Positions 1 to 37,922 of a DNA stretch of 37,922 bases are shown piece by piece. Under the pieces are notes generated by a model. That model searched no databases, was not told the DNA's origin, and saw only the letters and a list, made by a program, of their open reading frames with translations. Position numbers and translations under genes: made by a program. The first letter of the stretch is position 1, and each line of letters starts with the position of its first letter. Source of the DNA: Flavobacteriaceae bacterium (GTDB lineage Bacteria; Bacteroidota; Bacteroidia; Flavobacteriales; Flavobacteriaceae); NCBI GenBank assembly GCA_016649745.1, contig JAENXD010000003.1, forward strand, positions 1 through 37,922. The letters are read 5' to 3'.

Positions 1-717
1 AAAGATGCCTCTTTAGCGACAAAATATCAAACCGTTTCAAATATAAAAGGATTAACTTTAAACGGAGGATTTCAGTATAAAAGAAAATTAAATACTAAAT
101 TAGATTTCCTTTTCGGAGGAAATTTTAATTTTAATAATGAACTTGAAGCGAATGGAAATGAATATTTATATACAATTGATTTGGCTTCAGGTGTTCAAAA
201 AGATATTAATTATGAAGAAGAAGTTAAAGGAATCCTAAAATCCCCTTTAAAATCCACCATAGGTCTTGGCTTGGGTAAAGATAACAAATGGTATGCAGGT
301 GTTGATTACAGTTTTCAAAATGCATTGGAACTAAATGGTGGTGTTTTTAATAATTATTCAAAAATTGATTACGATAAATACAGTAAATTAGCAGTAGGAG
401 GTTTTTATACCCCAAAATTTAATTCAATCAACAGTTATTGGGATAGAATTACCTACAGAGCTGGAGTGAAATTTGAAAACACCGGATTGTTGGTTGACGC
501 ATCGGGTAATGGCACCGATTTTACTGCAATTAATGATTTTGGCATATCTTTTGGAGTAGGGTTACCAATGAGTAAGCAACTGTCCAATTTGAATATCGGA
601 TTTGAGATTGGAAAAAGAGGACAAACAACGAACGGCTTAGTACAAGAAAATTATGTTAATTTCAGATTAGGCCTTTCATTAAACGACAAATGGTTTAAAA
701 AATTAGAAATATTTTAA
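1..717 (+). CDS. Outer-membrane beta-barrel protein, C-terminal part (5' end outside window)
   Basis: The frame is open from base 1, so at least 238 residues of a longer protein are present; the first in-window start-like codon is a TTG at 181, well inside the protein. The residues show alternating polar/aromatic strands rich in Gly, Asn and Tyr (GGFQYKRKL, WYAGVDYSF, YVNFRLGLSL) and end in a terminal Phe (KLEIF), as outer-membrane barrels do. In Flavobacteriaceae an OmpP1/FadL-like or unnamed barrel usually precedes the TPR-lptC pair found here, often after coaX. It lies 15 bp from the next gene and is probably cotranscribed. The exact family is not certain because the N-terminus is missing. 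Confidence 0.7.
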   Translation, partial: KDASLATKYQTVSNIKGLTLNGGFQYKRKLNTKLDFLFGGNFNFNNELEANGNEYLYTIDLASGVQKDINYEEEVKGILKSPLKSTIGLGLGKDNKWYAGVDYSFQNALELNGGVFNNYSKIDYDKYSKLAVGGFYTPKFNSINSYWDRITYRAGVKFENTGLLVDASGNGTDFTAINDFGISFGVGLPMSKQLSNLNIGFEIGKRGQTTNGLVQENYVNFRLGLSLNDKWFKKLEIF

Positions 718-732
718 TTAAAAATTAAGACG

Positions 733-2085
733 ATGAAACAAATGAGACAAATTTTAGCTGTATTATTATTTATAGTTTCAGCCCCTGCTGTTTTTTCACA
801 GGCAGATCAAGAATGTATTGTAAAATACAACCTGTTCAAAGGCGATTACAGCGCAGGTAAATATGATATGGCTTATGAAAATTGGCTTTGGACAATGGAT
901 CATTGCCCAACACTTACTGTGAATATTTACAAATTGGGCATTAAAATTGCCGAAAATCGTTTAGAAACTGCAACATCTGAAGCTGATAAAGCTGCTGCAA
1001 TAAAACTTGTTGAAAGAGTTTATAATCAGAGATTGGAGAATTTTCCTCAAGATTTAGCTAGAATTTATAGTGACTTTGCAACATTTAAAGATGCTCATGG
1101 CGCTTCAGAAGATGAAGTATTTGCTTTATTGGAAAAATCCTTTAAATCAGATCCTACGGAAATCTCTCCAACTAATATTTACAGATATTTTGACATTATA
1201 TTAAATAAATATAAAGATACAAATCCACAAATAGTATTTGATACCTATGATGAAGTAGGTGAAGGCATCGAATTAAAAAGAGAAGAATATTCAAAACAAT
1301 TAGATCTTATTAATGCTAAAGATTCTCTAAATTTAAGTGATAGAGATAAAAGAAGCAAAATTGCCATTGATCAAACTTTAAGCAATTTAGAGCTTGTTGA
1401 GACTGGATTAGATGCAAAACTGTCAGCAATTTCTACTTGCGAGAACTTAATCCCTTTGAATAAAAAGTATTTTGAAGAGAATAAAAATGATGCGGTATGG
1501 TTAAAAAGAGCTGTTTCCAGAATGTACAATAAAGAATGTACAGACGATCCATTTTATGATGTATTGGTTGAAGCCTACGTAAAGGCAGATCCTTCCCCTC
1601 AAGCTTCTGTATTTTATGCCGGTATCTTAATGAAAAATGGAGAAACCAACAAAGCAATGGAATATTTTAAAAAAGCAATCGAACAGGAAACAGATTCTTA
1701 CAGCAGAGCTAGATATGCATTAAGAGTTGCTGAAATATTAAGGAAAAAAGGAAGATTGGAAGAAGCTAGAAGCTATGCATATAAAACTATAGAGTATCAG
1801 CCAACAATGGGTAAAGCCTATTTATTGATCGCAAGTATGTACGCATCAAGTGCCAACTCTTGCGGAACCGATGTGGTTTCTAAAAGAATGGTTTATGTTG
1901 CTGCTTTAAATAAAGCATTAAAAGCAAAATCAGTTGACCCAAGTATTAGTTCATTGGCGAATAGATTTATTTCAAACTATTCAGAGAATGTACCAAGTAA
2001 AAAAGATTTATTTGTAGCTGGAGTACAATCAGGATCCAGACATAAAATAGGTTGTTGGATTAATGAAACAGTAATAGTTCCGTAA
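733..2085 (+). CDS. Exported TPR-repeat protein
   Basis: 450 residues. A Sec signal peptide is visible (MKQMRQILAVLLFIVSAPAV, then FSQAD), predicting a periplasmic protein. Residues about 285-370 carry TPR-like helical pairs (ASVFYAGILMKNGETNKAME, ARSYAYKTIEYQPTMGKAY), and the rest is largely helical. Two cysteine-containing motifs (DHCP near residue 58, CGTD near 376) could form disulfides. Sitting between an outer-membrane barrel and lptC, it is likely part of an envelope-biogenesis operon; TPR proteins often act as assembly scaffolds, but no specific partner can be read from the sequence. The start ATG follows an A-rich leader without a clear Shine-Dalgarno, which is normal for this phylum. 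Confidence 0.75.
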   Translation: MKQMRQILAVLLFIVSAPAVFSQADQECIVKYNLFKGDYSAGKYDMAYENWLWTMDHCPTLTVNIYKLGIKIAENRLETATSEADKAAAIKLVERVYNQRLENFPQDLARIYSDFATFKDAHGASEDEVFALLEKSFKSDPTEISPTNIYRYFDIILNKYKDTNPQIVFDTYDEVGEGIELKREEYSKQLDLINAKDSLNLSDRDKRSKIAIDQTLSNLELVETGLDAKLSAISTCENLIPLNKKYFEENKNDAVWLKRAVSRMYNKECTDDPFYDVLVEAYVKADPSPQASVFYAGILMKNGETNKAMEYFKKAIEQETDSYSRARYALRVAEILRKKGRLEEARSYAYKTIEYQPTMGKAYLLIASMYASSANSCGTDVVSKRMVYVAALNKALKAKSVDPSISSLANRFISNYSENVPSKKDLFVAGVQSGSRHKIGCWINETVIVP

Positions 2086-2122
2086 ATTAGATTTAAAATA
2101 TTATAATTGATATATTTGTTGA

Positions 2123-2683
2123 ATGACAAAATCAGTTGTTAATAAAATAAAAAGCATTGCTATGGTTTTAATCACAGCAATGTTTTTTTCATGTACAAAT
2201 GATGTAAAAGAGGTGAGGGATTTTTTGGCCGATAAAAATTTACCGATTGGAGAAGCTTATAAAATTAACCATAAACATACGGATTCCGGACGCGTTGACA
2301 TTAAAATGAGAGCTCCTGTGATGCTTGATTTCAGTAACAGAGAAAATCATCCCTACAATGAATTTCCAAAGGGAATAAAAATTACCTCCATTGAAAAGAA
2401 TGGGGATTCTGTTACAGTAGAGGGAGATTACGCTAAGAGTTATAGGAAAACAGAAGTTTCTGAAATAAAAAATAATGTAGTCGTAAAAAATTATGCCCAA
2501 AAAAATAAACTGGTAACCGAACAAATTTATTGGGATCAAAAGACACATTATTTTTTTACCGAGAAAAAATTCGCATTTTACACTGCAACTGATACTATAT
2601 ATGGAACCGGCTTTGAATCTACAGAAGATTTAAAAACGTGGTGGGTGAAAAATCAGAGTGGCGTAATTAACATTAAAGAATAA
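2123..2683 (+). CDS. lptC: LPS export ABC transporter periplasmic protein LptC
   Basis: 186 residues, the usual LptC size. The N-terminus has a lipoprotein-like or anchor segment (SIAMVLITAMFFSCTNDVKE) with a candidate lipobox Cys at residue 24, then a beta-rich region with the LptC-type features of this phylum: GRVDIKMRAPVMLDF near the start of the jellyroll, YPKGI/FPKGI-type 'EFPKGIKI', and a late 'YGTGFESTEDLKTWWVKNQSG' segment equivalent to the GxGfesn.d motif of LptA/LptC proteins. LptC bridges the inner-membrane LptBFG complex and the LptA bridge during lipopolysaccharide export. It follows the TPR gene by 37 bp and precedes a small membrane protein gene by 8 bp, so it is in an operon. 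Confidence 0.8.
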   Translation: MTKSVVNKIKSIAMVLITAMFFSCTNDVKEVRDFLADKNLPIGEAYKINHKHTDSGRVDIKMRAPVMLDFSNRENHPYNEFPKGIKITSIEKNGDSVTVEGDYAKSYRKTEVSEIKNNVVVKNYAQKNKLVTEQIYWDQKTHYFFTEKKFAFYTATDTIYGTGFESTEDLKTWWVKNQSGVINIKE

Positions 2684-2691
2684 AATATAAG

Positions 2692-2886
2692 ATGCAAAAC
2701 CTTTGGAAAATATTTGAGTATGGGTATTTAGTAATAGCCGTTGTATTTAGTGTAGAAACAATACTGAATTGGAATACTGATAGAGAACGTGCCTATTTGT
2801 TGGCCGGATTTTCAATATTGGCAGTTTTTATGTATTTTTTCAGGAGACGTTTCAGAAAAAAAAGAGAAACACCAAAAAATAATTAA
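2692..2886 (+). CDS. Small two-helix membrane protein, conserved position
   Basis: 64 residues: a first hydrophobic stretch (YGYLVIAVVFSVETIL, about residues 9-24), a short charged turn (NWNTDRERA), a second hydrophobic stretch (YLLAGFSILAVFMYFF, about 35-50) and a basic tail (RRRFRKKRETPKNN), so both ends are predicted cytoplasmic. I do not recognise a named family; small proteins like this sit between lptC and the CBS-domain gene in related genomes. It starts 8 bp after lptC. Its TAA stop (2884-2886) directly abuts the TTG start of the next gene in the same frame. Confidence 0.65.
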   Translation: MQNLWKIFEYGYLVIAVVFSVETILNWNTDRERAYLLAGFSILAVFMYFFRRRFRKKRETPKNN

Positions 2887-4152
2887 TTGGAAATACAAAT
2901 TCCCGTCATATTAATTTCAATACTGCTTTCCGCTTTCTTTTCGGGAATGGAAATCGCCTATATAACAGCCAATAAATTTCAAATAGAACTTCAAAAGAGG
3001 AAAGAGGGATTTACTTCAAAAATTGTTGGCAAATTAACTGCTAAATCATCAAAATTTATTACGACCATGTTGGTTGGCAATAACATTTCTTTGGTAATTT
3101 ACAGTTTTTTTATGGGTGAAATTATTACCGAAAAATTATTGAGTCCACAATTAAATGATTTCTCAACATTAATAATCCAAACCTTAATTTCAACAATAAT
3201 AATTTTGGTTACCGCTGAATTTTTGCCAAAAGCAATATTTAGAATTTATGCCAACGAAATGTTTTGGTTTTTTGCGCCTTTAGCTTACTTTTTTTACATT
3301 ATATTTCATTTCATTTCCGATTTTATTACAGCAATTTCCGATTATTTATTGAAAACTTTTTTTAATACTGCTAATGATGAGAAACAAACTGAATTCAGTA
3401 AAGAAGAGCTTGGGAATTACATCACGAAACAATTGGAAAACAGTGATGATTTTGAAGAAGTGGATTCTGAAATTCAAATTTTTCAAAATGCACTTGAGTT
3501 TGATACGGTAAAGTCCCGTGAAATCATGATTCCAAGAACCGAAATTGTTGCCGTTGACATTAATGAGGATATTGCCAATTTGAAAGAATTATTTATACAA
3601 ACTGGATATTCGAAAATTTTGGTTTATGATGGTTCTTTAGATAATGTTTTGGGTTATGCCATTGCATTTGAATTGTTTAAAAAGCCAAAAGACATTAAAT
3701 CCATTTTAATGCCGGTGGAATTTGTTCCTGAAAGTATGCTGATAAACAATGTGCTAAACATTTTAATTAAAAAGAAAAGAAGCATATCCGTTGTGCTCGA
3801 TGAATTTGGCGGAACATCTGGAATCATTTCCATAGAAGATATTGTTGAAGAATTATTCGGTGAAATTATTGATGAACATGATACCGTAGATTTGTTGGAA
3901 AATAAAATTAATGATGGAGAATTTGAATTTTCGGCACGGTTGGAAGTGGATTATTTAAATGAAACCTACAATTTAAATATTGAAGAAAGTGAAGCCTATG
4001 AAACCCTGGGGGGATTTATTGTTTATCATAATGAAGACATTCCAAAAGAAGATGAAATCATTGAAATTAACAATTTACATTTTAAAATGTTGAAGGTAGA
4101 TTCTTCGAAAATTATGGAAGTTTATCTAAAACTTTTAGATAAAGTCGATTAA
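2887..4152 (+). CDS. CNNM/HlyC-CorC type membrane protein with CBS domains (hemolysin family)
   Basis: 421 residues. Order: N-terminal DUF21/CNNM membrane domain (about 1-180; opening IQIPVILISILLSAFFSGME and AEFLPKAIF are typical), a CBS pair (about 200-325; REIMIPRTEIVAVD, ISVVLDEFGGTSGIISIEDI, VEELFGEIIDEHD), and a C-terminal CorC/HlyC FAD-like domain (about 340-421; ARLEVDYLNETYNL, YETLGGFIV). The family is linked to Mg2+/Co2+ efflux or resistance; the 'hemolysin' label is historical. The start is TTG: the next ATG (residue 21) would delete the first conserved helix. The TTG touches the upstream stop codon with no spacer, so translation is probably coupled. Confidence 0.88.
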   Translation: MEIQIPVILISILLSAFFSGMEIAYITANKFQIELQKRKEGFTSKIVGKLTAKSSKFITTMLVGNNISLVIYSFFMGEIITEKLLSPQLNDFSTLIIQTLISTIIILVTAEFLPKAIFRIYANEMFWFFAPLAYFFYIIFHFISDFITAISDYLLKTFFNTANDEKQTEFSKEELGNYITKQLENSDDFEEVDSEIQIFQNALEFDTVKSREIMIPRTEIVAVDINEDIANLKELFIQTGYSKILVYDGSLDNVLGYAIAFELFKKPKDIKSILMPVEFVPESMLINNVLNILIKKKRSISVVLDEFGGTSGIISIEDIVEELFGEIIDEHDTVDLLENKINDGEFEFSARLEVDYLNETYNLNIEESEAYETLGGFIVYHNEDIPKEDEIIEINNLHFKMLKVDSSKIMEVYLKLLDKVD

Positions 4153-4230
4153 TGGTTTACAACTTCCTGAAATTACCTTTTTTTGTAATTAATAATAATT
4201 ATTTCACTTTCATAATTAATAACTAAATCG

Positions 4231-4238
4231 TATTTTCG
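4231..4238 (+). promoter_or_regulatory. Predicted -7 element for ppiD
   Basis: TATTTTCG matches the Bacteroidetes -7 consensus TAnnTTTG at 7 of 8 positions and lies 31 bp before the ppiD start in an A+T-rich gap. No clear -33 box. Confidence 0.4.
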
Positions 4239-4269
4239 CACACTGTAATAAAAGAAAATAACTATAGAA

Positions 4270-6435
4270 ATGGCAATTTTATCAAAAATTAGAGATCGTT
4301 CAATGTTCCTAATCCTAATTGTAGGTTTAGCGCTTTTTGCATTTGTACTTGATCCGAGTTCAATTCAGCAATTTTTCAGTGCTACCAAAGCGAATTCAAT
4401 AGGTGAGGTGAACGGAGAAAACATTGACAGAGAGGAGTTTGCGAAACTAGTTGAAAATTATAAATCACAAAGTGGAGGAAGAGTTTCACAAATGCAGGCC
4501 GTGAATGCTGTTTGGAATAATTTGGTTGGTGAAAAAATATTCCAATCTCAATTGGAAGGAGCCGGAATTGTAGTGGGTGAAAAGGATATTTGGGATGCTA
4601 TGGTGGCATTGCCGGAAATTCAAAATTCGCCGCTTTTTAAAAATGAAGCCGGACTTTTTAATGAAGAAAAATTAAAAGAATATATTGCCAATATGAAAGC
4701 CGATGCTGAAGCAGGAAACAGTCAGGCTTGGTTAAATTGGTTAGAAACTGAAAAAAGTATTAAGCAAAATTTAGAACGTCAGGCTTATACTTCTTTGGTG
4801 TCTGCTGGTTTAGGTGCTTCGTTAAAAGAAGGTGAACGTGATTACTTATACCAAAATACTAAAATTGATGCACAATTTGTTTATGTTCCATATGCAACAA
4901 TTGACGATAATGCAGCTAAGGTATCAAAAGAAGAAATTCAAAAATATTTGGAAAAAAATTCCAAACGATTTAAGTCTGAAGCTACTCGTTCCATCGATTA
5001 TGTGAGATTTGATATTGTGTCATCTGAAGAAGATGATGAAAGCGTTAGAAAAGAAGTGGCTAACTTTATCAATGATAGAGAGGAATTCAGCAGTGCAGCA
5101 AACACTAAAGTTCAAATTTCCGGATTAAAAAACGCTCAAAATTATGAAGCTTTTTTGAGTGATAATAGATCCGATTTGGCCATTGATAATAATTACTATT
5201 ATAAAATCCAACTTCCTGCAGCAATTGCTGACACTATTTTTAGCGGTTCTGTTGGTGATGTCGTAGGGCCTTATAAAGACAATGGCTACTACAAAATTTC
5301 TAAAATTGTAGATTTTGAGCAGGTGCCTGACTCTGTTAAATCAAGTCATATCTTGGTTCCTTATGCAGGAGCTGTAAGATCAACTTCATTAAAAACAAAA
5401 GAAGAAGCTAAAAAAACAGCAGACAGTATTTTTGCTTTGGTTAAAAACGACAAAATAAAATATACTGAAATTGCAGATCAAATAAATACCGATCCCACAA
5501 AAGGTAAGGGTGGTGATATTGGATGGATAAGAAAAGATCAAGCTTTTTCAGATTCATTTGATAAAGATTTTGCCAATTTTATTTATAAAAATCCGGCAGG
5601 AAGCATTGCTGTTGTTGAAACGGCATTTGGTTTTCATATTATTAGAGTAGATGAGCAAAAAAATTCAGAAAAAGCAGTGAAACTAGTTTCTTTTGCGCGA
5701 TTGATAAATCCTTCTGAGGTTACTGAAAATTCTGTTTTTGAAAAAGCAGAAACGCTTGCTTCTAATTTGGCAAATGGTGAAAAATTAGAAGATCTTTCGA
5801 AAAAGAAAAATTATACCGTTCAATCTGCAAAAAATCTTAAAGTATTGGATGAAAATATTCCAGGTTTAAACATTCAACGTCCAATTGTTATTTGGGCATT
5901 TTCCAATGAACGTGAACTTGGAGATTCTAAACGCTTTGATGTTGATGTAAATGGTAAAAGAGGCTATGTTGTGGTTGTTCTTCAAGCCAAAACTGAGAAA
6001 GATGGTTTAGTGGCTAATGCAGATGTTTTAGCAAAAATTCAGCCTGAATTAATCAACAAGAAAAAGGCAGAAATGATTAAAGCAAAAATTAAAGGTACCA
6101 CTTTAGAAGAAATTGCAAAAAACACCAATACAACGGTTAATGTAGCATCAAGTGTAACTTTGCTTAATCCGTTATTATCCGGTGTTGGGAATGAACCTTC
6201 TGTAGTTGGCGCAATGTCTACCATAAAACTAAACGAAGTTTCAAATCCAATAGAAGGTAATAAAAAAGGGGTGTTTGCTGTTAAAGTAGTAAAACGTGAT
6301 GCTCCTGTGAAATTAGATAATTATGATATGTATCGTAATAGAATAATAGAAAATTTGAAAGCGAGATCTTTCCAGTTATTTCAAGTATTGGAAGAAACTG
6401 CCGATATTAAGGATAATAGAGGTAGCTACTATTAA
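4270..6435 (+). CDS. ppiD: PpiD/SurA-type peptidyl-prolyl isomerase chaperone, membrane anchored
   Basis: 721 residues. A single N-terminal membrane anchor (MFLILIVGLALFAFVLDP, about residues 12-29) is followed by a SurA_N-like chaperone region (GEVNGENIDREEFAKLVENY, about 45-65 onward) and one parvulin PPIase domain at about 355-465 (SSHILVPYAG, then GKGGDIGWIRKDQAF and AFGFHIIRVDEQ). A further helical chaperone region closes the protein. PpiD assists folding of proteins leaving the Sec translocon and outer-membrane precursors. The length is typical of Bacteroidetes homologues and longer than the E. coli protein. A strong hairpin follows 17 bp after the stop. It is separated from the upstream CBS gene by 117 bp with its own promoter candidate. 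Confidence 0.88.
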   Translation: MAILSKIRDRSMFLILIVGLALFAFVLDPSSIQQFFSATKANSIGEVNGENIDREEFAKLVENYKSQSGGRVSQMQAVNAVWNNLVGEKIFQSQLEGAGIVVGEKDIWDAMVALPEIQNSPLFKNEAGLFNEEKLKEYIANMKADAEAGNSQAWLNWLETEKSIKQNLERQAYTSLVSAGLGASLKEGERDYLYQNTKIDAQFVYVPYATIDDNAAKVSKEEIQKYLEKNSKRFKSEATRSIDYVRFDIVSSEEDDESVRKEVANFINDREEFSSAANTKVQISGLKNAQNYEAFLSDNRSDLAIDNNYYYKIQLPAAIADTIFSGSVGDVVGPYKDNGYYKISKIVDFEQVPDSVKSSHILVPYAGAVRSTSLKTKEEAKKTADSIFALVKNDKIKYTEIADQINTDPTKGKGGDIGWIRKDQAFSDSFDKDFANFIYKNPAGSIAVVETAFGFHIIRVDEQKNSEKAVKLVSFARLINPSEVTENSVFEKAETLASNLANGEKLEDLSKKKNYTVQSAKNLKVLDENIPGLNIQRPIVIWAFSNERELGDSKRFDVDVNGKRGYVVVVLQAKTEKDGLVANADVLAKIQPELINKKKAEMIKAKIKGTTLEEIAKNTNTTVNVASSVTLLNPLLSGVGNEPSVVGAMSTIKLNEVSNPIEGNKKGVFAVKVVKRDAPVKLDNYDMYRNRIIENLKARSFQLFQVLEETADIKDNRGSYY

Positions 6436-6451
6436 TTGAAAGAAAATATTT

Positions 6452-6489
6452 AAATAAAAAAAGCGAGCTACTGCTCGCTTTTTTTATTT
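6452..6489. terminator. Bidirectional Rho-independent terminator between ppiD and rho
   Basis: Perfect arms AAGCGAGC (6461-6468) and GCTCGCTT (6473-6480) around a TACT loop, extended by A/T pairs to 6452 and 6489. A-tract on the left and T-tract on the right make it usable by the converging ppiD and rho transcripts. Confidence 0.9.
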
Positions 6490-6600
6490 TTTATCCTATC
6501 CCCAATCCTTTCCGAAGGAAAGGGAGTTTGTTTTTAGTTAATTCAAGATTTTAGAATTTTCCTATAACCTTTTAATTTTTAACATATAAACTTATAACAA

Positions 6601-8409
6601 TTACCCATTCATAGAGATTAAAAATTCTTCATTTGAAGTGGTGTATTGAATTTTACTTTTAATGAATTCCATCGCTTCTACCGGGTTCATATCAGCTAAA
6701 TATTTTCTAAGAATCCACATACGTTTTACTGTTTTTGGATCTAACAATAAATCATCTCTACGAGTGCTAGATTTAACAAGGTCAATAGCTGGGTAAATTC
6801 TTCGGTTGGCAATATTTCTTTCCAATTGAAGCTCCATATTTCCGGTACCTTTAAATTCTTCAAAGATAACTTCATCCATTTTAGAACCAGTTTCGGTTAA
6901 TGCAGTAGCAATAATTGTTAATGAACCTCCATTTTCTATATTTCTTGCAGCTCCAAAAAATCGTTTTGGCTTGTGCAAGGCGTTGGCATCAATACCACCT
7001 GATAAAATTTTACCTGATGCAGGCGCAACGGTATTATATGCTCTGGCCAAACGGGTGATGGAATCTAATAAAATAACCACATCGTGTCCGCATTCAACCA
7101 AACGTTTTGCTTTTTCTAAAACAATATTGGCAACCCTTACATGTTTTTCAGCCGGTTCGTCAAAAGTTGAAGCTACAACTTCACCTCTTACGCTTCGTTG
7201 CATGTCTGTTACCTCTTCGGGTCTTTCATCAATTAATAGAATAATTTGATAAACTTCCGGGTGATTTGAAGCAATTGAATTCGCAATGTCTTTAAGCAAC
7301 ATTGTTTTGCCCGTTTTAGGCTGTGAAACAATCATCCCTCTTTGTCCTTTTCCTATCGGACAAAATAAATCCATAATTCTTGTGGAAAGCGTGCTGTTTT
7401 TTCCAGCCAAATTGAATTTTTCCTGCGGAAATAAAGGCGTTAAATGTTCAAATGAAACACGGTCCCTAACCACATTTGGATTTAATCCGTTTATTTTTGA
7501 AACGCGGATTAAAGGAAAGTATTTTTCACCTTCTTTTGGCGGTCTAACCACACCTTTTACAGTATCTCCGGTTTTTAAACCAAACAATTTAACTTGTGAT
7601 TGAGATAAATAAATATCATCCGGTGATGAAAGATAGTTGTAGTCGGATGAACGTAAGAAACCATAACCGTCAGGCATCATTTCTAAAACGCCTTCACTTT
7701 CAATAATTCCGTCAAATTCATAATCAGGATCTCTAAAGCGGTTTCCCTGTTTGCGAGGTCCTTTTTCCCTTTGTTGGTTTGTTTGTTGGTTTGTTTGTTG
7801 GTTTCCTTGCTGTTTGTGTTGCTTATGCTGCTGTTTAGGCTGATTTTGTTGTGCTCTTTCTTGTCCATCATTTGTAGTTTCAACAATATTGTTTTCACTA
7901 CTTTCAGGCTGACTTTTAATTTCTGTTTTTGACGAAGGTCTCACCGCTTTTTTGATGGGGACTTTTACAACATCGGTTCTGATTGCAGGTTTTTCAATAG
8001 CTTCAACTGTGGTATTTTCAACAGGAGTTGCTGGTGCCTTTTTTACAGCTCTTTTAAATGGTTTTTTTTCAGTGGAAACTTGTATTGGTTTTACTGATTC
8101 CTCAACTTCAGAATTTTGAATAGGAGCAAAAAGTTCTGGTGCTTTTTCTCGTTTAGGTTGTGAAGTTTTGCTGTTTTTATTCACTTTTGGTGAATTGGCT
8201 TTTAAAACGATTCTTTTGCGTCGTGGTTTATTGTCGTCAGACAAAGCTTCATTATTTGTAATTGCTTCAGGAGCAGCGGCTTGAATGTCTAGAATTAAAT
8301 AAACTAAATCTAGTTTTTTTAATTGACTAAACTTCTTTGCTCCAACGGTTTTAGCAATCTCTTGTAATTCAGAAAGAGATTTATCCTTTAGTTCGGAAAT
8401 TTCAAACAT
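6601..8409 (-). CDS. rho: Transcription termination factor Rho with Bacteroidetes-type long insert
   Basis: 602 residues, against about 420 in E. coli. The Rho_N domain is at 1-45 ([20 protein letters not shown]). Residues about 46-235 are a low-complexity insert, Lys/Pro/Val-rich and then Gln/Asn-rich ([14 protein letters not shown]). An RNA-binding OB fold covers about 240-310 ([20 protein letters not shown]). The RecA-like ATPase has a Walker A ([12 protein letters not shown]), Walker B ([16 protein letters not shown]) and the secondary-channel/R-loop region ([20 protein letters not shown]). It is a hexameric RNA helicase ending transcription. The insert is usual in this phylum and may affect RNA loading or condensation (inference). 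The gene converges on ppiD and diverges from the DUF4293 gene, a conserved arrangement. Confidence 0.97.
7770..7805. repeat. In-frame 12-bp minisatellite within rho
   Basis: Three tandem 12-bp units (TTTGTTGGTTTG on the plus strand, last base differing in the third) encode repeated Thr-Asn-Gln-Gln in the Rho insert. The unit is a multiple of three, so copy-number change would keep frame. Confidence 0.85.
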
Positions 8410-8542
8410 TATGTAAATATGTAATAATTGTTAGTGAATAAATGTTGTTATCTTATTAAATTAAGAATTTCATCGTGAATTAATCTGGGTGGTGATTAGT
8501 TTTAGTTGCAGGTCCTGTATTCTATTATGCGGTAGGACTTTG

Positions 8543-8550
8543 CAAATATA
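8543..8550 (-). promoter_or_regulatory. rho: Possible -7 element for rho
   Basis: On the minus strand TATATTTG matches TAnnTTTG fully. It would give a leader of about 130 nt before the rho start. No good -33 match, so the call is tentative. Confidence 0.35.
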
Positions 8551-8596
8551 TAAATTTATTTTATATAGTAATCTTTTAATCTTTAAAAATAAAACG

Positions 8597-8604
8597 TATT
8601 TTTG
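8597..8604 (+). promoter_or_regulatory. Predicted -7 element for the DUF4293 gene
   Basis: TATTTTTG, a full TAnnTTTG match, 17 bp before the ATG at 8622; gives a very short leader. Confidence 0.5.
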
Positions 8605-8621
8605 CTGTAATTGGTATAAAT

Positions 8622-9056
8622 ATGATTCAAAGAATACAATCTGTATATTTATTAATTGCCACAGTGCTTTCAGGAGGGTTCATTTTCCTCTTTAATTTAT
8701 GGACAACTGAGCAGGGAACTAAATTTTACGCATTGGATTCGTTAAGTTCAGCCAATTTGGTATTGGCAAGTGTTTTTGTTTTATTCATGGCATCTGCTTT
8801 ACTAACGCTTATTACAATTTTTCAGTTTAAAAAAAGACAGATGCAGTTTGTTTTAGGGCGGTTAACAATTTTGATTAATTTTATTTTAGTAGGAATTCTC
8901 GTGTATTTTGCACAAAATTTATCCGGAGAAATTAAAATTTCTGAGAAGGGTATTGGGTTACTCATTCCGATTTTTACTATTGTTTTTGTGGCTTTAGCCA
9001 ACAAAGCGATAAAAAAGGATGAAGAACTCGTGAAATCTGTGGACAGATTGCGATAA
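8622..9056 (+). CDS. DUF4293 family four-helix membrane protein
   Basis: 144 residues with four predicted membrane helices (about 8-26, 46-66, 80-99, 108-126) and a charged C-terminus (KAIKKDEELVKSVDRLR). The start MIQRIQSVYLLIATVLSGG is the hallmark opening of DUF4293 proteins, which are confined to Bacteroidetes and usually lie next to rho, as here. Function is unknown; the fixed neighbourhood with rho is the only clue. A longer frame starting near 8489 is not coding: it overlaps the promoter and has no family signature. A strong terminator follows 30 bp after the stop. Confidence 0.85.
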   Translation: MIQRIQSVYLLIATVLSGGFIFLFNLWTTEQGTKFYALDSLSSANLVLASVFVLFMASALLTLITIFQFKKRQMQFVLGRLTILINFILVGILVYFAQNLSGEIKISEKGIGLLIPIFTIVFVALANKAIKKDEELVKSVDRLR

Positions 9057-9086
9057 ACCTACAATCTTTGTATATTTAGTGTGCAG

Positions 9087-9122
9087 AAACCATTTCAATT
9101 TACGTTGAAATGGTTTTTTTTT
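9087..9122 (+). terminator. Rho-independent terminator after the DUF4293 gene
   Basis: Perfect 12-bp arms AAACCATTTCAA (9087-9098) and TTGAAATGGTTT (9105-9116), 6-nt loop, then a T-run to 9122. Confidence 0.92.
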
Positions 9123-9142
9123 GTTTTAGATTATTCATTAAA

Positions 9143-9312
9143 ATATTTTGGGCCTGCCCGCCTTTTTGGTGGGCGTTCCCCTTTGGGTCGGGCTTTACGT
9201 TGCAATCCGTCATCGCGAGCGGAGCGTGGCAATCTGTTGAATATATTGCCTGCCGGCCGCAGGCGGGCTTCACAAACTCTCAATGCCGGGATTTTCACTT
9301 CAATCCCTAACG
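9143..9312. repeat. Composite G+C-rich interspersed repeat island
   Basis: A G+C-rich block stands out sharply from its A+T-rich surroundings. Its left edge (ATTTTGGGC ... GTTCCCC ... GGGTCGGGCTTT) and right edge (CAATCCCTAACG) match the element at 37395-37492, which begins ATTTTGGGCGTTCCCC and ends CAATCCTTAAC. Inside are hairpins: GCCCGCC/GGTGGGC around TTTTT (9156-9174), and CCTGC/GCAGG around CGGCC (9249-9263). There is also a segment CGTCATCGCGAGCGGAGCG resembling another repeat type widespread in Bacteroidetes (from memory). Frames through it are not genes. The minus-strand edge contributes the TAG stop of the adjacent phosphoesterase gene. Confidence 0.75.
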
Positions 9313-9801
9313 CTTTTCGAGTTCTATAATTTCCAAATTTGTGATGTTGTCTTCATGAATTTCAAACCGAAGCATTGTTCTAACGGTGTGAAATCCGTAT
9401 TTTCCTGCAGCACCCGGATTCATATGAAGTATGTTTAGTTTTTTATCAAACATCACTTTTAAAATATGGGAATGACCGCTAATAAATAATTTTGGCCTAT
9501 TTATAGCTAAATCTTTCTTAACTCTCGGATTATAATTGTTCGGATAACCACCAATGTGAGTCATCCAAACCGAAACTTTTTCAATGGTAAATTTATGGTC
9601 TAACGGGAATTCAGCTCTCATTAAAGAATCATCTATGTTTCCATAAACAGCCCGTAATGGCTTTAGCTTTTTTAAGGCATCAATCACTTCAAAAGAACCA
9701 ATATCACCAACGTGCCACACTTCATCAACCTGCTTTGCAAACTTCAAAATTTGGTCATCAATATAACTGTGGGTGTCAGAGAGCAATAAAATTTTTTTCA
9801 T
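9307..9801 (-). CDS. YfcE/MJ0936-type metallophosphoesterase
   Basis: 164 residues, the normal length for this compact family. Metal-binding motifs in order: LLSDTHSY (D8, H10), WHVGDIGS (GD near residue 33), YGNIDD (GN, residues about 54-57), H in VWMTHIGG (about 82) and SGHSHIL (GHxH near 108-111). These give a dinuclear metal site for phosphodiester hydrolysis; the natural substrate is not known. The gene is divergent from truA with only about 67 bp between their starts. Its stop codon (plus-strand CTA at 9307-9309) lies on the edge of the repeat island, so the last codons may have been shaped by the repeat. Confidence 0.88.
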   Translation of the reverse strand: MKKILLLSDTHSYIDDQILKFAKQVDEVWHVGDIGSFEVIDALKKLKPLRAVYGNIDDSLMRAEFPLDHKFTIEKVSVWMTHIGGYPNNYNPRVKKDLAINRPKLFISGHSHILKVMFDKKLNILHMNPGAAGKYGFHTVRTMLRFEIHEDNITNLEIIELEKR

Positions 9802-9835
9802 TTGGTTGTGAAATTAGTAACTCACAAATATGGCG

Positions 9836-9843
9836 TATATTTG
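9836..9843 (+). promoter_or_regulatory. truA: Predicted -7 element for truA
   Basis: TATATTTG matches TAnnTTTG fully. It lies 25 bp before the TTG chosen as truA start and downstream of the alternative ATG at 9830, which would therefore not be in the transcript. Confidence 0.6.
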
Positions 9844-9868
9844 CATCGGCACAAAAATAACATTTCAA

Positions 9869-10624
9869 TTGAGATATTTTATCAAATTAGCATATAAAGG
9901 AACCAACTACCATGGATGGCAAGTGCAGCCCAACGCGATAACGGTTCAGGAATTATTGACCAAATCATTTTCAACGGTTCTTCGGAATCCGGTTGAAATT
10001 GTTGGCGCGGGAAGAACTGACGCTGGCGTTCATGCCGAAGAATTTTTTGCGCATGTTGACATTGAAAATGAATTTAATGTAAAAGAAATTATTTATAAAA
10101 TAAATGCTTTGTTGCCAAATGACATCGTTGTTTACGATATTTTTAAAACCACTGAAAATGCCCACGCACGTTTTGATGCCACCAGCAGAAGTTATGAATA
10201 CCGTCTTTTTTTAGGAAAAAATCCGTTTTTAACTGAAACTGCCTGGCAATTTATTAGCACAAAACTTTTTGTTGAAAAAATGAATGAAGCTGCCAAAATT
10301 TTAGAAAAATATACTAATTTTAAGTGTTTTTCACGATCGAATACCAACGTAAGAACGTATAATTGTAATATTATGCTTGCTGAATGGAAACAAACGAATC
10401 AACTGCTGGTGTTTCATATTACTGCCGATCGATTTTTAAGAAATATGGTGCGGGCAATTGTGGGGACTTTAATAGAAATAGGAAAGGGGAAAATGACGTT
10501 AGAAGAGTTTAAAAGAATCATTGAAAGTGAAAATAGAAGCAATGCCGGAGCTTCAGCACCATCTGAAGGATTATTTTTAACACAAGTAACCTATCCAAAA
10601 ACAATTTTCAACAATGAGCAATAA
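9869..10624 (+). CDS. truA: tRNA pseudouridine(38-40) synthase TruA, TTG start
   Basis: 251 residues from a TTG start reading (M)RYFIKLAYKGTNYHGWQ, the standard opening of flavobacterial TruA. The open frame extends to an ATG at 9830, but the 13 extra residues (MAYICIGTKITFQ) are not family-like and the ATG lies upstream of the predicted -7 box. The catalytic Asp is in GAGRTDAGVHAEEF. Further family blocks are FDATSRSYEYRLF and FHITADRFLRNMVRAIVGT. TruA converts uridines 38-40 of the tRNA anticodon arm to pseudouridine. Its end overlaps the ABC exporter start by 11 bp, so the two are translationally coupled. Confidence 0.92.
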   Translation: MRYFIKLAYKGTNYHGWQVQPNAITVQELLTKSFSTVLRNPVEIVGAGRTDAGVHAEEFFAHVDIENEFNVKEIIYKINALLPNDIVVYDIFKTTENAHARFDATSRSYEYRLFLGKNPFLTETAWQFISTKLFVEKMNEAAKILEKYTNFKCFSRSNTNVRTYNCNIMLAEWKQTNQLLVFHITADRFLRNMVRAIVGTLIEIGKGKMTLEEFKRIIESENRSNAGASAPSEGLFLTQVTYPKTIFNNEQ

Positions 10625-12377
10625 AGTTACAGGGAAAGCTTTTGACGCAAAAATATTTTATCGCTTATTGAGCTTTTCAAAAAAATACCGATGGCAGTTT
10701 TTTATAGGCACTTTTTCGGCGATATTATTGTCGTTGGCTTCAGTTGCCAAACCTATTTTATTGCAGCAAATAGTTAATATTTATTTCAAAAATAAGGATA
10801 AAGAAGGCATTTTATACTACTCATTGTTAATGGTCGTATTTTTAATTGCTGAAGTTTTATTGCAGTTTGTTTTTATTTACAAAGTAAATTGGCTGGGGCA
10901 ACATATTATTAAAGACATCAGAGTTCAATTAAATAATCACATGTTGCAATTTAAAATGTCATATTTCGACAATTCTTCTGTTGGAAGATTAGTGACCCGT
11001 TTGGTTTCTGACACAGAAACTATCGCGCAATTTTTCGGACAGGGATTGTTTATGATCATCAGTGATTTGTTAAAAATGTTTGTGGTTGCCATTGTGATGC
11101 TATGGATGAATTGGAGAATGGCATTAATTGCTTTTATTGTGCTTCCCGTTTTAATTTATGCCACAAAAATATTTCAAATTGCCATAAAATCAGCTTATCA
11201 GGAGGTGAGAATTCAAGTCGCAAATTTAAATGGATTTGTTCAAGAGCGTGTTACCGGAATGAAAATTGTGCAGCTATTCAACCATGAAAATGAGGAATAT
11301 GACAAATTTGTTAAAATTAACGATTTGCATAAAAAAGCAAATATAAGAACGGTTTGGTACTATTCTATTTTCTTTCCAATAGCTGAAATTTTATCATCAA
11401 TATCGGTGGGATTGCTAGTTTGGTACGGAGGTTTGGATATTGTGAACTCTGGAACTACAGAAATTGGGCAAATCATCGCATTTATTATGATGGCTCAAAT
11501 GTTGTTTAGGCCGTTGAATCAAATTGCCGATAAATTTAATACGCTGCAAATGGGAATGGTGGCTGGCGACAGGGTTTTTGAAGTATTGGACACAAAAGAT
11601 CAAATTGTTGAGTCCGGGAAAATGGAAGCAAAAAATTTTAAAGGCAATATTTCTTTTAGGAATGTTTATTTTAGTTATAATGAAGGAGAAGAAGTTTTAA
11701 AAGGAATTTTTTTTGATGTAAAAGCGGGAGAAACGGTTGCGATTGTAGGAGCAACCGGAGCAGGAAAATCAACCATCATCAATTTGATCAATCGTTTTTA
11801 TGAAATTGATAAAGGCGAAATTTGTATTGACAATCAAAATATTTTGCAATACACGTTGCCTTCTTTAAGAAATCAAATCGCCGTTGTTTTACAAGATGTT
11901 TTTTTATTTACCGATTCCATTTTCAACAATATTGTTTTAAGTGATGATTCAATTACTTTAGAACAGGTGATTGATGCTGCGAAAGAAATAGGAATTCATG
12001 AGTTTATTATGAGTTTGCCAAATAATTATCATTATAATGTACGAGAACGTGGAGGAATGTTGTCGACCGGGCAACGACAATTAATTGCTTTTTTGCGTGC
12101 GTATGTGAGTAAACCGAATATATTAATATTGGATGAAGCTACTTCATCCATAGATTCCTATTCAGAAAAATTGATTCAAGAGGCAACAGATAAAATTACA
12201 AGGCACCAAACATCAATAATTATTGCGCACAGGTTAACCACCGTTAAAAAAGCCAACAGAATTATTGTAATGGATAAAGGTAAAATTATGGAACAAGGTT
12301 CTCATTTAGAATTGCTTGAGAAAAACGGGTATTATAAAACACTTTATGATATGCAATTTGCGAGTGAAGTAGCGTAG
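10614..12377 (+). CDS. ABC exporter, fused permease and ATPase (MsbA/LmrA-like)
   Basis: 587 residues. The N-terminal transmembrane domain (about 25-320, six helices) is followed by a nucleotide-binding domain: Walker A GATGAGKST (about 377-385), Q-loop AVVLQDVFLF, signature LSTGQRQL (Thr in place of the usual Gly), Walker B ILILDEATSSID, and H-loop IIAHRLTT. Half-size exporters of this type form homo- or heterodimers and move lipids, peptides or drugs outward; the substrate cannot be read here. Pairing with truA is common in Flavobacteriaceae. The start ATG lies inside the truA end. LSTGQ is often seen in Bacteroidetes exporters, so it is not evidence of loss of activity. Confidence 0.93.
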   Translation: MSNKVTGKAFDAKIFYRLLSFSKKYRWQFFIGTFSAILLSLASVAKPILLQQIVNIYFKNKDKEGILYYSLLMVVFLIAEVLLQFVFIYKVNWLGQHIIKDIRVQLNNHMLQFKMSYFDNSSVGRLVTRLVSDTETIAQFFGQGLFMIISDLLKMFVVAIVMLWMNWRMALIAFIVLPVLIYATKIFQIAIKSAYQEVRIQVANLNGFVQERVTGMKIVQLFNHENEEYDKFVKINDLHKKANIRTVWYYSIFFPIAEILSSISVGLLVWYGGLDIVNSGTTEIGQIIAFIMMAQMLFRPLNQIADKFNTLQMGMVAGDRVFEVLDTKDQIVESGKMEAKNFKGNISFRNVYFSYNEGEEVLKGIFFDVKAGETVAIVGATGAGKSTIINLINRFYEIDKGEICIDNQNILQYTLPSLRNQIAVVLQDVFLFTDSIFNNIVLSDDSITLEQVIDAAKEIGIHEFIMSLPNNYHYNVRERGGMLSTGQRQLIAFLRAYVSKPNILILDEATSSIDSYSEKLIQEATDKITRHQTSIIIAHRLTTVKKANRIIVMDKGKIMEQGSHLELLEKNGYYKTLYDMQFASEVA

Positions 12378-12543
12378 TTGCTGTTTAACTGTTTAATTGT
12401 GTAATCGTTTAACTGTAAACGTTGACTGTTTAATTGTGTAATTGTTAAAGTTTGAAAGTTTGAAAGTTGCTCATTTCCATTAACTTTTGTCTCTATTCTC
12501 TTTTCTTTAATCGACTAACTGGCTAATTGCCTAATTGGAGGGA
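12378..12543. repeat. Spacer of degenerate direct repeats between converging genes
   Basis: Two near-identical 22-bp copies (core TTTAATTGTGTAATYGTT) at 12388-12409 and 12425-12446, followed by AGTTTGAAAGTTTGAAAG at 12449-12466 and CTAACTGGCTAATTGCCTAATTG at the right end. No terminator hairpin or gene is seen. Similar phrase-like spacers occur at 17177-17200 and 23797-23880. Confidence 0.6.
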
Positions 12544-13317
12544 TTAATTAAGATCATATCTAATCTGTTCAATGAGTTCTTGGGTATTATTGTACAGCAC
12601 AAACTCCCCATCTTTTATATAAGAAATTTTTCCTGTTTCTTCGGAAACAATCAAACAAAGTGCATCGGTTTTTTCTGTAATTCCTACAGCAGCTCTATGG
12701 CGTAAACCAAATCGTGCAGGTAAATTTTTTGCGGAAAGCGGTAACACAATTCTTGTGGCAATAATAAAATTATCCTTAATAATTACGGCACCGTCGTGCA
12801 GGGGACTGTTTTTGTAGAAAATACTTTCCAATATCGGCTGATTTACTTCTGCATTCATTTTATCGCCGGTGTATTTTACAAAATCTAAATTATGTGTTCT
12901 TTCCAAAACCAATAAAGCACCTGTTTTTGATGCCGACATCGTTTCACAGGCTTTAACAATGGTTTCTACATCCATCGTAATATATATTTCACTTTTTAAA
13001 AAGCTGATTTGTTTTAAGAAATTTCGTCGGTTCGTAAAATTTGTTGAGCCCAGCATCAATAAAAATTTCCGTACTTCAGGCTGAAAAACAATAAGTATGG
13101 CAATCGCTCCCAAACTTATGAGTGTGCCCAACAATCCGCTAAGCATTTCCATTTGAAGCGCCTGCGTTATTTTCCAAATAATAACAACAAGTCCAATGCC
13201 AATAAAAATATTTATGGCAACACTTCCTTTTAAAAGTTTGTACACATAGTAAAGAAGCGTAGCAACTAAAACGATATCTAAAATATCAAGAAAATCAAAG
13301 TTTAAGAAATCGAGCAT
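12544..13317 (-). CDS. cdaA: Diadenylate cyclase CdaA (c-di-AMP synthase)
   Basis: 257 residues from the ATG reading MLDFLNFDFLDILDIVLVAT; an upstream in-frame ATG at 13362 would add 15 residues (MNNTKSFPIFTKTNL) not typical of the family. Three N-terminal membrane helices (about 10-30, 33-52, 57-78 from the chosen start) precede the DAC domain. The catalytic motifs are DGAVII (in NSPLHDGAVIIKDN) and RHRAAVG (in FGLRHRAAVGITE). The enzyme joins two ATP into c-di-AMP, a messenger for osmolyte and cell-wall homeostasis. Length and helix count fit membrane CdaA/DacA. It is the last gene of the minus-strand LOG-folP-lipoprotein-cdaA run. Confidence 0.93.
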   Translation of the reverse strand: MLDFLNFDFLDILDIVLVATLLYYVYKLLKGSVAINIFIGIGLVVIIWKITQALQMEMLSGLLGTLISLGAIAILIVFQPEVRKFLLMLGSTNFTNRRNFLKQISFLKSEIYITMDVETIVKACETMSASKTGALLVLERTHNLDFVKYTGDKMNAEVNQPILESIFYKNSPLHDGAVIIKDNFIIATRIVLPLSAKNLPARFGLRHRAAVGITEKTDALCLIVSEETGKISYIKDGEFVLYNNTQELIEQIRYDLN

Positions 13318-13369
13318 TAAATTTGTTTTTGTAAAAATAGGAAAAGATTTGGTATTATTCATTAATTAG

Positions 13370-14074
13370 TCAATAGCAAAAATGCACTTTTTCTTCATCA
13401 AAAATAAATTCTAATTTATTTATTTTAATAACTTCATTACACAAATTATTAAGTGTCGTTTTAAAATACATATAATTTTGGTAGGAAATGTTTTTAGTAA
13501 AGTTTAAATGCAGCATTATTTGTTTGCCTTCAGCAGAAAATTCAATAAATTTATTAAGAGCTTGTTTTAATTCGCGTTTTTCAACAGGTGAATCATCAAT
13601 CCAATTTTTTGTATTTGTAAATAAGAGGCTTATATTATTATAATTGGAATAATTGGCAATGTGATCCTTTATATATGGTTTGGATAAAAAAGAGTCTGTT
13701 TTGAAAATTACGCCATCAAACTCTAAAAATGACAGTTTTTTTGAAATAGTGTCTGAATAACTAAAATAATCGTGCATTCCTTTTTCCGAATGCATAGAAT
13801 TTGCATGTTTATCCTGTAGCTTAATAATTGAAGGGATTATTGCTTTTAAAGGCAAACGTTTATCAATATTATAAATCCAATGTGTGGTACTTATGGTATT
13901 TTTTCTATTAACAATGGCAATTGTGTCTTTATTTTCAATTTCAAAGAAAAGCCAAACCTGCGAATGGTTGTGTAATTCCTGAATTCCTTTTTCTGCTAAA
14001 ACCGGGAGTTTTACTTCTTTTTTTGTGCAACTAAAAATTAAAATTAAGATAAGTAATAGCAGTAACTTTTTCAT
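13370..14074 (-). CDS. Putative lipoprotein of unknown function
   Basis: 234 residues with a textbook lipoprotein signal (MKKLLLLLILILIFSC, Cys16 as the predicted lipidated residue) followed by TKKE. The mature part has no repeats or obvious catalytic motif. It contains IENKDTIAIVNRKNTISTTHWIY-like beta stretches and an alternating helix/strand pattern late in the protein (LKQALNKFIEFSAEGKQIML), but I do not recognise a family. It sits 3 bp from folP and 7-52 bp from cdaA depending on the cdaA start, so it is cotranscribed. Lipoproteins at this place are conserved in related genomes (from memory); a link to c-di-AMP or folate is not implied by the sequence. Confidence 0.7.
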   Translation of the reverse strand: MKKLLLLLILILIFSCTKKEVKLPVLAEKGIQELHNHSQVWLFFEIENKDTIAIVNRKNTISTTHWIYNIDKRLPLKAIIPSIIKLQDKHANSMHSEKGMHDYFSYSDTISKKLSFLEFDGVIFKTDSFLSKPYIKDHIANYSNYNNISLLFTNTKNWIDDSPVEKRELKQALNKFIEFSAEGKQIMLHLNFTKNISYQNYMYFKTTLNNLCNEVIKINKLEFIFDEEKVHFCY

Positions 14075-14077
14075 TGA

Positions 14078-14905
14078 TTAGCGATTTAACAATTCAACAA
14101 TTTTTATGGCTTCAATCGCTTCTTTTACGTCATGAACCCGCAGTATGGATGCTCCGTTTAAAAGTGCGACAGTATTTGCTGCGGTTGTTGCATTCAGGGC
14201 ATATTCTGCTGTGATATTTAAAGGTTTGTAAAGCATTCCTTTTCTTGACAAGCCAACAATCATTGGTACTTCCAGGTTTTTAAACAGTTTTAAATCTTTT
14301 AATAGCTGATAATTATGGCTTATGGTTTTTCCAAACCCAAAACCCACATCAGTAATAATATCATTTACGCCAAGTTTGTGTAATTCGGTAATTTTTTTTG
14401 AAAAGTAGTAAAGCACATCGCTTACAACATCATTATAAATTGGTGCTTTTTGCATGTTTTGAGGTATGCCCTGCATATGCATAATAATATAAGGTACCTG
14501 AAGTTTGGCAATTACAGGAAACATATTTATATCCATTTCACCGGCTGAAATATCGTTAATTATGCTGGCTCCGTTATGAATACTTTGATTGGCAACGTTA
14601 CTTCTAAAAGTATCAACAGAAATTAAAACGGAAGAAAATTCGCTTGTCAAAAGCTTAATTACGGGTAAAATTCTGTTTAATTCCTCTTCTTCTGAAATGT
14701 GTTTTGCACCCGGACGGGAAGAATATGCGCCAACATCAATAAATGTGGCTCCTCCACTGAGCATTTTTTCAACCTGATTAATTATCAAAGTTTGGTTGTT
14801 GTATTTTCCGCCGTCAAAAAATGAGTCGGGCGTAATATTTAAAATCCCCATAACCTTTGGGGTAGAAAAGTCAATCAAAGTTCCGTTGCAATTAATGCTC
14901 TTCAT
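14078..14905 (-). CDS. folP: Dihydropteroate synthase
   Basis: 275 residues, typical length. Family motifs in order: VMGILNITPDSFFDGGKY (pterin-site loop 1), GATFIDVGAYSSRPGA (loop 2, with the SSRPG element), VLISVDTFRSNVA, INDISAG, IIMHMQG, ITDVGFGFGKT, VGLSRKGML and the late RVHDVKEAIEAIKI. It condenses p-aminobenzoate with dihydropterin pyrophosphate in folate synthesis and is the sulfonamide target. The ATG overlaps the upstream LOG stop as TAATG, indicating translational coupling. The order LOG-folP-lipoprotein-cdaA is continuous on the minus strand. Confidence 0.96.
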   Translation of the reverse strand: MKSINCNGTLIDFSTPKVMGILNITPDSFFDGGKYNNQTLIINQVEKMLSGGATFIDVGAYSSRPGAKHISEEEELNRILPVIKLLTSEFSSVLISVDTFRSNVANQSIHNGASIINDISAGEMDINMFPVIAKLQVPYIIMHMQGIPQNMQKAPIYNDVVSDVLYYFSKKITELHKLGVNDIITDVGFGFGKTISHNYQLLKDLKLFKNLEVPMIVGLSRKGMLYKPLNITAEYALNATTAANTVALLNGASILRVHDVKEAIEAIKIVELLNR

Positions 14906-15486
14906 TATTTTACGACTTTATTAATTATTTTTGTCATTTCAGGAACTTTGTAATTAAACATTTGAGAGATTAAATCTTCTACAGATTCACTGATGATAAG
15001 CATTTCTTTGCTAGATTGTTTCAGATAACCTTCCGTTACCATAACATCGAGCTGCAGAATTAAGTGATTGAAGAAACCGTTGATATTTAAAATCCCTACT
15101 GGTTTAGTTTCAATACCAAGTTGCCCTAAAGTTAAGGCTTCAAAAATCTCATCTAAAGTCCCAAAACCTCCCGGTAAAGCAATATAACCATCAACCAATT
15201 TGCTTATTTTTACTTTGCGTTTGCTCATTGTTTTGGTGACGATCATTTCGGTAATATTGGTATGTGCAACTTCTTCGTGACGCAACAATCCCGGAATAAC
15301 GCCAATTACTTCTCCTTTTTTTTCAATCATAGTGTCGGCTAAAATCCCCATCATTCCAATTTTTCCGCCTCCGTAAACAAGACCGATATTATATTCAATA
15401 AAATAATTTCCGAGTTTAATGGCTTCATTTCTGTAAACCTCATTAAATCCGATACTTGAACCACAAAAAACCGCTATTTTTTTCAT
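14905..15486 (-). CDS. LOG-family nucleoside 5'-monophosphate phosphoribohydrolase
   Basis: 193 residues. Family hallmarks are the Rossmann-like start (IAVFCGSSIGFNEVY), GGGKIGMMG, and the catalytic PGGFGTLDEIFE motif, with Arg/Lys residues in TKTMSKRKVKI before it. LOG proteins release free bases from nucleoside monophosphates (in plants, active cytokinin); bacterial members are often housekeeping genes misnamed lysine decarboxylase. First gene of the minus-strand folP-cdaA run, divergent from the DUF1599 gene with a 152-bp shared promoter region. Substrate not certain. Confidence 0.9.
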   Translation of the reverse strand: MKKIAVFCGSSIGFNEVYRNEAIKLGNYFIEYNIGLVYGGGKIGMMGILADTMIEKKGEVIGVIPGLLRHEEVAHTNITEMIVTKTMSKRKVKISKLVDGYIALPGGFGTLDEIFEALTLGQLGIETKPVGILNINGFFNHLILQLDVMVTEGYLKQSSKEMLIISESVEDLISQMFNYKVPEMTKIINKVVK

Positions 15487-15600
15487 CTAAATTTTAATTG
15501 TGACCTATTAATGTATGCTTTATTTATATGAGCAGGCAAAGGTCTTGGGTTATAAATGTCCGTTATGGACGTTCATTGGTAAAAATTGATTTTTATTCTT

Positions 15601-15608
15601 TAAATTTG
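15601..15608 (+). promoter_or_regulatory. Predicted -7 element for the DUF1599-DoxX operon
   Basis: TAAATTTG, a full TAnnTTTG match, with a possible TTG -33 box at 15576-15578 (22-bp spacer) and a leader of about 25 nt to the ATG at 15639. Confidence 0.5.
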
Positions 15609-15638
15609 TCTGAAATTTACGGAAATAATTAAAGGTAT

Positions 15639-16178
15639 ATGCAACAAACTTCAAAACAATATGATGCGGTCATTGAAAAATGCCGTTCATTATATATTAA
15701 TAAGTTGAAAGATTATGGAAGTGCTTGGCGCATATTGCGATTACCTTCTTTAACTGATCAAATTTTTATTAAAGCGCAGCGCATTCGTCAACTTCAGGAA
15801 AATATAACACGAAAAGTGGATGAAGGAGAAGTTTCTGAGTTTATGGGCATTGTCAATTATTCGGTAATGGCTTTAATTCAGCTGGAAAAAGGCGTAGCGG
15901 AACAACCAGATTTATCCGCTGAAGAAGCCATACAATTATATGATAAACATGTTGCAATTACCAAAAAATTAATGGAAGACAAAAACCATGATTATGGCGA
16001 GGCGTGGCGCGATATGCGTGTAAGTTCTCTTACCGATTTAATTCTGCAAAAACTCTTGCGCGTTAAACAAATTGAAGACAATAAAGGAAAAACCATGGTT
16101 TCTGAAGGGATTGACGCCAATTATCAAGACATGATCAATTATGCCGTTTTTGCTTTAATTCACCTTAAAGAATCTTAA
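15639..16178 (+). CDS. DUF1599 family protein (two tandem copies of the domain)
   Basis: 179 residues made of two similar halves. The first, about 8-80, reads YDAVIEKCRSLYINKLKDYG, SAWRILRLPSLTDQI, KAQRIRQLQE; the second, about 100-178, reads YDKHVAITKKLMEDKNHDYG, EAWRDMRVSSLTDLI, KLLRVKQIEDN. Each ends with a helix of type NYSVMALIQL / NYAVFALIHL. DUF1599 has also been called a nucleotide-modification-associated domain (from memory), but in Flavobacteriaceae this gene is a chromosomal housekeeping neighbour of the DoxX gene, as here (4-bp gap). Function unknown; an all-helical fold is likely. The internal duplication is clear by eye. Confidence 0.88.
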   Translation: MQQTSKQYDAVIEKCRSLYINKLKDYGSAWRILRLPSLTDQIFIKAQRIRQLQENITRKVDEGEVSEFMGIVNYSVMALIQLEKGVAEQPDLSAEEAIQLYDKHVAITKKLMEDKNHDYGEAWRDMRVSSLTDLILQKLLRVKQIEDNKGKTMVSEGIDANYQDMINYAVFALIHLKES

Positions 16179-16182
16179 TCAT

Positions 16183-17148
16183 ATGAAATTTCTGACCTTA
16201 ATTTTTAGACTCATCGTTTCTTTTACCTTTATCTTTTCAGGCTTTGTAAAATTGGTGGATCCTTTGGGGTCTTCCTATAAATTTCAGGAATATTTTAGTG
16301 CGGATGTCTTAAATCTTGAATTTTTAATCCCTTATGCTTTGCCTTTTTCCATTTTCTTAATTATGGCAGAATTGATGCTGGGTGTGATGTTATTGTTGGG
16401 TTATTTGCCAAAGTTCACGGTGTGGAGTTTGTTTTTTATGATACTTATATTCTTGTTTTTAACTTGGTATTCCGCATATTTTGATAAAGTGCTCGATTGC
16501 GGTTGTTTTGGAGACGCAGTCAAATTGTCGCCTTGGGAAACATTTTATAAAAACGTGGCCTTGTTATTTTTTATTTTATTATTGCTTTTTACAACAAAAT
16601 ATATTCGTCCGTTGATACATCTTACTTTTGTAAAATGGACAACCTTTTTATCTTTTATCGCTTTTCTTTATATTTCCTATTACGTATTGGTGCACTTGCC
16701 AATCATTGATTTTAGACCTTATGCCATTGGTAAAAATATTCCTGATGGAATGAAAGCTATAGGTGCCGAATTACCACCGATTCACGATTTTTATTTAGAG
16801 AGCAGTGAGGGACTAAATGTAACGGATGAGGTGTTGAAAGAAGATAAAATGATGCTTATCATTGCTCATAATATAGATAATAGCGACAGGCAAGGGTTTT
16901 CAAAAATAAAGAATGTAACCGACAAAGCTTTAAAATTTGGTTATAAAGTTTATTTATTATCTGCTTCTTTAGAAGATGATTTTATCGACATTAAAGACGA
17001 ATTTGATTTGAACTTCGATATGTTGTTTTGCGACGAAACCACTTTAAAAACAATCATTAGGGCTAATCCAGGAATTGTGATGCTTAATAAAGGTATAGTA
17101 ACCGGTAAATGGAATTGGGTTGATGCTGAAGAGGTGTTTGACAAATAA
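16183..17148 (+). CDS. DoxX/MauE-like membrane protein with thioredoxin-like C-terminal region (BT_3928 type)
   Basis: 321 residues. Four to five helices in the first about 190 residues: FRLIVSFTFIFSGFVKLVDP is the DoxX-type opening, and LDCGCFGDAVKLSPWETF is a conserved Cys pair next to a helix as in MauE-like proteins. The C-terminal, non-membrane part (about 190-321: MMLIIAHNID, GYKVYLLSAS, FDMLFCDETTLKTIIRANPG) looks like a thioredoxin-fold domain without a CxxC. A redox role at the membrane is an inference. In many relatives tpiA follows this gene; here it does not, and the next genes are the ammonium transport operons. A hairpin terminator follows 54 bp after the stop. Confidence 0.82.
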   Translation: MKFLTLIFRLIVSFTFIFSGFVKLVDPLGSSYKFQEYFSADVLNLEFLIPYALPFSIFLIMAELMLGVMLLLGYLPKFTVWSLFFMILIFLFLTWYSAYFDKVLDCGCFGDAVKLSPWETFYKNVALLFFILLLLFTTKYIRPLIHLTFVKWTTFLSFIAFLYISYYVLVHLPIIDFRPYAIGKNIPDGMKAIGAELPPIHDFYLESSEGLNVTDEVLKEDKMMLIIAHNIDNSDRQGFSKIKNVTDKALKFGYKVYLLSASLEDDFIDIKDEFDLNFDMLFCDETTLKTIIRANPGIVMLNKGIVTGKWNWVDAEEVFDK

Positions 17149-17202
17149 GAACTAAAATTAAAGTAATAGCGAATAGCTTCCAACTTTTAACTTTCAAATT
17201 AT

Positions 17203-17248
17203 AAAAAACAACTAAAGACTTTTTTTGAGTTTTTAAGTTGTTTTTTTT
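17203..17248 (+). terminator. Rho-independent terminator after the DoxX gene
   Basis: Arms AAAAAACAACT (17203-17213) and AGTTGTTTTTT (17236-17246) with a partly paired interior, then T to 17248. Confidence 0.75.
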
Positions 17249-17346
17249 AGTTTATATTCTTCAAAGAGTATTTAAGGGTAATTTTTTTTGACTCTTTTTG
17301 CTTGAAATTACCTCCCTTTTTATTTTAAAAATTATTATTAGCGAAG

Positions 17347-17372
17347 TTACCCCCTAAAATTTTGGGGCGTAA
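17347..17372. promoter_or_regulatory. Operator-like palindrome A upstream of glnK1
   Basis: Near-perfect 26-bp palindrome with outer TTAC/GTAA, CCCC/GGGG arms and an AAAATTTT centre. Centre 17359.5, about 52 bp from site B. Confidence 0.65.
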
Positions 17373-17401
17373 TGCCATATTTTCTTCATTTAAAAACATT
17401 G

Positions 17402-17420
17402 ACCCCTAAAAATTTAGGGT
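17402..17420. promoter_or_regulatory. Operator-like palindrome B upstream of glnK1
   Basis: ACCCCTAAAAATTTAGGGT; centre 17411, 53 bp from site C. Confidence 0.65.
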
Positions 17421-17454
17421 AAAATTCATAAAAATTAATATAAAAATTTTAACA

Positions 17455-17473
17455 ACCTATAAAAAAATAGGGT
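17455..17473. promoter_or_regulatory. Operator-like palindrome C upstream of glnK1
   Basis: Degenerate member with arms ACCTAT and ATAGGGT around an A-run; centre 17464, 53 bp from site D. Confidence 0.55.
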
Positions 17474-17505
17474 ATAATTAAAAATATTCGTAAAAATGAT
17501 AGTCA

Positions 17506-17528
17506 TACCCCTATAAAATTTGGGGGTA
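17506..17528. promoter_or_regulatory. Operator-like palindrome D over the glnK1 -33 region
   Basis: Arms TACCCC and GGGGGTA around an A/T centre; contains TTTG (17519-17522) at the right place for a -33 box. Inner ACCCC...GGGGT core (17507-17527) ends 15 bp before the -7 box, the same gap as at site E. Confidence 0.7.
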
Positions 17529-17542
17529 ATGTAGAATATATT

Positions 17543-17550
17543 TATTTTTG
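17543..17550 (+). promoter_or_regulatory. glnK1-amtB1 promoter, -7 element
   Basis: TATTTTTG followed by ACCCGAAATCAA; full TAnnTTTG match, 20 bp after the TTTG at 17519-17522. The same TATTTTTGAC and CGAAATCAA stretch precedes glnK2. Leader about 25 nt. Confidence 0.75.
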
Positions 17551-17579
17551 ACCCGAAATCAACTATAAAAATCATTTAT

Positions 17580-17918
17580 ATGAAGAAAATTGAAACAATT
17601 ATCAGAAAGTCAAAATTTGATGAAGTAAAGGAAGCTCTGCATCAAATTGAAGTCAACTTTTTTAGTTACTGGGATGTAACCGGAGTTGGCAATGAAAAGG
17701 AAGGGCATGTTTATCGAGGTGTAAGTTATAGTACTTCAGATATACAGCGCAGATTTTTGTCAATTGTTGTTTCTGATCCATTTTTGGAAAGAACTGTAGC
17801 GGCAATCTTAAAAGCTGCTTTTACCGGAACTGTTGGGGATGGTAAAATATTTGTCTCGGAAGTAGAAGAGGCATATAGAATAAGAACAAAGGAAAGAGGG
17901 TACGACGCTCTAAAATAA
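17580..17918 (+). CDS. glnK: P-II family nitrogen regulator GlnK, copy 1
   Basis: 112 residues. P-II core is clear: MKKIETIIRKSKFDEVKEAL opening, T-loop YRGVSY (Y50 equivalent to the E. coli uridylylated Y51), B-loop GDGKIFV and C-terminal RIRTKERG. Two points differ from proteobacterial GlnB: the T-loop is one residue shorter, and GNEKEGH replaces GRQKGH, so the Q39 that helps bind 2-oxoglutarate is Glu here; the B-loop Lys before GDG is replaced (TGTVGDG). It should sense energy/nitrogen status and gate the ammonium channel encoded 28 bp downstream. Upstream lies a four-site operator array. About 85% alike copy 2 by eye. Confidence 0.95.
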   Translation: MKKIETIIRKSKFDEVKEALHQIEVNFFSYWDVTGVGNEKEGHVYRGVSYSTSDIQRRFLSIVVSDPFLERTVAAILKAAFTGTVGDGKIFVSEVEEAYRIRTKERGYDALK

Positions 17919-17946
17919 AATCAATTAACAAACAAAAATATATATT

Positions 17947-19143
17947 ATGGATACGAACGCTGTATTAGACTTAATGTGGATTGTGGTCTGCGGAATTTTA
18001 GTGTTTTTTATGCAAGCCGGATTTACGCTTGTTGAAACTGGGTTTACCCGATCAAAAAACACAGGAAATATAATAATGAAAAATTTAATGGACTTATGTA
18101 TCGGGAGCTTAGGTTTTTGGGCTATAGGTTATACTATAATGTATGGGGATTCAATTGAATCATTTATTGGAAATCCAACGCTGTTCTTTGATGATGCTGA
18201 GAATATGCACAATTTATTTTTTCAAACTGTTTTTGCTGCTACTGCTGCTACGATTGTTTCTGGAGCCATAGCTGAAAGAACGAAATTCACAACGTATCTT
18301 ATCTTTTCTTTAATAATGACCGTTGTGATTTACCCTATCTCAGGTCATTGGGTTTGGCAAGGTGATGGTTGGCTAACAGACCTTGGTTTTATTGATTTTG
18401 CAGGTTCAACGGTTGTGCATTCAGTGGGTGGTTGGGCTGCTTTAATGGCTGCGTTATTGGTCGGGCCAAGACTTGGGAAATATACAAACGGAAAATCTAA
18501 TGCAATTCCGGGGCATAACTTACTAATTGGCGCTTTAGGTATATTCATTTTGTGGTTAGGTTGGTTTGGTTTTAATGCAGGTTCTCAGTTAGCAATCTCT
18601 GGAGATAATGCCAATGCTGTTGCGGGCATTGTAATAACTACGAACCTTGCCGCTGCGGCAGCCGCATTAACAGCAATGTTTGTGTCTTGGGGCTTATACG
18701 GAAAACCTGATATTTCAATGACTTTAAACGGTGCTTTAGCTGGATTGGTTGCAATAACTGCCGGTTGTGCAGCTGTTAGTCCAATGGGGGCCACTATAAT
18801 TGGAATTATTGCAGGAGTTGTTATAGTATTTTCTATTGAATTTATAGATAAAAAACTGAAAATTGACGATCCGGTTGGGGCTGTTTCGGTACATGGTGTA
18901 TGTGGTGCTCTGGGGACTTTATTGGTAGGTGTATTTGCTACAGACGGTGGTTTAATGTACGGTGGAGGTTTTCATCAACTTGGTGTGCAGGCAATAGGTG
19001 TTTTGGCTATTGGAGCATGGGCAATTGCAACTTCATTTATCGTTTTATACACCTTGAAGAAAACAATAGGATTAAGAGTTTCCAAAGAAGAAGAAGTAGA
19101 CGGTTTAGATATCCATGAGCATAAAACAAATGTTTACAACTAA
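17947..19143 (+). CDS. amtB: Ammonium transporter AmtB, copy 1
   Basis: 398 residues with about eleven membrane helices. Amt hallmarks: GFTLVETGFTRSKNTGNI near the start, FAGSTVVHSVGGWAAL with pore His158, PGHNLLIGALGIFILWLGW, and VSVHGVCGALGTLL with the second pore His316 (twin-His). The C-terminal tail (LRVSKEEEVDGLDIHEH) contains the segment that in Amt proteins couples subunits and meets P-II. The trimeric channel moves ammonium across the inner membrane. No long signal peptide, unlike E. coli AmtB. It is cotranscribed with glnK1 and probably with the porin-like gene 65 bp downstream. Confidence 0.96.
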   Translation: MDTNAVLDLMWIVVCGILVFFMQAGFTLVETGFTRSKNTGNIIMKNLMDLCIGSLGFWAIGYTIMYGDSIESFIGNPTLFFDDAENMHNLFFQTVFAATAATIVSGAIAERTKFTTYLIFSLIMTVVIYPISGHWVWQGDGWLTDLGFIDFAGSTVVHSVGGWAALMAALLVGPRLGKYTNGKSNAIPGHNLLIGALGIFILWLGWFGFNAGSQLAISGDNANAVAGIVITTNLAAAAAALTAMFVSWGLYGKPDISMTLNGALAGLVAITAGCAAVSPMGATIIGIIAGVVIVFSIEFIDKKLKIDDPVGAVSVHGVCGALGTLLVGVFATDGGLMYGGGFHQLGVQAIGVLAIGAWAIATSFIVLYTLKKTIGLRVSKEEEVDGLDIHEHKTNVYN

Positions 19144-19208
19144 TAGCATTATTTGCAATACAATTAATTAAATATTACTAAAAATTAACCCAAAAGATTT
19201 AAAACAAG

Positions 19209-19919
19209 ATGAAAACAATTAAAGGAACAGTTCTACTATTAATAGCGGTACTCTCATTAAGTACGATAAACGCACAAGAAGAAGAAAAATCAAAGGCCAA
19301 ATTAGATTTAGGTCTTGATGTTCAATCTCGTTATATCTGGAGAGGTATACAATTAGGAGGTAACAGTGCGAGTGCGCAACCATGGGTGGAACTCTCGTCA
19401 GGTGGATTTGCAATTGGCGCTTGGGGGGCTTATAATTTGGGAGGTTTAGGTGAAGGTAATGAAGCGGATTTATATATGTCTTATGCATTTAGTGATTCTT
19501 TTTCTGTTGGTGTAACAGATTATTTCTTCCCTGGTGAAGGGAGTGGTGGTTATTTCCCTTATAAAGATGGTCATGTGTTTGAGGCGATGCTTTCATACTC
19601 TGGTCCAATTGGCATTACGGTAGCCACTAATTTTGCAGGAGCGATTGAAGATGAGAATGGAAACAATGCATATTCTACTTATGTTGAAGCAAGTTATGAA
19701 ACTGCAATAGGAGGTACGCCTCTTACTTTAGCTGTGGGTGGTGTTTTAGGTGATGATAATGGATATTACTTTACCGATGGTTCAGGTTTAATCAATGTGA
19801 CGGTCGGTACATCAAAAGAAATCAAATTTTCAGACTCATTTAGTCTTCCGGTAAATGCAGCAATCACTTTAAATCCGGATTCTGAAGACATCTTCTTAAC
19901 ATTTGGTTTCTCTTTATAA
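19209..19919 (+). CDS. Outer-membrane porin-like protein (TorF/Gcw_chp type)
   Basis: 236 residues with a Sec signal peptide (MKTIKGTVLLLIAVLSLSTI, cleavage near NAQ-EE). The mature protein opens LDLGLDVQSRYIWRGIQLGG; the SRYIWRG motif is the signature of the Gcw_chp/'TorF family putative porin' group. It then alternates strands and Gly/Asn turns to a terminal Leu-Phe-type end (FLTFGFSL). Placement in the glnK1-amtB1 operon, before a strong terminator, suggests it admits ammonium or small amines through the outer membrane under nitrogen limitation (inference). Copy 2 of glnK-amtB has no such partner. Confidence 0.78.
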   Translation: MKTIKGTVLLLIAVLSLSTINAQEEEKSKAKLDLGLDVQSRYIWRGIQLGGNSASAQPWVELSSGGFAIGAWGAYNLGGLGEGNEADLYMSYAFSDSFSVGVTDYFFPGEGSGGYFPYKDGHVFEAMLSYSGPIGITVATNFAGAIEDENGNNAYSTYVEASYETAIGGTPLTLAVGGVLGDDNGYYFTDGSGLINVTVGTSKEIKFSDSFSLPVNAAITLNPDSEDIFLTFGFSL

Positions 19920-19958
19920 ACAAGAATAGTTATTGGTTAATTATTATATTAAGTTTTG

Positions 19959-19999
19959 CCTGTCCAGAAGTGTGTGCTTTATCTGGACAGGTTTTTTTT
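19959..19999 (+). terminator. Rho-independent terminator of the glnK1-amtB1-porin operon
   Basis: Perfect 10-bp arms CCTGTCCAGA (19959-19968) and TCTGGACAGG (19982-19991), then eight T. Confidence 0.93.
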
Positions 20000-20017
20000 G
20001 TTAAATATACGTGTTGC

Positions 20018-20037
20018 ATCTATATATTAATTAGGGT
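20018..20037. promoter_or_regulatory. Degenerate operator-like site F upstream of glnK2
   Basis: Arms ATCTAT and TTAGGGT; lies 33 bp before site E, exactly the C-D gap of the first array, and like site C is followed by ATAA. Confidence 0.45.
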
Positions 20038-20070
20038 ATAAATCATTAAATGTTATAAAATAATACTTTC

Positions 20071-20091
20071 ACCCCCTAAAAATTAGGAGGT
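20071..20091. promoter_or_regulatory. Operator-like palindrome E at the glnK2 promoter
   Basis: Arms ACCCCCTAA and TTAGGAGGT around AAA; ends 15 bp before the -7 box, the same gap as site D in the first operon. Confidence 0.68.
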
Positions 20092-20106
20092 ATAAAAAAT
20101 AATATA

Positions 20107-20114
20107 TATTTTTG
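20107..20114 (+). promoter_or_regulatory. glnK2-amtB2 promoter, -7 element
   Basis: TATTTTTG followed by ACTCGAAATCAA; full consensus match and homologous to the glnK1 promoter. The TTG at 20112, start of the longest open frame, is part of this box. Confidence 0.75.
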
Positions 20115-20144
20115 ACTCGAAATCAAATACAAAATCATTTTATT

Positions 20145-20483
20145 ATGAAGAAAATTGAAGCTATTATCAGAAAGTCTAAATTTGATGATGTCAAGGATGC
20201 CTTGCATCAAATTGATGTCAACTTTTTTAGTTACTGGGATGTTACTGGGGTAGGAAATGAAAAAGAGGGACATGTATACCGAGGCGTCAGTTATAATACT
20301 TCAGATATTCAACGACGGTTTTTATCAATAGTAGTTTCAGACCCTTTTTTGGACAGGACACTGGAAGCGATTTTAAAAACAGCTTTTACTGGAATTGTTG
20401 GAGACGGTAAAATATTTGTTTCGGACATAGAGGAAGCCTATAGGATAAGAACAAAAGAAAAAGGATCAGACTCCTTAAAATAA
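20145..20483 (+). CDS. glnK: P-II family nitrogen regulator GlnK, copy 2
   Basis: 112 residues, starting at the ATG that aligns with copy 1. The open frame reaches a TTG at 20112, but that codon is inside the -7 box and the extra 11 residues (MTRNQIQNHFI) are leader sequence. T-loop (GNEKEGHVYRGVSY) is identical to copy 1, including Glu in place of Q39 and the retained Y50; the B-loop is TGIVGDGKIFV. Differences lie mainly in surface residues (DDVKDAL, DRTLEAILKTAF, EKGSDSLK). It is 24 bp from amtB2 and presumably gates that channel; the two P-II copies could form mixed trimers (inference). Confidence 0.95.
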   Translation: MKKIEAIIRKSKFDDVKDALHQIDVNFFSYWDVTGVGNEKEGHVYRGVSYNTSDIQRRFLSIVVSDPFLDRTLEAILKTAFTGIVGDGKIFVSDIEEAYRIRTKEKGSDSLK

Positions 20484-20507
20484 AACACAATTACTGACTA
20501 ATATATT

Positions 20508-21749
20508 ATGGACAACACGTTATTTACGGTGAACAATGTATGGATGATGATTTGCACCGCATTGGTTTTTTTAATGCATTTGGGATTTTCATTGCTAGAA
20601 ATTGGATTAACACGACAAAAAAACACGATAAATATTTTATTTAAAAACGTATTTATACTTTCCATTGGTTTGGTATTGTATGCTTTGGTTGGATTTAATT
20701 TAATGTATCCGGGCTCATTTATATATGGTATTTTGCCTGATCATTTTTTTAATTTATTCGGACTTTCATTGCCGGAAAATGGTTTGACCGCGGAATATGC
20801 ACATGGCAGTTATACTTATTGGACCGATTTTCTATTTCAGGGAATGTTTGCGGCAACTGCGGCAACCATAGTTTCAGGAGCCGTTGCGGAGCGGATAAAA
20901 TTAGGTTCCTTCATGATTTTCACCATCATTTACGTTGGCATTGTTTACCCAATAACAGGGTCTTGGAAATGGGGGACAGGTTGGTTAGATGGACTTGGAT
21001 TTTATGATTTTGCCGGTTCAACGCTAGTGCATTCGGTTGGTGGTTGGGCCGCTTTGGTAGCTGTTTGGCTATTGGGTGCCAGAATAGGTAAATTTAAAAA
21101 AGATGGTTCAATTGGCGCAATTCCCGGCCATAATATTCCCTTGGCAACAACTGGGGTGTTTATATTATGGATAGGTTGGTTTGGATTTAATGGTGGCTCA
21201 GTGCTTTCTGCTGATCCAGGTAAAACTTCTTTGGTTTTGGTGACTACCTGTTTGGCTGCGGCTTCTGGAGGATTAGCTGCTTTTTTAGTTTCTTTATTTA
21301 GATACAAGCAATATGATTTATCTATGTTTTTAAATGGCGTGCTTGGTGGTTTGGTTGGAATTACGGCCGGCGCTGATATTATGAGTGTATCTGATGCAAT
21401 TCTTATTGGATTTATTGCCGGAATTTTAATTGTTTTAGGCGTTGGGTTTATTGACAGATTAAAACTGGATGATCCCGTGGGGGCAATTGCAGTTCATTTA
21501 ATATGCGGAATTTGGGGAACTTTGGCCGTAGGCATTTTTGGTGAACTGGCAGGTTGGGATCAATTTGGCCATCAGATAATAGGTGTTGTTTCAATAGGCG
21601 CATTTTGTATGACTTCTGCATTTACAATATTGATGATTCTAAAGAAAACGGTGGGTTTAAGAGTGTCAGAGGTAGAAGAACAGGACGGATTGGATATTCA
21701 TGAACATGGAATGGACGCTTATCCTGATTTTCGTTTAAATCAGCATTAA
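20508..21749 (+). CDS. amtB: Ammonium transporter AmtB, copy 2
   Basis: 413 residues, about eleven helices. Pore His175 lies in FAGSTLVHSVGGW and His330 in AIAVHLICGIWG, so both twin-His residues are kept. It differs well from copy 1: a 20-residue longer periplasmic loop (PDHFFNLFGLSLPENGLTAE, about 77-97), VHLICG instead of VHGVCG, and a longer C-tail ending DFRLNQH. The tail motif GLRVSEVEEQDGLDIHEH matches copy 1. The degree of divergence from copy 1 looks greater than between the two P-II genes, suggesting an old duplication with different transport properties (inference). A terminator follows at 21770. Confidence 0.96.
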   Translation: MDNTLFTVNNVWMMICTALVFLMHLGFSLLEIGLTRQKNTINILFKNVFILSIGLVLYALVGFNLMYPGSFIYGILPDHFFNLFGLSLPENGLTAEYAHGSYTYWTDFLFQGMFAATAATIVSGAVAERIKLGSFMIFTIIYVGIVYPITGSWKWGTGWLDGLGFYDFAGSTLVHSVGGWAALVAVWLLGARIGKFKKDGSIGAIPGHNIPLATTGVFILWIGWFGFNGGSVLSADPGKTSLVLVTTCLAAASGGLAAFLVSLFRYKQYDLSMFLNGVLGGLVGITAGADIMSVSDAILIGFIAGILIVLGVGFIDRLKLDDPVGAIAVHLICGIWGTLAVGIFGELAGWDQFGHQIIGVVSIGAFCMTSAFTILMILKKTVGLRVSEVEEQDGLDIHEHGMDAYPDFRLNQH

Positions 21750-21769
21750 TAATTGTTACATAAAATTCC

Positions 21770-21803
21770 AAGCCTGTTCAGTAAAATTTGGGCAGGCTTT
21801 TTT
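21770..21803. terminator. Terminator between converging amtB2 and the DUF1684 gene
   Basis: Arms AAGCCTG (21770-21776) and CAGGCTT (21793-21799) with a 16-nt loop, then T. It touches the last codon of the minus-strand gene, so it mainly serves amtB2. Confidence 0.75.
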
Positions 21804-22416
21804 AATGATTTTGTTTAAATGCTTTTACGCCCACAGGAATTGCAATTGGCAAATTATTTTCTGAAGGTGGAATTGGGCAGGAAAAGGTATGGTTGTAAGC
21901 ACAATACGGATTGTATGCTTTGTTGAAATCGATACGTATTTTTTTGCTGCCACCCGCAGGAATTTCTAAATCTATAAAACGTCCGCCTCCGTAAGTTGTG
22001 GTACCGTTTGTGGCATCATTAAACGGCAAAAATAAATAGTCCTTATATTTAAAATCGGTCATTAATTGCTGATTTTGATAAATGTTCAATTCTATTTTTT
22101 CCCCATTCAACGTAAACCTTGCAATTCCATACTTTTTATACAGCGGCAAACGGTCAGTAGTTGTTGGCATTTCAAATACCAGTGTATTGGGCGTTAATTC
22201 AAAATCGGCTTCAATGTTATAATTTTTGTCGATTTCAAAAAACGCTAAGGCTTTAAATGTCTTAATGTCTTCTTTAGTTAATGGCGATTTTGTGGCATCT
22301 GCAAACTCTCTGTTTAATTCGTACTGAAATAACTTGATTTCATTTTGATAAGATGAACTTTTTTTCGCGCAGCTAAAAAAAACAATAGCGAAAAGAATAC
22401 TTAAGATAACTTTCAT
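21802..22416 (-). CDS. DUF1684 family lipoprotein
   Basis: 204 residues from the ATG reading MKVILSILFAIVFFSCAKKS, a lipoprotein signal with Cys16. The longer frame begins at a TTG (22437) inside the predicted -7 box, so it is rejected. DUF1684 features: GGRFIDLEIPAGGSKKIRID, then NPYCAYNHTFSCPIPPSENN and LPIAIPVGVKAF near the C-terminus, the most conserved part of the family. The function of DUF1684 is unknown; its single-domain fold and lipid anchor suggest a periplasmic or outer-membrane-facing role. It is divergent from the MFS gene. Confidence 0.85.
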   Translation of the reverse strand: MKVILSILFAIVFFSCAKKSSSYQNEIKLFQYELNREFADATKSPLTKEDIKTFKALAFFEIDKNYNIEADFELTPNTLVFEMPTTTDRLPLYKKYGIARFTLNGEKIELNIYQNQQLMTDFKYKDYLFLPFNDATNGTTTYGGGRFIDLEIPAGGSKKIRIDFNKAYNPYCAYNHTFSCPIPPSENNLPIAIPVGVKAFKQNH

Positions 22417-22434
22417 TTTTAAAAAATTTATGTT

Positions 22435-22442
22435 CAAAAATA
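22435..22442 (-). promoter_or_regulatory. Predicted -7 element for the DUF1684 gene
   Basis: Minus-strand TATTTTTG, full TAnnTTTG match, 18 bp before the ATG at 22416. Confidence 0.55.
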
Positions 22443-22489
22443 TGAAATTTTAAATAGAAATTAAAAACCTTAAATGATATAAATTTTAG

Positions 22490-22497
22490 TAATTTTG
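22490..22497 (+). promoter_or_regulatory. Predicted -7 element for the MFS transporter
   Basis: TAATTTTG, full TAnnTTTG match; gives a leader of about 75 nt that contains the hairpin at 22542-22565. Confidence 0.5.
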
Positions 22498-22541
22498 AAA
22501 GATACTTTACGCATCGAATAATTCATAATTTTCATGGGTTG

Positions 22542-22565
22542 AATCCGACTTAATGTCGGATTTTT
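22542..22565 (+). terminator. Terminator-like hairpin in the MFS leader (possible attenuator)
   Basis: Perfect 8-bp arms AATCCGAC (22542-22549) and GTCGGATT (22555-22562), 5-nt loop, then T to 22565. It points in the plus direction, yet no plus-strand gene lies upstream; the nearest is the minus-strand DUF1684 gene. It ends 11 bp before the MFS start codon. Confidence 0.65.
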
Positions 22566-22576
22566 AGTTTTTAAAT

Positions 22577-23812
22577 ATGATAAAAAGGACATTCAATAGT
22601 TACCGGGAATCGTTTAGCGGACTGTCAAAAGAAGTTTGGTGGCTGGCTTTAATCACCTTTATAAATAGGGCCGGAACGATGGTTTTGCCATTTTTATCCT
22701 TGTACTTAACAAAAGAAATGAACTTAACATTGTCACAGGTAGGTTGGATAATGAGCAGTTTTGGCGTAGGTTCCTTGTTGGGCTCATATTTAGGCGGAAA
22801 ACTTTCCGATAAAATCGGTTTTTATAAAGTGATGTTTTTTAGTTTATTTATAACGGGGTTTTTGTTCATCGGTTTGCAATTTGTGCATACATTTTTAGGT
22901 TTTGCCGTTGGAATTTTTATAACAATGACTTTTGCCGATGCTTTTAGGCCGGCAATGTTTGTTTCCCTAAAAGCATACAGCAAACCTCAAAATCAAACAA
23001 GATCATTAACTTTAATTCGTTTGGCCATTAATTTGGGTTTTTCGTTCGGGCCATTTTTGGGCGGATTGATTATTGCCGCCATAAGTTATTCCGGACTTTT
23101 TTGGGTCGATGGCATTACCTGTATCGCGGCTATTGTGGTGATGAGAATTGTTTTGAAAGAAAAAAAGATTCATATTGGTAAATCTAAAGTAATTATTGAA
23201 AAGGAAAACAAAATAACTTCAGTTTACAAAGACAAACCGTACTGGCTATTTTTAATTATTATTTTTTTAATGGGCTTTGTGTTTCTGCAATTATTTACCA
23301 CCATGCCTTTGTTTTACAAAGAAGTTCATGGGATGACAGAAGTTCAAATTGGTTTATTGATGTCGGTGAACGGATTTTTAATTTTTTTGTTGGAAATGCC
23401 TTTGATTCATTATATAGAAAAAAAATTACTGGATCGAATGAAAATAATTACGTGGAGTCTGGCGTTATTGGCAATGAGTTATGTTGTTTTAAATACAACA
23501 GATTGGGGAGGTATTTTAATTGTGGGTATGTTATTTATTACTATAGGCGAAATGCTGGCATTTCCTTTCACAAATAATTTTGCGATGAATAGGGCTCCTG
23601 CAGGAAATGAAGGTAGGTACTTGGCTTTATATGCTATGGCGTTTTCTTGTGCGCATATTTTTAGCGCAAAAACCGGAATGGAAGTAATTTCGAGGTTCGG
23701 ATTTTCCGCCAACTGGTTTTTAATGGGAGGATTGGGTTTGTTGGCGGTTTTTCTAATGGTTTGGTTACGAAAAATATTAGATTCAGAACGAGAAATAACA
23801 ATGAATAATTAA
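22577..23812 (+). CDS. Major facilitator superfamily transporter (drug/proton antiporter-like)
   Basis: 411 residues with twelve predicted helices in two halves separated by a basic loop (EKKKIHIGKSKVIIEKENK, about 195-215). The MFS loop 2-3 motif is present as GGKLSDKIGFYKVM (consensus GxLaDRxGrr). The family opening WWLALITFINRAGTMVLPFL is typical of a flavobacterial group annotated as multidrug MFS transporters. Substrate unknown. The leader holds a terminator-like hairpin 11 bp before the ATG. The stop codon (23810-23812) lies within a tandem 14-bp repeat, so the final residues (TMNN) come from the repeat. Confidence 0.88.
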   Translation: MIKRTFNSYRESFSGLSKEVWWLALITFINRAGTMVLPFLSLYLTKEMNLTLSQVGWIMSSFGVGSLLGSYLGGKLSDKIGFYKVMFFSLFITGFLFIGLQFVHTFLGFAVGIFITMTFADAFRPAMFVSLKAYSKPQNQTRSLTLIRLAINLGFSFGPFLGGLIIAAISYSGLFWVDGITCIAAIVVMRIVLKEKKIHIGKSKVIIEKENKITSVYKDKPYWLFLIIIFLMGFVFLQLFTTMPLFYKEVHGMTEVQIGLLMSVNGFLIFLLEMPLIHYIEKKLLDRMKIITWSLALLAMSYVVLNTTDWGGILIVGMLFITIGEMLAFPFTNNFAMNRAPAGNEGRYLALYAMAFSCAHIFSAKTGMEVISRFGFSANWFLMGGLGLLAVFLMVWLRKILDSEREITMNN

Positions 23813-23880
23813 CAATGAATAATTAAGAATTAAAAGAAGCTTTCAACTTTCCAACTTTTGACTTTTGGCTTTCCCGCTTC
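23797..23880. repeat. Tandem and phrase-like repeats after the MFS gene
   Basis: Two perfect tandem 14-bp units AACAATGAATAATT at 23797-23824 overlapping the MFS stop, then an ACTTT-rich run (CTTTCAACTTTCCAACTTTT, about 23840-23859) and a CTTCGGACTTCCGTCTTCGG run to 23897. No terminator is visible between these converging genes. Confidence 0.7.
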
Positions 23881-23899
23881 GGACTTCCGTCTTCGGACT

Positions 23900-24469
23900 T
23901 TAACCTTTAGCCTTTTTAATCACTTCCAATACTTTTTTACTGTCTTCTGCGGCATTTACTTCTTCATTTTTATAAATTATCTTCCTGTTTTTGTCCAATA
24001 CAAAAGTCCACCGTGATGCAGTAATTCCTCTGGAAAATAACTGATTTTCACCACCAATTTCACGAGTTATGGAACCGCCTTCTTTTATTGGAACACCAAA
24101 TGTTTTAGAAATAACGCCATCACTGTCTGAAATTAAGGGAAAATTTAGATGGTCAGCTTCTTTAAAATATTTTAAATTTTTCACCTCATCACCGCTAATT
24201 CCTATTATTGTTGCACCTATTTTGTCAAAAGTGGCTTTGTCATCGCGGTAAGCGCAAGCTTGTGCGGTACAGCCGCCAGTCATGGCGGCCGGATAAAAAT
24301 AAACCACCAAAAAATCGGTCTTTACGTTGTTTGATCTCCAATTTGCTCCTGTATCATCAATTCCTGAAAATTCAGAAATTTGATCTCCAATTTTTAATTC
24401 ATTTGCGTTTTGTGCCATAACTGAAATTGTTAGTGTTAATAGTGTGATTATGGTTATTATTTTTTTCAT
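23900..24469 (-). CDS. Secreted peroxiredoxin (BCP/PrxQ type)
   Basis: 189 residues from the ATG reading MKKIITIITLLTLTISVMAQ, a Sec signal peptide. A longer frame from 24550 adds 27 residues that overlap the glpR end and would bury the signal, so it is rejected. Peroxidatic Cys is in PAAMTGGC (pattern PxxxTxxC), with a second Cys five residues on (CTAQAC), the PrxQ arrangement. Later motifs GISGDEVKNLKYF, FPLISDSDG and ASRWTFVLDKNRKIIY are AhpC/TSA-like. It reduces peroxides, here in the periplasm. It lies 73 bp downstream of glpR on the same strand and may be cotranscribed, though no functional link to glycerol is evident. Confidence 0.9.
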   Translation of the reverse strand: MKKIITIITLLTLTISVMAQNANELKIGDQISEFSGIDDTGANWRSNNVKTDFLVVYFYPAAMTGGCTAQACAYRDDKATFDKIGATIIGISGDEVKNLKYFKEADHLNFPLISDSDGVISKTFGVPIKEGGSITREIGGENQLFSRGITASRWTFVLDKNRKIIYKNEEVNAAEDSKKVLEVIKKAKG

Positions 24470-24542
24470 TTTAAAGATTTTAGCATGCTTAAAATAGAAA
24501 CCGTAACTTTTTAATTGTTTAATGGAATTTGTTAAGTTAAAT

Positions 24543-25310
24543 TTAAACAATTGTTACGTCAATTCCAAGTTCAATAAGTTTGTCTTTTGTTTTATTGTCA
24601 ATTCCGCTATCGGTAATTATTTGATCTACATCTTCTAAGCCGCATATTCTTCCAAAACCTTTCCTTCCAAATTTAGAGGAATCGGCAAGTACAATTATCT
24701 TTTGAGCTGCTTTAATCATTTCTTTATTTAAAGATGCTTCCATAGCGTTGGTTGTTGTAAGTCCAAAGTCTAAGTCTATCCCATCTACTCCCAAGAATAA
24801 TTTTGTACATGTAAATTCAGCTAACATTTTTTCAGCAATGGATCCTATAACAGATGAAGAGCTGCGTCTAACATTTCCTCCCAATTGAATTATGTCAATG
24901 TTTGGTTTTTCGGATAAAATTAATGCAATGTTAAGAGATGCTGTCAATACTGTCAGTCCTTCAACGGGTTTTAAATGCCTTGCAAATTCTATAACCGAAG
25001 TGCCAGATGCTATTATAATGTTGTCGAAAGACTTTAGGCATAATCCTGCAGCTATTGCAATTCTATTTTTTTCAATTGCATGTATTTTTTCTTTTTCACT
25101 AACTTTATGTTCCTTTATATACGGATCTACCTGAATTGCTCTTCCATGAGATCTAAATAAGAGTTTTCGTTCTTCTAAAGCTTTCAAATCCTTTCTGATT
25201 GTTACTAATGACACGTCAAATTCTTGACTTAAGTCGGCTACATCAACAAAACCATTTTCTTCTAATTTTTTTAATATCAATTTATGGCGTTCTGCAATAT
25301 TTAAAATCAT
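24543..25310 (-). CDS. glpR: DeoR-family repressor, GlpR-like
   Basis: 255 residues. N-terminal winged helix: ERHKLILKKLEENGFVDVADLSQEF, recognition helix SLVTIRKDLKALEERKLL, then RSHGRAI (DeoR signature). The C-terminal sugar-phosphate sensor domain carries ASGTSVIEFARHL, GGNVRRSSSSVIGSIAE, LFLGVDGIDLDFGLTTTN and ADSSKFGRKGF, as in GlpR-type regulators that sense glycerol-3-phosphate. Start chosen at the ATG reading MILNIAERHKL; a longer frame to 25349 starts upstream of the predicted -7 box. It is divergent from glpD with matching TTTCGAAA cores in both promoters, so it likely represses the glp operon and itself. Confidence 0.9.
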   Translation of the reverse strand: MILNIAERHKLILKKLEENGFVDVADLSQEFDVSLVTIRKDLKALEERKLLFRSHGRAIQVDPYIKEHKVSEKEKIHAIEKNRIAIAAGLCLKSFDNIIIASGTSVIEFARHLKPVEGLTVLTASLNIALILSEKPNIDIIQLGGNVRRSSSSVIGSIAEKMLAEFTCTKLFLGVDGIDLDFGLTTTNAMEASLNKEMIKAAQKIIVLADSSKFGRKGFGRICGLEDVDQIITDSGIDNKTKDKLIELGIDVTIV

Positions 25311-25329
25311 CTTTTTGTTGTTTTTAAGA

Positions 25330-25337
25330 CAAATATA
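25330..25337 (-). promoter_or_regulatory. glpR: Predicted -7 element for glpR
   Basis: Minus-strand TATATTTG, full TAnnTTTG match, about 20 bp before the chosen ATG and downstream of the rejected one at 25349. Confidence 0.6.
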
Positions 25338-25363
25338 CGTCAATATCAATAAAAACAGGAAGC

Positions 25364-25371
25364 TTTCGAAA
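25364..25371. promoter_or_regulatory. TTTCGAAA core near the glpR promoter
   Basis: Same 8-bp palindromic core as in the glpD operator; at about -40 relative to the predicted glpR start. Fits autoregulation. Confidence 0.45.
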
Positions 25372-25495
25372 TAATATTATGAGTTTATTTGGAGTATTTT
25401 AATAGAATTTTTGTTTTAAACTTTTTAATTTAAAAAATAGAAATAACTATAAATATCTAATAATCAATTTGTTGAAATTTTTTGAATAACATAGA

Positions 25496-25530
25496 AACAT
25501 TTAGAAACCTGATATATGTCACGAAATGTT
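25496..25530. promoter_or_regulatory. Upstream pair of GlpR-type half-sites
   Basis: AACATTTAG (25496-25504) and CGAAATGTT (25522-25530), inverted, with a wide 17-bp gap. They repeat the half-sites of the main operator. Confidence 0.5.
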
Positions 25531-25550
25531 AAAAAAATATTAAAAAAGAT

Positions 25551-25586
25551 ATAAAAACATTTCGAATTGTTTCGAAATGTTTTTAT
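25551..25586. promoter_or_regulatory. Main glp operator (candidate GlpR site)
   Basis: Perfect inverted repeat with 16-bp arms: ATAAAAACATTTCGAA (25551-25566) and TTCGAAATGTTTTTAT (25571-25586), 4-bp spacer. The right arm runs into the -7 box, so binding would block the promoter. TTCGAA cores resemble DeoR-family/GlpR operators. Confidence 0.75.
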
Positions 25587-25591
25587 ATTTA
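25584..25591 (+). promoter_or_regulatory. Predicted -7 element of the glp operon
   Basis: TATATTTA, 7 of 8 matches to TAnnTTTG; leader of about 37 nt to the glpD ATG at 25634. Confidence 0.5.
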
Positions 25592-25633
25592 CAGGGTTCA
25601 AGAAATAAAAATATTGATTTAAATTATTGGAAT

Positions 25634-27193
25634 ATGAAGAGAAATGAAATGATTGATAAAATTAGTAAGAATACTAAAGAATATGATTTTATAGTAATTG
25701 GAGGAGGCGCTACAGGAATTGGAATAGCTTTAGAGGCTTCGGCAAGAGGTTATTCAGTTCTTTTATTGGAAAAATCAGATTTTACAAAATCAACTTCAAG
25801 CAAGAGCACAAAGTTAGTGCATGGAGGTGTTAGGTATTTAGCGCAAGGAGATATTGGGCTTGTTAGAGAGGCTGTTGTTGAAAGAGGATTATTAAACCAA
25901 AATGCTCCTCACCTAGTGAAAAACCTGGCATTTATTATTCCAACTCATGGCTTATTTGATGAGATACAATATACAATCGGACTTACGTTCTATGATTTAT
26001 TGGCGGGAAAATTGAGTTTGGGAAGATCTAAGCGTATTTCAAAAGTAAAAACATTACAACGAATTTCCACTATAAATCCAAACAAGATATCTGCCGGTGT
26101 TATTTACCATGACGGTCAATTTGATGATACGCGTTTGGCAATCAATGTACTTCAAAGTGCTGCTGAATTAGGTGCTGTCGTTATTAATTATTGTTCTGTA
26201 ACAGGTTTGTTAAAAGATGCAAACGGAAAGGTTTCGGGAGTGAAATTTTTTGATGAAGAAGAAAAAGTTGAATACGAAATAAAAGGAAAGCAGGTGATAA
26301 ATGCAACAGGAGTATTTGCTGATGACGTTTTAATGATGGATTCTCCAAATGCAGAAAAAACTATTGCGCCAAGTCAAGGTGTTCATTTAGTGTTGGATAA
26401 GTCTTTTTTACCAGGTGAAGATGCCATTATGATTCCTAAAACAGATGACGGAAGAGTATTGTTTTTAGTGCCTTGGTATGGCAGAGTTGTAGTTGGTACA
26501 ACAGATACCCCAATTAAAGAAGCGTCTTTAGAGCCAATTGCTTTGGAAGAAGAAATTGAGTTTATTTTGAATACTGCTGCCAGATATTTAATTAAAGTCC
26601 CTAAAAGAAGCGATGTATTAAGTGTTTTTGCAGGGTTGAGACCTTTAGCGGCACCAAAAGAAAATGATAAGAAAACGAAAGAGATTTCTAGAAGCCACAA
26701 AATATATGAATCAAAATCTGGATTGCTTACCATGGTTGGGGGCAAATGGACCACTTTCAGGAAAATGGGAGAAGATTTAGTGGATAAAGCTGAAAAGAGA
26801 CAAGGGTGGTTACATGTTCCAACAAAAACCAAGCATTTAAAAATTCACGGATATAAAGAAAATGTCAATCAAAGCGATCCTTTATTTTTCTATGGATCTG
26901 ATGAAGATAAATTGCTGAATTTGGTAAAGCAAAATGGCTTAGGGGAATCAATTAGCGCTTCTCTTCACGTGATTAATGCGCAAGTTGTATGGGCTGTAAA
27001 ATACGAAATGGCCCGTACTGTTGAAGATTTTTTAGCTCGAAGAACACGATGTCAATTGTTAGATGCCAGAGAAAGTATTAAAATGGCACCACAGGTTGCT
27101 AAAATTATGGCAGTAGAATTAGGAAAAGATGAAAAGTGGATTGCTAAACAGGTAGAAGATTATGTTAAAGTCACGTCAAATTATATTTTATAA
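25634..27193 (+). CDS. glpD: Aerobic glycerol-3-phosphate dehydrogenase
   Basis: 519 residues from the ATG reading MKRNEMIDKISKNTKEYDF. The open frame begins at 25577, but that ATG is inside the operator and upstream of the predicted transcription start. FAD-binding motif IVIGGGATGIGIALEASARG is near residue 20, followed by the family block SSKSTKLVHGGVRYL and, later, GKWTTFRKMGEDL. The C-terminal DAO_C domain (about 390-519) includes EMARTVEDFLARRTR. It oxidises glycerol-3-phosphate to dihydroxyacetone phosphate, passing electrons to quinone at the inner membrane. First gene of glpD-glpK-glpF-HAD-porin. Confidence 0.95.
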   Translation: MKRNEMIDKISKNTKEYDFIVIGGGATGIGIALEASARGYSVLLLEKSDFTKSTSSKSTKLVHGGVRYLAQGDIGLVREAVVERGLLNQNAPHLVKNLAFIIPTHGLFDEIQYTIGLTFYDLLAGKLSLGRSKRISKVKTLQRISTINPNKISAGVIYHDGQFDDTRLAINVLQSAAELGAVVINYCSVTGLLKDANGKVSGVKFFDEEEKVEYEIKGKQVINATGVFADDVLMMDSPNAEKTIAPSQGVHLVLDKSFLPGEDAIMIPKTDDGRVLFLVPWYGRVVVGTTDTPIKEASLEPIALEEEIEFILNTAARYLIKVPKRSDVLSVFAGLRPLAAPKENDKKTKEISRSHKIYESKSGLLTMVGGKWTTFRKMGEDLVDKAEKRQGWLHVPTKTKHLKIHGYKENVNQSDPLFFYGSDEDKLLNLVKQNGLGESISASLHVINAQVVWAVKYEMARTVEDFLARRTRCQLLDARESIKMAPQVAKIMAVELGKDEKWIAKQVEDYVKVTSNYIL

Positions 27194-27233
27194 TTGTATT
27201 TATTGAATAGCCATAATAACCAAATATATAATC

Positions 27234-28730
27234 ATGAAAAGTAAATTAATTTTGGCATTGGACCAAGGAACTACATCTTCCAGAGCGATTTTATTTAATC
27301 ATAATGGAGAAATTGTGAGGGTGTCCCAAAAACCATTTGAGCAAATTTTTCCGAAACCAGGGTGGGTTGAGCATGATCCAAATGAAATTTGGTCTTCACA
27401 AATTTCTGTTGCGGCAGAAGTTGTGGCTCAAGAAGGAATTTCTGGTGAAGGAATTGCAGCTATAGGTATTACAAATCAAAGAGAAACTACCATTGTTTGG
27501 GATCGCGAAACTAGCGAGCCTATTTATAATGCTATTGTATGGCAAGATAGAAGAACTGCAAAATACTGTGATGAGTTAAAAGCGGCAGGTCATATTGATA
27601 TGATTAAAAAGAAAACAGGATTGGTATTGGATGCTTATTTTTCTGCAACTAAATTAAAGTGGATTCTTGACAATGTTGTAGGGGCAAGAGAAAAAGCGGA
27701 AGAAGGAAAATTATGCTTTGGAACGGTTGATACTTGGTTAGTTTGGAAGCTTACTAGAGGTAAAATGTTTATTACAGATGTTTCTAATGCAAGTAGAACA
27801 ATGTTGCTTAACATTCATACGCTAGAATGGGATACAGAATTATTGGAATTATTTAATATTCCAAAAGCTATTTTGCCGGAAGTTAAACAAAGTAGTGAAA
27901 TTTATGGAACAACAGCTACTACGTTGTTTTCTACAAAAATCCCTATTTCAGGTATTGCTGGTGACCAACAAGCTGCTTTATTCGGACAAATGTGTACGAA
28001 ACCAGGGATGGTAAAAAATACCTACGGAACAGGATGTTTCTTATTAATGAATACTGGAGAAAAAGCGGTGTATTCTAATAATAATTTACTAACAACTATT
28101 GGTTGGAAAATTAATGGAAAAACTACGTATGCGCTGGAAGGAAGTGTGTTTGTTGGTGGTGCAGCTATCCAATGGCTGCGCGATGGAATAAAAATGGTTA
28201 AAACTGCTCCTGGATTAAATCATTTGGCAGAAACAGTAAGTGATAATGGTGGTGTTTATTTTGTGCCTGCACTAACAGGTTTAGGAGCTCCATATTGGGA
28301 TCAATATGCCCGTGGTGTAATTATGGGGATAACACGGGGCACCACTGATGCTCATATATCTCGTGCAACACTGGAAGGTATTGCTTTTCAGGTGTATGAT
28401 GTTGTAAAAGCAATGGAAGCTGATGCTGGAGAAAAAAGTATTGAACTAAGAGTTGATGGTGGAGCCGCAGCTAGTAATTTACTAATGCAAATTCAGTCAG
28501 ATTTATTTGGATTTAAAATAATTCGTCCTAAAACTTTGGAAACTACTGCTTTAGGAGCTGCTTATTTGGCCGGTTTGGCTGTGGGTTATTGGGATAGCGT
28601 GGATGATATTCAGTCACAATGGATTGTAGACAAAGAGTTTTATCCAAAAGAAGATAAGGCAAAAGTTGAAAACATGTTGCATTACTGGCATAAAGCAGTA
28701 AAATGTGCTCAAAACTGGATTGAAGAATAA
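27234..28730 (+). CDS. glpK: Glycerol kinase
   Basis: 498 residues, standard length. FGGY kinase motifs: [20 protein letters not shown] at the start (phosphate-1 loop), [89 protein letters not shown] and [14 protein letters not shown]. It phosphorylates glycerol entering through GlpF to glycerol-3-phosphate, which GlpD oxidises and which is the likely inducer of GlpR. Spacing to glpD is 40 bp and to glpF 34 bp, so all are in one operon. No frame damage or missing motif seen. Confidence 0.98.
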
Positions 28731-28764
28731 AAAAATTAACCATTAATCAAATAAATTTAAAATT

Positions 28765-29499
28765 ATGTCTATTCTATCCGCAGAAATATTAGGCACCATG
28801 TTGCTTATTTTATTAGGTAACGGAGTCGTGGCTAATGTTGTATTAAAAGGAACTAAAGGAAACGATTCTGGATGGATAGTAATAACAACTGGTTGGGCTT
28901 TAGGTGTGTTTGTTGGGGTAATAGTAGCAGGACCATATAGCGGAGCACATTTAAATCCAGCGGTTACAATTGGGTTAGCTGTTGCTGGAAAGATTTCTTG
29001 GAGCGTAGTGCCAGAATATCTAGCAGGTGAAATGATTGGGGCTATGTTAGGCGGTTTTTTAGTGTGGTTATTTTATAGAGACCATTTCAAAGTAACTGAA
29101 GATGAGGTTGGTAAATTAGCTTGTTTCGCTACAGTGCCAGCAATTAGAAATACCTTTTCTAATTTAATAAGTGAAATTATTGGAACCTTTGTTTTGGTAT
29201 TTGTCATATTTTACTTGGTAGGACCGAGTCTTGATATTTCTGGAGGGACAGAAGCAAGAGCTATAATAGGTTTAGGCTCATTAGGTGCATTGCCAGTAGC
29301 TCTTATAGTTTTTGTTATCGGTTTATCATTAGGTGGTACAACTGGGTACGCAATTAACCCTGCGCGTGATTTAGGGCCAAGAATTATGCATGCTATTTTA
29401 CCGGTAAAAGGGAGCAGTGATTGGGGATACGCTTGGATTCCTGTGGTAGGGCCAATTATTGGGGCTGTTATTGCGGCAATCCTATTCTCATTCATTTAA
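28765..29499 (+). CDS. glpF: Glycerol uptake facilitator (aquaglyceroporin)
   Basis: 244 residues with six helices and the two half-helices of the MIP family: first NPA at 64-66 (SGAHLNPAVT), second at 198-200 (YAINPARDLGPR). The Asp after NPAR is the usual mark of glycerol-conducting members as opposed to strict water channels. Passive entry of glycerol across the inner membrane, trapped by GlpK. Followed by a 95-bp gap containing a weak hairpin before the HAD gene. Confidence 0.95.
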   Translation: MSILSAEILGTMLLILLGNGVVANVVLKGTKGNDSGWIVITTGWALGVFVGVIVAGPYSGAHLNPAVTIGLAVAGKISWSVVPEYLAGEMIGAMLGGFLVWLFYRDHFKVTEDEVGKLACFATVPAIRNTFSNLISEIIGTFVLVFVIFYLVGPSLDISGGTEARAIIGLGSLGALPVALIVFVIGLSLGGTTGYAINPARDLGPRIMHAILPVKGSSDWGYAWIPVVGPIIGAVIAAILFSFI

Positions 29500-29539
29500 A
29501 AATAGTAGATGAATGTCACATAATATTTAAGATTACACC

Positions 29540-29577
29540 GAATCATTAGATTCAAATTTTTTAATTTATTTTTTTAA
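29540..29577 (+). terminator. Weak hairpin between glpF and the HAD gene
   Basis: Short arms GAATC (29540-29544) and GATTC (29549-29553), 4-nt loop, followed by a T-rich stretch. May partly end the glpDKF transcript. Confidence 0.3.
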
Positions 29578-29594
29578 CTTAATTTTTTAATACC

Positions 29595-30548
29595 ATGAAA
29601 AAAACATTTTTTACAAAGCAAATTTTAGCATTATCAGTTATTTTTTTCCTCGCGTTTTCTTATGTAACTGAAGCGCAAACTTACAGAGAAATAAAAGGCT
29701 GGTCTGCAGAAGTAAACAATCGGTTAGAGAGTTTTTTAAACGCTACCATAACAATGAAAGAGAGAAAAATCTCAGTTTTTGATTGTGACGGAACTCTTTT
29801 TGGGCAAGCTCCACATTATTTAGCTGATGAAGCTGTTTATAGTTATGCACAAAAAACATATGCAGGTAAAAATGATGAAGTATCTAAGCATAAAATGTCT
29901 CTTATTGATGAAATGTTACACGGAGATAATGTAGGAGGGTCATATGTAGAAAATAGAATTCGTTTTTTTGCAGGTATGACACCAGAGCAGATTTCAATTA
30001 TTGGATCAGACAAATTTCATGAGATGTATCAGACAAAATTCTATCCTGAGATGAAAGAATTATTGGCAAATTTAGAAGAATATGGCATTGAAGTTTGGGT
30101 ACTTACTGCATCTCCAGAATATTTATATCAAAAATTTGTATCTGAGGAATTAGGAATCCCAGTAGATAGAATTCTAGGTGTAAAATCAGTTGTTAAAGAT
30201 GGAAAAACGACAGATCAAATGGTTGTCCCTACCCCGCAAGATGGTGGAAAGGCTGAGACTATTCAAACTTATATAAAAGGAAGACCAATTTTTGTTGCTG
30301 GTAATTCAAGAGGTGATATGGAAATGATGAATGAATCTGTTGGAATTAAATTTATTGTTAATGCTGATAGTGCAAAAGTTAGAACTAGCGAAGAAGATGG
30401 TCCAATGAAAGGTTTCACTGTAGCATCTTATTGGCAAAAAGAAGGAGCAATACTAGTTCATAGCAAAGATGTTACAGAAGGAAATTATAAATATATTTCT
30501 GCTGATTGGAAAGTGAAACCCAATAAAGAAACTAAAGAAACTAAGTAA
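29595..30548 (+). CDS. Secreted HAD-superfamily phosphatase
   Basis: 317 residues. N-terminal Sec signal peptide (LALSVIFFLAFSYVTEAQ, cleavage near residue 28) predicts a periplasmic enzyme. HAD motifs: I = FDCDGTLFG (D63 nucleophile, D65), II = VLTASPEY (T171), III = Lys in GGKAETI (about 219), IV = AGNSRGDMEMM (about 235-245). All catalytic residues are present. The class resembles phosphoserine-phosphatase-like HADs. Its position in the glycerol operon suggests it removes phosphate from glycerol phosphates or related esters outside the inner membrane, giving glycerol for GlpF (inference). It could have its own weak transcript control through the hairpin upstream. Confidence 0.85.
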   Translation: MKKTFFTKQILALSVIFFLAFSYVTEAQTYREIKGWSAEVNNRLESFLNATITMKERKISVFDCDGTLFGQAPHYLADEAVYSYAQKTYAGKNDEVSKHKMSLIDEMLHGDNVGGSYVENRIRFFAGMTPEQISIIGSDKFHEMYQTKFYPEMKELLANLEEYGIEVWVLTASPEYLYQKFVSEELGIPVDRILGVKSVVKDGKTTDQMVVPTPQDGGKAETIQTYIKGRPIFVAGNSRGDMEMMNESVGIKFIVNADSAKVRTSEEDGPMKGFTVASYWQKEGAILVHSKDVTEGNYKYISADWKVKPNKETKETK

Positions 30549-30580
30549 TTATTATATTACATAGAATAAATTATAGAAAT

Positions 30581-31771
30581 ATGAAAAAAATTATTTTAGC
30601 TTTTATTTGTTTGATTTTATACTCAAATAAAAGTGAAGCACAAGAAGTCGTTGCTAAATCAAAAAACTCTTCATTAAGTTGGGAGACTGCTGATGGAGCT
30701 TTTAGTTGGAAACTTTCAGGACGTTTTTATTTCGATGCCGCTAAATATTTTGATGACAAAACGGATTTAGGCAATGGGACTGAATTAAGAGATTTTCGTT
30801 TAGGCGTTGAAGTTAAATTCGAAAAAAATTGGTTGGCTAAAATTGATGCTGGTTTAGCAGGAGGAGTAACTGCAGCAAAAGATATTTTCTTGCAATATGG
30901 TATTGATAAAGTCTCATATGTAAGAGCTGGTCATTTTGCAGAACCGTTTGGGTTAGATTATATGGAGAGTTCTAAAGCCACCAAATTTTTAGCCCCAAAT
31001 AGTGCAACCGAAGCATTTGCTCCTGGAAGAAAAATTGGTTTAGAGTATGTTAAATGGGGAAATAAATATTGGCTAGCTGGTGGTTTATTTGGAGATGGGG
31101 ACTTAAATAATACAAGTGCTGGAGATGAAGGATATAGTGTTACAGGCCGTTTTGTGTTCAAACCAATAATAAAAGAAGGGTCAATTGTTCATTTAGGATT
31201 AGCTGGAACCTATAGAACAGCCGATGCTGTTGGATTTGATGCTGATGGAAATGAATTGACAAAAAATATTAGATATCGCAGTAGAGCTGAAACACATGTG
31301 GAAGGAAGAAGATTTATTGATGCAAAGATTACAAACGCTGTTGCTGAAACTAAATATGCTGTTGAATTTATAGGAGCTTTAAAACCTGTTGCTTTGCAAG
31401 CAGAGTATTTTGGAGCATCAGTAAATAGAGAAGATAGTTTTAAAACGTATACATCAAATGGTTGGTATGCTCAAGCTTCTTGGCAAATTACAGGAAAGAA
31501 TTATAAGTACTCTAATTCTTGGTCTCGTTTATCAGATCCAGATCCTAAAACTTTGGAATTAGTAGTTCGTTATAATCAAGTGGATTTGAATGATTCAGGA
31601 GCAGATATCTTTGGAGGTTTACAAAAAGATATTTCAGTTGGCTTAAATTACCATGTAAATAAATCAGTAAAATTAAGACTTAATTATTCGAATATAGATC
31701 TAGATGAATATGCATTAAATGGAAAGGAAAATTTTGGTTTAATACAAACTCGTTTACAATTTGCGTTTTAG
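30581..31771 (+). CDS. Phosphate-selective porin OprO/OprP family
   Basis: 396 residues. Signal peptide (IILAFICLILYSNKSEAQ). Family features: SWKLSGRFYFDAAKYFDD near the mature start, LRDFRLGVEVKFEKNWLAKI, DIFLQYGIDKVSYVRAGHFAEPFGLDYMESS with the characteristic 'G-x-x-x-P-F-G-L' turn, FLAPNSATEAFAPGRKIGL, and a C-terminal strand ending in Phe (LIQTRLQFAF). OprP relatives form trimeric outer-membrane channels for phosphate or polyphosphate. Last gene of the glycerol operon, 32 bp after the HAD gene, so a role in passing phosphorylated glycerol compounds to the periplasm fits (inference). Terminated by the hairpin at 31790. Confidence 0.88.
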   Translation: MKKIILAFICLILYSNKSEAQEVVAKSKNSSLSWETADGAFSWKLSGRFYFDAAKYFDDKTDLGNGTELRDFRLGVEVKFEKNWLAKIDAGLAGGVTAAKDIFLQYGIDKVSYVRAGHFAEPFGLDYMESSKATKFLAPNSATEAFAPGRKIGLEYVKWGNKYWLAGGLFGDGDLNNTSAGDEGYSVTGRFVFKPIIKEGSIVHLGLAGTYRTADAVGFDADGNELTKNIRYRSRAETHVEGRRFIDAKITNAVAETKYAVEFIGALKPVALQAEYFGASVNREDSFKTYTSNGWYAQASWQITGKNYKYSNSWSRLSDPDPKTLELVVRYNQVDLNDSGADIFGGLQKDISVGLNYHVNKSVKLRLNYSNIDLDEYALNGKENFGLIQTRLQFAF

Positions 31772-31789
31772 TAATTGAGAATAAATCAG

Positions 31790-31819
31790 AGAGGTTGGTT
31801 GAAAAAGCAACCTCTTTTT
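31790..31819 (+). terminator. Rho-independent terminator of the glp operon
   Basis: Arms AGAGGTTG (31790-31797) and CAACCTCT (31808-31815), 10-nt loop, then T. Confidence 0.88.
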
Positions 31820-31994
31820 ATTTTTTATATCTAAAGCTTAATGGGGGTTTTATAAAACTTGCTGATTTGCATATTCCACATAATAAGAAATAAAACTTTG
31901 GAATGTTTTAATAAAAGTTGCGTGAGTTCAATTAGTAGCTACTATATTTTAAAACAAGAAAATTTAATTAATTACAAATAATTTTTTAATATTT

Positions 31995-32040
31995 AAACCC
32001 GTAGTGTAGATTTAATCTATAATTATGGGTTTTATTTTTT
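31995..32040 (+). terminator. Second, orphan terminator-like hairpin
   Basis: Outer arms AAACCCGTA (31995-32003) and TATGGGTTT (32024-32032) with an inner TAGAT/ATCTA stem, then a T-rich tail. No plus-strand gene lies between it and the operon terminator at 31790. The stretch 31820-31994 is A+T-rich and holds nothing else I recognise. Confidence 0.55.
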
Positions 32041-32062
32041 TATTTATTGAAGATAAGTATCG

Positions 32063-32129
32063 TTATTCCGCTACACTATTAATCAACACATTTAAAATTT
32101 CGATGGCAGCTTTTGAGATTTTTGTTCCC
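32063..32129 (-). pseudogene. Remnant second copy of the methylmalonyl-CoA mutase 3' end
   Basis: 32065-32129 matches 32814-32878 (end of the live mutase gene) at 60 of 65 bases. Read on the minus strand it still encodes [21 protein letters not shown] and a TAA stop. Four of the five base differences are silent; the fifth gives Asp to Asn. The match stops abruptly at the Gly codon, before which the sequence is unrelated. It is an isolated tail without start or body. Confidence 0.88.
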
Positions 32130-32134
32130 CTAAT

Positions 32135-32216
32135 TATCATTCCATTTAAACCGTTAAAACGGTTTGGTGTTTCAAAATCTAATTCCCATAGCCCACGGTT
32201 TAAACCGTGGGCTATG
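32135..32216. repeat. REP-like element, left copy
   Basis: Two palindromes: AAACCG/CGGTTT at 32148-32165 and a perfect 28-bp palindrome at 32188-32215 (arms ATAGCCCACGGTTT and its complement). Same orientation as the right copy at 32731-32815; together they flank the RAYT gene. Confidence 0.85.
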
Positions 32217-32234
32217 ATGAAAATCGCGTATAGG

Positions 32235-32250
32235 AATGGTTTTAACCATT
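32235..32250. repeat. Small palindrome beside the RAYT gene
   Basis: AATGGTTTTAACCATT, arms of 7 bp, only on the left side. Confidence 0.55.
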
Positions 32251-32280
32251 TTATTAAATTTTAACAAATATATCTTTTCT

Positions 32281-32718
32281 TTATTTTTCCGCTTCAAAAC
32301 CATACAGCTGTAAAAAGTTATTGTATTCTTCTTGAAATATTTTTTTATGATGATGCTTTTTTTGGTTTTGTATGTATTGAAAAACCTTTTCCATTACCGA
32401 TTCAGATACAGAATAAGCCGCATAACCCGTTTGCCACGCAAATTTTTTGGGTATCAAATTGTTTTGATTGATAAAATGTGAGCTGCTGCCTTTGATTTGT
32501 TTGATAACTTCCGAGATTGATTTTTTGGGATTTAATAAAAACAAACAATGGATATGGTCTGGCATTCCGTTGACAATACGCACAGGGCAACCTATTTCAC
32601 GCAATTGCTCATTCATAAAATCATAGATTTTTGATTCGATATTTTTAGTAATAAACGGTGTTCGCTCTTTGGTGGCCCAAATGGCGTGTATCCATATTTT
32701 GTTAAACGAATGGGGCAT
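32281..32718 (-). CDS. REP-associated tyrosine transposase (RAYT), IS200/IS605 Y1 family
   Basis: 145 residues, the compact Y1 transposase size. HUH motif is DHIHCLF (H55, H57) and the likely nucleophile is Tyr115 in SESVMEKVFQYIQNQKKHH, the usual 'YIxNQxxHH' context; FAWQTGYAAYSVSES is also typical. Start ATG begins MPHSFNKIWIHAIWATKERT. It appears intact. The gene lies between two direct copies of a palindromic REP-like element, as RAYT genes do; these proteins recognise REP hairpins and can move them. No TnpB partner and no classical IS ends are seen, so it is better read as a resident RAYT than a free IS200. Confidence 0.92.
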   Translation of the reverse strand: MPHSFNKIWIHAIWATKERTPFITKNIESKIYDFMNEQLREIGCPVRIVNGMPDHIHCLFLLNPKKSISEVIKQIKGSSSHFINQNNLIPKKFAWQTGYAAYSVSESVMEKVFQYIQNQKKHHHKKIFQEEYNNFLQLYGFEAEK

Positions 32719-32730
32719 ATTTTAATGTTT

Positions 32731-32815
32731 TATCATCATTGCATTTAAACCGTTAAAACGGTTTGGTGTTTTAACATCTAATTTATATGGTCCAACGGTT
32801 AAAACCGTGGGCTAT
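32731..32815. repeat. REP-like element, right copy, fused to the mutase stop codon
   Basis: Palindromes at 32747-32764 (same as left copy) and 32787-32815 (imperfect version of the 28-bp palindrome). The last bases, GGGCTAT, contain the complement of the mutase TAG stop (32812-32814). Confidence 0.85.
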
Positions 32816-34872
32816 TCCGCCACGCTATCAATCAGCACATTTAAAATTTCAATGGCAGCTTTTGAGATTTTTGTTCCCGGGCCGAAAACGCCCACCACGC
32901 CGGCATCAAATAAATATTGATAATCCTGGGCCGGGATTACGCCACCGGCAATGACCATAATATCTTCGCGACCGTAAGCTTTTAACTCAGCAATCACTTG
33001 AGGCACCAAGGTTTTATGCCCTGCCGCCAATGAGGATATTCCAAGAACATGCACATCATTTTCAACGGCTTGTTTTACCGCCTCTTTTGGTGTTTGAAAC
33101 AGCGGGCCGATATCCACGTCAAAACCCAAATCGGCATAACCTGTGGAAACTACTTTTGCGCCGCGGTCATGGCCGTCTTGCCCCAATTTTGCAATCATAA
33201 TTCTTGGGCGCCTTCCTTCTAGCTCAGCGAATTTATTGGCCAATTCTTTGGCTTTTTCAAAATCTGGATCGTTTTTAATTTCTTTGCTGTACACTCCCGA
33301 AATAGATTTAATGGTTGCTTTATATCTTCCGTATACTTTTTCCAAAGCATCAGAAATCTCTCCTAAAGTAGCTCTTTTTTCAGCAGCAATGATTGCCAAT
33401 TCCAATAAATTTCCTGCTTGGGTTTTAGCGCACTCCGTTAAATTTTGCAGGGCTTTGTTAACTTCATCATTATCTCTTCTGGCTTTTAATGTATTTAAAC
33501 GCGCAATTTGAGATTCTCTTACGGCATCATTATCAACTTCTAAAATCTGTAACGGATCTTCTTCTTCTAAAATATACTTATTGACGCCGACAATAATATC
33601 TCTTGTGCTATCAATTCTGGCTTGCTTCATTGCCGAAGCTTCTTCAATGCGTAATTTTGGAATGCCTTGTTCAATGGCTTTGGTCATTCCGCCCAATTCC
33701 TCCACTTCCTGCATTAACTCCCATGCCGTATTCATCATTTCTTCTGTTCGTTTTTCAACAAAAGTGGCACCAGCCCAAGGATCTACGGTTTTGGTTATTT
33801 TTGTTTCTTCCTGAATATAAATTTGCGTGTTTCTGGCTATTCTGGCAGAGAAATCGGTTGGCAACGCAATGGCTTCATCAAGCGCATTGGTGTGTAAACT
33901 TTGTGTTCCTCCAAACGCTGCAGCCATAGCTTCAATAGCGGTTCGCGCCACATTGTTAAAAGGATCTTGCTCTGTTAAACTCCAGCCGCTGGTTTGGCAA
34001 TGCGTGCGCAAAACCAATGATTTCGGATTTTTAGGGTTGAATTGTTTTACCATTTTTGCCCACAACATACGTGCGGCTCTCATTTTGGCAATTTCACCAA
34101 AATGATCCATTCCAATGGCCCAGAAAAAAGACAAACGCGGGGCAAAAGAATCAATGTCCATTCCGGCTGCAATTCCGGTTTTTATATATTCCAATCCATC
34201 AGCCAGCGTATAGGCCAGTTCAATTTCAGGTGTTGCTCCGGCTTCTTGCATATGATATCCTGAAATAGAAATTGAATTAAATTTCGGCATATTTTTACTG
34301 GCATATTCAAAAATATCAGCAATAATTTTCATGGATGGCGTAGGCGGATAGATGTAAGTATTGCGCACCATAAACTCTTTTAAAATATCGTTTTGAATGG
34401 TGCCTTCCAAAAATTTATCAGCAACTCCCTGTTCCCTGGCAGCCACAATATAAAAGGCTAAAATTGGTAAAACGGCTCCGTTCATAGTCATGGAAACCGA
34501 CATTTGGTCTAACGGAATCTGGTCGAAAAGAATTTTCATATCTTCAACCGAATCAATGGCAACTCCTGCTTTTCCAACATCGCCCTGCACGCGTTCATGG
34601 TCTGAATCATAGCCGCGGTGCGTGGCCAAATCAAAAGCAACGGACAAACCTTTTTGGCCGGCCGCTAAATTTCGGCGGTAAAAGGCATTGCTTTCTTCGG
34701 CAGTGGAAAATCCGGCATATTGACGAATAGTCCAAGGCTTACGAACGTACATGGTTGAATAAGGTCCTCTTAAATAAGGGGCAATTCCTGCAACATAATT
34801 TTCGTGGTCAAAATTGGATTCCTTCTCATTTTGACTGACAATTTTTAGTTGTGAAAAATCTTTACGCTTCAT
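32812..34872 (-). CDS. Methylmalonyl-CoA mutase large (catalytic) subunit
   Basis: 686 residues. N-terminal catalytic barrel: [70 protein letters not shown]. The C-terminal B12-binding domain (about 555-686) has DGHDRG at 566-571 (DxHxxG, His568 the lower cobalt ligand), then SSLAAGH and AGGVIPAQD. With the small subunit it interconverts methylmalonyl-CoA and succinyl-CoA for propionate and branched-chain/odd-chain carbon. It overlaps the small-subunit end by 11 bp (coupled). The TAG stop lies in the edge of a REP element, and a diverged copy of its last 21 codons remains at 32063-32129. The gene looks more G+C-rich than the glp region by eye. Confidence 0.97.
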
Positions 34873-36217
34873 CTTTCAGTCTTTTTTGTTCTAATTTCTC
34901 TGCCAATCTTATTGGGATTATTGGAATTATCAGGGTTTTTTGTGGATTTCTTGCAACGAATGAATTTACTTGTAATTCGTGCTTCATTGTATCTTTTTCA
35001 TTGGGATATTTATTGGTTCCCAGTAAAACCAATTCACCCGCATCAAATTGCGCTTGTTCTTTTTGGGCATTTTCTTTAATTTTTCGCTGAACAATGCCTT
35101 CTTTTAATTGGGTTAGAAATCCGCCCTTTTTTTCAATATCTTTAAAAATATCCAAAGCTTTTTCTGCTATTTGTTTGGTGATGGATTCAATATAATAGGA
35201 ATTTGTTGCAATTTGTTGCCCATGTTTAAAATAACTTTCTTCTTTTAAAATCAGCAATTGGTTACGGGCTATTCGGTCTCCAAAATCATCTGAATCGTGA
35301 AATAGCGCATCATAAGCGCAATTTGAAATGGTGTTTGCACCCCCTAAAATTGCACTCATGCTTTCGGTGGTGGTGCGCAGCAAATTTACATTGTAATCGA
35401 AAATTGTTTTGTTTCGCAAACTTGGTTCTGCATAAATTTGGGCGTTGGCACTTGTGCCATATTCTTTTAAAATTAAATTATAAACATATTTAAAAGCCCT
35501 GATTTTTGAAATTTCAAAGAAATAATTATTGCCAACCGCAAAATTAAATTGAATTTTATTGGCAATTTCTGCTCCAAATCTGGTTAAATATTCATTGGCA
35601 ACAGCCAACGCATAAGCAACTTGCTGCACCGTATTTGCGCCTGCATTTTGATAGATATCTGCATTGACTCCTATCATAAATGAGGAAGGATTTTTCTGAA
35701 TGATGGCTTCTAAAGTTTTAAAATCATCATTTAAGGATTTGTGCCAATTCCCGGTTCTTGCCAGCTTTCCTATGATATCGATGTTGTAAAAAACGGTTTC
35801 GTTTTTAAGTAACTCAGTAAGTTCATTAATAAATTCTTCTGATAAAAATTCAAAATGAAAATGAAATTCAATTTTTTTATTCAATAAGTTTTTGAATAAT
35901 AATTCAGAATTGAAAGGTTTTTTCGCAACAAATTTCACAGCATTTGCACCTTTGTTGGTGGCATCTACTGCTTTTGAATTTGATTCATCTTCTGAAGAAA
36001 TAACTATTTTTTGACAAATTTTAAAATCTTCTTCTGAAAGGGGGATTTTTAGTTTTTCGAATTCGTCTAAGTGGTAGAAAGGTTTGATGGTAATTCCTTC
36101 GTTTGTTTTGGTGAGAAGGGTTTCGTTATAATCCGCACCTTTTAAGTCGACCTGAATTTTTTGCTTCCAGGCAGCGGCCGAAACCGGCGGAAATTCTTTT
36201 GTAATAAAATTACTCAT
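34862..36217 (-). CDS. Methylmalonyl-CoA mutase small subunit
   Basis: 451 residues, homologous to the barrel of the large subunit but without a B12-binding domain. Recognisable blocks: [20 protein letters not shown] at the start, [99 protein letters not shown]. Catalytic residues for the radical reaction are in the partner subunit. Its start ATG follows an 83-bp gap after ftsB with a -7-like box at 36235-36242 and an inverted repeat at 36250-36263, so it may be transcribed both from the udk promoter and its own. Confidence 0.95.
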
Positions 36218-36234
36218 ATTAATGGTATATTAAA

Positions 36235-36263
36235 CAAAAATCGGGAATAATACTTAGAAGTAT
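36235..36263 (-). promoter_or_regulatory. Possible internal promoter and inverted repeat before the mutase genes
   Basis: Minus-strand GATTTTTG (36235-36242) matches TAnnTTTG at 7 of 8. Just upstream is ATACTT/AAGTAT (36250-36263) with a 2-bp spacer, a plausible operator. Confidence 0.35.
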
Positions 36264-36300
36264 GTCATAAATCCCAAGTTAATTTGTTAAATTATTATAG

Positions 36301-36621
36301 TTATTTTTCAGGAAGGGTATCATATTCTATCAAATAAATATCTTCATTTTCTTTTTTCATTTTATATTCTTCCCTTGCAAATTTTTCCAATTCTTCGCGG
36401 TCATTGTGTTTATTTATAAAATCTTTGTCAGCATCTATTTCCGATTGGTAATATTCTTTTTCACTATTAAGCTTCATAATTTCCTTGTCAAATTCCCTAT
36501 GGTTTATCCATGAATTTTCGTCAAAAAAAACCATCCAAACAATAAACGCGGAAAGAATTATTACGTAACGGTTCGTAATAAATTTTACAGTTGGTTTGTT
36601 TTTAAGTTGCTTAAAAGTCAT
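36301..36621 (-). CDS. FtsB/DivIC-type septum formation initiator protein
   Basis: 106 residues: short cytoplasmic N-terminus, one membrane helix (YVIILSAFIVWMVFF, about 23-37), then a periplasmic coiled coil (REFDKEIMKLNSEKEYYQSE, IDADKDFINKHNDREELEKF) and the typical FAREEYKMKKENEDIYLIEY ending. FtsB/DivIC bridges FtsL and FtsQ in the divisome. Located 3 bp after udk and before the mutase genes, an order found in many Flavobacteriaceae. The small size and helix/coil layout fit; FtsL could look similar, but this neighbourhood and the tail favour FtsB/DivIC. Confidence 0.87.
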   Translation of the reverse strand: MTFKQLKNKPTVKFITNRYVIILSAFIVWMVFFDENSWINHREFDKEIMKLNSEKEYYQSEIDADKDFINKHNDREELEKFAREEYKMKKENEDIYLIEYDTLPEK

Positions 36622-36624
36622 AAA

Positions 36625-37230
36625 CTAGAGTTTGTGGCTAATTACTGTTCTAACAATATCAATGGCTACCGTATTGTATCTGTCGTTTGGAATAATAATA
36701 TCGGCGTAATTTTTAGTAGGCTCAATAAACTGTTGATGCATAGGCTTTAATGTAGTTTGATAGCGATCCAATACTTCAGTAATATTTCTACCACGTTCTT
36801 CAATATCTCGCCTTACTCGTCGTATTAAACGTTCATCAGTATCTGCGTGCACAAATATTTTTATGTCAAATAAATCGCGCAATTCTTTGCTGTTGAAAAT
36901 TAAAATTCCTTCAACAATAATTACTTTTCTTGGGTGTGTAATTAAAGTGTCTGCGGTACGATTATGAGTAACAAATGAATATACGGGCTGCTCAATAACT
37001 TCACCATTTTTTAATTTTTTTAAATGATCTACCAAAAGGTCAAAATCGATTGCTTTTGGATGGTCAAAATTGATTTTTGTACGTTCTTCATACGACAAGC
37101 CAACGGTTACATTATAGTAGGAGTCTTGTGAAATCACGCAAACCTCATCGGTAGGCAATTCGTGTATAATTTGATTCACAACAGTCGTTTTTCCGCTTCC
37201 AGTTCCTCCAGCTATTCCAATTATGAGCAT
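36625..37230 (-). CDS. udk: Uridine kinase
   Basis: 201 residues. P-loop GIAGGTGSGKTTVV at 5-18, then VISQDSYYNVTVGLSYEERT (substrate-binding DSYY), INFDHPKAIDFDLLVDHLKK, YSFVTHNRT, VIIVEGILIF, DIKIFVHADTDERLIRRVRR (lid) and DRYQTTLKPMHQQFIEPTKN. It phosphorylates uridine and cytidine in pyrimidine salvage. First gene of the minus-strand udk-ftsB-mutase run. Its promoter has a -7 box inside a perfect inverted repeat (37243-37274). Confidence 0.96.
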   Translation of the reverse strand: MLIIGIAGGTGSGKTTVVNQIIHELPTDEVCVISQDSYYNVTVGLSYEERTKINFDHPKAIDFDLLVDHLKKLKNGEVIEQPVYSFVTHNRTADTLITHPRKVIIVEGILIFNSKELRDLFDIKIFVHADTDERLIRRVRRDIEERGRNITEVLDRYQTTLKPMHQQFIEPTKNYADIIIPNDRYNTVAIDIVRTVISHKL

Positions 37231-37242
37231 CTAAATCGTTTG

Positions 37243-37274
37243 TTTATATTCCTTACAAATTTAAGGAATATAAA
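37243..37274. promoter_or_regulatory. Perfect 12-bp-arm inverted repeat over the udk promoter
   Basis: TTTATATTCCTT (37243-37254) and AAGGAATATAAA (37263-37274) around an 8-bp spacer that carries most of the -7 box. Looks like a repressor site. Confidence 0.65.
37256..37263 (-). promoter_or_regulatory. udk operon promoter, -7 element
   Basis: Minus-strand TAAATTTG, full TAnnTTTG match; leader of about 20 nt to the udk ATG. Confidence 0.6.
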
Positions 37275-37394
37275 ATAGCAAAAACAGATTTATATAATTT
37301 TTTGAATGACAATGTTAAATTATCAATAGTAGCATGTGTAATTTTGAATCTTTTATTGCTTAATTCTATTAATAACAGCAAAATAGTTCAACCA

Positions 37395-37492
37395 ATATTT
37401 TGGGCGTTCCCCTGCGGGTCAGGCTTTCGGCACTCGCATTTTTTGCTGAAAAGCGCAAAAAAGTGCTCAAACATATGCCTCAATCCTTAACC
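37395..37492. repeat. Interspersed repeat, same family as at 9143-9312
   Basis: Begins ATTTTGGGCGTTCCCC, continues GGGTCAGGCTTTCGG and ends CAATCCTTAAC. The middle is a different hairpin (GCACT/AGTGC with TTTTTTGC/GCGCAAAAAA inside). Fixed ends with a variable middle. Open frames through it are not genes. 37275-37394 holds nothing I recognise. Confidence 0.75.
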
Positions 37493-37552
37493 GATTTGAA
37501 TTTATACTTGATAAATTCAATAAAAAAGGACTCTTATGTTGAACAGACTTCT

Positions 37553-37605
37553 TTGAGCCGACAGAGGGGCTTCCCTCGACTGCGCTCGGGACATGCTTCT
37601 CACCC
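37553..37605. repeat. Repeat carrying a 19-bp copy of the tRNA-Thr 3' end
   Basis: TTGAGCCGACAGAGGGGCT at 37553-37571 is identical to 37626-37644, the 3' end of the tRNA gene plus its flank. It continues TCCCTCGACTGCGCTCGGG and CTTCTCACCC, resembling the element at 37815-37889. Confidence 0.8.
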
Positions 37606-37628
37606 AAATAGTTATCCTTTAAATATTG

Positions 37629-37702
37629 AGCCGACAGAGGGGCTCGAACCCACGACCTGCTGATTACGATTCAGCTGCTCTACCAAACTGAGCTATGTCG
37701 GC
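37629..37702 (-). tRNA. tRNA-Thr (anticodon CGU)
   Basis: 74 nt on the minus strand, no encoded CCA. Acceptor stem GCCGACA / TGTCGGC is perfect. D-arm GCTC..GAGC, anticodon stem GCTGA / TCAGC with loop ATCGTAA (anticodon CGT in DNA, reads ACG), T-loop TTCGAGC. The T-stem GTGGG / CCCTC has one U-U opposition. Discriminator is U. Confidence 0.93.
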
Positions 37703-37781
37703 TTTTAACGTTTAAATAAATGTGGTAACCAAAGGTATAGATTTTATTGAACTCATGTTGAAAGAGATTGAAAATTTATGT

Positions 37782-37812
37782 AAAAAAAGCCTCTTCGTTT
37801 TGAAGAGACTTT
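37782..37812 (-). terminator. Minus-strand terminator for a transcript entering from the right edge
   Basis: Arms AAAGCCTCTTC (37786-37796) and GAAGAGACTTT (37802-37812), one C-A mismatch, 5-nt loop; a T-run on the minus strand at 37788-37782. Confidence 0.7.
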
Positions 37813-37814
37813 AT

Positions 37815-37889
37815 GGAGCGGAAGAGGGACTTCCTTCGACTTTGCCAGCCAAAAGGCGAGGCAAGCTCAGGATAAACTTCTCGTCCCTA
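37815..37889. repeat. Second repeat with a tRNA-tail-like start
   Basis: GGAGCGGAAGAGGGACTTCC then TTCGACTTTGCC, a hairpin GCC..GGC around AAAA, CTCAGGATAAACTTCTCG and TCCCT. It parallels 37555-37605 with a longer middle. Confidence 0.6.
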
Positions 37890-37922
37890 TTTTACACTCA
37901 AAAATTGAAATAAAAAAAAGCC

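Follow-up and report, generated by a model that had tools for sequence, protein, structure and literature searches.

A predicted nitrogen-assimilation operator array of palindromes spaced about 53 bp apart upstream of glnK-amtB in Flavobacteriaceae

In the 37,922-nucleotide stretch of Flavobacteriaceae DNA analysed here (GenBank assembly GCA_016649745.1, contig JAENXD010000003.1; hereafter the window), the genes glnK1 (17580-17918, + strand; P-II family protein, PF00543) and amtB1 (17947-19143, + strand; ammonium transporter, PF00909 and TIGR00836) are preceded by a series of palindromes, and the question is what these palindromes do. They occupy the intergenic region 5' of glnK1 (17149-17579; the upstream gene ends at 17148), where four imperfect palindromes have their centres at 17359, 17411, 17464 and 17517. 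The original prediction described four palindromes of the form ACCCC-(A/T)-GGGGT with spacings of 51.5, 53 and 53 bp; they lie where it placed them, with measured centre-to-centre spacings of 52, 53 and 53 bp. Numbered from the most distal, and with no strand assigned, site 1 covers 17348-17370 (centre at a predicted -196), site 2 covers 17400-17422 (-144), site 3 covers 17453-17475 (-91) and the proximal site 4 covers 17506-17528 (-38). Sites 1, 2 and 4 have CCCC/GGG(G) arms, and site 3, ACCTATAAAAAAATAGGGT, is the weakest.

A symmetric 23-bp matrix of the site has CC at -8/-7 and GG at +7/+8 (97-99%), further C/G at -6/+6 (86%), and a centre of A and T. Because circularity had to be avoided, the matrix was retrained on sites from other genera (142 sites from the named stretches L144-L223, with L176, L192, L196 and L214 left out). 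This independent matrix gave 26.0 bits for site 4, 24.2 for site 2, 21.9 for site 1 and 15.2 for site 3, and 17.2 bits for a further site before glnK2. These five are the top-scoring places in the window, and the sixth reaches only 5.1 bits over the 37.9 kb. Across 300 first-order Markov resamplings of the window, the best score averaged 8.8 bits and never exceeded 21.4, with scores above 15 arising 0.05 times per resampling. When the 431-bp intergenic sequence was resampled 20,000 times, 0.025% of the runs attained the score of site 4 and 1.2% that of site 3.

The proximal site stands at a fixed distance from a promoter element. A TAnnTTTG -7 box, TATTTTTG, lies at 17543-17550 (+ strand), and the box of F. 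psychrophilum promoters occupies -12 to -5 according to the available part of PMC9723704, which predicts a transcription start at 17555. With the box so placed, site 4 is centred at -38 and covers the -33 region, as had been foreseen. An A-tract, AAAAAT, lies in the linker between sites 3 and 4 (17492-17497, + strand), 25 bp before the proximal centre. We then compared this arrangement with 79 named arrays, 77 of them with full flanks (a figure that includes two L192 and three L214 entries from longer arrays). In 42 of the 77 promoters an exact TAnnTTTG begins 24-27 bp downstream of the proximal centre, against none of the 77 in an upstream control window of equal size (45 bp). By target, the box was found at this place in 26 of 41 glnK, 14 of 25 porin and 2 of 4 type III glutamine synthetase (GSIII) promoters, and in none of six ald promoters or the single gltB promoter. 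Given this fixed distance and the position of the F. psychrophilum box, the proximal centre falls near -38 and the next near -91. AAAAAT 24-26 bp before the proximal centre occurs 24 times over 41 glnK arrays and 18 times over 25 porin arrays. Of the 77 promoters, only 5 have an exact TTTG at the -33 position; TTNG is found in the right half of the proximal glnK site in 20 of 41 cases and in the left half in 6 of 41, an excess that is possibly the trace of a -33 box. Among 13 centres in 12 loci, mostly outside the family, the box lies at 26-28 bp in four (L243, L257, L187 and L145; it starts at 27-28 bp in the first two) but not in the other nine. Sites near or beyond the expected start occur in the ald promoters and in L038 and L058. 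CCCC-rich half-sites were also seen about 45-50 bp downstream of the proximal site in ald promoters (L149, L173, L183 and L200), and suggest a third in-register site near the start codon.

The same motif, absent from the original prediction, precedes the second pair of such genes in the window, glnK2 (20145-20483, + strand; 87% identical to glnK1) and amtB2 (20508-21749, + strand; ammonium transporter, PF00909). One palindromic site lies at 20070-20092 (no strand assigned; centre about 20081-20082), and a degenerate site about 53 bp upstream (20017-20039, likewise without strand) retains only its right half, TTAGGGTA, which is too weak for the matrix (about -0.5); the pair was found by a two-site profile (E 6.9e-8). 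The -7 box of this promoter (TAnnTTTG, 20107-20114, + strand) stands +26 from the proximal centre, exactly as before glnK1, and both window promoters thus carry the box of Flavobacteriaceae sigma-A promoters at the expected place. Between amtB1 and glnK2 lies a putative TorF-like porin gene (19209-19919) that scores below the NCBIfam cut-off (32 versus 47 bits). In other genera, too, porin-like genes are found within the glnK operon or next to it, and an outer-membrane channel may therefore belong to the ammonium system. Two further repeats in the window deserve mention: a perfect 10-bp inverted repeat followed by a T run at 19959-19991, probably the terminator of the porin gene, and the perfect palindrome CCCACGGTTTAAACCGTGGG at 32192-32211, which is the most symmetric place in the window.

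Conservation was examined upstream of glnK. A GlnK search returned a match in 78 of 149 genomes, and 63 upstream regions were scored, namely the 30 best loci of the same genus (window included) and 33 beyond it; in these genus and glnK counts the matrix was trained on sequences that it then scored, and the L144-L223 matrix serves as the independent test. The motif is present upstream of glnK in all 30 same-genus loci. The proximal site lies 61.5-65.5 bp before the start codon in 29 of them (the exception is L013) and a second site 115-118.5 bp before it in 27; 11 of the 30 have all four sites, and in five, sites 1, 3 and 4 are in register, 103-104 bp apart where site 2 is sub-threshold. Over the 63 regions the spacings were 51 (6 cases), 52 (11), 53 (42), 54 (5), 103 (2), 104 (3) and 114 bp (1). 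Beyond the genus, 16 of the 33 regions contain at least one site. In five of the other 17, glnK is preceded by a porin-like gene, and a pair with 53-bp spacing lies upstream of that gene (L051, L059, L062, L066 and L067); two have a single site in the same position (L053 and L060), one has a weak site within another gene (L070), and nine have no site within the stretch fetched; in one of these nine, G054, an array lies further upstream, between a porin gene and gltB (L104). Of the porins, that of L085 is a Pfam BBP2 member; the rest were identified by BLAST against it or by visual inspection. Since the array stands before the porin where the porin precedes glnK, it tends to follow the head of the operon. 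The opposite of what would speak against the prediction was thus found: motif and spacing are kept within the genus, across many genera of its family and in certain other families. A gene for a small membrane protein of about 123 residues, presumably CrcB-like, was also noted near the array or the glnK operon in 47 clustered stretches (L038, L040, L041, L093 and others).

Which genes carry the array was assessed by a scan of genome contigs for pairs of sites at 49-55 bp that took no account of the genes nearby. It returned at least 119 stretches, in which the matrix identified 121 arrays. Among the matches listed, 115 of the 121 have at least one of the following genes no more than 700 bp away: glnK, amtB, porin, gltB, type II or type III glutamine synthetase (GSII, GSIII) or ald. 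The breakdown is glnK with amtB (50), gltB with porin (29), ald (10), porin (9), glnK (5), GSIII (5), gltB (4), GSII with GSIII (2) and amtB (1). The spacings of these 115 listed arrays all fall at 51-54 bp, namely 51 (4), 52 (22), 53 (78) and 54 bp (11). Nine stretches have no assigned array. Three of them are at expected genes (L234 at porin and gltB; L253 at glnK; L257 at a porin-like gene, glnK and amtB), one shows three sites at 53-bp intervals upstream of a porin-like gene (L238), and five lie elsewhere (L147, L189, L191, L201 and L251). Most of the records among the matches listed come from genera of the Flavobacteriaceae. Two that do not are Bacteroides reticulotermitis (L243), with two sites 52 bp apart before the type III glutamine synthetase gene glnN, and a Carboxylicivirga metagenome-assembled genome (L257), with a pair before porin-glnK-amtB; these suggest an origin older than the Flavobacteriaceae.

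Narrower searches gave a similar set of targets. When the spacing of the two-site pattern was fixed at 53 bp, each of the 38 genus genomes gave matches, 227 in the forward direction against 17 for the reversed control (sums over genomes, overlapping registers counted). Among the matches listed, 13 places were read: 10 precede glnN, several of them between glnN and a divergent type II glutamine synthetase gene, one lies at a contig end with the usual glnK surroundings (L081), and two lie inside genes and are probably due to chance (L082 and L083). In each of the 10 genus glnN promoters only one site exceeds 11 bits, and its partner is accordingly weak. We also ran a profile built from the sequences of 36 arrays alone (R1) against 90 genomes under stricter filters; every one of the 90 yields matches if E-values up to 0.5 are admitted, and only low E-values are therefore meaningful. 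Of 36 further places picked among the R1 matches listed, 26 are at glnN, three at gltB, three at ald and two at amtB, and the remaining two are L139 (four sites in glnK surroundings at a contig end) and L138 (no nitrogen gene). Eight of the 36 have a pair of sites above 12 bits and the others a single site. A stringent pattern matched in 10 of 395 phylum genomes, all in the family of the window, and added as targets ald and the divergent gltB-porin region; this pattern finds nothing in the majority of that family's members, and genomes called array-negative are so at the sensitivity of the stringent pattern or R1. In the window's own genome the single-site pattern gave 275 matches against 268 for the reversed control and is thus too noisy for target finding; the seven stretches that it yielded (L031-L037) held no convincing target. 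One of them, L035, has two weak sites 139 bp apart (at 2420 and 2559), about 570 and 710 bp before asnB.

Sites thus precede several ammonium-assimilation genes. The search that had been proposed, for the motif and its periodicity upstream of glnK-amtB, glutamine synthetase genes and gltB in relatives, found both, with spacings of 51-54 bp and a mode of 53. The targets, which extend to glutamine synthetases, glutamate synthase and alanine dehydrogenase, are those expected of a nitrogen regulator and support the proposal of an array for one. Judged from sequence comparison, the palindromes very probably form a nitrogen-assimilation operator array. This array is conserved in Flavobacteriaceae, including many marine members, and present in a few other Bacteroidota, a distribution that suggests a nitrogen control switch common to these bacteria. 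Taken as a whole, the observations are probably best explained by the operator array of a regulator dedicated to ammonium uptake and assimilation that works as an activator. Each palindrome would be occupied by one dimer of a DNA-binding protein. The proximal dimer, near -38, would touch RNA polymerase while covering a -33 region in which TTTG is mostly missing, and the next would sit about five helical turns upstream, near -91, on the same face of the DNA, with the A-tract near -60 as the likely landing place of the polymerase alpha C-terminal domain. Nitrogen limitation would then activate glnK-amtB, the glutamine synthetase genes, gltB and ald, and further in-phase copies (sites 1 and 2 here) may raise occupancy or output. 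Against this operator-array model stand the small share of R1 places with a pair above 12 bits (8 of 36), the single matrix-passing site at glnN promoters of the genus, and the lack of a -7 box in the expected position at the ald and gltB promoters and at 9 of the 13 centres mostly outside the family.

The geometry makes us lean slightly towards an activator over a repressor. An activator with class II and class I polymerase contacts would be expected to show just such a layout, with sites at -38 and near -91 and an A-tract near -60, while the sites near or beyond the expected start (ald, L038 and L058) are not needed by an activator and count against activation. A repressor might act on the same array: with ammonium in excess, the -33 region would be covered by dimers at -38 and further upstream, linked through looping or through contacts across the five-turn spacers, and the genes would stay off until nitrogen limitation released the dimers. 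This reading is possible but doubtful. The proximal site covers -49 to -27, the ald, L038 and L058 sites lie near or downstream of the expected start, and TTNG favours the right half of the proximal glnK site, all of which suits a repressor; yet the position of site relative to box is held to 1-2 bp over glnK, porin and GSIII promoters, which is more than blocking needs, and the scarcity of exact TTTG at -33 (5 of 77) also speaks against it. It is extremely improbable that the palindromes are RNA hairpins, terminators or mobile repeats instead of protein sites. They are inverted repeats and the upstream gene ends at 17148, as this would have it, but they lie upstream of the -7 box, in register with each other and with the box, and almost only at nitrogen genes, and Rfam gave no match over threshold (one sub-threshold match, mir-310, at 21 versus 48 bits, E 0.68).

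To which family might the regulator belong? A Crp/Fnr-family protein at class II and class I positions, as for NtcA and Crp, is a candidate, though not a probable one. The spacing and position of the sites fit tandem Crp-type activation, at least one HTH_Crp_2 protein is encoded in 11 of 11 site genomes tested (exactly one in three small genomes), and GSIII has a Crp-family gene as its neighbour in L111 and in B. reticulotermitis L243. However, usual Crp half-sites are closer together than the half-sites here, the Crp/Fnr groups do not form one ortholog group among 30 of 84 matches, f5 genomes without a detected array carry such proteins too, and the Bacteroides BT4338 motif differs from that of the array in the available parts of PMC6989115 and PMC3878776. 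In L243 (700-1400) the Crp-family gene after glnN is in two frames, perhaps through a sequencing fault. An Lrp/AsnC-family protein that wraps DNA over regularly spaced sites is very unlikely. A/T-rich centres and phased sites are usual in that family, and genes of two kinds, near ald or near glnK, were found in 11 array stretches; but G119 lacks an AsnC-type HTH at E 1e-4 although it carries a pair of sites at 51-bp spacing before GSIII and a single site before amtB, and sites in a genome without a detected protein of this kind disfavour the family. Moreover, the strong-array genomes G011, G019 and G022 contain, among the matches listed, nothing closer than distant relatives of the AsnC-like ortholog near ald, and no site lies upstream of nine Lrp genes examined (one with only 23 bases upstream). 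Over 12 Lrp, Crp and XRE genes (the same short region included), no upstream site exceeds 6 bits. An XRE/S24 gene beside GSIII (L116 and L117) was set aside as a candidate, with matches in array-negative f5 genomes and none at E 1e-7 in the array genomes G012, G038, G048 and G049. GerE (NarL-type) families are present in each array genome tested; one such group, found in G097, G110, G079, G047 and G080 and not in G012, G022, G091 or G119 among 40 of 80 matches, was likewise rejected. HTH_8 proteins occur in 15 of 15 genomes tested and so do not discriminate.

An operator array at nitrogen genes is of a well-known kind; the motif, the rigid 53-bp unit and the lineage appear to be new. We give about an even chance to a wider claim, namely that the array serves an undescribed regulator of nitrogen assimilation, a functional counterpart of NtrC, NtcA and GlnR that is distributed across Bacteroidota and acts through a rigid 53-bp unit tied to RNA polymerase. 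With a rigid unit of five turns tied in this way, the number of in-phase sites, from one to four, could set the output. The array also offers a case of promoter architecture outside the model phyla in which that number varies at an otherwise similar promoter. Bacteroidota are major polymer degraders of sea, soil and gut, and in the available texts the switching of their ammonium uptake and assimilation seems hardly described. With a conserved operator and defined neighbouring genes, the question of nitrogen control becomes directly testable.

How does the array compare with known systems? Pattern scans bear out that the motif is not that of NtcA, TnrA/GlnR or NtrC, each pattern having matches in the window and none in 17347-17579: NtcA (GTA-N8-TAC, 7 in the window), TnrA/GlnR (TGTNA-N7-TNACA with up to one mismatch, 15) and the NtrC enhancer (TGCACC-N5-GGTGCA with up to three mismatches, 7). 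The same holds for the patterns of the sigma-54 promoter (TGGC-N7-TTGC, up to one mismatch; 37 in the window, none in 17347-17579) and the NarL 7-2-7 site (TACYYMT-N2-AKRRGTA, up to two mismatches; 7 and none), and for BT4338 (Cur; TATGTT-N5-AACATA, up to three mismatches; 52 against 53.7 expected, and none). The half-site TACCCCT does, however, look like the NarL heptamer. Archaeal NrpR shares tandem palindromic operators before glnK-amtB, but it is a repressor with a GGAA-N6-TTCC motif. TnrA/GlnR of Bacilli likewise use A/T-centred palindromes at the same kinds of genes, and NtrC with sigma-54 uses tandem palindromes with C and G arms before genes of the glnK-amtB type, whereas the promoters of the window have a sigma-A type -7 box. 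The cyanobacterial NtcA regulon (Crp family) also controls ammonium transport and glutamine synthetase, from a site that the available part of PMC3898017 centres near -41.5 with a -7/-10 box downstream; it differs in that NtcA reads GTA-N8-TAC, whereas here ACCC and GGGT flank about 9-11 A/T positions and tandem sites recur at 53 bp. BT4338 (Cur/Crp) of Bacteroides shares the phylum, a palindromic operator and TAnnTTTG promoters, but its motif, wwwTATGTTnTAnAACATAwww, and its carbohydrate targets differ from the array in the available parts of PMC6989115 and PMC3878776. The literature as available yielded no published description of the motif and no nitrogen regulator of Bacteroidota that is a counterpart to NtrC, NtcA or GlnR, which agrees with the original view that no described regulator of the phylum has this motif. 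In the available main text of a regulatory map of B. thetaiotaomicron, nitrogen, glnK and amtB are absent (PMC12596196). A parallel comes from Prevotella ruminicola, in which amtB, glnK, glnN, gltBD and asnB respond together to ammonium; as far as available, that main text names no promoter, transcription factor or NtrC, and the direction of the response is inconsistent between passages (PMC5552732).
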